Below are positions 1 through 64,000 of a stretch of DNA of 64,000 nt, one piece after another. The position numbers and the translations under genes were made by a program. Within the stretch, counting starts at the first letter, position 1; every line of letters starts with the position of its first letter. The notes beneath the pieces were generated by a model. It saw only the letters and a list, made by a program, of their open reading frames with translations, made no database searches and was not told the origin of the DNA. The DNA comes from an uncultured Candidatus Pelagibacter sp. (GTDB taxonomy: Bacteria; Pseudomonadota; Alphaproteobacteria; Pelagibacterales; Pelagibacteraceae): positions 1-64,000 of the forward strand of contig CAJQTI010000006.1 in assembly GCA_905618915.1 (NCBI GenBank). The letters are read 5' to 3'.

Positions 1-44
1 TAGATACGGGAAATAAGCATGTAAATAGAAGGTTTTAAGTCTAT

Positions 45-1118
45 CTATATTAATTTTTCATCTTCATACACACAACATTTCTCTGGAGGAATATAAAGGT
101 TTACCTTTTCTGATGAAACTTCAGTTTCTCTATTTATTTTAGACTTGATTGTAAGGTTGCCCATTTTAGCGGTTAATAATTTATAATTTCCTAGGTCTTC
201 TACTTTTTCTACATCAACACTAATAACATTCTCTTTTTGACTTTCAGCTATCTTTATAAATTCAGATCTTATGCCTAATTTAACTTTATTATTTTTTAAT
301 TTTGACAAATCTGTAGCTGTTTTAATCAAAGTATCATTAATTTTAACACTATTATTTGATGAAGTTTCTGATTCGAATAAATTCATCGCAGGAGATCCTA
401 TAAAATACCCAACAAAAGTAGTTTTTGGTCTTTCAAATAATTCTTTAGGAGTTCCTGTTTGAACCACCTCACCTTCACTCATAACTATTATATTATCCGC
501 AAAAGTCATCGCTTCATTTTGATCGTGAGTTACATAAACTAGGGTTGTTTTATATTTCTCATTTATTTCCTTGAGATTTCTTCTTAATTTAAATTTTAGA
601 TCAGGGTCTATAACCGTTAATGGCTCATCCATTAATACTGCAGCAACATCTTCTCTTACAAGCCCTCTACCAAGCGAAATTAATTGTTTTTGATCGGCAG
701 TAAGTTTTCTAGCTGGTAATTTTAAAAAAGATTTTAAATTTAACGTTTCAGCTACAGAATTAACCCTTTCTTCCACTATTTCTTGAGAAAAATCTCTACA
801 TCTCAAAGGGAAAGCTAAATTATCATACACTGTCATGGTGCTATAGATAACTGGAAATTGAAATACTTGTGCAATGTTTCTACTCTCAGTTTTAAGGTCA
901 GTAACATCTTTTTCATCAAATAGTATTTTTCCCGATGAAGGTCTTACTAAGCCTGACACAATATTTAACATCGTTGTTTTTCCACACCCAGATGGTCCTA
1001 AAATTGCGTATCTTTTTCCATCTTCCCAAACCATTGAGAATGGGTTTAATGCATAAGTCGGATTAGGATCATTTGGATTATATGAGTGAGATATTTTATT
1101 TAAATTAATTTTAGACAT
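45..1118 (-). CDS. ABC transporter ATP-binding protein (GlpT/UgpC/MalK-like), degenerate signature motif
   Basis: Walker A GPSGCGKTT, Walker B VLMDEPLTVID, H-loop YVTHDQNEA; signature position reads LTADQKQ. Confidence 0.93.
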   Translation of the reverse strand: MSKINLNKISHSYNPNDPNPTYALNPFSMVWEDGKRYAILGPSGCGKTTMLNIVSGLVRPSSGKILFDEKDVTDLKTESRNIAQVFQFPVIYSTMTVYDNLAFPLRCRDFSQEIVEERVNSVAETLNLKSFLKLPARKLTADQKQLISLGRGLVREDVAAVLMDEPLTVIDPDLKFKLRRNLKEINEKYKTTLVYVTHDQNEAMTFADNIIVMSEGEVVQTGTPKELFERPKTTFVGYFIGSPAMNLFESETSSNNSVKINDTLIKTATDLSKLKNNKVKLGIRSEFIKIAESQKENVISVDVEKVEDLGNYKLLTAKMGNLTIKSKINRETEVSSEKVNLYIPPEKCCVYEDEKLI

Positions 1119-2190
1119 TGCTACCTCTAAATGGAGATGAGGCTAAATTTCCAACTTCATCAAATGCATAAGCTCTATTGGATTTAAAGTTAATTTTAAC
1201 TTTATCACGAATTTTAAAATCCATCACTTCCTCTATACTAGTTATAATTTTTAAATTTCCCCTTGTGAGGTGTAGTAAAGTTTCTGAGCCACTAATTTCT
1301 GCAAGCTCCACTTCAAATTCAAAACCATTATCATTCAATTCAATATCAGACGCTCTTATACCAAAATTAAAATGCTTATCTTTTAATTTAGATAAATGAT
1401 CTGGAATATCTATTTCAATATCTTCAAATTTTATTTTATTAGAACCTAGGTCAGCTTTCAAAATATTCATAGGTGGGTCATTTGAAATAGCAGCAACCTT
1501 TAAATCTTTGGGATTTTCAAATATTTCTTTTGCAGCACCTACCTGTAGTACTCTACCTTCATCAAGAACAATGACTTCACCATTAAGTTCCATTGCCTCC
1601 CTAGGGTCCGTTGTTGAAAAAATTACAATACTTTCCTCTGATAGACCATTAACAAAGATATTTTTAAACTCTTCTCGCAACTGCTCTCTTAACTTGTAGT
1701 CTAAATTAACTAGTGGCTCATCAAGTAGTAAAATCTTTGCATTTTTTACAAGTGACCTTGCAACTGAAACCCTTTGTTGTTGGCCACCTGATAATTCTTG
1801 GATTTTTCTTTTTTCATAACCCTCTAGTCCTACTAATTTCAAAGATTTAAAAACCTCATCATTAATCTTTTGAGGGTCTAAACCTCTTTGTTTTAGAGGA
1901 AAAGCTATATTTTCAAAAACATTTAGGTGAGGGTAGTTAATGAATTGCTGATAAACCATGGCAATATTTCTTTTCCACACGGGTATCTCTAAAAAATTCT
2001 TATCTTCAAATCTAATCGATCCACTATCTGGCATAAGTAGCCCTGCTATTGTTTTTAATAAAGTAGTTTTCCCAGAAAGTGTTCTTCCCAAAATTGTATA
2101 CAATTTACCTTTTTCAAAATTAAAAGAGATTTTTCTTAACTGAAGTTCTTCAGTTAATTTATACGATAAGTTTTCACCAACTAAATTCAT
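1111..2190 (-). CDS. ABC transporter ATP-binding protein (GlpS/UgpC/MalK-like), canonical signature, no switch His
   Basis: Walker A GRTLSGKTT, LSGGQQQR, LLLDEPLVNLD; H-loop position reads FSTTDPREAM. Confidence 0.93.
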   Translation of the reverse strand: MNLVGENLSYKLTEELQLRKISFNFEKGKLYTILGRTLSGKTTLLKTIAGLLMPDSGSIRFEDKNFLEIPVWKRNIAMVYQQFINYPHLNVFENIAFPLKQRGLDPQKINDEVFKSLKLVGLEGYEKRKIQELSGGQQQRVSVARSLVKNAKILLLDEPLVNLDYKLREQLREEFKNIFVNGLSEESIVIFSTTDPREAMELNGEVIVLDEGRVLQVGAAKEIFENPKDLKVAAISNDPPMNILKADLGSNKIKFEDIEIDIPDHLSKLKDKHFNFGIRASDIELNDNGFEFEVELAEISGSETLLHLTRGNLKIITSIEEVMDFKIRDKVKINFKSNRAYAFDEVGNLASSPFRGSNV

Positions 2191-3038
2191 TATTTAATTG
2201 CTCCTGATAGATTTCCTTTTGATAAATATCTCTCAACAATAAATGCAACAACAATTAATGGTGCAACAGAAACTAGTGCTGAGGCTGATAAACTCCACCA
2301 TGGCGTTATTGAAGAGTTTAAAGCTACAATTTTTACAGGAAGTAACTGCACTTCAGTAAAGGTTAAAATAAAAGCAAAAAAGAAATCAATCCATCCAAAT
2401 ATAATACAAAACATTCCAGCAACAATTAATCCAGGTATTGAATTTGGTAATACAACTTTATAAAATGCCTGGTAAGGATTACATCCATCTATCAATGCTG
2501 TTTCATCTATCTCTCTTGGAACTTTATTAAAAAAATCAACCATAATCCAAACTGCTATTGGCATTAACAAAACAATATAAACAACTATTAATCCAAATAG
2601 ACTGTCCAATAAGTTAACCGCACCAAGAAATAAAAAGAAAGGTATGGATAAAACTATTGGTGGCATAATTCTTTGAGAAATAAAGAAAAATGTAATGTCA
2701 TTATTCTTTATTGGACCAGCTTTGAATGTATATCTAGAAAGAGCATAAGCAGATAAGGTTCCAAGTATAATACTAACTAAACTTGCAGTGCATGTTACAA
2801 ACAAACTATTAAAATAAGGTTCAACAATATCCACCCCTCCTTGTGCTGGGGATTTAATTAAAACTCTCCAACCTTCTAAATTTGGTTCAAAATCAACCCA
2901 TGGAATGTAAGTAACACCTCCATTTACTGAATTAAAATCTTTAAACGAGGTTGTAAGAGCCCAAAGAAAAGGCGCCACAACAAAAACTGTCCAAACCGTT
3001 ATAAAAAAATATTTTAAAAATGTGTATAATTTTCCCAT
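2190..3038 (-). CDS. ABC transporter permease (MalG/UgpE-like)
   Basis: Hydrophobic protein with EAA-type motif (EIDETALIDGCNPYQAFYKVVLP); operon position. Confidence 0.9.
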   Translation of the reverse strand: MGKLYTFLKYFFITVWTVFVVAPFLWALTTSFKDFNSVNGGVTYIPWVDFEPNLEGWRVLIKSPAQGGVDIVEPYFNSLFVTCTASLVSIILGTLSAYALSRYTFKAGPIKNNDITFFFISQRIMPPIVLSIPFFLFLGAVNLLDSLFGLIVVYIVLLMPIAVWIMVDFFNKVPREIDETALIDGCNPYQAFYKVVLPNSIPGLIVAGMFCIIFGWIDFFFAFILTFTEVQLLPVKIVALNSSITPWWSLSASALVSVAPLIVVAFIVERYLSKGNLSGAIK

Positions 3039-3040
3039 AT

Positions 3041-3901
3041 TTATTCTTTGAGTAATAGTTTGGTTAATACTTTTGCTATAACTGTTAAACTTATGATCAT
3101 TATTATTAAATATGTGAATGACATTGAGGCTGCATAACCCATCTGAAACTCTCTAAGTCCCTTAATAAAAATATAAAAACTTGATGTCTCAGTTGAAGTT
3201 CCTGGACCACCTGAGGTTAAAACATAAACGGTATCCATTATTTTTGAAGCTTCAATCAATCTAATAATAATTGCGCCAATAGATATGGGTGCCATCAATG
3301 GAAACGTTACATAAATAAATTTTCTAATTGGACTTGCTCCATCAATTGCAGCTGCTAAAAAAGGTTCTTTAGGTAGTGATAAAAGACCCGCCAATAATAG
3401 TAAAAACATAAAAGGTGTCCACTGCCAAACCTCAACAATAATTACAGTAATTTTAGCTAAAGTAGGGTCTGTAAGCCATTTTGGTGCAACATCAAATATC
3501 TGCAAAAGATCATTAACAGGCCCTAGTGACTCATGAAAAAAAGTTCTCCAAATAACTGTCATAATAACTGGAGTAGTCATCATGGGTATTAAAAATAATA
3601 CTCTAAAGAATCTTTGAAACTTAATTTCCTTCCAAACCATATGTGCTAAAGCAAAGCCAATTACATACTGTAAGGTTACAGTTGTAACTGACAAGAAACT
3701 TAACCTAATAAACGATTCCCAGAATCGCGGATCATCAGTGAATAACCTAACATAGTTTTCAAGGCCTATAAAATTTAAACCATTATAGCTATTCCACCCC
3801 GACAAACTTAAACGAACTACAAATATTATTGGGAAAATTAAGATACCTATAAGAACAAATAAACCTGGAAATAAAAAAACGTATTTATGTTTAAAGTTCA
3901 T
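3041..3901 (-). CDS. ABC transporter permease (MalF/UgpA-like)
   Basis: Multi-TM, EAA-like motif (PFLAAAIDGASPIRKFIYVTFP). Confidence 0.9.
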   Translation of the reverse strand: MNFKHKYVFLFPGLFVLIGILIFPIIFVVRLSLSGWNSYNGLNFIGLENYVRLFTDDPRFWESFIRLSFLSVTTVTLQYVIGFALAHMVWKEIKFQRFFRVLFLIPMMTTPVIMTVIWRTFFHESLGPVNDLLQIFDVAPKWLTDPTLAKITVIIVEVWQWTPFMFLLLLAGLLSLPKEPFLAAAIDGASPIRKFIYVTFPLMAPISIGAIIIRLIEASKIMDTVYVLTSGGPGTSTETSSFYIFIKGLREFQMGYAASMSFTYLIIMIISLTVIAKVLTKLLLKE

Positions 3902-3928
3902 GTAATTGAATTTTGAATGTAATGTATA

Positions 3929-3951
3929 TGGCCACTAATTAAAAGTGGCCA
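3929..3951 (-). promoter_or_regulatory. Intercistronic stem-loop between solute-binding protein and permease genes
   Basis: TGGCCACT-AATTAAA-AGTGGCCA, 8-bp perfect stem. Confidence 0.6.
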
Positions 3952-3964
3952 CATAAAGTTATTT

Positions 3965-5500
3965 TTATAACTTGTTGTCTTCCATTTTGACACCAACAGC
4001 ATAATCTTCTTGTACTGCTGATTTTCCAACTCTTTTGACAATTGCTTCCCACTCTTTAGCGACTTCATCCAGCGCTTCTTGAGGTGATAGCTGTCCAGCT
4101 AAAGCCTTAGAAGTTCCAGTTGCAACCGCACTAGTGAACTCAAATACACCACGTACTCTTAAAGGGAAAACTCTATTTTTACTTTTTTCCATATCTTTAA
4201 GTGTCTTAGTATAACTTTTAGCAATATCTGCATCCCAACCCATAGTATCTATATAAAGATTTGGATCGAAATCAGAGTTTTTAAATGGATTAACACCAAA
4301 GTTACCAATAGCTAAGTCAGCTTGGTGGTTTGCTCCGTTAGAAAAGAAACATAGATAGTCAAACGCCATCTCTTGCACTTTACTTTTCTTAGCAACACCT
4401 ACTGCCCAACCCCATACGATGTATGGTGCTTGGTTGTATTTGTTATCCCATTTGCCAGATACTCTATTCCAGACTTTATCTGCACCCGGAAGAGGAGCTG
4501 TACCTACTTTATTTTTGATAGGACTATCATCTTGCATCGCTGCAATAAAAGCATCATCCCATGAAAAACTAAACAAAGTTTGGCCACCACCAAATGATCC
4601 AATTTCATCACCTAGTCCAAAGTTAATTCCTCCTGGAGGAACATACTTAGTAGCTTCTACCCAGTCAGTTAAAGCCTCAACAAACCCTGGATTGTTAATG
4701 TTTGGTTTCATAGTTTCTAAATCAAAAAAGAAACCACCTGGAGTTCTTGGATTTTTAGCATACGCTACTGATCTACTGAAAAAAGCTGCGAACATTAAGT
4801 CGTCTTTTTTCATAACTTCAGCTGAACCGTATTCTTTTTCTCCATCTCCATCCCAATCCCAACCGTTAAAGTATTTGGCCATTTCGCCATATTCTTTCCA
4901 AGTTGTAGGAACTTTTAACTCTTTTCCAGTATCTGCTTTGTATTTCTTTTGCATCTCAGGATTATCAATTACATCTTTTCTGTATTTTAGATAATGCCTG
5001 TCTCCATCAACTGGATATTGATACATAGTTCCATCCCAAGAAGAAACACCCACATGAGATTTTGTTACATCTTTCATCTCTTTTGTGTTCATGTATTTTT
5101 TTGGAACTGGTGCTAAGTATTGTCTCCAGTCATTTATAAAGTTAGAAAATCCAAATACGATATCGTATGGAGATTGACCAGCTTTAAAAGGAACCATAGC
5201 TTTTGCATACAAATCACCTGCTGGTGTATGTGTTACATCTACTGTTGCACCCGTTAATTTAGAAAACTGTTCAGCATGAAGAGCTGTAGGCTGTCCAATT
5301 ACCGGAACTGCGTGCGTGTTTATTTTTAGAGTTTTTCCTTTGTAGTTCTTTTTTGAAATTTTCTCATAAGAACAGTCACCAGAAATATCTCCTGTTGCTT
5401 TGATATGTGGAAATTGATCGCTCCACTTATCTGCAAAAGCTGGACTAAATATCAGGACACCTGATATCATAGCACTTAAGCAAGTTTTTATTATTTTCAT
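3965..5500 (-). CDS. Extracellular solute-binding protein (sugar/polyol type)
   Basis: Signal peptide (MKIIKTCLSAMISGVLIFSPAFA), SBP family 1-like, first gene of the ABC operon. Confidence 0.9.
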   Translation of the reverse strand: MKIIKTCLSAMISGVLIFSPAFADKWSDQFPHIKATGDISGDCSYEKISKKNYKGKTLKINTHAVPVIGQPTALHAEQFSKLTGATVDVTHTPAGDLYAKAMVPFKAGQSPYDIVFGFSNFINDWRQYLAPVPKKYMNTKEMKDVTKSHVGVSSWDGTMYQYPVDGDRHYLKYRKDVIDNPEMQKKYKADTGKELKVPTTWKEYGEMAKYFNGWDWDGDGEKEYGSAEVMKKDDLMFAAFFSRSVAYAKNPRTPGGFFFDLETMKPNINNPGFVEALTDWVEATKYVPPGGINFGLGDEIGSFGGGQTLFSFSWDDAFIAAMQDDSPIKNKVGTAPLPGADKVWNRVSGKWDNKYNQAPYIVWGWAVGVAKKSKVQEMAFDYLCFFSNGANHQADLAIGNFGVNPFKNSDFDPNLYIDTMGWDADIAKSYTKTLKDMEKSKNRVFPLRVRGVFEFTSAVATGTSKALAGQLSPQEALDEVAKEWEAIVKRVGKSAVQEDYAVGVKMEDNKL

Positions 5501-5522
5501 TTATCCCTCTCGTTATTTATTA

Positions 5523-6584
5523 TTATGGAACTAAAACGGCTCTTCCCTTAACTTTACCTTCGTTAAGATCATGAAGCGCTTTATTAGCATCGCCTAATTT
5601 ATACTCTTGCATAGAAAGTGTAACTAACCCTTTGTTAGCTAACTCCATCAACTCATATAACTCAGACCACGTTCCTACTAAATTTCCAACTATTGTTTTT
5701 TCTGAAATAATTACATCAACAGCTAAAACTCTGATTTCTTCACCATAACCAACAATGTAATAATATCCACTACCTGCCGTCATTTTAATGCCCATTGCTG
5801 TTGATCCTTTTTCACCAACAAAATCGATTACAGCTTCACCACCCTTACCTTTAGTAAGCTCTAGAACTCTTTCAGTTTCGTTGCCATCAATTAAAACTCC
5901 CTCATCACCACCAAGTGACATCGCATGTTTTAATGCTTCAGCAGATTTTTCAACAATGATAATATTTGCAGCACACATTGCTTTTAAACATTGAATTGCA
6001 ATATGACCAAGTCCACCAGCACCAATAATTACACAGGTCTGGCCTGGTAATAAATGTCTAGTAGCTTTTTTAACAACTCTGTAAGCAGTTAGTCCAGCAT
6101 CTGAAAAAGGCGCAACATCTTTTGGTGCTAATATAGTGGGTAGTTTAATTAAGTTACGAACACTTGTTTTAAGTAGTTCTGCATAACCACCTTCTTTAAT
6201 ATTTAGACCTGGAAATGCTCCATCTTCAGCGTGTTGATCTAAACCTCTACGACAGCTCAAACAAGTTCCATCTGTTCCTGAAATAATTGGATGGAGAATA
6301 ACAGGGTCACCTTTTTTAAATCCTACAACATCTTTTCCTACTTCTTCAACCCATCCAGCATTTTCATGACCCATAACCATAGGTAACAAATCTCCTTTGG
6401 GATCTTGAATATGCTCCCAAACACCTTCAATAATATGTAGGTCAGTTCTGCAAACTCCTGCAGCACCAATTTTAACAATAACATCTGATGATTTTTCTAA
6501 TTTTGGATCTGGCATTTCTTGCTCAGTAACCCAAACCTTTTCATCCATCTTTGGATTATATTTATGTAAAACTTGTGCCTTCAT
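5523..6584 (-). CDS. Zn-dependent alcohol dehydrogenase, NAD(P)-binding
   Basis: GHENAGWVEEVG, Cys-containing Zn region, GAGGLGHIAIQ Rossmann motif. Confidence 0.92.
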   Translation of the reverse strand: MKAQVLHKYNPKMDEKVWVTEQEMPDPKLEKSSDVIVKIGAAGVCRTDLHIIEGVWEHIQDPKGDLLPMVMGHENAGWVEEVGKDVVGFKKGDPVILHPIISGTDGTCLSCRRGLDQHAEDGAFPGLNIKEGGYAELLKTSVRNLIKLPTILAPKDVAPFSDAGLTAYRVVKKATRHLLPGQTCVIIGAGGLGHIAIQCLKAMCAANIIIVEKSAEALKHAMSLGGDEGVLIDGNETERVLELTKGKGGEAVIDFVGEKGSTAMGIKMTAGSGYYYIVGYGEEIRVLAVDVIISEKTIVGNLVGTWSELYELMELANKGLVTLSMQEYKLGDANKALHDLNEGKVKGRAVLVP

Positions 6585-6604
6585 AATTTCTCTCTATTCT
6601 TTAA

Positions 6605-6627
6605 TTTGTTAATTTTTTTTTAACAAA
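6605..6627. promoter_or_regulatory. Inverted repeat in divergent promoter region (candidate operator)
   Basis: TTTGTTAA-N7-TTAACAAA; a further TTAACAAA at 6685-6692. Confidence 0.4.
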
Positions 6628-6743
6628 CCCTATCCAATATGGCCGACAACAGAGAGTCAATCAGACAAAAAAGTGTTCAGAAAGTTAACAAAATACAACT
6701 TCTGGTTGGTTGTTGATTTTTTAATAAAGTTTTAAAATAAGAA

Positions 6744-7826
6744 ATGTCAAATTTCATATCTTTTGAAAAAGAATTCTCAGACCTTACTAAGAGAAGAGGT
6801 TTTTTACCTTCTTTGATTGATAAAGATATTTCTGATAGTTGGAAAAGATGTATTTCAAGTGGACTAGATCCACTTGAAAATCCAAAAAGAACAATTCTTA
6901 CTTCTAAAGAACTTGATGAGCTTAGAGAAAAAAATGAATATATCAGAAGACTGGTAAACCCTGAGCTTGAACTTTTGTATTCACAAATAGCTGGGACAAA
7001 CTTTATGGTAGCATATTCTGACAGTACGGGATCTGTTATGGATACTATTTATGATAAAACCTGTCTTAAAACTGATGTTGGAAAAATTGTAATACCGGGA
7101 TCAATTTGGAGAGAAGAAATTGGAGGTACAAATGGGTTGGGACAAGTTGTTACTCTTAATAAAGACTCTATAGTTTCAGGTAAAGAACATTTTTTTGAGT
7201 CACATGGAAAATTATCTTGTTTTGCAAGTCCCATACTAAATCATGAAGGGAAAACTATTGGTATAATAGATGCCTCTACTGATGTTCATTCAAGAGAACA
7301 ACATACTTTGGCTCTAGTTAAACTTGCTACAAAAAGTATCGAAACAAAATTATTTTTAAACCAATTTAAAGATGAATTAATTTTATCATTTCATCCACGT
7401 CAAGAATATTTAAGCACTAACAGTGTTGGTCTACTTGCGATTAATGGTGATGGATTTATTGTTGGCTCTAATTCAAATGCAAGAATTATGCTACATGGCC
7501 TCTTAACAATAAAGAATGAAAAGTTTAATAATATTTTTATTACTTCATTTTCTTCAATTGCGAATGAAATTTTACAAAATAAAATAACAAAAATTTCTGA
7601 TCATTTAGGTTCATCTGTTTTTATAATAAAAAGTCAAAATTTTAAGCAAAGAATACCCAAGGAAACAAAAGTAAAAAATCACGCATGCAATAACTGTAGG
7701 GGCTCAAAGTTTAAAGAAGATAGATGCACTTTAATTAAATCTACTTTTTTAGAAACTGGAAATATTAGTGCAGTTTCTAGGAGGCTAGGCGTTTCTCGAA
7801 CTACAATTTATAAACATTTAAAATAA
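6744..7826 (+). CDS. AcoR-like GAF/Fis-HTH transcriptional regulator lacking a sigma54 AAA+ domain
   Basis: AcoR-type N-terminus and C-terminal Fis-like HTH (GNISAVSRRLGVSRTTIYKHLK); no Walker A or GAFTGA. Confidence 0.8.
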   Translation: MSNFISFEKEFSDLTKRRGFLPSLIDKDISDSWKRCISSGLDPLENPKRTILTSKELDELREKNEYIRRLVNPELELLYSQIAGTNFMVAYSDSTGSVMDTIYDKTCLKTDVGKIVIPGSIWREEIGGTNGLGQVVTLNKDSIVSGKEHFFESHGKLSCFASPILNHEGKTIGIIDASTDVHSREQHTLALVKLATKSIETKLFLNQFKDELILSFHPRQEYLSTNSVGLLAINGDGFIVGSNSNARIMLHGLLTIKNEKFNNIFITSFSSIANEILQNKITKISDHLGSSVFIIKSQNFKQRIPKETKVKNHACNNCRGSKFKEDRCTLIKSTFLETGNISAVSRRLGVSRTTIYKHLK

Positions 7827-7828
7827 AA

Positions 7829-9046
7829 TTAATTTTTAGAATTTTTTATTAAAAAAAACAGATAAGAAAAAAAAGAAGTTAATAAAAAAAATATCATAGC
7901 CAATTTAAAACCTAAAATTTCTGAAAAACCTAAGTTCATTGTTAAATCAATAATAACACCAATAATCCATTGAAGTAAAAATGCACCAATAAAAAGGAGT
8001 AGGTTAAAAGAAGTTAATGCTTTTCCAGCATTAGAGAATGAAAAAGCCATTCCAACTGCAGGCTGACTTAAAGATAGAAATACTGAACTTACTGCAAAGA
8101 ATGCCCAATGAAATGCTCCAGCTTTTGGTCCTAGATAAATTATAAAAATTAGCACTATTAAGTTTAATGGTGCACCAAATTTCAGTAGCCTTATTGCATC
8201 AGAAACACTTTTAGAAAACTTTGGAACAAAATACCCCCAAATTAAAAAAGATAAAAGTAAGGACAAATAAATAATAAATAAACCATTTGCACTTTCTTCT
8301 GGTGTGTATCCAGATACTTTAACCATCCATGGTCCTGCCCATAAAGTTTGTACAGCAAATAAGCCTCCATAATTAAAGATGCCCATCGGTACTAAACTTT
8401 TAAAAAGTTTATTCTGCCAAACTTCTTTTAAAGAACCTTTATCTTCAGGTGTATTTTGAACGTTTGCTCTATTCCAGTTTGGAATAAAAATAATAATTAA
8501 TACAATACAAAGAATTGTTAATATTGCCAAAATTACAAATATTAACCTCCAACCTATTATTGGTAAAAAAAATTGAACTGGTAAACTAGAAGATAACATT
8601 CCTATCGCACCAGTCATTAACATCCATGAGCTTGCTCTTTGTTGAGTCTCATCTTGAAACCAAACTCTATAAGCAGTTAATGGTCCCATCAAACAGGCTC
8701 CAACACCTGCTCCAATTAAAATTCTAGAAATTACAAGAGATGTAAAATTCTGAGATAAAGAAAACGAAATCATGCCTACAATTGCAATTAATAAAAAGCA
8801 GGAAACTATTTTTTTTGGTCCACTTTTATCTAATAAATATCCTAAAGGAATTTGGACAGATGCAAATCCCAAAAAATAACCACCTCCTAAAAGTCCTAAA
8901 TTACCAGCTGATAAATTAAATTCTGATACAAGTTGTGGTGAAATAGTTGCTGTAATTGCTCTTAATAAATTTGAAATATAATACCCAAAAGCAAAAACTA
9001 AAAAAATAGTAACTGCTTTTTGCTTGGGCAAAACTATTTTATTCAT
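7829..9046 (-). CDS. MFS transporter
   Basis: About 12 TM segments, GYLLDKSGPKK motif. Confidence 0.9.
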   Translation of the reverse strand: MNKIVLPKQKAVTIFLVFAFGYYISNLLRAITATISPQLVSEFNLSAGNLGLLGGGYFLGFASVQIPLGYLLDKSGPKKIVSCFLLIAIVGMISFSLSQNFTSLVISRILIGAGVGACLMGPLTAYRVWFQDETQQRASSWMLMTGAIGMLSSSLPVQFFLPIIGWRLIFVILAILTILCIVLIIIFIPNWNRANVQNTPEDKGSLKEVWQNKLFKSLVPMGIFNYGGLFAVQTLWAGPWMVKVSGYTPEESANGLFIIYLSLLLSFLIWGYFVPKFSKSVSDAIRLLKFGAPLNLIVLIFIIYLGPKAGAFHWAFFAVSSVFLSLSQPAVGMAFSFSNAGKALTSFNLLLFIGAFLLQWIIGVIIDLTMNLGFSEILGFKLAMIFFLLTSFFSYLFFLIKNSKN

Positions 9047-9073
9047 AATTTAAATTTAGATCTTATAATAAAT

Positions 9074-10027
9074 TTAGTTTACTTTATTCTTACAATCTCC
9101 AGTTTTAAAAAACTCATCAATATTTTCTACTGCCAAATCACCCATAGCAGTTCTTGTCTGTTTTGTTGAACTTCCAAGGTGAGGTAAAATAAAAGCACTC
9201 TTGTGTTTTAAATAACCAGAATTTAAGTTGGGTTCTCCTTTGTAAACATCTAATCCAACTGCATAAATCTTCCTTCTATCTAGGGCATCTAACATAGCCT
9301 CGTCATCAATCATATCCCCTCTTGCACTATTTGTAATTATTGCACCAGTTGGAAAATACTCTAAAGTTTCTTTATTGATTATATTCACAGTCTCTTTTGT
9401 GGCTGGACAATTAATTGCTAAAATATCAGAAACAGAAAATAAACTTTTAATATTTTTATGATAAGTAGCACCTTCTTCAAGTTCTGGGGTTAATTTAGAT
9501 CTATTATGATAGTGAATTTCCATTCCAAAAGGTCTTGAAAGTTTTGCTACCGCTCTTCCAATTCTTCCCATTCCTAAAATTCCCAATCTTGCTCCTGTTA
9601 ATTGTTTACCAATTAAAAAATCTGCAGACCATTTCCAGTCACTATTTTTTGCGTACTCAATTCCCTCTGGAGCTCTTCTTGCAGCACCAAGTATTAATAA
9701 CATTGCAATCTCTGCTGTAGCATCTGTTAAAACATCAGGAGTGTTTGTAACTGCTATTCCTCTTTTTTTTGCAGCCTCTAAATCTATATTTCCAAAACCT
9801 ACAGCAAAATTAGAAATTACCTTGATCGTATCTGGCAGTTTGTTGATTGTATCTTCATCCATTTTTTCTGTTAAAGATGTTAAAATTGCATCACAACCTT
9901 GGCTTAATTCAATTAGTTTTGACTGTGAATATAGCTCGTCATTAGCGTTAATATTTGCAACAAAAATTTTTGAGGCTTTTTCCTCACTTGCTTTTAACAA
10001 TCTTCTAGTAATTAATATTTTTTTCAT
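9074..10027 (-). CDS. D-2-hydroxyacid dehydrogenase (glyoxylate/hydroxypyruvate reductase-like)
   Basis: GILGMGRIGRAVAK, NSARGDMIDDEAM, LPHLGSST. Confidence 0.92.
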   Translation of the reverse strand: MKKILITRRLLKASEEKASKIFVANINANDELYSQSKLIELSQGCDAILTSLTEKMDEDTINKLPDTIKVISNFAVGFGNIDLEAAKKRGIAVTNTPDVLTDATAEIAMLLILGAARRAPEGIEYAKNSDWKWSADFLIGKQLTGARLGILGMGRIGRAVAKLSRPFGMEIHYHNRSKLTPELEEGATYHKNIKSLFSVSDILAINCPATKETVNIINKETLEYFPTGAIITNSARGDMIDDEAMLDALDRRKIYAVGLDVYKGEPNLNSGYLKHKSAFILPHLGSSTKQTRTAMGDLAVENIDEFFKTGDCKNKVN

Positions 10028-10078
10028 GTTTTAGACTATTTTTTTTTGTTTTAAGATTGATATACTATTTAAAAAAAA

Positions 10079-11455
10079 ATGGAAAACAACATATTACAAA
10101 CTGAACTTTCAAGTCTTTTAAAAGATAGATTTTCTATATCAAAATCTACTAGAGCAAATTATGCTAGAGGCGAAGATGCTTATGAGGCAGTCTTATCTCA
10201 AGCTGTAGTTTTTCCAGAAACAAACGAAGAAGTTTCAAAAATATTATCATTATGTAATAAACATAAAATTCCTGTTGTTCCTTTTGGAACTGGAACATCA
10301 TTAGAAGGTAATGCTGTTGGAAATGAAAACGGTGTGACTTTATCTTTAGAAAAAATGAATAAAGTTTTAAGTGTTAACGCTGGAGATTTTGATTGTAGAG
10401 TGCAAGCAAATGTAACTAGAAAACAGCTAAATGAACATTTAAGAGATGATGGTGTTTTTTTTCCAATTGACCCTGGTGCAGATGCTGCTTTAGGGGGGAT
10501 GGCCTCAACTTCAGCCTCAGGAACAATGGCCGTCAAATATGGAACCATGAGAACAGTTGTATCAGGTTTGACTGTAGTATTACCAAGTGGTGAAATTGTT
10601 AAAACTGGAACTCGTACAAAAAAATCATCTGCAGGCTACAACTTAACAAATTTATTTATAGGTTCTGAAGGAACTTTAGGGGTTATTACTGAAGTACATT
10701 TAAGACTATCTCCAATACCCGAAAGTATAATGAGTGCAGTATGTCATTTTCCTGATCTTGAAACTGCAGTTTTGACTTCTCAAGAGGTTATTCAATATGG
10801 TGTTCCAATAGCAAGAATAGAAATGTTAAATAAAGACCAAATGGAAATTTGTATTAATTATTCAAAATTAGAAAATATGGAGGAAAAACCAACACTCTTT
10901 TTTGAGTTTCACGGTAGTGAAGAATCAAACAAAGAAGCAATTAAAATTGTAGAAGAATTATCTAAAAATAATAATGGAAGTGATTTTAAATGGGCTGTGT
11001 CACTTGAGGATAGAAATAAATTATGGCAAGCAAGGCATGACGTTTATTATTCTGTAAAAGCACAAGGTAAAAATGTTAAAATTTATTCAACAGATGTATG
11101 TGTACCTGTTTCAAATTTAGTTGAGTGTATTAATTTTGCTGAAACAGAAATAAAAAAATTTGGTCTTAAGGCGCCAATGGTTGGTCATGTTGGAGATGGA
11201 AATTTTCACGCAATCATAATGTATGACCCAGCTATTGAAGGTTCTTATCAAAAAATTAGAGATTTTAGTGATAAACTTATAGATAAGACCTTGGAACTTG
11301 AGGGAACAATTACTGGTGAGCATGGTATTGGATTGCAGAAAAAAGCTTATCTTCTTAAAGAACATCCAGACAATTTACCTTTGATGAAATCAATTAAAAG
11401 AAGTCTTGATCCAAACAATATAATGAATCCAGGTAAAATTTTTGATCTTAATTAA
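10079..11455 (+). CDS. FAD-linked oxidase (GlcD/D-lactate dehydrogenase-like)
   Basis: PFGTGTSLEGNA, GSEGTLGVITE, GEHGIGLQKK. Confidence 0.93.
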   Translation: MENNILQTELSSLLKDRFSISKSTRANYARGEDAYEAVLSQAVVFPETNEEVSKILSLCNKHKIPVVPFGTGTSLEGNAVGNENGVTLSLEKMNKVLSVNAGDFDCRVQANVTRKQLNEHLRDDGVFFPIDPGADAALGGMASTSASGTMAVKYGTMRTVVSGLTVVLPSGEIVKTGTRTKKSSAGYNLTNLFIGSEGTLGVITEVHLRLSPIPESIMSAVCHFPDLETAVLTSQEVIQYGVPIARIEMLNKDQMEICINYSKLENMEEKPTLFFEFHGSEESNKEAIKIVEELSKNNNGSDFKWAVSLEDRNKLWQARHDVYYSVKAQGKNVKIYSTDVCVPVSNLVECINFAETEIKKFGLKAPMVGHVGDGNFHAIIMYDPAIEGSYQKIRDFSDKLIDKTLELEGTITGEHGIGLQKKAYLLKEHPDNLPLMKSIKRSLDPNNIMNPGKIFDLN

Positions 11456-11463
11456 AAAAAACT

Positions 11464-12627
11464 TTAGCCTAACATCTTTTTAATATTTTCTAATGCCTGA
11501 GAAATACTATCTTCTGAGGCTGCAAAACTAAATCTTACATAATCTATAGCAGTTTTACCAAAAGCTGTTCCTGGGACTATGGCCACACCTGCTTCGTGCA
11601 TAGCTTTTTTTGCAAATTCAGAACCATTCATGCCAGTACCTATAACTTTTGGAAATGCATAAAAAGCTCCACCTGGTAAACTACATTCAATACCTGGTAA
11701 ACTGTTTAAACCTTCATGAATTAATTTTCTTCGTTTATCAAATTTTTTCATCATTTCAAGTATAGGCTCATCTGGGCCATCTAATGCAGCAATGCCTGCA
11801 AACTGTGAGGGGGCATTAACACATGACACACTATTAATTATAAGCTTTGTTACATGCTCTACTAAATTCTCTGGCCACACACTCCATCCCATTCTCCAAC
11901 CAGTCATAGAATAAGCCTTACTCCATCCATCTAGAACTATCAGTCTATCTTGAAGGTCTGGATAATTAAAAAATGTTGGCATCTCTTTATTATCATAGAT
12001 TTGTCTACTATAAATTTCATCACTTAAAATAACAACATGAGGATATTTTTTAAGTCCTTCAGCTAATTTATCAACTTCTTCTTTTTCAACAAAACTTCCT
12101 GTTGGGTTGTTAGGGTTTATAAGTATTAATAATCTAGTCTCATCTGTGATTAATGATAAAATTTTTTCAGCAGTAAATTTTAGATCCTTATCTTCTGTAA
12201 GGTCATAAGGCACAGCAGTTGAACCTGTGTAATTAATCATTGATTCATAAATTGGAAAACCTGGTGTTGGATGAATTATCTCCGCACCTGGTTCACCAAA
12301 CATCTGTATTGCATAATACATGGTTGGTTTGCCACCTGGCATTATTAAAACTCTCTCTGGATCTATTTCTTTATTATAAAGTTTTTTAATTTTTCTGGTA
12401 ACTGCCTGTCTGCATTCTAAAATTCCATTAGATAAAACATACCCATGATGACCATCATCTAAAGCTTTTTTTGCAGCATCAACAATATGTTGTGGAGTTT
12501 TAAAGTCAGGCTGACCTAAACCTAAATGTATCATAGGCTTGCCCTGTGCTTCTAATTTTTTTGCTTCAGCTAAAATACTAAAAGCAGACTCCGTTCCCAA
12601 TCTATCTAGACTTTTTGCTAACTTCAT
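11464..12627 (-). CDS. PLP-dependent class I/II aminotransferase
   Basis: NPNNPTGSF, SDEIY, DGWSKAYSMTGWRMGW. Confidence 0.93.
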   Translation of the reverse strand: MKLAKSLDRLGTESAFSILAEAKKLEAQGKPMIHLGLGQPDFKTPQHIVDAAKKALDDGHHGYVLSNGILECRQAVTRKIKKLYNKEIDPERVLIMPGGKPTMYYAIQMFGEPGAEIIHPTPGFPIYESMINYTGSTAVPYDLTEDKDLKFTAEKILSLITDETRLLILINPNNPTGSFVEKEEVDKLAEGLKKYPHVVILSDEIYSRQIYDNKEMPTFFNYPDLQDRLIVLDGWSKAYSMTGWRMGWSVWPENLVEHVTKLIINSVSCVNAPSQFAGIAALDGPDEPILEMMKKFDKRRKLIHEGLNSLPGIECSLPGGAFYAFPKVIGTGMNGSEFAKKAMHEAGVAIVPGTAFGKTAIDYVRFSFAASEDSISQALENIKKMLG

Positions 12628-12655
12628 TTTTTTTGCTTTTTTTTAATTAATTATT

Positions 12656-13807
12656 CTATTTTTTGAAAATTATCTTAGAATTGTTAAATTCTTTGAGGTT
12701 TTTACAGCCCATTAATATCATGTTACGTCGAATTTCACTGTGCATGTTGTGTAATGCACGTTCTACACCTTGTTGGCCACCTGCACCAAGTGAAAATAAG
12801 AACATTTTTCCAAAACTACAAGCTTTTGCACCTGCTGCAAGAGCCTTGAGCACGTGCGTACCTCTTCTAACTCCACCATCTAATATTATTTCTAGTTTAT
12901 CTCCAACTGCATCAGAGATTGCTTTTACCTGATCAAAAGGAGATCTTGAACCATCCAGCTGTCTTCCACCGTGATTTGAAATCATTATAGCTGTGCAACC
13001 AATATCAACAGCTCTTTTTGCATCATCTACTGACATAACACCTTTAAGTGCAAATGGTCCATTCCATCTCTTAATGCAATATTCAGCATCTTTCCAATTC
13101 ATTGCTGGATCATATTGCTCATTAATATAATCTATGACCGATTTAGAAATGTTTGTACCTTTGTCTGTTTTATTTTTTATATTTGCAAGTTCAAACTTTT
13201 TATTAGTTAAATATTTAAAAACCCATTCAGGTCGCATTGCAAAACTCAATAAACTTTCAAGAGTTAGTTTTGGTGGAGTGGTAAAACCAGTTCTGTGATC
13301 TCGCTCTCTATTTCCTGCAACCAAAGTATCCACTGTTAAACATAGTCCATCAAAATTAGCTACTCTACATCTGTCAATTAAATCATCAGTAATGGATTGA
13401 TCTTTATGTACATATAGTTGAAAAAGTTTAGGACAATTTGAAATTTCTGCAACTTCTTCAATTGAAAAAGAGGCCATAGTAGACATACTATACATAGTCC
13501 CATATTTTTCAGCTGCCCTTGCTGATGCCTTATCTCCCTCAGGTGTATACAAACTTTGCATCGCAGTTGGTGATAGAAAAAGTGGCATATCAATTTTTCT
13601 TCCAAAAATAGTAGTTGATAAATCTGGTTCACCCACACTTGCTAAAATGTTTGGAACTAAATCACAATCATTAAAAGCGTTAGTATTTCTATTTAAGGTT
13701 ACCTCATCATCAGAACCTCCGTCAATATAATGAAAGATGGGTGCTGGTAATTTTTTTTTTGCTAATTTTCTAAAATCATTAAAATTATAACAGTCTTTTA
13801 AATTCAT
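12656..13807 (-). CDS. FMN-dependent alpha-hydroxyacid oxidase/dehydrogenase (LldD-like), copy 1
   Basis: ISNHGGRQLDGSRSPFD, LDGGVRRGTHVLKAL. Confidence 0.93.
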   Translation of the reverse strand: MNLKDCYNFNDFRKLAKKKLPAPIFHYIDGGSDDEVTLNRNTNAFNDCDLVPNILASVGEPDLSTTIFGRKIDMPLFLSPTAMQSLYTPEGDKASARAAEKYGTMYSMSTMASFSIEEVAEISNCPKLFQLYVHKDQSITDDLIDRCRVANFDGLCLTVDTLVAGNRERDHRTGFTTPPKLTLESLLSFAMRPEWVFKYLTNKKFELANIKNKTDKGTNISKSVIDYINEQYDPAMNWKDAEYCIKRWNGPFALKGVMSVDDAKRAVDIGCTAIMISNHGGRQLDGSRSPFDQVKAISDAVGDKLEIILDGGVRRGTHVLKALAAGAKACSFGKMFLFSLGAGGQQGVERALHNMHSEIRRNMILMGCKNLKEFNNSKIIFKK

Positions 13808-13809
13808 AA

Positions 13810-14958
13810 TTATCTAAACCTTAAGTTGTTTCTGTTTAAGTCACTAATTTTAGTGCAACCCATTAATTTCATATCTCTTACTAATTCAGCCTTATATTTT
13901 TCAATAGCTCTCTCAACACCAGCTTGTCCCCCAGCAGCTAGAGCATATAAATAAAGTCTTCCTCCTGAACATGCCTTTGCACCTAATGATAACGCTTTAA
14001 GCATATGAGTTCCTCTCTGGAATCCACCTTCACAAATTACATCTAATTTATCTCCAACAGCATCAACAATTTCAGCAAGCTGATCAAAGGGTGCTCTAGA
14101 TCCGTCTAGTTGTCTTCCGCCATGATTTGAAACCATTATTCCTGTACATCCAATATCTACTGCACGTTTTGCATCCTCAACACTCATTATACCTTTTAGA
14201 GCAAAGTGACCTCCCCATTGAGAACAAAGTTTTTCAGCATCTTTCCAGTTCATGGATTGATCCAACATGGTAGAAAAGTATTGTCCTATTGAAGTATTAG
14301 TATCCGTACCCTCTTTCACATAATCTTGCAGATGAGGTAATTCAAATTTACCTTTTGTTAAATAGTTTATTCCCCACATTGGTTTTGTCGCAAAACTAAA
14401 AAGACTTGAAGGTGTAAGCTTTGGAGGTGATGTAAATCCAGTTCTTAAATCTCTTTCACGGTTTCCTCCAGTTATTGTATCTACCGTTAAAGCCATAACA
14501 TCAAATTTTGCAGCTTTTGCTCTTTCTAAACAAGAGTCATTTAAACCTCTATCTTTATGAAAATAAAACTGAAACATTTTTGGTGTATCAACTAGTGAGG
14601 CTATTTCCTCAACACTCACAGTTGCAAGAGCTGAAACACCAAACATAGTATTAAATTTTTGAGCTGCTTTTCCAACTGCTCTTTCTCCATCGTAATGAAA
14701 TAATCTTTGCAAGGCTGTTGGAGCAAGATAAAAAGGTAAGTCTAATTTTTTTCCAAATATTGTTGTAGATAAATCAACATTTTCAACACCTCTTAAAACA
14801 TTTGGAACTAAATCGACATCATTAAATGAGCTCGTATTTCTTTCATAAGTAGTTTCATCATCAGCCGCACCATCGATATAATGGAATATTGGTGATGGTA
14901 ATTTTTTTTTAGCTAATTTTCTAAAATCACTAAAGTTATGACAATCTTTTAAATTCAT
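13810..14958 (-). CDS. FMN-dependent alpha-hydroxyacid oxidase/dehydrogenase (LldD-like), copy 2
   Basis: VSNHGGRQLDGSRAPFD; variant CEGGFQRGTHMLKAL; tandem paralog. Confidence 0.92.
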   Translation of the reverse strand: MNLKDCHNFSDFRKLAKKKLPSPIFHYIDGAADDETTYERNTSSFNDVDLVPNVLRGVENVDLSTTIFGKKLDLPFYLAPTALQRLFHYDGERAVGKAAQKFNTMFGVSALATVSVEEIASLVDTPKMFQFYFHKDRGLNDSCLERAKAAKFDVMALTVDTITGGNRERDLRTGFTSPPKLTPSSLFSFATKPMWGINYLTKGKFELPHLQDYVKEGTDTNTSIGQYFSTMLDQSMNWKDAEKLCSQWGGHFALKGIMSVEDAKRAVDIGCTGIMVSNHGGRQLDGSRAPFDQLAEIVDAVGDKLDVICEGGFQRGTHMLKALSLGAKACSGGRLYLYALAAGGQAGVERAIEKYKAELVRDMKLMGCTKISDLNRNNLRFR

Positions 14959-14968
14959 ATATTTCTTT

Positions 14969-15478
14969 TTAGAATGTTTTAAAGAAATTAAACATATAAC
15001 TATTTGCCCCAGGGTTTTTAGTTCCTAAGCTAGCATTAGAAAGGTGATTGTAAGAAAAACCAAGTTGACTGTTGCTAACAAAGTCTACTGAAATTTGTAG
15101 CTCACTTTTAAATTCCAGAATATGGCCCAAATCTTTACCATCTCCTTTGCTATATAATCCTGGTGCAAAGCTTGGAATAAAATTAATCCTACCTAACTTA
15201 TATTGTGCTTGAACACCTGTATAAATATATGCAGCTGAGTCTGCAGTCAGCAACGCACCTGTTATAGGGGAAAGATTACCTAAAAAAGTATCTCTATTTA
15301 AATCCTCATTTTGATGTTGAAATCCAATTAATGTTGATTTTTTACCAGTATCACTGAAGTCAAACATTCCTGAATAAACATTAAATTTAGAACTGCTTTC
15401 TTCTGAATACGTCATTGAAGAAAGTAAACTAAAAAAAGTGATAAAAGTTAATTTTGATATTAATTTGTAATACTTCAT
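14969..15478 (-). CDS. Acyloxyacyl hydrolase / lipid A 3-O-deacylase (PagL-like)
   Basis: Signal peptide; C-terminal SYNHLSNASLGTKNPGANSYMF resembles the PagL HxSN...NPG motif. Confidence 0.75.
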   Translation of the reverse strand: MKYYKLISKLTFITFFSLLSSMTYSEESSSKFNVYSGMFDFSDTGKKSTLIGFQHQNEDLNRDTFLGNLSPITGALLTADSAAYIYTGVQAQYKLGRINFIPSFAPGLYSKGDGKDLGHILEFKSELQISVDFVSNSQLGFSYNHLSNASLGTKNPGANSYMFNFFKTF

Positions 15479-15859
15479 TTAAATTTTGTTATTTTTATTT
15501 GATATTATTTTTTTGTATATTATCGCACCACCAAACAAAAATAACAATAATGGTAATAACCATAAAACATAAGTGTTTTTACTTAATTGAGGATCAAAAA
15601 TCACCCAATCACCATACTTTTCCCTTAGAAATTGGTATATTTGTTTTTCTTTTAATCCTTCATTAATTTTTCTATCAACAATTAATTTAATACTAGAGGC
15701 AAATTCAGATTCTGAATCGTATACTGACTGACCCTGGCAGATTAAACAACGAATATTTTTTAATATCTTATTTTTTGAAACATCATTTACTTCATTAGAT
15801 TTTGATTCAGAAAAGCTTATGACTAAAATTAGGATTATAAATATTTTTAAAACTTTCAT
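15479..15859 (-). CDS. ccmH: Cytochrome c biogenesis protein CcmH
   Basis: RCLICQGQSV motif, TM segment. Confidence 0.93.
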   Translation of the reverse strand: MKVLKIFIILILVISFSESKSNEVNDVSKNKILKNIRCLICQGQSVYDSESEFASSIKLIVDRKINEGLKEKQIYQFLREKYGDWVIFDPQLSKNTYVLWLLPLLLFLFGGAIIYKKIISNKNNKI

Positions 15860-16377
15860 TTGATAATTAATTTAATTTCATTAACAATTTCTTGATTAAT
15901 TGGACCAACAAATTTTTTGATTATATCTTTATTTTTATCTATTAAAAAAGTTTCTGGAACTCCATAAGCTCCGAATTCAACTCCTAAAGTTCCATCTTTA
16001 TCAATTAAAATTCTAGAATATGGGTTGCCAAAGTCATCAATAAATTTTTTTGCATTATCAAGATTGTCTCGATAATTTAATCCAATTAATTTAATCGATT
16101 CATTTTTACTTAGTTGCATTAATAAAGGATGCTCTGTTCTACAAGGTACACACCAAGAAGCCCAAATATTTACAATATAAAAAATGTTTTCTTCAAAAAT
16201 TTTATCTGAATTTATATAGCTATTTGAATTAAAATCCTTAACTTTAAAAGTTGGGATATTTTTTTTTTCATTAACCTTGGGAGTGTAGTTATTTGGAGTA
16301 TCTAATCCTTTATAAAAAATAACAAAACAAAAACTTAAGAATATAATTACAATAAATAAGCTAATCTTATTTTTCAT
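15856..16377 (-). CDS. ccmG: Thiol:disulfide oxidoreductase CcmG/DsbE
   Basis: WASWCVPCRTEHP, GVPETFLIDK. Confidence 0.94.
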   Translation of the reverse strand: MKNKISLFIVIIFLSFCFVIFYKGLDTPNNYTPKVNEKKNIPTFKVKDFNSNSYINSDKIFEENIFYIVNIWASWCVPCRTEHPLLMQLSKNESIKLIGLNYRDNLDNAKKFIDDFGNPYSRILIDKDGTLGVEFGAYGVPETFLIDKNKDIIKKFVGPINQEIVNEIKLIIK

Positions 16378-18251
16378 ATCTTTCTTTTAAATAAACTCAT
16401 TAACCCACCAAGACTTAATAATAAAACTGAAATCCAGATCCAAACCATAAATGGCTTTACTTGATATCTAATATTAAAATATTCATTGCCTTTTACAAGG
16501 TTCATTACTAAAAACTTATCTTCTAATAGTGTTGTTTTTATATCTGCTTCACTAGTAATAATTACAGGCTGATTATAAATTCTAATCTCAGGGTTTAATT
16601 CAATGATTTTTCCATTTTTGTCTTTTATTTCAAAAAAGGCAAAGATCGAGTTAAAATTACTTTCTTTTCTTTCTTCTATCTTTTTAAAAAAAATTTCACC
16701 TTTATTATAATCGTATCTTTCACCGATTTTAATGTTGGTTATAATTTCTGAAGATAAAATATTATTAAATAGAATGCTTAATATTAATAAACTAAACCCA
16801 AAATGTGAGACAGTTTGAGAGGCATTATTAAATTTTTTAATAAATAATTCTTTTAAAGTCGTAAAGAATAGAAAAAAAGCAGCAGAAATTAAAACTGTAT
16901 AAAAAAGTAAGTCTGTAGTTAAATTTTTGATAATAAAAAAAGTTAACATTACTGAAATTATAAATGTGATAATAAGTGAGTTCTTATTTTCAATTTTTGA
17001 TTTAATCCATTTAAGTTGTGGTCCAAGAGACATAAATAATAGAAATGGTATTAAAAAAGGAACAATTAATTTTTGATAAAAAGGAGGTCCTACTGATATT
17101 TTTTCACTAGATATTACATCTAGAAAAATTGGGTATACTGTACCAATTAAAACAACAGATAAAAAATACATCATAAACCAATTGTTTATTAAGATGGAGG
17201 TTTCTCTACTAAGCCAAAAGAAATCATTTGAGTTTTTGTTATTTTCTTTGTGAAATATAAAAAATATTCCTAACGATAAGACAATTAGTGCAAATAAAAA
17301 TATTAATATAAAAATACCTCTTGCAGGATCATTAGCAAATGTATGTACAGAGTTTAATATTCCAGACCTTACCAAAAAAGTTCCACACATACTTAGGGTA
17401 AATGTTGTAATAGACAATATAACTACCCAAGATGTTAGTGCAGCCCTTCTCTCTAATACTGCAATACAGTGCAATAATGCTGTTAATGTTAGCCATGGCA
17501 TTAAAGAAACATTTTCAACTGGGTCCCAAAACCAAAAACCACCCCATCCCAGTTCATAATATGCCCAAATTGATCCAAGCATAATCCCTATAGTTAGAAA
17601 AATCCAAGAAACTAAAACCCATTTTTTGATATGCTGTCCCCATTGTTTTGAAACATAGTTTTGCGTAACTGCAGCAAGGGATGATGAAAATATTATAGAT
17701 GTACCGACATAACCTAAATATAAAATTGGAGGATGAATTGCTAAAGCTGGGTCTTGTAAGATTGGGTTCAGACCAAGGCCTTCATTAGGAATTGGAAATA
17801 AATAATTAAAAGGATTAGATGTCATTAATACAAATAAGAAAAATCCAATAATTATTATCTGCTGGAATAATAAAGTTAAAATTCTATATTTTTTAGGTTG
17901 CTCTCTTGATTTAATTAAAAATAGAAAAATAAATAAAGTTAATACTAATAACCATAGTAATAAGCTTCCCTCATGGTTTCCCCAAGTTCCTGAGATTTTA
18001 TAGAATAATGGTTTAGTTGTATGAGAGTTATTAAAGACTGTCTCATTACTAAAGTCTGAGTTTATAAAAGATATAATCAAACTCAAAAAACTCACAATTA
18101 CAAAAACTAACTGTAGAAATGATAGAGATAATATATTTTGGTTAATCTGCTTATTAGTATTATTAAAGTCTTTAATTGAAACTCCACAAAGTAAAACCGA
18201 AAGTAACAACCCTAAAATTAAAGAATAATAACCTATCTGATTAGCTAGCAA
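16374..18251 (-). CDS. ccmF: Heme lyase CcmF
   Basis: WGGFWFWDPVENVSLMPWL, GTWGNHEGSLLLWLL. Confidence 0.97.
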   Translation of the reverse strand: MLANQIGYYSLILGLLLSVLLCGVSIKDFNNTNKQINQNILSLSFLQLVFVIVSFLSLIISFINSDFSNETVFNNSHTTKPLFYKISGTWGNHEGSLLLWLLVLTLFIFLFLIKSREQPKKYRILTLLFQQIIIIGFFLFVLMTSNPFNYLFPIPNEGLGLNPILQDPALAIHPPILYLGYVGTSIIFSSSLAAVTQNYVSKQWGQHIKKWVLVSWIFLTIGIMLGSIWAYYELGWGGFWFWDPVENVSLMPWLTLTALLHCIAVLERRAALTSWVVILSITTFTLSMCGTFLVRSGILNSVHTFANDPARGIFILIFLFALIVLSLGIFFIFHKENNKNSNDFFWLSRETSILINNWFMMYFLSVVLIGTVYPIFLDVISSEKISVGPPFYQKLIVPFLIPFLLFMSLGPQLKWIKSKIENKNSLIITFIISVMLTFFIIKNLTTDLLFYTVLISAAFFLFFTTLKELFIKKFNNASQTVSHFGFSLLILSILFNNILSSEIITNIKIGERYDYNKGEIFFKKIEERKESNFNSIFAFFEIKDKNGKIIELNPEIRIYNQPVIITSEADIKTTLLEDKFLVMNLVKGNEYFNIRYQVKPFMVWIWISVLLLSLGGLMSLFKRKI

Positions 18252-18252
18252 T

Positions 18253-18672
18253 TTATTTATCTCCTATGGCTTCTTTAACTTCTGGGGGCATATAATTTTC
18301 ATCGTGTTTTGCCAAAATTTTAGTTGCTGTAAAATAATTTTTATCTTTTAAAAAACCTTCAGCAACCACTCCTTTTCCTTCAGCAAATAAATTGGGAACT
18401 GCCCCTGAATAAACAACATTAATTTCATTTTTAAAGTCAGTAATAATAAAATTAACTTCATCAGAATTTATAGAGACTGATTGTTCTTTAACCATCCCAC
18501 CCACTCTTATTTTCTTTTTATTTAATTCTATTAAAGACTTTATTTCTGACGGAGACTGAAAATATACAACGTTTTCTTTTAATGATTGTAAAATTAAAAA
18601 AACTGTTAAAATTACTGAGGCTAAGATTAAAGCTAAGAATACAAGTCGTAATTTAACCTTTTTACCATACAT
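18253..18672 (-). CDS. ccmE: Heme chaperone CcmE
   Basis: VRVGGMV-like, [13 protein letters not shown] heme-binding motif. Confidence 0.95.
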
Positions 18673-18682
18673 GGTTTATTAG

Positions 18683-18910
18683 TTAAATATTTGATGTATT
18701 AGATAATATTTCTCTATTAATATTCTGTGATCTCGCAGCTTTAGCTTTCTCAACATTTAGAGAACCAAATTTAGAAGCAAATCTTTTTTGCTCTTTTGAA
18801 AGTTGTAATTTAGTTACAAAGTACAAGGCTGTAAAACTGATCAATGTGAACGAAAAAGCTGACCATACGTAAGCTCCGTATCCGTTCATTGAAATTATTT
18901 CATTTATCAT
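18683..18910 (-). CDS. ccmD: Heme exporter protein CcmD
   Basis: Small protein, NGYGAYVWSAFSFT, between ccmC and ccmE. Confidence 0.85.
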   Translation of the reverse strand: MINEIISMNGYGAYVWSAFSFTLISFTALYFVTKLQLSKEQKRFASKFGSLNVEKAKAARSQNINREILSNTSNI

Positions 18911-19617
18911 AATCTATCTAATCCTTTATTTTTAACTTTTATCAGTTCGGTATTATATTTCATCAAAAAAATGAGTAATGAAAAAAGGGCAAATGCCGCA
19001 GTCATAATACCCAATGGGACTAGCATTGATGGATGAATTGCTGTGTTGGTTGATAAAATATTAATTGAAGCTGGTTGATGTAACGTATTCCACCAATCTA
19101 CAGAAAATTTAATGATAGGAACATTCACCACTCCTAAAATTGCAATCAAAGAAGTAACTTTAATTACCTGTTCTTTATTATCATAAATTCTCCAAGCCAA
19201 TAAATACATTCCATAAAATAAAGCTAAAATTAGCATAGAAGTTATTCTTGCATCCCAAGCCCACCAGGTACCCCAAGTTGGTTTTCCCCAAATTGAACCT
19301 GTAACTAATGCAATGATATTAAATATAAATCCTGAAGGTGCTAAACTTTTAGCAATTAGAGCAAAATTTTTATTTTTAAAAACAAAACTTCCAACAGACA
19401 ATAAAGCTAAACTTGAAAATATTCCAAGTGATATCCAAGCAGCCGGTACATGAACATACATAATTCTTACTGCATCACTTTGTTTATAATCTTCAGGTGA
19501 AAGTATGAGCGCCTCGGTTAAACCAATTGTTAAGACAATAATAAATAAAAACAAAACGTACTTTGGCGCTTTAGAGGTTATTGCAAAAATTTTATTAGGC
19601 TCAAAATATTTAAACAT
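18907..19617 (-). CDS. ccmC: Heme exporter protein CcmC
   Basis: KPTWGTWWAWDARITSMLIL, HVPAAW. Confidence 0.96.
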   Translation of the reverse strand: MFKYFEPNKIFAITSKAPKYVLFLFIIVLTIGLTEALILSPEDYKQSDAVRIMYVHVPAAWISLGIFSSLALLSVGSFVFKNKNFALIAKSLAPSGFIFNIIALVTGSIWGKPTWGTWWAWDARITSMLILALFYGMYLLAWRIYDNKEQVIKVTSLIAILGVVNVPIIKFSVDWWNTLHQPASINILSTNTAIHPSMLVPLGIMTAAFALFSLLIFLMKYNTELIKVKNKGLDRL

Positions 19618-19673
19618 TTTTAAATTATATATATTAAAAAAAGATAATTTAATTTTTATTATGGAAAGTCATC

Positions 19674-19734
19674 CTGATCAAGAATGCAGAGGGAGTCAAT
19701 AATGATAAAAACGTTATTTAACACTCTTGATCAG
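19674..19734. other. Long-range inverted repeat / structured leader candidate upstream of ccmC
   Basis: CTGATCAAGA (19674-19683) and TCTTGATCAG (19725-19734), with an internal AATAATG-N7-CGTTATT hairpin. Confidence 0.45.
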
Positions 19735-19798
19735 AACATAATTGTAGATAGCAACTATATATGTCGAAGATTTGAATTAATTGTGTTTGAAAAAAGAA

Positions 19799-20119
19799 TT
19801 AATTAGAGGGTTTAAAGTAGCTAGAGCCTCTTTTGCCAGAAAAAATCTCCTCAATTAAAGGGTGTTTAATTGGATCTTCAGAATCGTCCATTAATAGATT
19901 TTGCTCTGAAACGTATGCCTCATAAGTAATTTCATCATTTTCAGCTAACAGATGATAAAAGGGCTGATCTTTTCTAGGACGAACATTCTTTGGAATGGAT
20001 TGATACCATTCTTCAGAATTATTAAATTCGAAATCCACATCATAAATTACACCTCTAAACTCAAAGTGTTTATGTTTTACAATGTCGCCTATTGAAAATT
20101 TTGCTTTTTGAATTGCCAT
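19799..20119 (-). CDS. hspQ: Heat shock protein HspQ (hemimethylated-DNA-binding family)
   Basis: FSIGDIVKHKHFEFRGVIYDVD, RPRKDQPFYHLLAE. Confidence 0.92.
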   Translation of the reverse strand: MAIQKAKFSIGDIVKHKHFEFRGVIYDVDFEFNNSEEWYQSIPKNVRPRKDQPFYHLLAENDEITYEAYVSEQNLLMDDSEDPIKHPLIEEIFSGKRGSSYFKPSN

Positions 20120-20127
20120 AGATATTA

Positions 20128-20155
20128 ATATGGGGGTTTAAAAATAAAAATCAAT
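20128..20155 (-). promoter_or_regulatory. RpoH (sigma32)-like promoter for hspQ
   Basis: Minus strand ATTGAT-N14-CCCCATAT, just upstream of the ATG. Confidence 0.5.
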
Positions 20156-20197
20156 AAAAAACATTTATATTTTTTTTATTATGTTAATATCTGTCAA

Positions 20198-20749
20198 GTG
20201 AATAAATCTTTTCTTAAATTTGCCACAGACTTCGGGCCTTTAGCTATATTTTTTTATTATTATTATAACAATGATAAGAACCTAGCAGTTGCAATTCCTC
20301 CACTTATAGTTGCAACATTAATTGCACTAGTAGTTGTTTGGTTTTTTGAAAAAAAAATACCTATGATGCCTTTAATAAGTGGTGTCTTAATTACATTTTT
20401 TGGTGGTCTAACAATTTATTTTAATGATCCAGTTTTTCTTTATGTAAAACCAACAATTATTAATATTTTATTTGCCCTTGCTTTATATTTTGGAAAATAT
20501 TTTACAAATGAGCCTGTTCTTAAAAAGATTATGGGCAAATCAATTGCCCTAACTGACATGGGTTGGGAATTATTAAACAAAAGATGGATGTACTTTTTCT
20601 TCTGCCTTGCAATCCTTAATGAATGTGTCTGGAGAACACAAACGGAAGAGTTTTGGGTTAACTTTAAGGTGTGGGGAATGTTGCCAATAACCCTTGTTTT
20701 TACAGGGTTTCAGATATCATTAATTAATAAACACAAACTTGATGAATAG
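20198..20749 (+). CDS. Septation protein A (YciB/IspZ family)
   Basis: KFATDFGPLAIFFYYYY, WVNFKVWGMLPITLVF; GTG/TTG-type start possible. Confidence 0.9.
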   Translation: MNKSFLKFATDFGPLAIFFYYYYNNDKNLAVAIPPLIVATLIALVVVWFFEKKIPMMPLISGVLITFFGGLTIYFNDPVFLYVKPTIINILFALALYFGKYFTNEPVLKKIMGKSIALTDMGWELLNKRWMYFFFCLAILNECVWRTQTEEFWVNFKVWGMLPITLVFTGFQISLINKHKLDE

Positions 20750-21086
20750 AAACTTAAAGCTAGTCGTAAATAACCCTCACAAACAAATAGAAGAAAGACA
20801 ATTTTTTGAAAAAAACGAACTTAAAATTATTTTAGACCTTTATGCAAAAATGGTCTCTGAGGGATCTTGGAAGGACTATGGTTTAAATATTTCTAACAGA
20901 CAGGTTAGCTTTAGTGTTTTTAAAAATGCAGCAGAGAATGCTTTATATAAAATTTGTAAAAACTTTAAACCCAGCAATAAAAATCTAAAATATTTAATTA
21001 CTGATTCTAATAGTAAAGTTTTAAAAAATTCTTTTGATCTAGAAATTTTACTTAAAAATACTAACTGGAAAAACCTTAAGAAATAA
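20739..21086 (+). CDS. DUF2794 family protein
   Basis: FEKNELKIILDLYAKMVSEGSWKDY...VSFSVFKNA pattern. Confidence 0.75.
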   Translation: MMNRNLKLVVNNPHKQIEERQFFEKNELKIILDLYAKMVSEGSWKDYGLNISNRQVSFSVFKNAAENALYKICKNFKPSNKNLKYLITDSNSKVLKNSFDLEILLKNTNWKNLKK

Positions 21087-21091
21087 AAAGA

Positions 21092-21853
21092 CTATCGTCT
21101 TTGTCCAAATAATCTTAACAGCATTATAAATAAATTTATAAAGTCTAGGTAAAGAGTTAAGGCACCCATTAAAGCTTTTTTACTCATCAACTCACCCGTA
21201 TCACTAGATTCATACATGTTTTTAATTTTTTGAGTGTCATAAGCAGTAAGACCTACAAAAATTAAAACACCTAGAATTGAGATTACAAAATCCATCATTG
21301 AAGATTTTAAGAACATGTTAACAACTGATGCAACAATAATACCAATTAAGCCCATCATTAAAAATGATCCTAATTTTGTAAGATCTCTTTTAGTTGTGTA
21401 ACCATAAATACTCATTGCACCAAAAGTAATAGAAGTAATAAAGAACACTCTAGTGATACTCGCTCCGGTATAAACTAAGAATATTGAAGATAACGATAAC
21501 CCCATCAAAGAAGCAAAGACCCAAAATGTTGTTTGAGCAGCTGATGCTGACATTTTATTAATCCTAGCACTCATATAAAAAACTATCCCAAGAGGAGCTA
21601 GCATTACCACCCATTTGAAACCTGAAAGAAATATTGTGTTTCCTAAGCTTGTTAATGATGTAATTGATCCATTAGTATCTGTTACTACGGATAGTTTAAA
21701 AAATATTAAAGACACAAGTCCTGTTAACAAAATACCAGAAGCCATGTAATTATAGACTTTAAGCATGTAGGCTCTTAAGCCTTCATCCATTACTACTGTT
21801 GATTGTTGGGATTCTTTAACTTTGTTTAGTAAATTTTGTTTATTGAATATCAT
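21092..21853 (-). CDS. Bax inhibitor-1 / YccA family membrane protein
   Basis: 7 TM-like; GLTAYDTQKIKNMY, LYLDFINLFIMLLRLFGQRR. Confidence 0.93.
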   Translation of the reverse strand: MIFNKQNLLNKVKESQQSTVVMDEGLRAYMLKVYNYMASGILLTGLVSLIFFKLSVVTDTNGSITSLTSLGNTIFLSGFKWVVMLAPLGIVFYMSARINKMSASAAQTTFWVFASLMGLSLSSIFLVYTGASITRVFFITSITFGAMSIYGYTTKRDLTKLGSFLMMGLIGIIVASVVNMFLKSSMMDFVISILGVLIFVGLTAYDTQKIKNMYESSDTGELMSKKALMGALTLYLDFINLFIMLLRLFGQRR

Positions 21854-21913
21854 GACTTACATATAATAGGCTTTTACTATTATTTCAAGATGTCTTAATA
21901 AGACTTAACAATT

Positions 21914-22951
21914 ATGAATTACAAAAAATTAGGAAATACAGATTTAAAAGTAAGCACTATTTGTCTTGGAACAATGACTTGGGGTGAACAAAACTCTGAA
22001 AATGAGGGTTTTGAGCAGATGGATTATGCCTTGGATCAAGGTGTAAACTTTTGGGATACTGCAGAGCTTTATGCTGTCCCGCCAAGAGAAGAAACCTACG
22101 GTCACACTGAAATTATAATTGGTAACTGGTTTAAAAAATCAAACAAAAGAGACAAGGTTATTTTGGCAACCAAAGTTGCTGGACCTATGAGGGCTTATTT
22201 AAGAGGTGGTGGAAATAATTATGGAATAGAGAAAATGACTCAAGCTGTAAATGATAGTCTAAAAAGACTACAAACAGATTATATTGATCTCTATCAACTT
22301 CATTGGCCAGAGAGAGAAACTAATTTTTTTGGAAAATTAGGTTATGAACATGATGACAGTGGTGAGTGGAATCAATTTGAAGATGTCTTGGGCAGCTTAC
22401 AAAAATTTGTTGATGCTGGTAAAATTAGAGAAGTGGGTTTATCCAATGAAACACCTTGGGGTGTCTCTAAGTTTTTAGAGTTATCAAAAGAAAAAGGGCT
22501 TCCGAGAATGATGTCAATTCAAAATCCTTATAATCTATTAAATAGGACTTATGAAGTTGGCCTTGCTGAAGTTTCTGTAAGAGATAAAATTGGTTTATTA
22601 GCCTACTCTCCTTTAGCAAGTGGATATTTATCTGGAAAATATAGAAACAATCAAATGCCAAAAAATTCAAGAATTGAACGTGATGGTAGTTTTTGGACTC
22701 GGTATGAAAAACCCAACACTAATAAAGCAGTAGATGCATATTTTGAAATAGCTAAAAAACATAACCTTGATTTAACTCAAATGTCTTTAAAATTTTGTGA
22801 AATACAGTCTTTTATGACAAGCGTTATTATTGGAGCAACCACTATGGAGCAGTTGAAAACCAACGTGGAAAGTGTAAATATAGATTTAACTGATGAAACA
22901 ATTAAAGAAATAAATGAAGTACAAACAATTTACCCTAACCCATGTCCATAA
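21914..22951 (+). CDS. Aldo/keto reductase (Tas-like)
   Basis: GTMTWGEQNSE, NFWDTAELY, DLYQLHWPER. Confidence 0.93.
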   Translation: MNYKKLGNTDLKVSTICLGTMTWGEQNSENEGFEQMDYALDQGVNFWDTAELYAVPPREETYGHTEIIIGNWFKKSNKRDKVILATKVAGPMRAYLRGGGNNYGIEKMTQAVNDSLKRLQTDYIDLYQLHWPERETNFFGKLGYEHDDSGEWNQFEDVLGSLQKFVDAGKIREVGLSNETPWGVSKFLELSKEKGLPRMMSIQNPYNLLNRTYEVGLAEVSVRDKIGLLAYSPLASGYLSGKYRNNQMPKNSRIERDGSFWTRYEKPNTNKAVDAYFEIAKKHNLDLTQMSLKFCEIQSFMTSVIIGATTMEQLKTNVESVNIDLTDETIKEINEVQTIYPNPCP

Positions 22952-23448
22952 TTAGAAATTTTATAATCTTAATTCTTGTAAGCTTGTTTTCTGTTAGTGC
23001 AAACTCACAAGAAGTAAAAAAAGTTGGTAAATTTAAAGACTGGGAAGCAATGGTTATAGTTGAACAAGCTGGTAAGGTTTGTTTTGCTCAATCAGCTCCG
23101 GTATTACAAGCTCCAAAATCTAATATAAGAGAGGCAAGGATGTTTGTTTCTTTTAGACCGGGTGAAAAAGTAAGTAATGAAATAAGCATTACTGGTGGCT
23201 ATGAATTTAATAACAAAAATTCTATTACAGCTACATCTGGAAAATCTAAATATAAATTTGATATTGCTCAAGAAGGATTTGCTTGGATTGCTAATAACAA
23301 GGTTGAAAATAAAATGATTAAGACCATGAAAAGAGGATCAAGAATAATGATCACTGGTTATAATCAAAAAGGTTCACAAACTATAGATCACTATTCATTG
23401 TTAGGTTTTACTAAAGCTTATAATGCTGCAAAAACTAGCTGCAGTTAA
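22942..23448 (+). CDS. Invasion-associated locus B (IalB)-like secreted protein
   Basis: Signal peptide and IalB-like C-terminus (SLLGFTKAYNAA). Confidence 0.75.
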   Translation: MSIIRNFIILILVSLFSVSANSQEVKKVGKFKDWEAMVIVEQAGKVCFAQSAPVLQAPKSNIREARMFVSFRPGEKVSNEISITGGYEFNNKNSITATSGKSKYKFDIAQEGFAWIANNKVENKMIKTMKRGSRIMITGYNQKGSQTIDHYSLLGFTKAYNAAKTSCS

Positions 23449-23452
23449 TTAA

Positions 23453-24637
23453 ATGAAACCTAAAAAAAAAATTGTTCTCGCATATTCAGGTGGACTAGAT
23501 ACTTCTATTATTTTAAAATGGCTTCAAGAAAATTATGATGCAGAAGTTATTTGCTACACTGCTGATGTTGGTCAAGAAATTGATAGAAAAAAAATTATAA
23601 GAAATGCCAAAAGACTAGGCGTTAAAAATATTATTATTGAAAATCTAAAAGATATTTTTGTAAAAGATTATGTTTTTCCAATGCTTAGAGGACATGCAAT
23701 TTATGAGGGTGTTTATTTATTGGGTACTTCAATTGCAAGACCCTTAATTGCAAAACGACAAATTGCTGCTGCTAAAAAATTTGGAGCCTATGCTGTTTCA
23801 CATGGTTCAACTGGCAAAGGAAATGATCAAGTAAGATTTGAATTGGGATATCATTACTTTGGATCTAAAGTAAAAATTATTGCACCATGGAGAATATGGA
23901 AATTAAACTCTAGAACAGATTTAATTAAATATGCAAAAAAAAACAATATTCCAATTCCTACAGATAAAAAAGGTGCACCCCCTTTTTCTATTGATGATAA
24001 TTTATATCACACATCAACTGAAGGTAAGGTTTTAGAAAACCCAAAAAATGCGGCCCCAGAATTTCTTTTTCAAAGAACTGTGTCTCCTGAGAAAGCTCCT
24101 AACAAATCTTCATTTGTAACTATAGGATTTAAAAATGGAGACCCAATAACTGTTAATGGTAAAAAATTATCACCTGGAAATTTATTAGAAAAACTTAACG
24201 ATGTTGCTGGCAAAAATGGAATAGGTAGAGTTGATCTAGTTGAGAACAGATTTATTGGGATTAAATCTAGAGGTGTTTATGAAACACCCGGTGGGACATT
24301 GTTAATGTCCGCACACAGAGCAATTGAATCTGTTACTTTAGACAAAGAAACTATGCATAAAAAAGATGAAATTATGCCAAAGTATGCTGAACTCATTTAC
24401 AATGGCTACTGGTATTCAAAGGCAAGATTTAAGCTTCAAAAAATTGTCGACCTTAAAAAAAATAAGGTAAATGGCTCTGTTAAACTTAAATTATACAAAG
24501 GTAATATTACGATAATGTCTAGGCAAACAAAGAGTAGCGCTTATTCAATGAAAAAAGTTTCCTTTGAAGAAAACAAAACGTTTAATAAATCAAACGTAGA
24601 AAGATTTATTAATTTTCATAAAAAACAATTAAGATAA
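23453..24637 (+). CDS. argG: Argininosuccinate synthase
   Basis: LAYSGGLDTSIILKWL, HGSTGKGNDQVRFE. Confidence 0.97.
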   Translation: MKPKKKIVLAYSGGLDTSIILKWLQENYDAEVICYTADVGQEIDRKKIIRNAKRLGVKNIIIENLKDIFVKDYVFPMLRGHAIYEGVYLLGTSIARPLIAKRQIAAAKKFGAYAVSHGSTGKGNDQVRFELGYHYFGSKVKIIAPWRIWKLNSRTDLIKYAKKNNIPIPTDKKGAPPFSIDDNLYHTSTEGKVLENPKNAAPEFLFQRTVSPEKAPNKSSFVTIGFKNGDPITVNGKKLSPGNLLEKLNDVAGKNGIGRVDLVENRFIGIKSRGVYETPGGTLLMSAHRAIESVTLDKETMHKKDEIMPKYAELIYNGYWYSKARFKLQKIVDLKKNKVNGSVKLKLYKGNITIMSRQTKSSAYSMKKVSFEENKTFNKSNVERFINFHKKQLR

Positions 24638-24643
24638 TTTAAT

Positions 24644-25789
24644 ATGTACTTTAAAAGTTCAAGAGCTGAGGCTGTTGAGGAATTAAATCATTTTATTGAA
24701 AATAATCTTTTAGAATATTCCAAGTTAAGAAATTTTGATTTTGGTCCTCAAAAAAGAGATAACACCTCATGTCTTTCACCTTATGTAACCCATGGTTTAA
24801 TTAATGAGGTGGAGATTATTAATAGATCATTAAAAAGATTTTCATTTGTAAAAAATGAGAAATTTATTCAAGAGGTACTGTGGCGGGTTTATTGGAAAGG
24901 ATGGCTTGAATTAAGACCTAATGTCTGGACAGACTACTTGGAAGAATTAAAAGATATTAAAGAAAACTTTAAAGATAATAAAGATTACCTAGACGCTATA
25001 GAGGGCAAAACGAATATTGAATGTTTTAATGAATGGGTCAATGAACTTAAAGAATTTAACTATCTTCATAATCATACAAGAATGTGGTTTGCTAGTATTT
25101 GGATTTTTACATTAAATTTACCTTGGCAGCTAGGTGCTGAACTTTTTATGAAACATCTCTTTGACGGAGATGCTGCATCTAATACCTTAGGTTGGAGATG
25201 GGTTGCTGGAATTCAAACACAGGGGAAAAATTATTTAGCTACAGAATGGAATATAAAAAAATTTACCAATGATCGATTTCCGAATATTAAAATAAATGAA
25301 GAAGCTGCTCCAAAAATTACTAAAAAAAGCTACACAATTACAGAAAAAAGCTTTACTAACCCTCATTTATTAGAAGACAAGGTGTTATTAGTATTTGATA
25401 ACAATCTTTCAATGGAGTTCACTGAATTTAAGGGTCACAACTTTAAAAAAATCTTAATAATTTCCAATACAAATGAAACACGACAGATTCAATTAAGTGA
25501 AAATACAATAAATTTTAAAACTCTTTTAATTGACGACCAGTTAAATAGGCTTAAAGAAAAATCAATTACAGCAGAAGTAATTAAAATTGATGAACTTAAG
25601 AATATTAAAGAAACAGTTTATGCACTTTATCCAACTGTAGGAGAAAATTTAGACTACTTACAACTTAATGAATTAAAGAATATTGAATTTATTTATCGTG
25701 AAATAGATCAATTTTCATGGCAGTTTTGTAATAAAGGTTTTTTTAATTTTAAAAATTATATACCCAAGATAGTTACAAAGTTTAATTAA
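24644..25789 (+). CDS. Photolyase/cryptochrome-like FAD-binding protein with unusual domain order
   Basis: N-terminal FAD domain (DAASNTLGWRWVAGIQTQGKNYLA) with no preceding antenna domain; C-terminal alpha/beta domain. Confidence 0.85.
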   Translation: MYFKSSRAEAVEELNHFIENNLLEYSKLRNFDFGPQKRDNTSCLSPYVTHGLINEVEIINRSLKRFSFVKNEKFIQEVLWRVYWKGWLELRPNVWTDYLEELKDIKENFKDNKDYLDAIEGKTNIECFNEWVNELKEFNYLHNHTRMWFASIWIFTLNLPWQLGAELFMKHLFDGDAASNTLGWRWVAGIQTQGKNYLATEWNIKKFTNDRFPNIKINEEAAPKITKKSYTITEKSFTNPHLLEDKVLLVFDNNLSMEFTEFKGHNFKKILIISNTNETRQIQLSENTINFKTLLIDDQLNRLKEKSITAEVIKIDELKNIKETVYALYPTVGENLDYLQLNELKNIEFIYREIDQFSWQFCNKGFFNFKNYIPKIVTKFN

Positions 25790-25792
25790 AAA

Positions 25793-26410
25793 ATGATTAT
25801 AAAAGTATTTGCAGATACAATTTGTGGTTGGTGTTTTATTGGTCAGACAAAACTAAATAAAGCTGTAAAAAATTTTCCTGAAACTAAGTTTGAGATAAAG
25901 CATGTTCCATTTCAATTAAATCCAGATATGCCAAAAGAAGGAATTGAAAGAGATCAATATTTAAAAATGAAATTTGGTGGGAAAGAATTTGCTCAACCAA
26001 TGTACGATCGAATGACTGAAGAGGCCAATAAAGTAGGTCTTAATTTTAACATTAATAATATTAAAAAAACACCTAATACAGTGCTTTCTCATCTGTTGAT
26101 CAAATTAGCTAAGCAGACAAATGTACAAAATCAGGTTAAAGAAAAAATATATCACTCATACTTTGTTGAAGGTCTTGATATTGGAAATAAAGAAATTTTA
26201 ATTAATATTGCAATAGAATTTAATATTAAAGAAAGTGAGGTGAATAATTTTTTCAATCCAAACAATGTTGAAAAAGTAAATTCTTATGTTGGTATTGCAA
26301 AAGAAAAAGAAATTAATGGTGTCCCCTTCTTTGAAATTGGAAAAGATGTTATTTCAGGAGCTCAAAGTTCTGCAAACTTAGAAAATCTAATAAAAGCTAA
26401 CTTAGAGTAA
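25793..26410 (+). CDS. DsbA-family oxidoreductase (FrnE-like)
   Basis: FADTICGWCFIGQTKL, GVPFFEIG. Confidence 0.9.
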   Translation: MIIKVFADTICGWCFIGQTKLNKAVKNFPETKFEIKHVPFQLNPDMPKEGIERDQYLKMKFGGKEFAQPMYDRMTEEANKVGLNFNINNIKKTPNTVLSHLLIKLAKQTNVQNQVKEKIYHSYFVEGLDIGNKEILINIAIEFNIKESEVNNFFNPNNVEKVNSYVGIAKEKEINGVPFFEIGKDVISGAQSSANLENLIKANLE

Positions 26411-26465
26411 TAAACTGGACAAATAGACCTTTGTTTTATTCTTGAAAAACAATTAAAATAATAAA

Positions 26466-26924
26466 ATGGAATCATTAAAAAATTGGATGATAGATAGTGC
26501 CAACATCTTATTTGATGATAGTAAAAATGATTTAAGAGCATTACCAAGATCAGTGAGGTTACAAATTCTATTGGTTTTAAGTTTTGTTTGGACAACTGTT
26601 TTTAGTCTTTATATATTTTCTTATTCAACTTTTGCTTTTGGTTGGGCTGGTCTCTATGTTGCGCACGTCGGTTTAATATTTGCAGTTTATATGACCTTCA
26701 AGCAGTTTCATAAAGCTGAAGAAAAGTCTAATAGTGTATTTCAAACAAAAAATTTTGACCCTTTTAAGATAATGGTAATAGTTTTTGTAATTGTGTTTAT
26801 CTTTATATTTTCTAAAGGAATAGAGGTTTTAACAAGTCCAAATCCTAACTCTTATTCAATTCCCTATGATGGACCGTCTAAATCAGTGTTGGAAAAGTGG
26901 CTACCTTTTAGTAAGGTAAAATGA
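26466..26924 (+). CDS. Hypothetical membrane protein
   Basis: 3 or so hydrophobic segments; overlaps the next ORF by 4 nt. Confidence 0.75.
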   Translation: MESLKNWMIDSANILFDDSKNDLRALPRSVRLQILLVLSFVWTTVFSLYIFSYSTFAFGWAGLYVAHVGLIFAVYMTFKQFHKAEEKSNSVFQTKNFDPFKIMVIVFVIVFIFIFSKGIEVLTSPNPNSYSIPYDGPSKSVLEKWLPFSKVK

Positions 26925-27301
26925 TGGAAAAAATTGCTAAAACCTTACAGCTAGTATTATTAAGTATTATTTTAATTAGTACGGTAATAGCTGTTGTTAT
27001 GGAAATTAAGAACATGTTTCTAAATCAATCTGTAATGTTAGCTGACCTTCTATTGATGTTTCTATACTTAGAGGTATTGGCAATGGTTAGAGTTTTTTGG
27101 TCTCAGCAATCCATCAGTATTACCCTGCCTCTTTTGATTGCTATCACTGCATTAGCACGGTTTATTATATTGCAAGGAAAAGAAATGGATCCTTCTGCGT
27201 TAGTTTATGAAGCGGTTGCAATCGTCTTAATAGCATCAGCTATAGTTATTCTAAGACTAAGACACAGTGACAAGCTGGGTCTTAAAAAAAGAAAAAAATA
27301 A
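26921..27301 (+). CDS. PsiE-like phosphate-starvation-inducible membrane protein
   Basis: LLLMFLYLEVLAMVRVFW, ARFIIL pattern. Confidence 0.8.
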   Translation: MMEKIAKTLQLVLLSIILISTVIAVVMEIKNMFLNQSVMLADLLLMFLYLEVLAMVRVFWSQQSISITLPLLIAITALARFIILQGKEMDPSALVYEAVAIVLIASAIVILRLRHSDKLGLKKRKK

Positions 27302-27304
27302 ATA

Positions 27305-28033
27305 TTATTTAGAAATAATTTTATCCCTGAAATTTGAGTATAAAATTCTTGAGTAGTCATTCATACTTTGCATATTGTCTTTTGCAGCTTTATCAAATTT
27401 ATCTAGAGCACCTTCACCTAATTGACCCTCTAAAGCCTGTTTATATTCAGGAACACAACCCCATTCATTAACTGTTGTATCCTTAATTTCTATATGAAAT
27501 TGGATTCCATAAGCATGGTTTTGATATTTAAAAATCTGATATTTAGTAACTGGAGATGAAGCTAAAATTGTTACCTCTTTATTGCTATCAAGACCATCAA
27601 CCTCATAAGAATGCCATTGCAAACTTTTAATCTTTTCAGGAAAAGCAGAGAACAAAATATCATTTTCTTTTTCTTTAGAAAAATTTATATCCATCATTCC
27701 AATTTCTGGGGTTTTGGATTGCACAACCTTACCACCAACAACTTCACCCAACAACTGACAACCTAGACAAAATCCTAAATAAGGTTTTTTAAGATCAACA
27801 ACAAATTCTTTAATTTTTCTTTTTTCATCAACTAACCAAGGATATTCTTTTTCCATATGAGTGTCCATGGGACCTCCCATGCAAAACATGCCATCAAACT
27901 TTGTCAAATCACTTGGTATCTTCTCACCGTCATCTAATTCTATGGTAGTCAAATTAACATTATCAGCCAACATTAAATCTTTGATATAACCTGGGTCTTC
28001 AATTTTGATATGTTGTAAGACAATTATATTCAT
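27305..28033 (-). CDS. Type 1 glutamine amidotransferase
   Basis: PYLGFCLGCQLLGEVVGGKV, GIQFHIE. Confidence 0.9.
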   Translation of the reverse strand: MNIIVLQHIKIEDPGYIKDLMLADNVNLTTIELDDGEKIPSDLTKFDGMFCMGGPMDTHMEKEYPWLVDEKRKIKEFVVDLKKPYLGFCLGCQLLGEVVGGKVVQSKTPEIGMMDINFSKEKENDILFSAFPEKIKSLQWHSYEVDGLDSNKEVTILASSPVTKYQIFKYQNHAYGIQFHIEIKDTTVNEWGCVPEYKQALEGQLGEGALDKFDKAAKDNMQSMNDYSRILYSNFRDKIISK

Positions 28034-28076
28034 TACTAAATTTATACTAATTTAGAATGCTCTCTAGAACAATATC

Positions 28077-28700
28077 TTAAGCTAAAAAAGTTTTTAGTCC
28101 GTCTAAAATATATTGAACACTTAGCCCTGCTAGAATGATTGCTATTACCCTTGAAATTACACTAATTATCTTTTTATTAATTATTTTTGAAGATTTTGAA
28201 GCAATAAAAAAAATCATAAAAGTTAAAAGCAAAACTAAAACTAATGCTAATATTCCAACAGCTTGATTTGTAAAATTATTACCTATATCTGAAACAGAAA
28301 CAATAACAGAGGTAATCCCCGCTGGCCCAGCTATCAATGGTGTGGCTAAAGGAAATACACTTACTCTTTCTGAATTATATTCAAGGTCACCTTCTTTTCT
28401 TTGCTGTCTCTTATCAAACAGCATCTCCATAGAAATCAAAAATAAAATAATCCCACCTGCAATTGTAAAAGCTGGAAAAGATATGTTTAAATATCTTAGT
28501 AAAGAGCTTCCGAGTAATGCAAAAAATAGCAGTATAACAGCTGCAATTGTTGTGGCACTTAAGGCTGTTTTAATCTTATCTTTAGTCTCCATGTGCTGAG
28601 TAACAATTAAGAATAGTGGCGTTGTTCCTAATGGATCAATAACAATAAAATATAAGAAAAAGGTTTGAATAAAAATTTCAAGCATTGTGGTGCTTAACAC
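28077..28700 (-). CDS. MarC family membrane protein
   Basis: DPLGTTPLFLIVT, FPLATPLIAGPAGITSVIV. Confidence 0.92.
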   Translation of the reverse strand: MLSTTMLEIFIQTFFLYFIVIDPLGTTPLFLIVTQHMETKDKIKTALSATTIAAVILLFFALLGSSLLRYLNISFPAFTIAGGIILFLISMEMLFDKRQQRKEGDLEYNSERVSVFPLATPLIAGPAGITSVIVSVSDIGNNFTNQAVGILALVLVLLLTFMIFFIASKSSKIINKKIISVISRVIAIILAGLSVQYILDGLKTFLA

Positions 28701-28711
28701 AATAAGTAAAA

Positions 28712-29128
28712 TTAGCTAAGCAAATAAAAAATAACCAAATACCTACTAACTTTTCCGATTGTTACTAAGATTAAAAACTCTACAAACTTAACTCTAAGCA
28801 ATCCTGCTGCTAGTGTTAATGGATCTCCAATAATCGGTACCCAAGCAAATAATAATGACCATCTTCCAAATTTATTAAACCACTTAGAAGATTTTTCTAT
28901 TTGTTCATCTTTAAATGGAAACCATTTTTTTTTTGAGAGTTTTCTTGAATAAAAACCTAAAATCCAATTAATAACTGAACCCAAAACATTTCCCAGACTT
29001 GCAACAATTAATAACAATAAATTATCATAATTAGATGTTGCCACTAAGCCAGCTAACGTTAGTTCAGATGAAAATGGTAAGATAGTAGCTGCTAAAAAGG
29101 ATATTATAAATAAAGATAAATAAATCAT
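28712..29128 (-). CDS. DedA/SNARE-associated (YqaA-like) membrane protein
   Basis: GNVLGSVINWILGFY, PIIGDPLTLAAGLLR; ATG at 29128 in ATGA overlap with the DUF2256 stop is a better start than the track's TTG at 29149. Confidence 0.85.
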   Translation of the reverse strand: MIYLSLFIISFLAATILPFSSELTLAGLVATSNYDNLLLLIVASLGNVLGSVINWILGFYSRKLSKKKWFPFKDEQIEKSSKWFNKFGRWSLLFAWVPIIGDPLTLAAGLLRVKFVEFLILVTIGKVSRYLVIFYLLS

Positions 29129-29247
29129 CCAGAGCACTTCTTGGAACAATATTTAACCTTATCCCAATTTAGCTTCCACTTTTTTCGCCATGTAAAAGGT
29201 CTCTTACAGGTAATACAAATCTTTGAGGGTAGATTTTCTTTTTTCAA
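29125..29247 (-). CDS. DUF2256-type Cys-rich mini-protein (40 aa), not in the ORF track
   Basis: Hand translation from TTG: MKKENLPSKICITCKRPFTWRKKWKLNWDKVKYCSKKCSG*; CxxC...PFTWRKKW...W..VKYCS..C pattern. Confidence 0.88.
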   Translation of the reverse strand: MKKENLPSKICITCKRPFTWRKKWKLNWDKVKYCSKKCSG

Positions 29248-29248
29248 T

Positions 29249-29572
29249 TTAAATTTCTTTAAAATTTTTTTTCCATTTTTTTATTGCATCTTCCCAACTC
29301 GGCATTAGGTCGTCTTCATATCCATAAACAGAACCTGTTCCAATAGATCTAAAATTCTTCATTGCCAACGCATGATATTTACCTCTTAAATAATCCATCA
29401 TCTTATTCTCCCAAGCAGTTAGAGTATGATAATACTTATTGATCTTTTTTGAGTCACAAAACAAATTACCATTCGCTTTTCTTGCTGCTGCAAAACTTGG
29501 TGTTGTGTATCTCATAAATCTTAACATTCCAAAAAAGCCTTTAACTTTTATACCTGTTATAGAAATATACAT
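29249..29572 (-). CDS. Hypothetical 107-aa protein in photolyase operon
   Basis: TAATG coupling with the upstream photolyase; no strong family motif. Confidence 0.75.
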   Translation of the reverse strand: MYISITGIKVKGFFGMLRFMRYTTPSFAAARKANGNLFCDSKKINKYYHTLTAWENKMMDYLRGKYHALAMKNFRSIGTGSVYGYEDDLMPSWEDAIKKWKKNFKEI

Positions 29573-31062
29573 TATGCAGTATTTAATTTAATAAATTTAT
29601 CTGCTTCAGACAAAATCATTTTTTTTCTTTCATCTTTCATTTTATCAAATACATAAACCATCATTGATAATCTGGGGTTCTTTAAAAAAAATTTTCTATT
29701 TTTATCTATAAATCTCCAATAAAGGCCGTCCATCGTATTACACCATTCGCCTTTTTTAAAATCCATCATCTTCATAAAGTAACTTGATCCACAGATGTAT
29801 GGTTTTGTTGCAAAAATACCTCCATCACTAAACAGACCCATTCCATAAACATTAGGAACCATCACCCAGTCAGAAGAATCTACAAACATCTCCATAAACC
29901 ACTTGTAAACAATAGTTGGTTTCACCTCACAAAGGTTCATTATATTTGATAAAATCATCAATCTTTCAATATGATGAGACCAGCCGTGGTTAACTGCATT
30001 CTTAATTGCATGATCCAATGGAGGCAAACCTGTTGTGCCCTCATACCAAGAATTTTTCATTTTTCTTTCATGTTTGAAAAAATTTTTAGTTTCCATTTCA
30101 TCAGAGTAACCTTGATAAATTCCACGCATAAACTCTCTCCAGCCAATTATCTGACGAATATAACCTTCTAGCGAGTTCATTCTAATTTTGTGTTTTTTAT
30201 GAAATTCTAAAATTTTTTGAATGATAATTTCAGGAGTTATCAATCCTAAATTAATGTACGGACTTAATGCACTATGAAATAAAATATTGTCTTTTTGATT
30301 AACAGCATCTTCGTAGTCACCAAATAAATTTGATTTTTCTTTAATAAAAAAATCTAAAAGTTTAACAACATCACTGTATTCAGTTGCAAGCCAAAAATCA
30401 CTTGTGTTACCAGGATGATCTTTAAAAAACTTTTCAATAATAGGTTTTAATTTTTTAGTATGACTGGTTTCGTTAATTTTTGGAAATTTTGGTATTAATA
30501 TATCTTTCGGTAACTTATTTCTATTATCTTCATCAAAACTCCATTTACCTCCAATAGGATTTCCATCTGCTCCCATTAATATTCCAGATTTTTTACGAAC
30601 CTCCTTATAAAATGTTGCCATAAAAGGTTTTTTTGATTTTGCTAAATAATTTTTAAACTCATCTCTTGAATTTAGAAACATTGGAGTTTGAACAATATTC
30701 CAGTTAATTTTTTCTTTTTTTAAAAATTGCGAAATTTTCTTTTCAAAAAATTTATCCTCAACCTCAAAGCTTGAAATTTCAGTAATTCTTTTTTTATCAA
30801 TGATAATTTTTAATTTCTTAAAATAAGTGTCTTTAAAATTTTTGTCCTCAATTTTAGAATATTCAACTTTGTACTTATTCACCTTAAGCATGTCCGCATA
30901 AGACCTCATAGAAGATAGAAATAGCAGTATCTTTTGCTTATGATGCTTTTCATAAGTGCATAGTTCATAGTCTTCTGCCATGTAAAAAGAGTGGTCCTTT
31001 TTGAAGCGGTCTACGTATTTTAATGGAAATAATTGATTGCCAAGTATAAAAAACAATTTCAT
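29572..31062 (-). CDS. FeS-type bacterial cryptochrome/(6-4) photolyase-related protein (PhrB-like)
   Basis: IIGWREFMRGIYQGY, NHGWSHHIERLMILSNIMNL, VPNVYGMGLFSDGG...KPYICGSSYFMKM...WCNTMDGLYWRF. Confidence 0.93.
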   Translation of the reverse strand: MKLFFILGNQLFPLKYVDRFKKDHSFYMAEDYELCTYEKHHKQKILLFLSSMRSYADMLKVNKYKVEYSKIEDKNFKDTYFKKLKIIIDKKRITEISSFEVEDKFFEKKISQFLKKEKINWNIVQTPMFLNSRDEFKNYLAKSKKPFMATFYKEVRKKSGILMGADGNPIGGKWSFDEDNRNKLPKDILIPKFPKINETSHTKKLKPIIEKFFKDHPGNTSDFWLATEYSDVVKLLDFFIKEKSNLFGDYEDAVNQKDNILFHSALSPYINLGLITPEIIIQKILEFHKKHKIRMNSLEGYIRQIIGWREFMRGIYQGYSDEMETKNFFKHERKMKNSWYEGTTGLPPLDHAIKNAVNHGWSHHIERLMILSNIMNLCEVKPTIVYKWFMEMFVDSSDWVMVPNVYGMGLFSDGGIFATKPYICGSSYFMKMMDFKKGEWCNTMDGLYWRFIDKNRKFFLKNPRLSMMVYVFDKMKDERKKMILSEADKFIKLNTA

Positions 31063-31089
31063 AAGTAAATATAACTAAATAAAAATTAT

Positions 31090-31800
31090 ATGTCAGAAAA
31101 ATATCTTATTTTTGGTGCGACAGGTTCTGTAGGTTCTAGCTTAGCTGAACAGCTAAAAAATTCAGGTAATGATATTCATTTAGTTGCAAGAAATGAAAGT
31201 GAAGTTAAAGCAATTGCAGAAAAATTAGGCTGCTCACATACGGTTGCTGATGTTTTAGAAGATGGGTTTATAGAAAAAGTAAAATCAGATGTTAATGACA
31301 TCAGGGGTATCGCTTACTGTGTTGGCTCTATTGATTTAAAACCATTAAGAATGGTTACAGAAGCTGATATGAATAAATGTATGAAACTAAACCTTTATTC
31401 AGCCATTGAAGCTATAAAAGGATTTCAAGAAAGTTTAAAAAAGAACAAAGGTTCAGTAGTTTTATTTTCAACTGTTGCCGCTCAAAGAGGTTTTACTAAT
31501 CACACAATTATTGCTTCTGCTAAAGCTGCTGTTGAAGGATTAACTGTTACACTGGCTGCTGAGTTTGCTCCACATATTAGGGTAAATTGTATTGCACCAA
31601 GTTTATCAAAATCTAAAATCGCAGAACCAATGTTAAAAAATCCTGCAATTGCAGAAGGGATTGCTAAAGCTCATCCTCTTAAAAGACTGGGTGAAGGAAA
31701 AGATTCTGCAGCGCTTGCTAAATTTTTAATTACTGAAGAGAGTTCTTGGATTACTGGACAAATAATCGCCGTTGATGGTGGTAGATCTAAATTATCTTAA
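31090..31800 (+). CDS. Short-chain dehydrogenase/reductase
   Basis: GATGSVGSSLAEQL N-terminus; ITGQIIAVDGGRSKL C-terminus. Confidence 0.92.
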   Translation: MSEKYLIFGATGSVGSSLAEQLKNSGNDIHLVARNESEVKAIAEKLGCSHTVADVLEDGFIEKVKSDVNDIRGIAYCVGSIDLKPLRMVTEADMNKCMKLNLYSAIEAIKGFQESLKKNKGSVVLFSTVAAQRGFTNHTIIASAKAAVEGLTVTLAAEFAPHIRVNCIAPSLSKSKIAEPMLKNPAIAEGIAKAHPLKRLGEGKDSAALAKFLITEESSWITGQIIAVDGGRSKLS

Positions 31801-32849
31801 TCAGAAATTATATTTTTTAATGGAGTTATTTCTCCAACTTTAAATATAATTGCATCTTCTTTATTAAAGCCATACTTTTCTGCACTAGCCTTAAATCTCA
31901 CTGGTGGTTCCATAATCGGCTCCAAAGATAAAACAAAAGTTCCCCAATGTGTTCCCATAACCTTTTTACTTCTTAAATCTTTAGCTACATTTAAAGCTTC
32001 TTCTGGCGTTGTGTGATAAATCGATTTATCAAACATAGGCTTAAAGTCATAAGCTCCAATATTAATCATTGTTAAATCAATTGGACCATATTTTTCACCT
32101 AATTCTTTATAAATATTTCCGTAACCAGTATCACAAGCGAATAAGATTTTTTTACCCTTATATTCAATTAAGAAATTACCCCAGAGTGTTTTGTTCATAT
32201 CTGTTAGGCTTCTTTTAGACCAATGAACAGCTGGGAGTAATGTTACTTTTAAATCCTCATTAACTTTAATTTCTTCATACCAATCTATTTCATTTACATC
32301 TTTAAATTTATTTTTTGTAAAGTATTTTCCAAGATTTAGAGGTGTTAAAACTTTTGTATCTTTAAACGGGTACTTTCTAATAGTTCCCATATCTTGATGA
32401 TCATAATGATTATGTGTTAATAATAATAAATCAGTCTTTGGAATTTCATCTAAATTTAAGGCTGGCTCAGTGAATCTATCTGGACCAAAAATTAAGGGTC
32501 CTGCATTTTTAGAGAATAAAGGATCTGTTATTATCGTTGTATCTCCTAACTTAATTAAGTATGTAGCATGACCAATCCAAGCAATATAATCTTCATTTTT
32601 ATATTTTTCTAAATCAGATAAAACTTTCTCTTTATCTACAACATGTTCTTTTGGAACAGTCATGTCTATTTTCTTTTTCAATTTAATGAATTGTGTGTAT
32701 GAAAACTTGGCTTGGCCAGTTCTAACTGGCGATCCTTCTGGATTTCTAAAAGTTCCATCTGGTAAATGATGATAAGGTTTTTTTTCCATAGCAATTATTG
32801 AAGAGTTATAAATAATAATTGAGAATAAGAAAATTAAAAATCTTACCAT
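31797..32849 (-). CDS. MBL-fold metal-dependent hydrolase (NAPE-PLD-like)
   Basis: WIGHATYLIKLGDTTIITDPLFS, LTHNHYDHQD. Confidence 0.92.
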   Translation of the reverse strand: MVRFLIFLFSIIIYNSSIIAMEKKPYHHLPDGTFRNPEGSPVRTGQAKFSYTQFIKLKKKIDMTVPKEHVVDKEKVLSDLEKYKNEDYIAWIGHATYLIKLGDTTIITDPLFSKNAGPLIFGPDRFTEPALNLDEIPKTDLLLLTHNHYDHQDMGTIRKYPFKDTKVLTPLNLGKYFTKNKFKDVNEIDWYEEIKVNEDLKVTLLPAVHWSKRSLTDMNKTLWGNFLIEYKGKKILFACDTGYGNIYKELGEKYGPIDLTMINIGAYDFKPMFDKSIYHTTPEEALNVAKDLRSKKVMGTHWGTFVLSLEPIMEPPVRFKASAEKYGFNKEDAIIFKVGEITPLKNIISD

Positions 32850-32864
32850 TTATAGTGGTAATTT

Positions 32865-33710
32865 TTATTTTTGAGATCTTTTAAAACACTCAATAGTATT
32901 TTTTAGCAAACAGGCAATAGTCATTGGCCCTACTCCACCTGGAACAGGTGTTAAAGCTCTTGCAACTTTTGATACTTCTTCAAAGGCAACATCTCCAACA
33001 ATACCATTTTCTGTTTTATTAATGCCTACATCTATTACTATTGCATCTTTTTTAACCCAGTCAGCTTTTACAAGTTCTGGGATACCCACTGCTGCAACAA
33101 TAATATCTGCTTCTAAACATTCTGCCTTTAAATCTTTAGTTTTTGAGTGAGTTATTGTTACCGTACAATTTTCTTTTAAAAGTAATTGTGCCATTGGTTT
33201 ACCATTTAGATTTGACCTACCAATCATAACAGCTTTTTTTCCACTTAAATTAGGCTCAATTTTTTTAATCATTAAATAACATCCTAAAGGAGTGCAAGGC
33301 ACTGAACTTTCATAGCCTGATGAAAGGTTTCCGACATTCATTGGATGAAACCCATCAACATCTTTTCCCGGTAAAATAGTTTCAATAACTTTTTGCTTAT
33401 CAATGTGTTTTGGTAATGGCAATTGAACTAAAATTCCTGAAATACTTTCATCTTTATTTAATTCATCAATTTTATCTAATACTGTTTTTTCTTCCACAGT
33501 CCCTGGATACCTAATTACTTCAGATTTTAACCCCACTTCATTCGCAGCTTTTTCTTTCATACGAACATAAATTTGACTAGGAGCCATGTCTCCAATTAAT
33601 ATTACTGTAAGTCCTGGGATTTTATTATGTTTAGCCTTTAGTTTTACAACCTCTTGTCTTAGTTCTTCTCTAAGTTCAGCTGCTATTTTTTTTCCATCTA
33701 TTAAAATCAT
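32865..33710 (-). CDS. folD: Methylenetetrahydrofolate dehydrogenase/cyclohydrolase
   Basis: GILVQLPLPKHID, VPCTPLGCYLMI, GRSNLNGKPMAQLL; start at MILIDGKK rather than the longer track ORF. Confidence 0.95.
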   Translation of the reverse strand: MILIDGKKIAAELREELRQEVVKLKAKHNKIPGLTVILIGDMAPSQIYVRMKEKAANEVGLKSEVIRYPGTVEEKTVLDKIDELNKDESISGILVQLPLPKHIDKQKVIETILPGKDVDGFHPMNVGNLSSGYESSVPCTPLGCYLMIKKIEPNLSGKKAVMIGRSNLNGKPMAQLLLKENCTVTITHSKTKDLKAECLEADIIVAAVGIPELVKADWVKKDAIVIDVGINKTENGIVGDVAFEEVSKVARALTPVPGGVGPMTIACLLKNTIECFKRSQK

Positions 33711-33718
33711 AAATTTCC

Positions 33719-34009
33719 TTAAAAAATCATTGGTGCAATGTAAAGCTTCATACACATTTCTATAAACCAAATCAATAACAGTAATACTACTGGTGCAATA
33801 TCTAGTGATCCTAAGTTAGGAAGAAATCGTCTTATTTTATTCAACATTGGTTCCGTTAATTTGTAAGTCATTTCTAGTATTGAATAAACAAACCTATTTT
33901 GAGTATTTATAATATTAAAAGAAACAAGCCAGCTGATAACCACATTTGCAATTACCACATAAGAATAAAGCTTTAATATCTGAAGGGCTAAGTAAAAAAT
34001 AGCTATCAT
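33719..34009 (-). CDS. YggT family membrane protein
   Basis: YSYVVIANVVISWL, TEPMLNKIRRFLPNLGSLDIAPVV. Confidence 0.9.
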   Translation of the reverse strand: MIAIFYLALQILKLYSYVVIANVVISWLVSFNIINTQNRFVYSILEMTYKLTEPMLNKIRRFLPNLGSLDIAPVVLLLLIWFIEMCMKLYIAPMIF

Positions 34010-35091
34010 TTCTTTTCAATATAAATTGACTGACTTGGGAAAGCAAAAGCTGCTCTATTTCCTTCTACGATTTGTTTTATTTCAATTGCAAGTTTTTCTT
34101 TAACTTCCAACCACGTAGCGAAGCTATTAGAGGCAGTAAAACATCTAACCCTCATATCAATAGAGCTATCTGAGAACTTTTCAACTCTTACTGCAATCCC
34201 TACAGCTTTATCAAAATCATCACTTTTCTTAATATGGTCTTCAATTTCATTTCTTATTTTTTTTAGTTGATCAACTGTAGTGTCATATTGAAGAGTTATC
34301 GCCCAATCTATTCTCCAATTAGTAGTTTCGCTAATATTTATAACTGCATTTTCAGCAAACTGAAAATTAGGAATTATTGCTAAAGACTTATCAAACTTTC
34401 TTAAGACAGTTGATCTAAAGCCAATTTTCTCAACAATACCCTCAATGATACCTTCTACTAAAATCCAGTCTCCAATCTTAAATCTTTTTTCTACTAATAC
34501 TAAAATTCCTGAAATTAAATTTTTAAATAAATCTTGGGCACCCAAAGCAACAGCAACACCAAATAAACCAAGTCCTGCAATAATTGGCCCTATTTTTATT
34601 CCCCAAAGTTCAAGAACAGCTGCTAACCCTAAAATAAAAATTAAAATTTTTAAAGATTTAATAATCCAGCCAATTAATTCACGGGTTAACATTTTATCCA
34701 ATCCACTCAATATATAAGAAATCGGTTCAACGATTTGATGAATTAACCAAAAAATTAAAATAGTGATCAGTGTTCTGTTAATTGTATCAACTACAGCTCT
34801 AGCATCTTCACCGAAAGACATATAATAACTTGCAATAAAAAATCCCAAAACAATTGGTAAAAATCTAGCAGGTCCTACCATTGCATGAACAAAAGTATCA
34901 TCTAATTTATTTGTAGTTCTCTTTGCGATGGCTTCTAATCTTTTAATAATAACTTTACTTATTATTCCTCTAAAAACTAAGAAAATAAAAAATATTCCTA
35001 TACCAATAAGTATTTGAAAAATATCAACTCCACGAATTCCATTAGACCAAACAGAAATAAACAGGTCACTAAAATTACTAAATATTTCCAT
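34006..35091 (-). CDS. Mechanosensitive ion channel (MscS family)
   Basis: GLGLFGVAVALGAQDLFKNLISGILVLVEKRFKIGDWI. Confidence 0.95.
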   Translation of the reverse strand: MEIFSNFSDLFISVWSNGIRGVDIFQILIGIGIFFIFLVFRGIISKVIIKRLEAIAKRTTNKLDDTFVHAMVGPARFLPIVLGFFIASYYMSFGEDARAVVDTINRTLITILIFWLIHQIVEPISYILSGLDKMLTRELIGWIIKSLKILIFILGLAAVLELWGIKIGPIIAGLGLFGVAVALGAQDLFKNLISGILVLVEKRFKIGDWILVEGIIEGIVEKIGFRSTVLRKFDKSLAIIPNFQFAENAVINISETTNWRIDWAITLQYDTTVDQLKKIRNEIEDHIKKSDDFDKAVGIAVRVEKFSDSSIDMRVRCFTASNSFATWLEVKEKLAIEIKQIVEGNRAAFAFPSQSIYIEKK

Positions 35092-35093
35092 AA

Positions 35094-35792
35094 TTAAATT
35101 TTATATAGCAAAAATTCCTCTTCTCCAGGATTAAAAAGAAAGATTTTTTTCCACTTAATTTCATTAAGAATTGAAGAGGTTTTTTCTCCAATACACATCA
35201 AATTAGTATTCATCCATAGGGTTTCTAGCTGATAATTTTTAATTACTTTTAAAAAATTAATCGCACTATTTTGTGAATAAATGTAAGTAATTTCAGGCAT
35301 TTTCAATTTAAGTTTTTCGATGAAGCTTTCATCATACTTTTTAATTTCATTGGCTCTATAGTTGATTATTCTTTCGACATTGTAGCCATCTGAAATTAGC
35401 TCCTTATCTAAATTGCTAGAGATTATTTCTCCACTTATATAAATTAGCTTTCCTTCGGAAGAATTAAAATTTTGTAAGATTAATTCCTTAAGATTATTAA
35501 CATTTCCTTCAGCTGCAAAAACATTTTGAAAACCAGCACTTCTTGCTTTTTTTTCAGTGACATCTCCAACGCAAAAGCATGTTATTTTTTTATCAATACT
35601 TTTTATATCTAAAAATTTAACAGCATTAGCACTGGTAAAAATAATACCTTTAAACTCAGAATAGTTTGGAACTTCATATTTTAAACCCTCAATATTAATT
35701 AAAGGTAAATGAGATATTTCATGACCCAATGATTGAAATTTTAATATCATTTCATGACAATCTTCTAATGGCCTTGTGAACAAGATATGCAT
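35094..35792 (-). CDS. hemD: Uroporphyrinogen-III synthase
   Basis: IIFTSANAVKFL, C-terminal IGEKTSSIL; adjacent to hemC. Confidence 0.88.
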   Translation of the reverse strand: MHILFTRPLEDCHEMILKFQSLGHEISHLPLINIEGLKYEVPNYSEFKGIIFTSANAVKFLDIKSIDKKITCFCVGDVTEKKARSAGFQNVFAAEGNVNNLKELILQNFNSSEGKLIYISGEIISSNLDKELISDGYNVERIINYRANEIKKYDESFIEKLKLKMPEITYIYSQNSAINFLKVIKNYQLETLWMNTNLMCIGEKTSSILNEIKWKKIFLFNPGEEEFLLYKI

Positions 35793-35793
35793 A

Positions 35794-36717
35794 TTATTTT
35801 TTGTAAGAATTATTAGACATCTTTTTGAGAGTTTTTCCCATTTCTATTCCCAATTCGTCAGCTTTATCTATATTTTCAGATGATTTTAAATGAAACCTTT
35901 CGCTACCATCTAATGAAAAAAGCTCTGCCTCAAGATTAATCTTTTCACCATCAATACTAGCGAATACTCCTACTGCCGTTTCACAATCTCCTTCTAAAAT
36001 TTTTAAAACATTTCTTTCAGCTTTTATGGAATTATGTGTTGATTTATGATCAACTTTTTTTAATAACTCAATTAAGTCTTCATCATTATTTCTACATTGC
36101 AAAGCAATTACTCCCTGACCTGCACAAGGTATTATTTCTGTAGTAGAAAAAGTTTGAGATATATTCTTATCTAACCCTAAAGAATTAATTCCTGCATAAG
36201 ATAAAATAATTGCGTCATATAAATTATCATAAAGGTATGTTAATCTTGTATCAACATTGCCTCTTATTAGTTTGCACTCCAGATCTTTTCTTATTTGCTT
36301 TATCTGAAACTCTCTTCTAAATGAAGAGGTCCCAACAATTGCATTTGGGGCTAAGTCTTTTAAATTTTTATTGTCTCTACTAATTAAAATTTCTCTTGGA
36401 TCATTTCTTTCCAAAAAACAATTTGTCAATAACCCTTTGGTTTCTTCAGAAGGCATATCTTTTAATGCATGAACAGCTATATCTATTTTATTATCTAATA
36501 ATTCAACCTCTATAGTTTTTGAGAAAAGTCCCTTACCACCTACTTCAGATAATCTTTTATCTTGAACTTGGTCACCCTTGGTTACAATATTTTTAATGAT
36601 TACTTCTTCAATTCCAAAATCTTTTGCGTAGGTTAGAATTTTTTCCCTAGCTTTTTCAGCATAGATCAGGGCTAATTTACTTCCTCTTGAACCTATAATA
36701 ATTTTTTTATTTTTCAT
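35794..36717 (-). CDS. hemC: Porphobilinogen deaminase
   Basis: GSRGSKLALIYA, DIAVHALKDMPSE, GTSSFRRE, EGDCETAVG. Confidence 0.97.
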   Translation of the reverse strand: MKNKKIIIGSRGSKLALIYAEKAREKILTYAKDFGIEEVIIKNIVTKGDQVQDKRLSEVGGKGLFSKTIEVELLDNKIDIAVHALKDMPSEETKGLLTNCFLERNDPREILISRDNKNLKDLAPNAIVGTSSFRREFQIKQIRKDLECKLIRGNVDTRLTYLYDNLYDAIILSYAGINSLGLDKNISQTFSTTEIIPCAGQGVIALQCRNNDEDLIELLKKVDHKSTHNSIKAERNVLKILEGDCETAVGVFASIDGEKINLEAELFSLDGSERFHLKSSENIDKADELGIEMGKTLKKMSNNSYKK

Positions 36718-36776
36718 TTAATTGCTTTATACTTCATTCTTATATTGAAAATGTATTATTAATAAAAACTAATTTA

Positions 36777-37850
36777 ATGAATAAAAAACCCATAATTCTA
36801 GGAATTGAATCAAGCTGTGATGAGACAGCTGCCTCTATCGTAACTGAAAATGAGCAAGGTATGCCAACAATTTTATCAAGTATTGTTTCAAGTCAGGTAG
36901 ATGTTCATAAAGAATTTGGCGGCGTTGTGCCTGAACTTGCAGCAAGGTCTCATATGGAAAAAATTGATTTGATCACTAAAAAAGCGCTTGATGAAAGTAG
37001 AATAAAAATGGAGGACCTGGATGCTATAGCAGCAACTGCAGGACCTGGTCTTGTAGTCTGTCTATCTGTTGGTTTAAGTTTTGGGAAAGCAATGGCCTCT
37101 TCTCTCAATAAACCTTTTATAGCTGTTAACCATTTAGAAGGACATGCGTTAAGCCCAAAACTAAATTCTGAATTAAACTATCCTTACTTATTACTTTTAA
37201 TTTCTGGAGGCCATACTCAATTTTTAAGTGTTCAGGGGTTAGGAAATTATAAAAGATTAGGAACAACTATTGATGATGCTGTAGGTGAAGCATTTGATAA
37301 AACGGCAAAGTTATTAGGAATAGAGTTTCCTGGTGGGCCCCAAATTGAGGTATATGCAAAAAAAGGTGATCCCAATAAATATGAATTACCCAAGCCAATT
37401 TTTCATAAAGGGGGCTGTAATTTATCATTTGCTGGTTTAAAGACTGCTGTTTTAAAAATATCAAAACAAATAAAAACTGAACAAGAAAAATATGATCTTG
37501 CAGCATCTTTTCAAAAAACAATTGAAAAGATACTATATAAAAAAAGTAAAATTGCTTTTGAAGAATTTAAAAAAATGAACACAACAAATAAAAATAAATT
37601 TGTAGTTGCGGGTGGTGTTGCTGCAAACAAAAGAATTAGAGAGGTTCTAACTAATCTTTGTAAAGAAGAAGATTTTGAAGCAATATTTCCACCTATTAAT
37701 TTATGTGGAGATAATGCAGCAATGATTGCAATGGTTGGGTTGGAAAAATTTAAAATAAAACAGTTTAGCGAATTAGATAGTCCCGCAAAACCTAGGTGGC
37801 CCTTAGATGCAGATGCTGCATTTTTAAAAGGTGCTGGTGTTAAATTATAA
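36777..37850 (+). CDS. tsaD: tRNA t6A threonylcarbamoyltransferase TsaD
   Basis: GIESSCDETAASIV, NHLEGHALSPKL, SGGHTQFL. Confidence 0.97.
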   Translation: MNKKPIILGIESSCDETAASIVTENEQGMPTILSSIVSSQVDVHKEFGGVVPELAARSHMEKIDLITKKALDESRIKMEDLDAIAATAGPGLVVCLSVGLSFGKAMASSLNKPFIAVNHLEGHALSPKLNSELNYPYLLLLISGGHTQFLSVQGLGNYKRLGTTIDDAVGEAFDKTAKLLGIEFPGGPQIEVYAKKGDPNKYELPKPIFHKGGCNLSFAGLKTAVLKISKQIKTEQEKYDLAASFQKTIEKILYKKSKIAFEEFKKMNTTNKNKFVVAGGVAANKRIREVLTNLCKEEDFEAIFPPINLCGDNAAMIAMVGLEKFKIKQFSELDSPAKPRWPLDADAAFLKGAGVKL

Positions 37851-37855
37851 ATTAA

Positions 37856-38398
37856 TTATCTAAATTTTGGTCCAGACATCCAAATAGCTAGGGTATGTCG
37901 TTTACCTGAAATAATTTTATTTACTTTATGATTGGTGAATGCAGGAAAAATAATTGCACTGCCGGGTGTATTGAATTCTTTGCAAATAATTTCATTTCCC
38001 CTGAATAAAACTAGCTCTCCTCCTTCATAAGATTCTTCTGATAAATTCAATAAAGCTGTAAGCTTAATATCTCTTACTGTATCTCTTGGAACAGCATCAA
38101 TATGCCAACTATATTCTGCTCCTTCCTCATAAGAATTATAATTTAATTTTTTTAGAGAAGTTAATGGATGAAGATCAAAGCCAAAAAAATTATTATTTGC
38201 TGTTAAACAAAAATCAATAAAAGGATTAATATATTTTTGCACTTTTCCTAAATTTACAAATTTGACATCTGAAGTTTTGTGAGCATCGGCCGCATAATCA
38301 TCTTTTCCCTCAATAAGATTTGACTTAATAATAGCGTTAATATCTTTGATTTGTTCTTTATTATAAATATTCATGGATGAATAATTGGCTGCTCTCAT
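37856..38398 (-). CDS. 2OG-Fe(II) oxygenase
   Basis: YSWHIDAVP (HxD) and distal His (FTNHKVNKIISGKRHTLAIW). Confidence 0.85.
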   Translation of the reverse strand: MRAANYSSMNIYNKEQIKDINAIIKSNLIEGKDDYAADAHKTSDVKFVNLGKVQKYINPFIDFCLTANNNFFGFDLHPLTSLKKLNYNSYEEGAEYSWHIDAVPRDTVRDIKLTALLNLSEESYEGGELVLFRGNEIICKEFNTPGSAIIFPAFTNHKVNKIISGKRHTLAIWMSGPKFR

Positions 38399-38501
38399 AA
38401 TAATAAAATTATCAATTTTTAAGTATCTTGCAATCAGTTAATTTAAAATATTTGAGTAAGTTGATTTACAAAAAATTACCCCTCACATGTTTTATAAAAA
38501 T

Positions 38502-38575
38502 GAAGTATAATAAAATAATTATAATTAAGGAATAAATGAATTACTGGTTAATGAAACCAAAGCTTATTATACTTC
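38502..38575. other. 12-bp perfect inverted repeat bracketing an EVE-like gene-start fragment
   Basis: GAAGTATAATAA (38502-38513) and TTATTATACTTC (38564-38575). Confidence 0.6.
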
Positions 38576-38580
38576 GATAA
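38536..38580 (+). pseudogene. Truncated EVE-domain gene 5' remnant (MNYWLMKPKLIILR*)
   Basis: AAGGA 4 nt upstream of the ATG; 23/28 nt match to the start of the EVE gene at 40355. Confidence 0.5.
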
Positions 38581-38674
38581 ACCCCTACCAATTTCTGCTA
38601 ACCTTTACATTATCTTTACAATTAAAAATGATGATTAAAGCTAATTATAATCAGCAAATGTATGGTACGATTTT

Positions 38675-39127
38675 TTAATAAATTCTATCATGATCGGATT
38701 TTACACGACGCAACGGTATAGAAGATTCTACCGATGAAACACCCTCAATAACAGTAAGTTTTTTTGTTAAAAAGTTTTCAAATTCTTCCACATCCTTTAC
38801 GGCAATTCTAATAAGATAATCTTTGGTTCCTGTCATTAACCAGCATTCAACTACTTCTGGAAAACTCAATATTTTTTCCTCAAATTTATCAAAGTTTTTA
38901 GACTGTTGTCTTTCTAAGCTTATAAAAATAAAAGCTGGAAACTTGTAACCAAAAGAATTTTCATCAATATTTACTGTATAATTCTTAATTATACCTTTTG
39001 CTTCAAGTTGATTAATTCTTCTTGCGGTAGGGGCAATACTTAAATTTATCTGGTCACTTATTGTTTGAAGCGTAGCTTTGCTATTATTTTTTAGTATTTT
39101 TATTATTTTTTTATCAAGCAAATCCAT
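38675..39127 (-). CDS. Lrp/AsnC family transcriptional regulator
   Basis: DLLDKKIIKILKNNSKATLQTISDQINLSIAPTARRINQLEAKGII. Confidence 0.95.
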   Translation of the reverse strand: MDLLDKKIIKILKNNSKATLQTISDQINLSIAPTARRINQLEAKGIIKNYTVNIDENSFGYKFPAFIFISLERQQSKNFDKFEEKILSFPEVVECWLMTGTKDYLIRIAVKDVEEFENFLTKKLTVIEGVSSVESSIPLRRVKSDHDRIY

Positions 39128-39227
39128 ATAATTAATAATTTTTATTAATAATTATATAATATTTAATATAATATATTAAAAATCAACTAATAATTAGCAA
39201 TATTAGATAATATTTACTTTTTAAGTA

Positions 39228-40214
39228 ATGTATTTTCACATCATGAATAATTTTGATCCTTTGTGGGCTCCCATTCTTACGCACTACGAATTAGCCGATA
39301 ATTTAAGATTAGATAAAGCACTTATAAAAAAACACATGAAGTGGTTAGAGCCAAGTGTAAAACAATTCTTGGTATGCGGAACTACAGGGGATGGTTGGAT
39401 ATTAAGTGATAAATTAATAAACAATTGGCTTGAAATATTAACTGAAAAAAATTTTTTAACTGATCAAAACAAAATATTATTTGGTGCATTTGGTAATACG
39501 ACCAAAGAAGTTTTGCATAGGGCTAAGCTTATTGAAGATTATTTAACTGATCATACGTGTGAAGCAAGCTTTTTTGGATTAACTTTATGTGCACCAGTAA
39601 ATGAGAAAATAACTCAAAACGAAATTATTAAACATTTTGAAAATATTATTGAAAATACATTGTTACCAATTTCCATCTATCAATTACCACAAGTTGTTAA
39701 GTGTGAGATTAAACCAGAAACTTTAAAGTATTTAAAAGATAAATTTAAAAAGAGAATTGTTTTATTTAAAGATACAAGTGATGAAGACAAAGTTATTGAT
39801 TCAAAAATTGATTTTGGAGATTTAAAATTTTTAAGAGGTGCAGAGAAAAACTATTTTAACCATATTAAACCAAGAGGTAAATATGATGGATTTTTATTAA
39901 GCACAGCAAATTGTTTTGGCAAGGTTTTGAGAGAAATATTAAAAGAAGTAGAGGAAAATAATCTTGAAAAAGCAGAAAATCTTTCAAAAAAGCTAAGCGA
40001 CATTATTAGAGTATCTTTTGATAAAGGAGAAAAGTTGAATTTTGGAAATCCTTTTTCAAATGTAAATAAAGCTTTTCTACATGTAATATTTAATAAAGAA
40101 AAATTTAATTATCTTAATTGCAAAACATGCTTTAAGAATAATATACCTGGTGATTTTTTAACATATGCAAATGAATTGCTTGTTGAAAACAAATTAATAA
40201 ATTCATTAAAATAA
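39228..40214 (+). CDS. Dihydrodipicolinate synthase/N-acetylneuraminate lyase family protein
   Basis: FLVCGTTGDGWILS, PISIYQLPQ, LFKDTSDED (Schiff-base Lys candidate); start may be the internal Met of HIMNNFDP. Confidence 0.85.
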   Translation: MYFHIMNNFDPLWAPILTHYELADNLRLDKALIKKHMKWLEPSVKQFLVCGTTGDGWILSDKLINNWLEILTEKNFLTDQNKILFGAFGNTTKEVLHRAKLIEDYLTDHTCEASFFGLTLCAPVNEKITQNEIIKHFENIIENTLLPISIYQLPQVVKCEIKPETLKYLKDKFKKRIVLFKDTSDEDKVIDSKIDFGDLKFLRGAEKNYFNHIKPRGKYDGFLLSTANCFGKVLREILKEVEENNLEKAENLSKKLSDIIRVSFDKGEKLNFGNPFSNVNKAFLHVIFNKEKFNYLNCKTCFKNNIPGDFLTYANELLVENKLINSLK

Positions 40215-40318
40215 TAAATCAATAATAATCATTGTTTGGCGCTTATTAATACATACTATCGTATGGTACATTGTATGATACATGTTTGTATTAATTGGTG
40301 TAAAACATAATGCTAACT

Positions 40319-40354
40319 ATGAATCAAGTAAGTAAACACTGGGAAAACAATTAG
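40319..40354 (+). other. 11-codon upstream ORF (MNQVSKHWENN*) abutting the EVE start codon
   Basis: Stop TAG directly followed by the ATG of the EVE gene; 14-nt identity with the start of the DUF4212 gene at 43567. Confidence 0.4.
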
Positions 40355-40768
40355 ATGCAGTATTGGTTAATGAAATCAGAGCCTGATGTTTGGTCAATTG
40401 ATCAACAAAAAAAAGCTGGCGCTAAGGGTGCTCCTTGGGATGGAGTAAGAAATTATCAAGCAGCTAAAAATTTAAGAGGAATGAAAAAAGGGGACCTTTG
40501 TTTTTTTTATCACTCAAATATAGGTAAAGAAATTGTTGGAATAGTTGAGGTTATTAAAGAAGCTTTCTTAGATAAAACTGACAAAGATGGACGATTTGTA
40601 GCTGTTCAAGTAAAGTTTAAAGAAAAATTAAAAAAAAGTGTAACTCTTGAAGAGGTTAAAAAAACTAAGTCTCTTAGCCATTTATCACTTATTAGACAAA
40701 GCAGATTATCTGTTATGCCCATAGACTCTAAAAGCTGGAAAATTTTAAATAAGATGAGTAGTATTTAA
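40355..40768 (+). CDS. EVE domain protein
   Basis: MQYWLMKSEPDVWSIDQ, GAPWDGVRNYQAAKNLRGMKKGDLCFFYHSN. Confidence 0.95.
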   Translation: MQYWLMKSEPDVWSIDQQKKAGAKGAPWDGVRNYQAAKNLRGMKKGDLCFFYHSNIGKEIVGIVEVIKEAFLDKTDKDGRFVAVQVKFKEKLKKSVTLEEVKKTKSLSHLSLIRQSRLSVMPIDSKSWKILNKMSSI

Positions 40769-40780
40769 ATAAAAAAATTC

Positions 40781-42826
40781 ATGCCTAAAAAAAAATCAAT
40801 ATCAAAAGTTAAAAAAAAAACTCCCAAAAAAACTAAAGCTAATAAAAAAATAAAACCTATTAGGAAAAAAGTTTTAAAAAAAATTGAAGAAAAAGAATTA
40901 ATCATAAAGACTAAACCTGAGTGGGTAAAAAGTGCTCTAGTAAATAAAGCAAAATACCAAAAAAAATACTCTGACTCGATTAAAAAAAATGATGACTTTT
41001 GGAAGATTGAGGGAAAAAGAATTACTTGGATTAAACCATACAAAAAAATTAAAGACGTAAAATACAGCAAAAAAGAAGTTAAAATTAAATGGTATGAAGA
41101 TGGAACATTAAATGCTTCTGCCAATTGTATTGATCGTCACCTTAAAGGTAAAAAAGATAAAACAGCTATTATTTGGGTAGGTGACGACCCAAAAGATACT
41201 AAAAAGATTTCGTACAAACAATTACATACTGAAGTTTCTAAAGCTGCAAATGGTTTAAGAAAACTAGGGATTAAAAAAGGTGATCGAGTTACGATTTATT
41301 TAACTATGATTCCAGAGCTTGCAGTAACAATGCTAGCTTGTGCTAGAATTGGTGCTGTTCACTCTATTATTTTTGGTGGATTTTCAGCAGACTCTATTTC
41401 TGGCAGAGTTAATGACTGTGAGTCACAGTACATTATTACTGCAGATGAAGGTGTTAGAGGTGGTAAAACTATCCCTCTAAAAGCAATCACTGATGAAGCA
41501 TTAAGAAAATGTCCAGATGTTAAGAAATGTATTGTTGTAAAACGAACTGGAAATAAAGTTGGTTGGGTTAAAGGAAGAGATATTTGGTATGACGATTTAA
41601 TTAAAGATATGTCAAATAAATGTGAACCTGAAGAAATGAATGCGGAAGACCCTTTATTTATTCTCTACACATCTGGTTCTACTGGAAAACCAAAAGGAGT
41701 TTTACATACAACTGGTGGCTATATGGTTTATGCATCTATGACCCATCAATATATTTTTAACTATAAACCAAAAGATGTTTATTGGTGTACGGCTGATATT
41801 GGTTGGGTTACTGGCCATAGTTATATTATTTATGGACCACTTGCTAATGGCGCAACAACAATAATGTTTGAAGGAATTCCAACCTACCCTGACAGCTCGA
41901 GATGGTGGCAAATTATTGATAAATACAAAGTTAATATTTTTTATACAGCACCCACTGCTATTAGAGCTTTAATGAGAGAGGGTGATAAGCCTGTTAAGAA
42001 AACTTCAAGAAAATCTTTAAAACTATTAGGAACTGTTGGAGAGCCTATTAATCCTGAGGCTTGGATGTGGTATTACAAAACAGTTGGAAATTCTAAATGT
42101 CCCATTGTTGATACTTGGTGGCAAACAGAGACTGGTGGAATTTTAATTAGCCCTCAAACCGGAGCTATGAATTTAAAACCTGGTTCTGCAAGTAAACCTT
42201 TTTATGGAATTAAGCCTTCTATAGTTGATAAAAATGGAAAAGAAATTAAAGGAGCTGGTGAAGGAAGGTTGTGTATTTCTCAGTCTTGGCCTGGACAAAT
42301 GAGAACTGTTTATGGTGATCATCAAAGATTTATTGATACTTATTTCTCGCAGTTTGATGGAAAATACTTTACGGGTGATGGGGCTAAAAGAGATAAAGAT
42401 GGTTACTACTGGATAACTGGTCGTGTAGATGATGTAATTATTGTTTCTGGTCATAACCTTGGAACTGCTGAAATAGAAAGTGCTTTTGTTGCTCATCCAA
42501 AAGTTGCTGAAGCTGCTGTAGTTGGATACCCACATGATATTAAGGGTAACGGTCTATATTGCTATGTAACTCTAAATGTTGGAGAAAGATCAGATTTAGA
42601 CCTTGAAAGAGATTTAAAACTTTGGGTAAGAAAACAAATTGGAGCACTTGCAACGCCTGATATTATTCATTTTTCACCTGGTCTTCCGAAAACGAGATCT
42701 GGAAAAATTATGAGAAGAATTTTAAGAAAAATTGCTGCTAATGAGCATAACCAATTGGGTGACACGTCAACTTTGGCTGACCCAAGTGTTGTTCAAAGTT
42801 TAGTTGATAATAGAAAAAATATTTAA
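40781..42826 (+). CDS. acs: Acetyl-CoA synthetase with Lys-rich N-terminal extension
   Basis: [47 protein letters not shown]. Confidence 0.97.
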
Positions 42827-43446
42827 ATTTTAATTAATTCTTTAAATTCTTTTTCAATATTTTCCCATTTTAAAATCATAGAATTTAACACGATCTTTCT
42901 GTCTAAAATTTTTAATTCTTCAGCCACTGGTGCCCATTTATATAAGGTTAGAGCGCTTTCATTAAATGGCCAAGATTTATAATATGTATTCCAGTCAATC
43001 TTTTCTAATCGTTCTGTAAATTTTTCTTTTGCTTGTAAAATAATTTCTTTAGGCATTCCATTTTCGGTTTCCTTAGTCAAAATTTCATCGTAAATTTCAC
43101 TGGCTTTATCCATATCCTGATAATTACAAAAAACATTCAAATATGATAAACTATAAAAAGTAAGATCCTGTAGTGCTATAGCGTAAATGTTCCATTTAGC
43201 TTTATTAATAGATGCTAAAAATACTTCATCATCAAAGTGTAGTACCCATTTAGTTCCCATTCTTGTTTTTAAATAGTTATATAAAGTAACCTGCGATACC
43301 CATGCTGATTGTTTTTGAACAAATAATGTAAGATCCTCAATATTCTTAATTTTTTTCTTTGGTAGTACTCCCTTGAATAAAGCAAATATATAAACTCTAA
43401 TATCTTCAAGTTTGATGTCTTTTATTTTAAGTTTATATTTGAGCAT
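42823..43446 (-). CDS. Hypothetical protein
   Basis: Long ORF in an otherwise unfilled gap; shared TTAA stop overlap with acs. Confidence 0.8.
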
Positions 43447-43566
43447 TTTTACCTACCTTTTAGATGCTTTATATTACAAAAATGGGCCTAATTCGAACTA
43501 TTTAAGGGCTTTCAATCTATCTCATTATGGTTAAGGTTTCTTTCTTAACTATATAGGGAGAGTAAA

Positions 43567-43830
43567 ATGTCAAACAAAACAAAACACTGGGAAAAAACTA
43601 GGGGGCTACTGTTTGTTACTTTAGCAATCTGGTTTGTATTCTCAATTGGCATCTTTTTTTTCGGAACTGAAATGGAAGCATCTAGCTTCAGACCTTTTGG
43701 TTATCCACTGTCATATTATATGACATGTCAGGGTTCATTATTAGCATTTGTAATTTTGAATTTCTGGTTTGCGGGTAGACAAGAGAAGATAGATGAAGAG
43801 TTTGGTTTCACTGAAAGAGAGGATAGCTAA
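43567..43830 (+). CDS. DUF4212 small subunit of SSS-type symporter
   Basis: KHWEKTRGLLFVTLAIWFVFSIGIFFFG, 4-aa-scale coupling to the next gene. Confidence 0.9.
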   Translation: MSNKTKHWEKTRGLLFVTLAIWFVFSIGIFFFGTEMEASSFRPFGYPLSYYMTCQGSLLAFVILNFWFAGRQEKIDEEFGFTEREDS

Positions 43831-45644
43831 TGATAAAAGGTAAATTTATAGACAATCTACCAAAAGTTTATGGAATCTATACAGGTGGTTTTATTGGATT
43901 CATAATCTTAATGGCGATTGCTGAACAAATGGGGATGTCTGCAAAAGCAATAGGAATTTCTTTTGTAGTATTCACAATTGCTATCTATGCGATAATCGGA
44001 TGGTTATCACGTACACTTCAGATGGATGCATACTACGTAGCGGGGAGACAAGTACCTACTGTATTTAACGGAATGGCTACTGCGGCAGACTGGATGTCTG
44101 GTGCATCATTCGTTGCAATGGCAGGTGGTATTTATTTCAAAGGCTATGGCTATATGGCGTTGTTAGTTGGTTGGACAGGTGGTTATATACTTGTATCTAC
44201 TTTACTAGCACCCTACTTAAGAAAATTTGGCTGTTACACAGTTCCAGATTTTGTTGGTACAAGATATGGTGGTAACGCAGCAAGACTTTCTGCAGTACTA
44301 GTATTAACAGTAGCTTCATTCACATATGTGACTGCACAAATCAATGCAACGGGAACTATTGCTTCAGTAGCTTTAGATATTCCTTTTAAAGTTGCTGTGT
44401 ATGTCGGATTAGCAAGTATATTACTTTGTTCTATGCTTGGTGGAATGAGAGCAGTTACATGGACACAAGTTGCGCAATATATAGTTTTAATTATTGCCTA
44501 CTTACTTCCTGTATTCTGGATTAGTAGTAAAATGGGTGCTGGATTCTTCCCACATTTAATGTTGGGAGATGAGGTGGCTAGAATTGCTGAACTAGAAAGT
44601 CAGTTTGGTTTTGTGAAAAACTCTGCTGCCGACTTAGCTACAGTACCAAAAGGCTTAGCTGGAATAACTAAAGCACACTCATCGGTTAACGGAACAAATT
44701 GGGGATTCATTTCTTTAGCAATTTGTATGATGGCAGGAACAGCTTCTTTGCCTCACGTTATGATGAGATACTTTACTACTCCAAGTGTAAAATCAGCTAG
44801 AAGATCTGTAGCATGGTCGCTACTTTTCATCTTCATTTTATACTCAACTGCACCAATGTTAGCGACATTATCAAAACTATCACTGATTGATCCAACACTT
44901 TCAACAGGGATTATTGGTAAGTCAATAGCTGAGGTTCAAGCAATAGATTGGTATCAAAACTGGAACCAAGCTAACTTAATGTTTGTTAGCGACTTTAACG
45001 GAAATGGAACTCTTGAATTAAATGAGTTTTTCATGGGTGGTAAAGCGGTTGTGTTAGCTACTCCAGAAATTGCTGGATTACCTTATGTAATCTCAGGTCT
45101 GGTTGCTGCTGGAGGTATGGCTGCTGCAATGTCTACTGCTGATGGTTTGGTTTTAGCAATTGCTAATGCTTTGTCTCATGACTTGTATTACAAGATCATT
45201 GATCCAAAAGCAGAAGCTGCAAAAAGATTAATTGTTGCAAGGGTATTACTTGTATTAATTGGTTTTGCTGGAGCAACTATTGCCGCAATGGGTATCCAAG
45301 GTATCTTAGGTTCAGTAATCTGGGCTTTTGACTTTGCGATGTCAGGATTGTTCTTCCCACTTGTACTAGGTGTATGGTGGAAAAGAGCGAATGGTCCTGG
45401 TGCTGTTGCAGGAATGCTTCTAGGATTAGCAGCTGGTACTTGGTATCTAATTTGGGTACGTACTGGTGGAGCTGGATTCTTGGGTATTACTCAACTTACA
45501 TTCGGTATCGTTGGAGCGTCAGTTAGTTTAGTTTCTATGGTGGTTGTTAGTTTAGCGACTAAAGCACCAGACCAAGCTACTCAAGACATGATTGATGAGC
45601 TTCGTATTCCAAGTGGTAAAACAATTCTTGGAAAACAACACTAA
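43830..45644 (+). CDS. Sodium:solute symporter family protein (ActP/VC_2705-like)
   Basis: Multi-TM, YYVAGRQVPTVFNGMATAADWMSGASF. Confidence 0.94.
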   Translation: MIKGKFIDNLPKVYGIYTGGFIGFIILMAIAEQMGMSAKAIGISFVVFTIAIYAIIGWLSRTLQMDAYYVAGRQVPTVFNGMATAADWMSGASFVAMAGGIYFKGYGYMALLVGWTGGYILVSTLLAPYLRKFGCYTVPDFVGTRYGGNAARLSAVLVLTVASFTYVTAQINATGTIASVALDIPFKVAVYVGLASILLCSMLGGMRAVTWTQVAQYIVLIIAYLLPVFWISSKMGAGFFPHLMLGDEVARIAELESQFGFVKNSAADLATVPKGLAGITKAHSSVNGTNWGFISLAICMMAGTASLPHVMMRYFTTPSVKSARRSVAWSLLFIFILYSTAPMLATLSKLSLIDPTLSTGIIGKSIAEVQAIDWYQNWNQANLMFVSDFNGNGTLELNEFFMGGKAVVLATPEIAGLPYVISGLVAAGGMAAAMSTADGLVLAIANALSHDLYYKIIDPKAEAAKRLIVARVLLVLIGFAGATIAAMGIQGILGSVIWAFDFAMSGLFFPLVLGVWWKRANGPGAVAGMLLGLAAGTWYLIWVRTGGAGFLGITQLTFGIVGASVSLVSMVVVSLATKAPDQATQDMIDELRIPSGKTILGKQH

Positions 45645-45653
45645 TTAAATTTA

Positions 45654-45693
45654 TTATTAAGGGGCGATTTATTTCGCCCCTTAGTAAATTTTT
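45654..45693 (+). terminator. Rho-independent terminator after the symporter
   Basis: TTATTAAGGGGCGA-TTTATT-TCGCCCCTTAGTAA (14-bp stem incl. one G-T) followed by ATTTTT. Confidence 0.92.
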
Positions 45694-45716
45694 AAACAAA
45701 ATTCCTTTTTATATTT

Positions 45717-46061
45717 ATGCCAGAAATGCATCCTTCTATTCTTATAATTGATTATATTTTGGGTGTTATAATGTGGACTCTTATTGGAAGAGTTGCGATG
45801 AATATCTTTCAGCGAGAAAACTCAGAATTTTTTTTTATGAAGGCCTTTGTAAAATTAACAAATCCATTAATTCGTTTGTTTAAGCCCATTACTCCTTCAT
45901 TCATTATAGATCCTCTTGTTCCACTTTATGTTGCCTGGTTCTTTTATATGATTAGATTTTACCTTATGCCTTATCTACTGGGATATTCTGTCATGGGAAT
46001 GTTATCTTTTCCTTTAGAAAGTGAAATTGCTACAGAAATTTATCGTATTTTTGGCAAATAA
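45717..46061 (+). CDS. YggT-like small membrane protein
   Basis: KLTNPLIRLFKPITPSFIIDPLVPLYVAWF. Confidence 0.7.
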   Translation: MPEMHPSILIIDYILGVIMWTLIGRVAMNIFQRENSEFFFMKAFVKLTNPLIRLFKPITPSFIIDPLVPLYVAWFFYMIRFYLMPYLLGYSVMGMLSFPLESEIATEIYRIFGK

Positions 46062-46108
46062 TTAATTCAAATTAAAAATAAAATTGATACTACTAATATT
46101 GGTAATCA

Positions 46109-46768
46109 ATGAAAAAAATACAAATATCACCTTCAATTTTATCTGCTGATTTTAGTCAATTGGGCAATGAAATTAAAAGACTAGAGGAAGGTGGTGCTGA
46201 TATGATTCATGTGGATGTAATGGATGGACATTTTGTTCCCAATTTAACAATGGGACCTCCAATCATTAAGGCCTTAAGACAATATACAAATTTACCATTT
46301 GATGTTCATTTAATGATTTCTCCTGTGCATAAATATATTAAAGATTATGCAGACGCAGGTGCAGACATTATTACTATACATCCAGAGGCTACTGAAGATT
46401 TAGCGGTTTCTATTGATCATATTAAAAGTTTAGGGAAAAAAGTAGGGGTTTCTCTAAACCCAGAAACTAAAATTAATTTAATAACTGACTTATTAAACGA
46501 GATCGATTTAGTTCTAATTATGAGTGTAAATCCTGGATTTGGAGGACAAAAGTTTATGCCAGAAGTTTTAGAAAAAATAAAAGAATTAAAAAAAATAAAG
46601 GATCAAAAAAATTTAGATTTTGATATAGAAATTGATGGTGGAATTAATTTTGATAATAATAAACTAGCAATAGAAGCTGGTGCAAATATTTTAGTATCTG
46701 GAACAACTATATTTAAAAATAACAATGGAGATATAAAAAAAAATATAGACCTTTTAAAATCAAGTTAA
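46109..46768 (+). CDS. rpe: Ribulose-phosphate 3-epimerase
   Basis: SPSILSADFSQLG, HVDVMDGHFVPNLTMGP, VNPGFGGQKF. Confidence 0.97.
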   Translation: MKKIQISPSILSADFSQLGNEIKRLEEGGADMIHVDVMDGHFVPNLTMGPPIIKALRQYTNLPFDVHLMISPVHKYIKDYADAGADIITIHPEATEDLAVSIDHIKSLGKKVGVSLNPETKINLITDLLNEIDLVLIMSVNPGFGGQKFMPEVLEKIKELKKIKDQKNLDFDIEIDGGINFDNNKLAIEAGANILVSGTTIFKNNNGDIKKNIDLLKSS

Positions 46769-46772
46769 AATA

Positions 46773-48383
46773 ATGATTTTAAATAATTCACTTAAGCTTA
46801 TCAAAAAAAAAATTCGTCATTTTTACTTAAACTCTAATCTCTATAATAAAAAAATTACACCATCATTTATTGGGTTAATAGAATACCAACCAAGCCCTAG
46901 CTTATTAGATTGTCTTATAAAGTATGACAAAAAAAAAATTAATATAGAAAATTATTCATTAAATGAAATTTGGGATCATCCAAATTTAAAAGAAAAAGAC
47001 CAACAAAATTTAAACAGTTTTTTTTGGTTATTTAGTCTAGATCTAAAATCTTCAAAAAAAGACACTCAAAATGTTATTTATCAATGGATTAATACAAATG
47101 ACCGGTACAACTCTAAAAATTGGAAAATTGATATAATCGGAAAAAGAATAATAGCTTGGATTTCAAATTCTAGACTTACCTATGAAGATGGAAGCGTTCA
47201 TTATAAAGACCAATTTAATGGTATTATAAAAAAGCAGATCAATCATCTCATTAATGAAATTGAAACCTCTGAATTAATCAATGATAAGATTATAGGATGT
47301 GCTGCTATCATTTTAACTGGTCTATCCTACCCTCAAAATAATAATTATTTAAAATCTGGGTTAAGTTTACTAAAAAAATTAGCAAAATATTCATTGGATA
47401 ATGATGGCTTTCCAAAATCAAGAAATATTAGGCAGTTAAGTTTTTATTTAAAATATTTTATATTAATTAGAGAGTGGTTCAAAGAATCTCAAAATGAAAT
47501 ACCTGATTTTATAAATGAAAATATATATTATTTAGGTCAGGCTTACACTTTTGTTTGGCACAACAATAAAATAGATTTTCTCTTTAATGGCAATCATAAA
47601 ACTAATAATCATAATTTTGATCTTTATTTAAAGAGACTTGGCTATAGCTTTAAAAATCAAAATAATGAATTAGGTGGCTATGTAATCCTTAACAGTAAAA
47701 AAAATTCTCTAATAATGGATGTTGGATCAAGCCCAAATACAAAACTATCTTCAAATTATCAAGCTGGAGCTTTATCTTTTGAAATAATATCAAATGGTAA
47801 AAAGTTAATTAGTAATTGTGGCTATTTTCAAAAAGTTAATCACCAATTAAATCAAGTGTCTAAATCAAGTGCAGTTCACAGCACACTAGTTATAGATGAT
47901 AAGTCCTCTTGTAGTTTTAATAAACTCAGAGGTAAAAAATCTAAAATTAACCAAGGGTTAAGAATATTAAAAAAAAATGTGATATTTGAAAAAAATTATT
48001 GGAAAATTAATGCCTCTCATGATGGTTATTTAAAACCACATGGCATTGTTCATAATCGAGAAATCGAATTCTACCCAGAACAATTAAAATTTATTGGACA
48101 CGACAAGATTACTTTTAATAAGGATATTAAGAATTTAAAATTTGAAATTAGATTTCACTTAGAGCCAAACGTTAAAGTCATGAAAACACAAGATGGAAAA
48201 TCAATACTTATAGATCTTGATGGAGAGGGCTGGAAGTTTAGCTCAGAGAACTCGATGATGAATATTGATAAAGGGTTATATTTCGGTAAAAAAAATTCTT
48301 TCACCGATAATCAAAATATATTTATTTCAGGAATGACTAATGAAGAAAATCAAACTATAAGATGGGAAATCACAAAATTATAA
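46773..48383 (+). CDS. Heparinase II/III family protein
   Basis: Size, ISNCGYFQ...SSAVHSTLVIDDKSS motif, position between rpe and purH. Confidence 0.85.
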   Translation: MILNNSLKLIKKKIRHFYLNSNLYNKKITPSFIGLIEYQPSPSLLDCLIKYDKKKINIENYSLNEIWDHPNLKEKDQQNLNSFFWLFSLDLKSSKKDTQNVIYQWINTNDRYNSKNWKIDIIGKRIIAWISNSRLTYEDGSVHYKDQFNGIIKKQINHLINEIETSELINDKIIGCAAIILTGLSYPQNNNYLKSGLSLLKKLAKYSLDNDGFPKSRNIRQLSFYLKYFILIREWFKESQNEIPDFINENIYYLGQAYTFVWHNNKIDFLFNGNHKTNNHNFDLYLKRLGYSFKNQNNELGGYVILNSKKNSLIMDVGSSPNTKLSSNYQAGALSFEIISNGKKLISNCGYFQKVNHQLNQVSKSSAVHSTLVIDDKSSCSFNKLRGKKSKINQGLRILKKNVIFEKNYWKINASHDGYLKPHGIVHNREIEFYPEQLKFIGHDKITFNKDIKNLKFEIRFHLEPNVKVMKTQDGKSILIDLDGEGWKFSSENSMMNIDKGLYFGKKNSFTDNQNIFISGMTNEENQTIRWEITKL

Positions 48384-49918
48384 TGAAAAAAATAAAAAAA
48401 GCTCTTATTTCAGTATCTGATAAAAAAAATCTAGGTAGTCTTTTAAAAGTTTTGGCTAAATACAAAATTGAGTTAATTAGCTCTGGGGGTACCTATAAAG
48501 AAATAAAGAAACTTAAATTTAAATGTCTGGAAGTTTCTGAGTATACAGGTTCACCAGAAATTCTTGGTGGAAGAGTTAAAACCCTTCACCCAAAAATTCA
48601 TGCAGGTATATTAAGTAAAAGAAATGACAAATCCCACACTAAAGAATTAAAGGCTAATCAATATGATGAAATTGACCTTGTTATTGTTAACTTTTACCCT
48701 TTTGAGAAAACTTTAGAACAAACAACCAATCATTCAAAAATAATAGAGAATATTGATGTTGGAGGCCCCACTATGGTTAGGGCAGCAGCAAAAAACTATA
48801 ACGATGTTACTGTTATTACATCCTCAGATCAATATGAGGGCCTAATTAATGAATTAGAATACAACAAAGGATCAACATCTATTGGGTTCAGAGAAAAGAT
48901 GTCTTTAGAGGCCTTCTCTGAGACAGCCTATTACGATGCTGTAATTTCTAACTATTTTAATAAAATTAAAAAGATTAATTTCCCAAAAAAGAAAATTATT
49001 TATGGAAACTTAATTGAAAAGTTAAGATATGGAGAAAACCCACATCAAGAAGCTGCCATTTATTCTAAAACTCAAAATCTTAATGTTAAACAAATTCATG
49101 GCAAGCAGTTAAGTTATAATAATTATAACGATATTTTTTCTGCTTTAACAATATCAAAGTCTCTTCCTAAAAACTTAGGAACAGTTATAGTTAAACACGC
49201 TAATCCTTGTGGTGTTTCAGTTGATAAAAATAACTTAAAAAGTTATAAATTAGCTCTAGCCTCTGATCCAGTTAGTGCTTTTGGTGGAATAGTTTCTTGT
49301 AATTTCAAAATAAATAAAGTTCTAGCATTAGAACTTAATAAAATTTTCTTGGAGGTTGTTATTGCAAATGGTTTTGAAACTAGTGCGTTAAAAATTTTGA
49401 AAAAGAAAAAAAATATAAGGATTATTGATGCATCAGAATTTAAAATGAAAGATTTACTTAAATTTGGCTCTGTGAACGAATCTATATTAACACAATCTGA
49501 AGACTTAAAAGTATTCGAAATTAAAGATTTTAAAATTGTTTCAAAACAAAAGCCAAATAAATCCCAATTGAAAAATTTAATTTTTGCATTTAATGTTTGT
49601 AGATACGTAAAATCTAATGCAATTGTACTTGCCAGTCAGGATGCAACTGTTGGTATTGGTTCAGGACAACCCAGTAGACTTGATAGCTGTCAGATTGCTA
49701 TAGATAAAATGAATAAATTTCAAAACTTAAATGAAGATGTTGTGGCAGCCTCTGATGCATTTTTTCCATTTATTGATGGTATTGAAAAATTAGTACAATC
49801 AGGAGTTTCAGCTGTAATACAGCCTTCTGGATCAATTAGAGATAAAGAAATAATAAAATTTGCAAACCAAACTGGTACTATTTTAGTTTTCTCTAAAACT
49901 AGACACTTTAGACATTAA
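48362..49918 (+). CDS. purH: Bifunctional AICAR transformylase/IMP cyclohydrolase
   Basis: ALISVSDKKNL, LGGRVKTLHPKIHAGIL, KHANPCGVS. Confidence 0.97.
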   Translation: MGNHKIIMKKIKKALISVSDKKNLGSLLKVLAKYKIELISSGGTYKEIKKLKFKCLEVSEYTGSPEILGGRVKTLHPKIHAGILSKRNDKSHTKELKANQYDEIDLVIVNFYPFEKTLEQTTNHSKIIENIDVGGPTMVRAAAKNYNDVTVITSSDQYEGLINELEYNKGSTSIGFREKMSLEAFSETAYYDAVISNYFNKIKKINFPKKKIIYGNLIEKLRYGENPHQEAAIYSKTQNLNVKQIHGKQLSYNNYNDIFSALTISKSLPKNLGTVIVKHANPCGVSVDKNNLKSYKLALASDPVSAFGGIVSCNFKINKVLALELNKIFLEVVIANGFETSALKILKKKKNIRIIDASEFKMKDLLKFGSVNESILTQSEDLKVFEIKDFKIVSKQKPNKSQLKNLIFAFNVCRYVKSNAIVLASQDATVGIGSGQPSRLDSCQIAIDKMNKFQNLNEDVVAASDAFFPFIDGIEKLVQSGVSAVIQPSGSIRDKEIIKFANQTGTILVFSKTRHFRH

Positions 49919-50562
49919 TGAGAATTAGTTTTTTTCTTAAAAAAATAGAAAATTTAATTATTAAAAAAAGTTTTAATTATCCAAAAACTATTATTGATTA
50001 TTTTAACAATAATAAAAAAGTTACAATTTTATCTTTTTCAAGTATTGGTAGGGGAAGAAAGTATATTCAGCAAAATGAATTCTTTCATTTAACAAAGAAA
50101 TATAATGTATTATTTATTAAAGACATAACCAGGTCCTGGTTTAATAATGTAGATGTAAAATATATAAAGTCATTTTTAAAGAAAAATAATTATGCAATTG
50201 GTTTTAGCATGGGTGCTTTTAATGCAATTATTTTTTCAACTCTTCATCCAATAGAAAAATTAATTGCTTTTTCCCCACAGTTTTCAATCGACCCTAAAAT
50301 TTCAAAAGATGAAACATTTTTAAATTTTGCTGCACACATAAAAAAATGGAAATATAGAAAGTTAAAATTTTCAAAAACTACAGAATATTTGATTTTTTTT
50401 GGTGATACAGAAAAAGAAAAATATCACATGAGCATGATTCCTAAACAAAAAAATATTAAGGTGATAATGCTAAAAAATTGTGATCATGACACGGCTTTAC
50501 ATCTTAAAAAAAGGATGAGGTTAAACAAAACTATTAATAATTTCTTTAATTATAAAACCTAA
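49918..50562 (+). CDS. Alpha/beta-hydrolase-like protein
   Basis: GFSMGAF nucleophile elbow, CDHDTALHL candidate His region. Confidence 0.7.
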   Translation: MRISFFLKKIENLIIKKSFNYPKTIIDYFNNNKKVTILSFSSIGRGRKYIQQNEFFHLTKKYNVLFIKDITRSWFNNVDVKYIKSFLKKNNYAIGFSMGAFNAIIFSTLHPIEKLIAFSPQFSIDPKISKDETFLNFAAHIKKWKYRKLKFSKTTEYLIFFGDTEKEKYHMSMIPKQKNIKVIMLKNCDHDTALHLKKRMRLNKTINNFFNYKT

Positions 50563-50906
50563 TTTATTAAATCTATTTTTGCAGCAAGAATAAAATCATT
50601 CTCTGATAGCCCTTCAATTGCATGCGTAGTAATTGTAATTTTTGCATACCCCCATCCAAAAAAAATATCAGGGTGATGGCCCTCTTCTTCTGAAATTTTT
50701 CCAACTTTGTTGATAAATTCTTGACTATTGATAAAATTTTGAAAAGTAAATTTTTTTTCTAAAAAATAGTTATTATTTTCATTTTTCTTAACATCCCAGC
50801 CATCAACTTTTTTTTGATACTTGTGTATTTCACCTATATCAAAGGGTAAAACTCCAGCCTCACATGGCATACATTTTTTATCTATAAGATCATTCATTAA
50901 AAGCAT
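50559..50906 (-). CDS. phhB: 4a-hydroxytetrahydrobiopterin dehydratase
   Basis: EEGHHPDIFFGWGYAKITITTHAIEGLSENDF. Confidence 0.94.
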   Translation of the reverse strand: MLLMNDLIDKKCMPCEAGVLPFDIGEIHKYQKKVDGWDVKKNENNNYFLEKKFTFQNFINSQEFINKVGKISEEEGHHPDIFFGWGYAKITITTHAIEGLSENDFILAAKIDLIN

Positions 50907-51011
50907 TATATTTTAACGTTTATTTTAAGTCAAATGATCATAAAACCACTCTCACTGTGATAAGAGTGTGATAGTGGTGCTGTCATAAATTTTGATGTAG
51001 GATCGTGTTTC

Positions 51012-51053
51012 ATGAAAAAACTTTTAGGGATCGTGGTTCTGGTTTTATTATAA
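51012..51053 (+). pseudogene. Orphan signal-peptide start (MKKLLGIVVLVLL*)
   Basis: 13-codon ORF identical in style to a Sec signal peptide n/h-region, then a stop; overlaps the end of the 51048 gene. Confidence 0.5.
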
Positions 51054-51848
51054 GCTAATCATTGCTAACAATAAGAAAATTATGGTTGGTATAATAATTA
51101 TTATCCCTATTAAGTAGGTCCAAAAACCACCCTTAAATCTTTTTTTATTTTCTTTATCCTTTTCAATTTTTTTTTCCTTACTTAAAATAACTATACCTAA
51201 TTTTTTTTTTGCATAAAAAAATGTTATCAAAAACATGGCTACAAATGTTAATAACTTTGCTGCTTCAGCGTGACGATCATTTAAAGCATAAAGAGATCCC
51301 ACAAGTAGTCCAATCGTTAAATAGGTATATAAAAACTTTTTTAATTGTGTGATCTGCATCATTAATTTTGAAGCGAAGTATAATGAGAGCATAGCATTTA
51401 TTAATATCCATACAGGACTTAATCCTCCAATAGATGTCCCTCCAGGAAATTTTATTAATGCATAGCCTCTCCATCCTTTTGAAAGAAGATCTGCTGAAAG
51501 ATGAATTCCAATTCCTAAAAATAATCCGATAAGAAGAATATTGGCTATAGCGTTATTTTTTACCAGTTTATAATGTAGAATTAAATAAGGAAGCAAAATA
51601 CTATGAGTTATTATTGATCTATGTCCTAGCCATCCAAAATCTTGATCTATGTCAGGATAATCAAAAAAAAGTATGCATGAAAAATATAGAACTGGAATAA
51701 ATATAAAGTAGTTTAAATTTTTAATGTCAGAATTAAAAACTTTTATATCAATTTTTTTAAAAGTAGGATTTGGTACCCCACACTTTGGACAACTCTTTGC
51801 TTCTGTTGAAACTTTAGCCCCACATTCTCTACATAATTTTAAAGCCAT
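51048..51848 (-). CDS. Zinc-ribbon membrane protein with YdjM/DUF457-like region
   Basis: LCRECGAKVSTEAKSCPKCGVPNP; GHRSIITHS...GIHLSADL in the membrane region. Confidence 0.8.
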   Translation of the reverse strand: MALKLCRECGAKVSTEAKSCPKCGVPNPTFKKIDIKVFNSDIKNLNYFIFIPVLYFSCILFFDYPDIDQDFGWLGHRSIITHSILLPYLILHYKLVKNNAIANILLIGLFLGIGIHLSADLLSKGWRGYALIKFPGGTSIGGLSPVWILINAMLSLYFASKLMMQITQLKKFLYTYLTIGLLVGSLYALNDRHAEAAKLLTFVAMFLITFFYAKKKLGIVILSKEKKIEKDKENKKRFKGGFWTYLIGIIIIIPTIIFLLLAMISL

Positions 51849-51945
51849 AAACTTATACTACCAAAGCCTTAATCTAGTGTCTAGATGATGGAACGAGCGT
51901 AGCTGTGATGTCAGTGCGATAAGATTAGGAGACATGTCCTATTAA

Positions 51946-52020
51946 TGGAGCGGGTCAAGGGAATCGAACCCTCTACCTAATCGTTGGCAACGATTCGCTC
52001 TACCAATGAGCTAGACCCGC
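51946..52020 (-). tRNA. tRNA-Gly (anticodon GCC)
   Basis: GCGGGTC acceptor, GCTCATTGGTAGAGC D-arm, AATCG-TTGCCAA-CGATT anticodon arm, GAGGG-TTCGATT-CCCTT T-arm, encoded CCA. Confidence 0.97.
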
Positions 52021-52155
52021 TTATAAAAGACAATATAAATAGATGGTTTTTTCGAAGCACGCAATAATAAAGTTTTTAATTAATATAAAAATTTTCTAAA
52101 AAGGATCAAAAAAACACTATTTACTAAAATTGGAGTTAAGCCCATCTAGGTATTT

Positions 52156-53010
52156 TTACTCATATCCAAGTTCGACTAAATCTTCTTTGAAGATTTTTGT
52201 TAAATTTGATTGTTGATCTTTATCCAAAATTTTTCTCCAATCATTATCAGGACCTAAATTAAAAAAAGGAATTTTTTTCTCACTTTTTTTTGAAGGTACC
52301 GCTTCAACAAAACCATTTTTTTTTTCTTCATTTTTTAGTTTATTAAAATTAGTAGAATTAACTGAATTTTCTAATTTATCTTTGTTTATTGTTTCTTTTA
52401 TGTTTAAAGTTTTATTTATAAATTCAATAATATTTTCAAATACTACATACGTTTCCTTCAATAAATCTTCATATTGAATTATTTTTATTGGAATTTTTTT
52501 TTGAACTCTCCAAGACTTATAATTCATACTCCAAGAACTTATAAATTGAAAATCACTATAACCGTCTTCTTTAACGTTTCGAATGTCATAAATATAATTT
52601 TTTGAGTTAGTCATCCATTTTATGGATGTTTCATGATTCATCTCATAATGATTTTTTAATGATGTTATTACATTTCTAGGGTCTCTAACGATGTAGATAC
52701 ATCCTGCTGAATTCTCTTTGTTAGTAAAATCACAATTGTTTACCTTGCCAAAAGTATTATGAGTTTTGAAAAATTTAATCTTTTTATCAGCGTTAATTCT
52801 TTCCTGTGATTTAATCCATAACTTCGTAGTATCTGTCACATTCTCTTGATTATAATTAAAACCTACAAAATGCCTCTTTTCTGGGAACTGTCCTATATTT
52901 TTTAAAATATTTTGATCAAAAATTCCATCCTTTGTATAATAATAAGCACTAATTAAAGTTCTTAACCAGGTATTTCCACTTTTTGGGTAAGATGCTATCC
53001 AGAATATCAT
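52156..53010 (-). CDS. Sulfotransferase family protein
   Basis: IASYPKSGNTWLRTLI (PAPS loop), IYIVRDPRNVITS. Confidence 0.93.
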   Translation of the reverse strand: MIFWIASYPKSGNTWLRTLISAYYYTKDGIFDQNILKNIGQFPEKRHFVGFNYNQENVTDTTKLWIKSQERINADKKIKFFKTHNTFGKVNNCDFTNKENSAGCIYIVRDPRNVITSLKNHYEMNHETSIKWMTNSKNYIYDIRNVKEDGYSDFQFISSWSMNYKSWRVQKKIPIKIIQYEDLLKETYVVFENIIEFINKTLNIKETINKDKLENSVNSTNFNKLKNEEKKNGFVEAVPSKKSEKKIPFFNLGPDNDWRKILDKDQQSNLTKIFKEDLVELGYE

Positions 53011-53058
53011 TGTACAATTATTATAGATGAATAATAGTTATTCTAATAATAATATTTT

Positions 53059-53694
53059 ATGAAAAATTTACCAAAAACAATACCTGTTTTTCCACTTAGT
53101 AATTTTATCATATTTCCTCATACAACAGTTCCATTAAATATATTTGAACCAAGATATGTTGAAATGATTAATGATAGTAAGAAAACAAATAAGATGATTG
53201 GTTTGATACAGCCAAAAAGTAATGATGATAGTTCAATCCCTGGACTTCATAAGATTGGTTGCTTAGGTAAAATAATCAATTTTAAAGATACATCTGATGG
53301 TAGGTATATGATTGAATTAAATGGGATAACACGGTTTGAAATAACTAATGAAATTAAAAGTACAAAACCTTACCGTATTTGTGAAATCAATTATGATAAT
53401 TTTGAACTTGATTTAACTCCTGAAAAAAAGAAATTAAAATTTTCTGATCTTGAGTCAATCTTCAAGGATTTAAAATTATTATTTGAAAAAAAAGGATACA
53501 TTATAAATTGGAAATCTTTAGAAAAACAAGATTTGAATGAAACAATAAATGCCCTAGCAATGGCCTCTCCTTTTTCACTGGAAGAAAAACAAATTTTATT
53601 AGAAAGCAAAAATTTAGAGGCTCGAAAAGATAAGATTGCAGAAATATTAAGCACTTATAGTTTTGATAATTTTCAAAATACAACTATTCAATAA
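53059..53694 (+). CDS. LON peptidase substrate-binding domain protein
   Basis: IPVFPLSNFIIFPHTTVPLNIFEPRYVEMI. Confidence 0.93.
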   Translation: MKNLPKTIPVFPLSNFIIFPHTTVPLNIFEPRYVEMINDSKKTNKMIGLIQPKSNDDSSIPGLHKIGCLGKIINFKDTSDGRYMIELNGITRFEITNEIKSTKPYRICEINYDNFELDLTPEKKKLKFSDLESIFKDLKLLFEKKGYIINWKSLEKQDLNETINALAMASPFSLEEKQILLESKNLEARKDKIAEILSTYSFDNFQNTTIQ

Positions 53695-53696
53695 GC

Positions 53697-54830
53697 TTAA
53701 AAATTCATTCCTGTATCGGCTAGTTTAATAAAATAATTATTTAGATTCTTGTTTTTTCCAATACCTTTAAGAATTTTGCTAAAGCTTTTATTTTTAACTT
53801 TTTTATCTAAGTTAAAGGATTCATAAATTAAATCTATGGCTTTAGAAAAAACAAAGTTTTTATCCCTCGTTTTTTTTTCAAATTCATCTAATATCAGCGA
53901 ATCTAATTGTAAACCCAATTCAATTTTGTCTTCAATAATTTTAGTTAGAATTCTAAGATCTCGTATTGTCATGTTAAATCCTTGTCCTGCTAATGGGTGC
54001 ACTCTGTGAAGTATATCTCCAAAAGCTAAAATATTTTTATGATGATAGTTTCTTAAATTTGAAGAACTCAACTCAAAACTATTTAATTTATCAATTTTAT
54101 TAATTTTATATTTGGGGTTATATTTATTAATTAAATTTATTACATCACTATTATCAAATTTTTTATTCTTAATATCTATTGAATATACTACAGACGTTTC
54201 AGTGTTAGAGATTGGTAAAAATGCAATTGGACCTTGCTTTGTAAAAATTTGAGTTGCTGTATTATTCTCTATTTTTTTATGTTTTAAAATAGTGGTATAA
54301 GCAAGATTATAATAATTTTTACTAATTTTTTTTGTGAAATACTTTTTTGCTAAGAAATTACTTGCATCACAATTAATTATTAAATCATATTCTTTTTTAT
54401 TTAAAGACTCTTCATTAATATCTTTTTTTAGTATTATTTTTTTAAAAAATTTACTTTTAATAAGGTTACTTTTTAATGATTTTAAAAGTTCATCATTTTT
54501 TATCATATAGAATAAGTCTTTTCTATCATTCTCAAACTTTAATAGATTTTCATGATCAATTTTATCTGTATAAATTTCTATTCTATTTATTTTCCAGTAA
54601 TTATTTTTTGAAATTTGAAAAATTTTTTCTTTAAAAAATTCGAAATTACTTTTAGATATCCCTATTGTTCTATTGGAAGAAAAATTACTATTTTCTCTTT
54701 TATGATAATAATGAACATTTATTTTTTTATTTATAAGGCTTTTAGCTAAAGATAGAGCAGTTAAGCCTTCACCAATAATACAAACATTCATAATAATTTT
54801 AATTTTAACAATAAAAATTAGATGATACAA
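53697..54830 (-). CDS. FAD-dependent ubiquinone biosynthesis hydroxylase (UbiH/Coq6-like)
   Basis: LAFGDILHRVHPLAGQGFNMTIRDLRIL; N-terminal GEGLTALSLAKSL; start probably MNVCIIGEG. Confidence 0.88.
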   Translation of the reverse strand: MYHLIFIVKIKIIMNVCIIGEGLTALSLAKSLINKKINVHYYHKRENSNFSSNRTIGISKSNFEFFKEKIFQISKNNYWKINRIEIYTDKIDHENLLKFENDRKDLFYMIKNDELLKSLKSNLIKSKFFKKIILKKDINEESLNKKEYDLIINCDASNFLAKKYFTKKISKNYYNLAYTTILKHKKIENNTATQIFTKQGPIAFLPISNTETSVVYSIDIKNKKFDNSDVINLINKYNPKYKINKIDKLNSFELSSSNLRNYHHKNILAFGDILHRVHPLAGQGFNMTIRDLRILTKIIEDKIELGLQLDSLILDEFEKKTRDKNFVFSKAIDLIYESFNLDKKVKNKSFSKILKGIGKNKNLNNYFIKLADTGMNF

Positions 54831-54855
54831 AGTGATTAATTAGACTCATTTATTT

Positions 54856-56946
54856 ATGGAATTTAAAAAATTAGCCAACAATACAATTAATTTTGGCATA
54901 AATAGAATTATTGAAGCTGCTGGTATTGCTCTTGTTATAATTGGCCTTCTTCTAATGGTTTCTCTTACAACCTTTTCCCCAGATGACCCTAATTTTATTT
55001 TTCCAGATAATACTGAGATTAAAAACTTACTTGGTTTTAATGGAAGTTACACGGCTGACCTTTTTTTTCAAACTTTCGGGCTCATTGCTTTATTAATTCC
55101 ATTTACACTTATATTTTCTGGCATAAATATAGTTCTAAATAAGAAAATTTTTTTAATATTTGAAAGTGTTTTTTATTCTGTTCTTTATTCTTCTTTTGGT
55201 TCTCTATTCTTTTCTTTTTTTTACCCTGCTGCTTTTAATCTTTATATTAATGGAAATGGTGGTTTTATTGGAAAATATTTAGGGACAACTTTTTTAACTT
55301 CTTTAATTAATATTAATTCTCAAGTTTCTTATTACTCATTAATTTTAATTATTTTAATTTTATTTTTAATTAGTATCCATTTTAAAATTAGTTCGTTTTA
55401 TAAAATTATAAAAAAACTTTTTAAGTTAATCTTTGTAAAAAAAGAAAAGAGCTACACTAATGAAAATGAGATAATTAGTGAGTTTATACCACAAGATGAA
55501 ATTAAAAATTTAATTCAAGAAGATTTACCTTTCATAAAAAGTGAAAATAAATCTCCTAGTAAAAAAATTCGCTTCAAACTACCTACTATCGATTTACTTA
55601 AAATCCCCACACAAAAAGATAGGGAGAAACTAAAAGATGAAGATTATATTGATAGTGAGTTTTTAGAAAAAATCTTATTAGATTTTGGGGTCAGTGGAGA
55701 CATAAAGAAGGTTAGTCATGGCCCTGTAGTAACACTAAATGAATTTGAGCCAGCAGCTGGTGTTAAAGTATCTAAAATTATCAATCTCTCAGATGACATT
55801 GCTCGAAACACTAGTTCTGAATCTGCCAGAATAGCAACTATTCCAGGACGTAGCACTATTGGCATAGAGCTTCCAAATTCTAGTCGTGAGAATGTTTATT
55901 TAAGTGAAATACTCTCTAACTCCGATTTTAATAAAAAAGATATCAGGTTACCAATTGCGCTTGGTAAAAATATTTCTGGTGTTCCTATTGTTGGAGATTT
56001 AGCTTCTATGCCTCATTTATTAATCGCTGGAACTACTGGATCAGGTAAATCTGTTTGCATAAATACTATTATCTTATCCCTACTTTACAGGCACACACCG
56101 GACAAATGTAAGTTCATACTAATTGATCCTAAAATGCTTGAACTATCAACCTACGAAGGCATACCTCACTTATTATGTCCTGTAATTACTGAGGCAAAAA
56201 AAGCTGCTTCTGTCTTAGGTTGGGTTGTTAAAGAAATGGAAAATAGATACCGACTTATGACCAAAGAAGGGGTGCGTAATATTGATGGCTATAATGCTAA
56301 GCACACTTTGGCTATGCCCTATATTGTTGTTGTGGTAGATGAAATGTCTGATCTAATGCTTGTTGCTGGAAAAGAGATAGAAAATTATATTCAGAAATTA
56401 TCTCAAATGGCAAGAGCTGCTGGAATTCATATTATAATGGCCACACAAAGACCAAGTGTTGATGTTATTACAGGAACCATTAAAGCAAATTTTCCAACAA
56501 GAATATCTTTTCAAGTAACCTCAAAAATAGATAGTAGAACAATTTTAGGTGAACAAGGTGCGGAACAGTTACTTGGTAAAGGAGATATGCTTTATATGTC
56601 TTCTGCAAATAAGATTGTTAGAATTCATGCTCCATTTGTATCAGAAGGTGAGATCGAAAAAGTTAACAATTACTTAAGAAGTCAAGCAGAGCCAAATTAT
56701 ATAGATGAAATCTTAAATTTTGTAGATGAAAAAGAACTGAGTGGAGAAGCATCTAGCTCAGGTGATAAAGATGAATTGTACCAGGCAGCACTTGATATTA
56801 TTAGATCTGAAGGCAAGGCATCTACCTCATTTTTACAAAGAAAGTTACAGATAGGATATAATAGAGCTGCAAGGATTGTTGATATGATGGAAGCTGATGG
56901 TATTGTGAGTAAGGCTAACCATGTTGGTAAAAGAGATGTTCTTTAA
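54856..56946 (+). CDS. ftsK: DNA translocase FtsK
   Basis: IAGTTGSGKSVCINTII, gamma domain FLQRKLQIGYNRAARIVDMME. Confidence 0.97.
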   Translation: MEFKKLANNTINFGINRIIEAAGIALVIIGLLLMVSLTTFSPDDPNFIFPDNTEIKNLLGFNGSYTADLFFQTFGLIALLIPFTLIFSGINIVLNKKIFLIFESVFYSVLYSSFGSLFFSFFYPAAFNLYINGNGGFIGKYLGTTFLTSLININSQVSYYSLILIILILFLISIHFKISSFYKIIKKLFKLIFVKKEKSYTNENEIISEFIPQDEIKNLIQEDLPFIKSENKSPSKKIRFKLPTIDLLKIPTQKDREKLKDEDYIDSEFLEKILLDFGVSGDIKKVSHGPVVTLNEFEPAAGVKVSKIINLSDDIARNTSSESARIATIPGRSTIGIELPNSSRENVYLSEILSNSDFNKKDIRLPIALGKNISGVPIVGDLASMPHLLIAGTTGSGKSVCINTIILSLLYRHTPDKCKFILIDPKMLELSTYEGIPHLLCPVITEAKKAASVLGWVVKEMENRYRLMTKEGVRNIDGYNAKHTLAMPYIVVVVDEMSDLMLVAGKEIENYIQKLSQMARAAGIHIIMATQRPSVDVITGTIKANFPTRISFQVTSKIDSRTILGEQGAEQLLGKGDMLYMSSANKIVRIHAPFVSEGEIEKVNNYLRSQAEPNYIDEILNFVDEKELSGEASSSGDKDELYQAALDIIRSEGKASTSFLQRKLQIGYNRAARIVDMMEADGIVSKANHVGKRDVL

Positions 56947-57500
56947 TGTTGAGAATAATAATAATTTTACTATTTTTTAATTTTTACGTGCCAGCCAATT
57001 CATCACCAAAAGATAAGGTAATCTCTCAAATGAAACTTACTAACAATTTAAGTTTCAATTTTATACAAAAAATTGATGATAAAAATGAAGATGGAAAATG
57101 CATCATTGAATATCCTAAAAAAATTTTTTGTGAATATAACAATCCTAGTAAAAAAATTTTAGTATCAAATGGAAAATCTTTAGTTATTAAAACTAGTAAT
57201 AAGGGAAGTTATTATCGTTATCCACTTAGAAAAACTCCTTTAAAATTTTTACTAGATAAAGAATATCTAATTTCTAAAATAGAGGAGCTAGAGCCAAGAG
57301 ATATAGACAACAAGTACCTAAATTTTAGAATTTTTGATAATAATAATGAGATTAATATTTTTTTTGACAAGAAAGATTTAAATTTAATTGGATGGCAAAC
57401 TGAAGATATTTATCAAAATTTATCAATAACATTTATTTCTTCTGTTAAAAAAAACCAAGAGATAGATAGCAAGATTTTTAAATTACCTGAAAATAATTGA
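56946..57500 (+). CDS. lolA: Outer membrane lipoprotein carrier LolA-like
   Basis: Signal peptide, FNFIQKIDDKNEDGKCIIEYPKKIFCEY, after ftsK. Confidence 0.85.
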   Translation: MLRIIIILLFFNFYVPANSSPKDKVISQMKLTNNLSFNFIQKIDDKNEDGKCIIEYPKKIFCEYNNPSKKILVSNGKSLVIKTSNKGSYYRYPLRKTPLKFLLDKEYLISKIEELEPRDIDNKYLNFRIFDNNNEINIFFDKKDLNLIGWQTEDIYQNLSITFISSVKKNQEIDSKIFKLPENN

Positions 57501-58004
57501 TCATCTGATTAAGGTTTCAGACTTAAAATTTTTCATACCTCTAGCCAAATAATTTTTTAATGCATTTTTATGATCTAGGGAACAAGTGTGAACCCAAACT
57601 CTTTCACCTCCCATATTAAATGAGCACTTAATTGCTTTACTTAATAAATATCCTCCTAATTTTTTTCCAAAATATTCTTCCAAAATTCCAAAATATGCAA
57701 TTTCGGCTTCTTTGTTTTGTTTGTTAAATAACAGTTCAAAATAGCCAGCTATTTCACTTTTATCTTTAAGAATGTATGTAAATAAGTGATCATTAGAGAT
57801 ATAATCTATCCAATTTAAGTCTGTCCAAACAAGTCTATCAATCCATTGACAATTCTTACCAATAGTTTTGTATAAAAATTTATTTAATTGAAAATCTTTT
57901 GGGTCAGCAAGCTCTACAGAGTAATTCTCTGCAGGCTTCTTAACTTCTTTTAACTCATCTAGAGACCTTATCTCTAAATAACTTCGATAAATTTTTTCTG
58001 TCAC
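57501..58004 (-). CDS. GNAT family acetyltransferase
   Basis: EIAYFGILEEYFGKKLGGYLLSKAI. Confidence 0.88.
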   Translation of the reverse strand: MTEKIYRSYLEIRSLDELKEVKKPAENYSVELADPKDFQLNKFLYKTIGKNCQWIDRLVWTDLNWIDYISNDHLFTYILKDKSEIAGYFELLFNKQNKEAEIAYFGILEEYFGKKLGGYLLSKAIKCSFNMGGERVWVHTCSLDHKNALKNYLARGMKNFKSETLIR

Positions 58005-58366
58005 TCAACCATTTTTCCAACTTTTTCTCCTCCAAACAAATGGAAGTGTAAATGTGGAACCTCTTGACCGCCATCTTCACTCAAATTTGTTAAAGCTCTA
58101 TAACCTCTACCTGTATCTGTTGATATACCTAATATTTTTGAAACTTCTGTAATAGCTTTGCTTAACGCAACTATCTCTTGATCTGAAGCTCTATTGTTAA
58201 AATCATCTAAATTAATATATTCACCTTTTGGAATAACTAATGCGTGTATTTTTTTTTGAGGATTAATGTCGTAAAAGGAAAGAACGAAGTCATTTTCAAA
58301 TATTTTTTTACAAAGAATTTCTTTTCTCAATATTTTTGCAAAAATGTTATTTTTATCGTAACTCAT
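58001..58366 (-). CDS. HIT family hydrolase
   Basis: VPHLHFHLFGGEK (HxHxH). Confidence 0.94.
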   Translation of the reverse strand: MSYDKNNIFAKILRKEILCKKIFENDFVLSFYDINPQKKIHALVIPKGEYINLDDFNNRASDQEIVALSKAITEVSKILGISTDTGRGYRALTNLSEDGGQEVPHLHFHLFGGEKVGKMVE

Positions 58367-58671
58367 TATCTGCTGTTTTTTTCTTCAATACCTGATTGTT
58401 TTTTTCTGTCTTCTAGCTCTTTCAAGACATCTTCAAACTTAATATCAGCTGCCTCTAGCACAACCAGTATATGATAAATTGTATCTGCTGCTTCATGTAC
58501 TACATTAGATTTATCATTTAGGGCTTCTTTAAGTTCACTAAATTCTTCTTCCATTTTGTCTATACACTTAGACAGGCCACCTGATAATAATGATGAAGTA
58601 TAAGATTTATCTTCATCCTTATTTTTTCTGTCCCTAATTGTATTTACTAAATTTAATAGATTTTCTGACAT
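58366..58671 (-). CDS. hisE: Phosphoribosyl-ATP pyrophosphatase
   Basis: EEFSELKEALNDKSNVVHEAADTIYHILVVLE. Confidence 0.93.
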   Translation of the reverse strand: MSENLLNLVNTIRDRKNKDEDKSYTSSLLSGGLSKCIDKMEEEFSELKEALNDKSNVVHEAADTIYHILVVLEAADIKFEDVLKELEDRKKQSGIEEKNSR

Positions 58672-58673
58672 GT

Positions 58674-59429
58674 CTAAATCCTAACTGGAATTCCTTTTGA
58701 ATTCAAATATTGTTTAGCTTCATTAATTGAGTGTGTTCCATAATGAAAAATTGAAGCCGCTAGTACTGCACTAGCATTTCCTAATTTTATACCGTCCACC
58801 AAATGATCCAGGTTTCCTACTCCACCTGAGGCAATCACAGGTATATTAACTGTAGAAGATATTTTAAACATTAAGTCATTATCATAACCAATTTGAGTGC
58901 CATCTCTATCCATAGATGTAACTAGTAATTCCCCTGCCCCATTACCTTCCATTTTTTTTGCAAATTCTATTGCATCCAGGCTCGTGTTATTTCTTCCACC
59001 ATGGGTAAAAACCTCCCATTTATTGCCATTTTTTTTAGCATCTATTGCAACAACAATGCATTGTGACCCAAATTTTTTCGAACTTTCAATTATCATTTCA
59101 GGATTTTGAACTGCCGCAGTATTGATTGAAACTTTATCTGCTCCACAATTTAATAATTTATTAATATCTTCAACTCCCCTAACCCCACCACCAACTGTTA
59201 AAGGCACAAAACATTTTTTAGATGTTCTTTCAACCACATCATAAATTGTGTCTCTATTTTCATTAGAAGCTGTAATATCTAAAAAACAAATTTCATCAGC
59301 GCCACCATCACTATAAATTTTAGCTTGTTCAACTGGATCACCAGCATCTTTTAAATCTACAAAATTAATTCCCTTAACAACTCTGCCATTTTTAACATCT
59401 AGACATGGAATAATTCTATTTTTAAGCAT
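58674..59429 (-). CDS. hisF: Imidazole glycerol phosphate synthase subunit HisF
   Basis: [30 protein letters not shown]. Confidence 0.97.
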
Positions 59430-60141
59430 CTAATTCTCTCACTAATTCATCTAATTTAATATCACCATCATATATAGCTTTACCAACTATTATTCCTTCA
59501 ATATTTTTTAAACCTTTTGCTTTTTTAATATCATCGATTGAAGACACGCCTCCTGAAATAATTACTGGGCAATTAGAAATATTGGCAACATTAATTGTTT
59601 CTTCAAAATTAGGACTTTGTTTGGTGCCATCTCTATTTATGTCTGTATAAATTAATCTACTAACACCATAATCATTTACTTCTTTTAAAAAATCCAAAGT
59701 CAATTGATTAGAATTTTCCTTCCATCCTGAAACTGACAAGTATCCATCTTTAGCATCTAGACCTAAGGCAATTTTATTTGGAAATGTTTGGCATGCTTCT
59801 TTTAAGAAATTCTTATCTTTTATAGCCGCACTTCCTAAAATAACTTTTTCAACTCCTGCATCTGTGTATTTTTCAATACTATCAATGCTTCTAACGCCTC
59901 CCCCTACTTCAATTTTTAAATCAAATTTATGAACTATTTCTTTAATGATATCTAAGTTAACTGTCTCTCCAGTTAAGGCGCCATCTAAATCAACAATGTG
60001 TAAATTTTTAAAACCATGATCTTTGTATTTACCAGCTTGATCAACTGGTGATATTTCATATTCAGTTTTATTATTAAAGTCCCCTTTAATTAATCTTACA
60101 CATTTCTTATCTTTAATATCTATGGCTGGAAATATCTTCAT
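59422..60141 (-). CDS. hisA: HisA, ProFAR isomerase
   Basis: [22 protein letters not shown]; start corrected from 60297 to 60141. Confidence 0.96.
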
Positions 60142-60332
60142 TTGTTGATGTTTCTTTTCTTTTCTTTTCTCCAAAGAATAAAAAATAATAAAATTAATGC
60201 TGGTTGAAGAATTACAAATATAATTATGTTTGCTAAATAATAACCAAATCCATATTCCCCTGGCATACCACCTATAGCTTGTAGAATATAAACACATAAC
60301 ATAAAGAGGTCTGTAATAATTTTTTCGAACAT
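60138..60332 (-). CDS. 64-aa small membrane protein inside his operon
   Basis: TM-rich ORF whose TGA overlaps the hisA ATG (ATGA), fills the hisH-hisA gap exactly. Confidence 0.75.
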   Translation of the reverse strand: MFEKIITDLFMLCVYILQAIGGMPGEYGFGYYLANIIIFVILQPALILLFFILWRKEKKRNINK

Positions 60333-60333
60333 T

Positions 60334-60960
60334 TTATAATTTTATAAAGTTTCTTATTATTTGTAATCCAATTTTATCGCTCTTTTCAGGGTGAAACTGG
60401 GTTCCAAAGATATTTTCTTTTTCAACTGAACAAACAATATTTGATGAATAATCTGTTGTTGCTGAAATTACACTTTTATCTTCAGGAATAAATTCATAAC
60501 TGTGCACAAAATACATGTGTGATTTATTTTTTATATCCTTAAAAATCTTGCTTTCTTTAATAATACTAATTTCATTCCAACCAATGTGTGGAAGTTTAAA
60601 TTTATTATTTTTATTATCAATCTTTGAGACTTTTCCTGAAATCCAGCCAAGACCTTTGGTTTCAGTTTCTTCATAACCAAGGTCTGCAAACATCTGTAAA
60701 CCAACACAAATTCCAAGAAGAGGTTTTTTGTTGGTGACTGCAAACTCATTGAGTGTCTCTACCAAACCATTTATGCCATTTAATGCATCAACACAGCTCT
60801 TAAACGACCCTTGTCCTGGTAAAACTACCTTGTCGCTTGATTTAATCTTATTTAAATCTGAAGTTACTTCGATATTAACTTTGTCTTTAGCAACTTCTTT
60901 AAAGGAGTTTATTACAGAGCTAATGTTTCCTGAATTGTAATCAACAATTGCGACATTCAT
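60334..60960 (-). CDS. hisH: Imidazole glycerol phosphate synthase subunit HisH
   Basis: VDYNSGNISSV, LPGQGSF, GICVGLQMF, GTQFHPEKS. Confidence 0.96.
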   Translation of the reverse strand: MNVAIVDYNSGNISSVINSFKEVAKDKVNIEVTSDLNKIKSSDKVVLPGQGSFKSCVDALNGINGLVETLNEFAVTNKKPLLGICVGLQMFADLGYEETETKGLGWISGKVSKIDNKNNKFKLPHIGWNEISIIKESKIFKDIKNKSHMYFVHSYEFIPEDKSVISATTDYSSNIVCSVEKENIFGTQFHPEKSDKIGLQIIRNFIKL

Positions 60961-60965
60961 TAAAC

Positions 60966-61556
60966 TTATAATGAGCCTTTAGTTGATGGAATACTTTTTT
61001 TATTTCTAGGATCTATTTCTAATGCTGTTCTTAATGACCTTGCTAAAGCTTTAAAACAAGACTCAATTATGTGATGACTGTTGTCTCCATAAATATTTTC
61101 CATGTGCAGTGTTATTCCTGCTGATTGAGAAAATGCTTGAAACCATTCTTTAAAAAGTTCTGTGTCCATCTCTCCAAGTCTTTCCACTTTTAATTTAACT
61201 TTCCATATTAAATAAGGTCTATTTGAAACATCAATTGCAACTCTTGTTAATGTTTCATCCATTGGAATCATTGCATGAGCGTATCTTTTAATTCCTTTAA
61301 AATCTTTCAGTGCTTTTTTTAAAGCCTCACCTATTGCTATTCCAGTATCTTCTGTTGTGTGGTGAAGATCTATATGAGTATCTCCTTTTGCTTTAACTTT
61401 TAAATCTATTAGTGAATGCTTTGATAATTGTTCAAGCATATGATCTAAAAAACCTATTCCAGTATCAATTTTATATTGACCTTTACCGTCAATATTAACT
61501 TCAACACTGATACTGGTTTCTTTTGTTTTTCTAGAAACTTTTCCAATTCTTCTCAT
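60966..61556 (-). CDS. hisB: Imidazoleglycerol-phosphate dehydratase
   Basis: [33 protein letters not shown]. Confidence 0.97.
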
Positions 61557-61612
61557 AATATATAATATGTATATAAGGATTAATTCACTATATCAATATT
61601 TGCAATCTACTA

Positions 61613-61640
61613 CTTGAAGATTAAAAATTAATATCCATTT
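61613..61640 (+). promoter_or_regulatory. RpoH (sigma32)-like promoter for hslVU
   Basis: CTTGAA-N14-ATCCATTT, 7 nt before the hslV ATG. Confidence 0.55.
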
Positions 61641-61647
61641 ATAATCT

Positions 61648-62163
61648 ATGACTACAATAGTGCTTATCAGAAAAAATAATGAAGTAGTGGTTGCAGGAGA
61701 TGGCCAGGTTAGTATGGGCAATACTGTTATAAAAAGCACTGCTGCAAAGGTTAGAAAAATTGAAAAAAGAAATGTAATAGCTGGGTTTGCTGGATCGACT
61801 GCAGATGCATTAACTTTGTTTGAAAGACTGGAAGCAAAACTTGAAAAGCATGCTGGTAACCTTCCAAGAGCAGCTGTCGAGTTAGCAAAAGACTGGAGAA
61901 CTGACAAATATTTAAGAAGACTAGAAGCTTTAATGGCTATTGGCGATAAAGAGAATAGCTTTATAATTTCAGGAACTGGTGATGTGTTAGAACCAGAGGG
62001 TGATGCCATAGGTATAGGATCAGGTGGAAATTATGCTCTGGCTGCTGCTAAAGTTTTATTAGATACAGACTTGAGTGCTGAAGAAGTTGCAAGAAAAGCA
62101 ATTCAAGTTGCATCTGAGATTTGTGTTTTCACTAATAATAATATTAAAATTGAAAAAATTTAA
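61648..62163 (+). CDS. hslV: ATP-dependent protease subunit HslV
   Basis: [37 protein letters not shown]. Confidence 0.97.
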
Positions 62164-63530
62164 TGAAAGATACAAACGTTACACCTTTTCCAAAAGAAAA
62201 AACTGAAAAGAAAGATGGCTCATTAGTTAGTTCTTTATCACCAAGAGAAATAGTTTCCGAATTAGATAGGTACGTTGTTGGACAAAATAAAGCTAAAAAG
62301 GCAGTCGCTATTGCTCTAAGAAATAGATGGAGAAGACAGGCTTTAAAAGGTGAAATGAAAGATGAAGTTTTGCCTAAAAATATTTTAATGATCGGACCAA
62401 CAGGGGTTGGTAAAACAGAGATTTCTAGGAGACTATCTAAGTTAGCTGAAGCTCCTTTTGTAAAGGTAGAGGCTACAAGATTTACTGAGGTTGGATATGT
62501 TGGAAGAGATGTTGAACAAATCATAAGAGATCTACTTGAAATTGCGATTGCAATGGAGAAAGTAAAAAAAAGAAAAGAAGTTCATGCAAAGGCTCAAAAA
62601 TTAGCAGAAGAAAAAGTTTTAGATGCTCTAGTTGGAAATAAAGCAAGTCTTGCTACAAGAGAGAGCTTTAGAAAAAGATTAAGAGATGGTGATCTAGATG
62701 ACAATGAAATTGAAATTGCAGTAAATGATAGTGGCTCTCAAGCTGCGTTTGAAATTCCTGGAATGCCCGGAGCAAACATTGGAATGATAAATATTGGAGA
62801 GATGATTGGAAAATCTGTTGGCAATAAACAAAAAAAGAAAAAAATGAGTGTCAAAGAATCTCATGAAATTTTAATTAACGACGAAGCTGATAAGTTAATA
62901 GAAGAAGATAAAATTATAAAATCAGCAAAAGATTCAACAGAAAATAATGGAATAGTTTTTTTAGATGAAATAGATAAAATTTCAGGAAGAACAGATAGAT
63001 CTGGTGGAGATGTTTCTAGAGAAGGAGTACAAAGAGATCTGCTCCCACTAATTGAAGGAACAACAGTTAGCACAAAATACGGTACAATTAAAACCGATCA
63101 TATTTTATTTATTGCATCTGGCGCATTCCAACTAGCAAAACCTTCAGACTTACTTCCAGAATTACAAGGTAGATTACCAATAAGAGTTGAGCTTGAAGCT
63201 TTAACTAGTGATGATTTTAAAAGAATTCTTAAAGAACCAGATTATAGTTTAATCAAACAATATGTGGCTCTTTTAAAAACAGAAAATGTTGAACTAGAAT
63301 TTTCTGATGACGGTATTGATGCGATTGCCAATATGGCTTCAGAAGTTAACAATACTGTAGAAAATATTGGCGCAAGAAGACTCCATACTATTATCGAAAG
63401 AATTTTAGATGATATTAGTTTTACTGCAACAGATAGAGCTGGTGAAAAAATTATAATAGATTCAGCATATGTTAAACAAAATCTAGATGAACTTGTTAAA
63501 GATACAGATTTATCTAAATTTATTCTTTAA
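62163..63530 (+). CDS. hslU: ATP-dependent protease ATPase subunit HslU
   Basis: [48 protein letters not shown]. Confidence 0.98.
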
Positions 63531-64000
63531 ATTTATTCATATTTTTAAGATAGATATAAAAAGCTCCACTGCCACCATCTTCAATCTTAGCGTCTGTAGT
63601 TTCAATAATAAGTCGTGTTAAACTTTTATTTTTTTCAATAAACTCTGGAACTGAATATTTTAGTATGCTCAAATCCTTTGAGAGGTAAGGATTTTCAACA
63701 TTTTTAGACCTTAGTCCTTTGCCTGTAATCACAATTATTTTAGTAACACTTTCCTCAAAACATTTTTGAATGAATTGTTCTATGGCCTTATTTGCTTCTT
63801 CGATTGTATAACCATGAAGATCTATTTTTTTTATCTTCTCATATCTTATTTTTTTTTTATGGACAAAATCTTTATTTGGAATTTTCTCTTTATTATTTAG
63901 AAAATTTTCCCAGTCATACTTGTCTTTATCTGGATTTTTTATATCCTTTTTTTTTATAGAATTGTTATTAATATTTTTTTTTTTGTTATTTAGGAAATTT
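63520..64000 (-). CDS. Smr domain protein (partial; runs off the right edge)
   Basis: Hand translation beyond the track ORF: ...[14 protein letters not shown]...[42 protein letters not shown]; open to the window edge. Confidence 0.88.

Follow-up and report, generated by a model that had tools for sequence, protein, structure and literature searches.

Genomic islands specific for dusA encode their own integrase and use the dusA gene as their target (Farrugia et al. 2015, PMC4482086). CIMEs and microCIMEs are bounded by attL and attR, are devoid of recombination genes, measure 1.2-13 kb, or 130-220 bp when they carry no cargo, and are found in tandem beside their target (PMC7563491). They are decay products of ICEs and IMEs integrated at the same site (PMC7563491). 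Tycheposons, as described in PMC10872708, are 4-200 kb long, are bordered by tRNA genes and carry a tyrosine recombinase.

The window, i.e. the whole stretch of 64,000 nucleotides that was analysed, very probably contains, from ~38545 to ~40375, a complete 1.8-kb non-autonomous (CIME-like) integrative element, whose family has its attachment site at the 5' end of an EVE-domain gene in Pelagibacteraceae (SAR11) and would be served by a tyrosine recombinase in trans. Like the dusA islands (PMC4482086), the EVE elements are inserted in the 5' end of a conserved gene for an RNA-related protein, supply a replacement 5' end and leave imperfect direct repeats of ~21-28 bp. Unlike them, they are 0.2-5 kb long, have no intact integrase and use an EVE-domain gene, so that neither the target nor the own integrase of the dusA islands is found. 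The resemblance to CIMEs extends to the att boundaries, the lack of recombination and transfer genes, the sizes and the tandem habit, and includes a cargo-less unit of ~216 bp in G241 (L096). The EVE units differ in carrying cargo only; of an ICE, IME or phage at the EVE site from which they might descend, a 99-aa integrase-like fragment in G062 was the sole trace found. Tycheposons (PMC10872708) and the marine phage satellites (PICMIs, PMC10803314) are likewise cargo-carrying or small integrative elements of marine bacteria, but where tycheposons have a tRNA border and a tyrosine recombinase, the EVE elements use a protein gene (the EVE start in every case) and have no intact recombinase. Integron gene cassettes, each with one attC beside a resident intI, differ from the EVE units, which have two ends and their own displaced EVE start; most carriers of EVE elements have no second dedicated integrase.

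The earlier note had pointed to a near-duplicate pair of EVE gene starts, and the pair is real: ATGAATTACTGGTTAATGAAACCAAAGC at 38536-38563 and ATGCAGTATTGGTTAATGAAATCAGAGC at 40355-40382 are identical at 23 of 28 positions. A chance match is ruled out by 300 Markov-1 sequences of 64 kb, among which the top score was 21/28 and none reached 23. In the whole assembly a degenerate EVE-start pattern occurs at two places only, both of them in the window; a third copy is absent. Two genes lie between the starts, as had been stated: that of an Lrp/AsnC-family regulator (38675-39127, minus strand; PF01037, 1.3e-21) and that of an aldolase of the DHDPS/N-acetylneuraminate lyase family (39228-40214, plus strand; PF00701, 1.8e-20). 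The sequence GTATGGTAC, correctly reported on both flanks at 38660 and 40261, is one unit of a direct repeat that has an equivalent position in homologous elements. The downstream start opens the working EVE-domain gene (40355-40768, plus strand; PF01878, 2.7e-45), the target of integration, whose first codons are probably derived from the element. The upstream start had been described as a second, truncated EVE gene. It is a genuine EVE start, but only the first 7 EVE codons are present, fused to a conserved non-EVE block; the displaced start thus opens a 14-codon mini-ORF, MNYWLMKPKLIILR-stop (38536-38580, plus strand).

The locus lacking the Lrp/DHDPS pair, which the earlier note had suggested for comparison, is found in five relatives (G028, G024, G111, G057 and G045). 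In these, an uninterrupted EVE gene directly follows tsaD, which ends in TAATG, the ATG of which is the EVE start; the EVE gene of G028 is 95% identical to that of the window. In the window, tsaD lies upstream of the site at 36777-37850 (plus strand). Two further genomes (G102 and G050) have the order tsaD, oxygenase, EVE and are also devoid of the pair. Among 77 genomes of the genus, picked because one contig contained both tsaD and an EVE hit, the gap between the two genes is at most 40 bp in 26 and exceeds 1.2 kb in 36, with a maximum of 8.3 kb; many other tsaD-EVE inserts do not have these element ends. An empty site in relatives and an insert bounded on either side by direct repeats are marks of a site-specific integrative element, and a further mark is the reuse of the site by elements with differing cargo. 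The proposal that a cassette at the EVE 5' end gave the gene a new start and left the old one behind is supported by the empty sites and by ~20 elements with the same layout of displaced and new starts. The two findings named beforehand as speaking against it did not materialize: the arrangement is not common to all relatives and the match is not due to chance. What goes beyond that proposal is the recurrent use of the integration site, the finding that GTATGGTAC is one of the element's terminal repeats, and the right end left by an older element just upstream.

In G061 and G109, tsaD is directly followed by an EVE start, which after seven codons passes into a block homologous to that of the window, and the real EVE gene lies 1.6-2.4 kb further on. 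The left-block pattern was detected in 5 genera of the family, in 7 of the 297 genomes. A scan of 84,980 species, each represented by one genome, returned 16 contigs, titled Pelagibacteraceae (15) or Alphaproteobacteria (1), all with the same gene order. Altogether, this site is occupied in several genera of Pelagibacteraceae, by ~20 elements with homologous ends besides that of the window. Once duplicates were removed, 21 elements were aligned, and every left block joins the EVE start at the same codon; the remnant of the displaced start has no ATG in 2 of the 21. The real EVE gene, or a second element, is located 0.15-5 kb downstream of the left end wherever the contig extends far enough.

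Counted from tsaD, an element consists of the displaced start with the core, a left block of ~115 bp, paired direct repeats of ~12 bp (e.g. TGTAGTACGTAGTGTAGTAC), the cargo, a second set of repeats, the right block and the new ATG. The core, TGGTT-N5-AACCA, is an inverted repeat; its EVE side reads TGGTT-N5-AATC. The left ends align nearly without gaps over ~115 bp, with a conservation of ~0.9 or higher in most columns, which drops past the repeats, where the cargo begins. The right-hand repeats stand ~93 bp before the EVE ATG, at a fixed distance among the right ends, and the right block ends in GGAGAAACAATTAG followed by the new ATG, by which it supplies a ribosome-binding site and a new start to the EVE gene. 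The left and right repeats are more alike within an element than between elements (mean 2.7 versus 5.3 mismatches; 13 elements, permutation p 1e-5). Judged by sequence, this layout would be that expected of an attP, in which one recombinase binds both arms and the core sites lie between them. No known RNA from Rfam matched the conserved blocks, and a promoter scan of the window's right end gave a score no better than those of shuffled sequences.

All the parts of such an element are present on the plus strand of the window. The attL core, TGGTT-AATGA-AACCA, occupies 38545-38559, and the exchange probably took place within the 12 bp TGGTTAATGAAA (38545-38556), also contained in attR. The conserved left block (38557-38659) follows; from the core to the repeats, 99 of 116 columns equal the consensus of the 20 other elements. 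The left terminal repeat has one unit, GTATGGTAC (38660-38668), and a decayed second unit, because of which the element may be immobile today. Past the cargo, the right terminal repeats GTATGGTAC-ATT-GTATGATAC (40261-40281) are followed by the right block (40282-40354), which ends in GGGAAAACAATTAG, a Shine-Dalgarno-like sequence for the new EVE start. The right end, with 61 of 93 columns equal to the consensus, is therefore the more diverged of the two. The attR core TGGTTAATGAAATCA (40364-40378) falls just inside the working EVE gene, in its first codons.

Several variants were noticed at the same site. A second type of right end (..TATCCTATAAAATATGGCAAGATCCTAT) precedes EVE in G094, G015 and G001 (L105/L147, L134 and L066) and suggests that the EVE site has received a further family of elements or an exchange that has since decayed. 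A short motif, TTCTGTTGCCAGGTGC, and its variants occur beside the left repeats in L110, L111 and L117 and directly after tsaD in G015 (start of L134). A displaced EVE start is also present in L070 and L141 (G014 and G095), but the left sequence behind it is another one (..AAAATTAAAAA..) and the cargo gene is unrelated, which suggests a decayed or different element.

Insertions at the site accumulate in tandem. Two complete elements follow one another in G066, and L095 has a second right end upstream of the displaced start. In the window, the stretch 38484-38515 (plus strand), just before the displaced start, matches the right-block consensus CACGTGTTTTATAAAAATGGCGTAAAATGAAA at 27 of 32 positions (the best of 200 Markov sequences reached 25); its first 19 nucleotides contain one mismatch, a match of which none is expected in shuffles. 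As this decayed right end precedes the displaced start, the 2OG-Fe(II) oxygenase gene before it (37856-38398, minus strand; PF13640), which has the same position in G102 and G050, is probably the cargo of an older element that has lost its left end.

Cargo also passes between lineages. The autotransporter cargo of L110, L111 and L117 is 96-98% identical at the DNA level, as against 71-74% for EVE and 77-81% for acs of the hosts. The corresponding values are 94% versus 67-74% for the cargo and flanks of L097/L108 and 86% versus 72-78% for those of L100/L112. The cargo being far more alike than the flanking genes, its transfer is much more recent than the divergence of the hosts.

The cargo was named by profile matches, and restriction-modification genes are common in it: a type ISP enzyme of 1619 aa (G066), a Dcm-type methylase with Vsr and a nuclease (L095), a type I-like methylase with specificity subunits (L115) and a Dcm-type methylase (L069). 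In L119 and L120, DNA methylase-like genes were identified solely by visual inspection. A Pif1-like helicase is found in L108, the autotransporters of L110, L111 and L117 have a C-type lectin domain, and further cargo consists of membrane proteins without an assigned identity. A family of ~111-aa proteins (MQQELFDYRRD...SENQIA.YYD), encoded by the first cargo gene in L069, L098, L119 and L120 (e.g. L120:393-728) alongside DNA methylases, is possibly a regulator or partner of restriction systems. Inserts of 6-7 kb at the EVE site (L063:8511-13414 and L066:6939-13966) contain genes that, read by eye, belong to nonulosonic-acid-type sugar synthesis, a surface glycan cargo.

The cargo of the window, in which the Lrp/AsnC regulator and the aldolase of the DHDPS family are divergent, is metabolic. 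The aldolase scores below all NCBIfam equivalog cut-offs and is therefore named by family only. In G242, G461 and G106, relatives of both genes are found together elsewhere in the genome (83% identity for Lrp, 62-65% for DHDPS). A foreign origin could not be upheld in view of these relatives; the cargo, judging from them, looks captured from within SAR11 and is not a defence system.

No intact integrase was found in any element read. The 6-kb insert of G062 contains, near its right end, a 99-aa ORF that resembles the N-terminal region of tyrosine integrases (~33%, E 6e-5). The integrases in question are 545-570 aa long and reside in 7-9-kb satellite-like elements of the same bacterial family, three of which occur in IMG/VR as contigs with terminal repeats. 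As helpers of the EVE elements these integrases are not supported: the satellite of G437 adjoins an apparent tRNA-Leu gene and the repeats of the satellites differ. The satellite-like elements of Pelagibacteraceae (L103:3657-10175, L104:558-8864, L172, L173 and L174) are of note themselves, as they encode a tyrosine integrase of 545-581 aa, a primase/helicase-like protein and a PDDEXK-like nuclease; the G437 copy is the one beside the tRNA gene, and the IMG/VR copies have direct terminal repeats. A PF00589 scan of the carriers gave, with few exceptions, almost nothing besides one ~320-aa recombinase, also present in non-carriers; such scans may overlook divergent integrases, and the satellite integrases score weakly on PF00589. 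Pattern scans of IMG/VR viral contigs for attP, the left end, the right end and the repeats gave 0 hits. The lone IMG/VR hit to a shorter pattern (L121) sits in an unrelated phage contig and is a chance match, as is the one match of the left end in phage records.

The following sequence of events is proposed. A tyrosine recombinase would join attP, with the core TTGGTT-N5-AACCAA and two arms ending in direct-repeat binding sites, to the EVE start, TTGGTT-N5-AATCAG. The old EVE start would end up beside the left arm as attL (the start at 38536), and attR (the start at 40355) would place an element-borne ribosome-binding site and start codon ahead of the EVE body, so that the EVE gene would be cut off from tsaD, not destroyed, and its expression presumably restored. 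Elements of this kind would carry cargo only, be it metabolic genes, surface proteins or candidate defence genes, those for restriction-modification among them. The elements read have no intact integrase and the ~320-aa recombinase of the carriers is shared by non-carriers; the integrase would therefore come in trans, the candidate sources being phages, phage satellites and larger relatives. Later elements would stack in tandem next to EVE, as in the window.

Homologous recombination between conserved flanks, as in a replacement flexible genomic island, might dispense with a site-specific recombinase altogether, the displaced starts then arising by unequal crossing-over. SAR11 flexible islands are known, homologous exchange has been cited for such islands (PMC7318151), and the lack of an integrase in the elements agrees with it. 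So do mismatches in the 5-bp overlap, which is unlike between attL and attR in several elements (ACTTA versus AATGA in L067; also L100, L107, L108 and L112): they are at odds with strict tyrosine recombination in a single clean event and need later mutation, homologous exchange or a tandem history. Homologous exchange, however, would make neither a new 115-bp block with repeats joined at one EVE codon nor the inverted repeat of the core, and it would not yield tandem units that each have a left and a right end; the flanks diverge by 19-29% between hosts with 97% identical cargo. It is unlikely as the origin of the elements and may still spread those already in place.

Movement by a resident Xer-type recombinase, as with IMEX elements, would agree with the single ~320-aa PF00589 recombinase found in nearly all genomes examined, carriers included. 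The repeated arm-type sites at both ends suggest instead a recombinase with an arm-binding domain, the G062 fragment at a right end resembles an integrase N-terminus, and the site lies in EVE and not, presumably, in a dif site, all of which makes this explanation a shade less probable still. A reading of the 38536 start that has nothing to do with mobile DNA, either as a conserved leader peptide or as a decayed duplicate of the EVE gene, is highly improbable. The 14-codon ORF, MKYWLLKPTLVIHR-stop, is indeed well preserved in carriers, but it is missing from empty-site relatives, the second half of the peptide belongs to the left block of the element, and no EVE body follows the start; the empty sites contradict both forms of the idea. 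The ORF (38536-38580 in the window, and its homologues), the stop of which lies inside the element in most carriers, may simply cap a broken reading frame.

No description of the EVE 5' end as an integration site was found in the literature searched, most subscription journals lying outside its reach. The integrative element of the window and its relatives represent, in our judgement, a known type of element whose target is new, and the group that harbours them is of great ecological importance. The defined site and recognisable ends make the elements countable in any SAR11 genome or read set, and through these ends the attP junction and, via the arm repeats, the missing recombinase become searchable. 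Tentatively, and at a little under even odds, SAR11 may share a stock of defence and surface cassettes that have no integrase and are traded through one docking site, the EVE start, by a recombinase that is present only for a time, e.g. brought in by a phage or satellite; the end repeats, which co-vary, would then reflect several recombinase specificities directed at one target.
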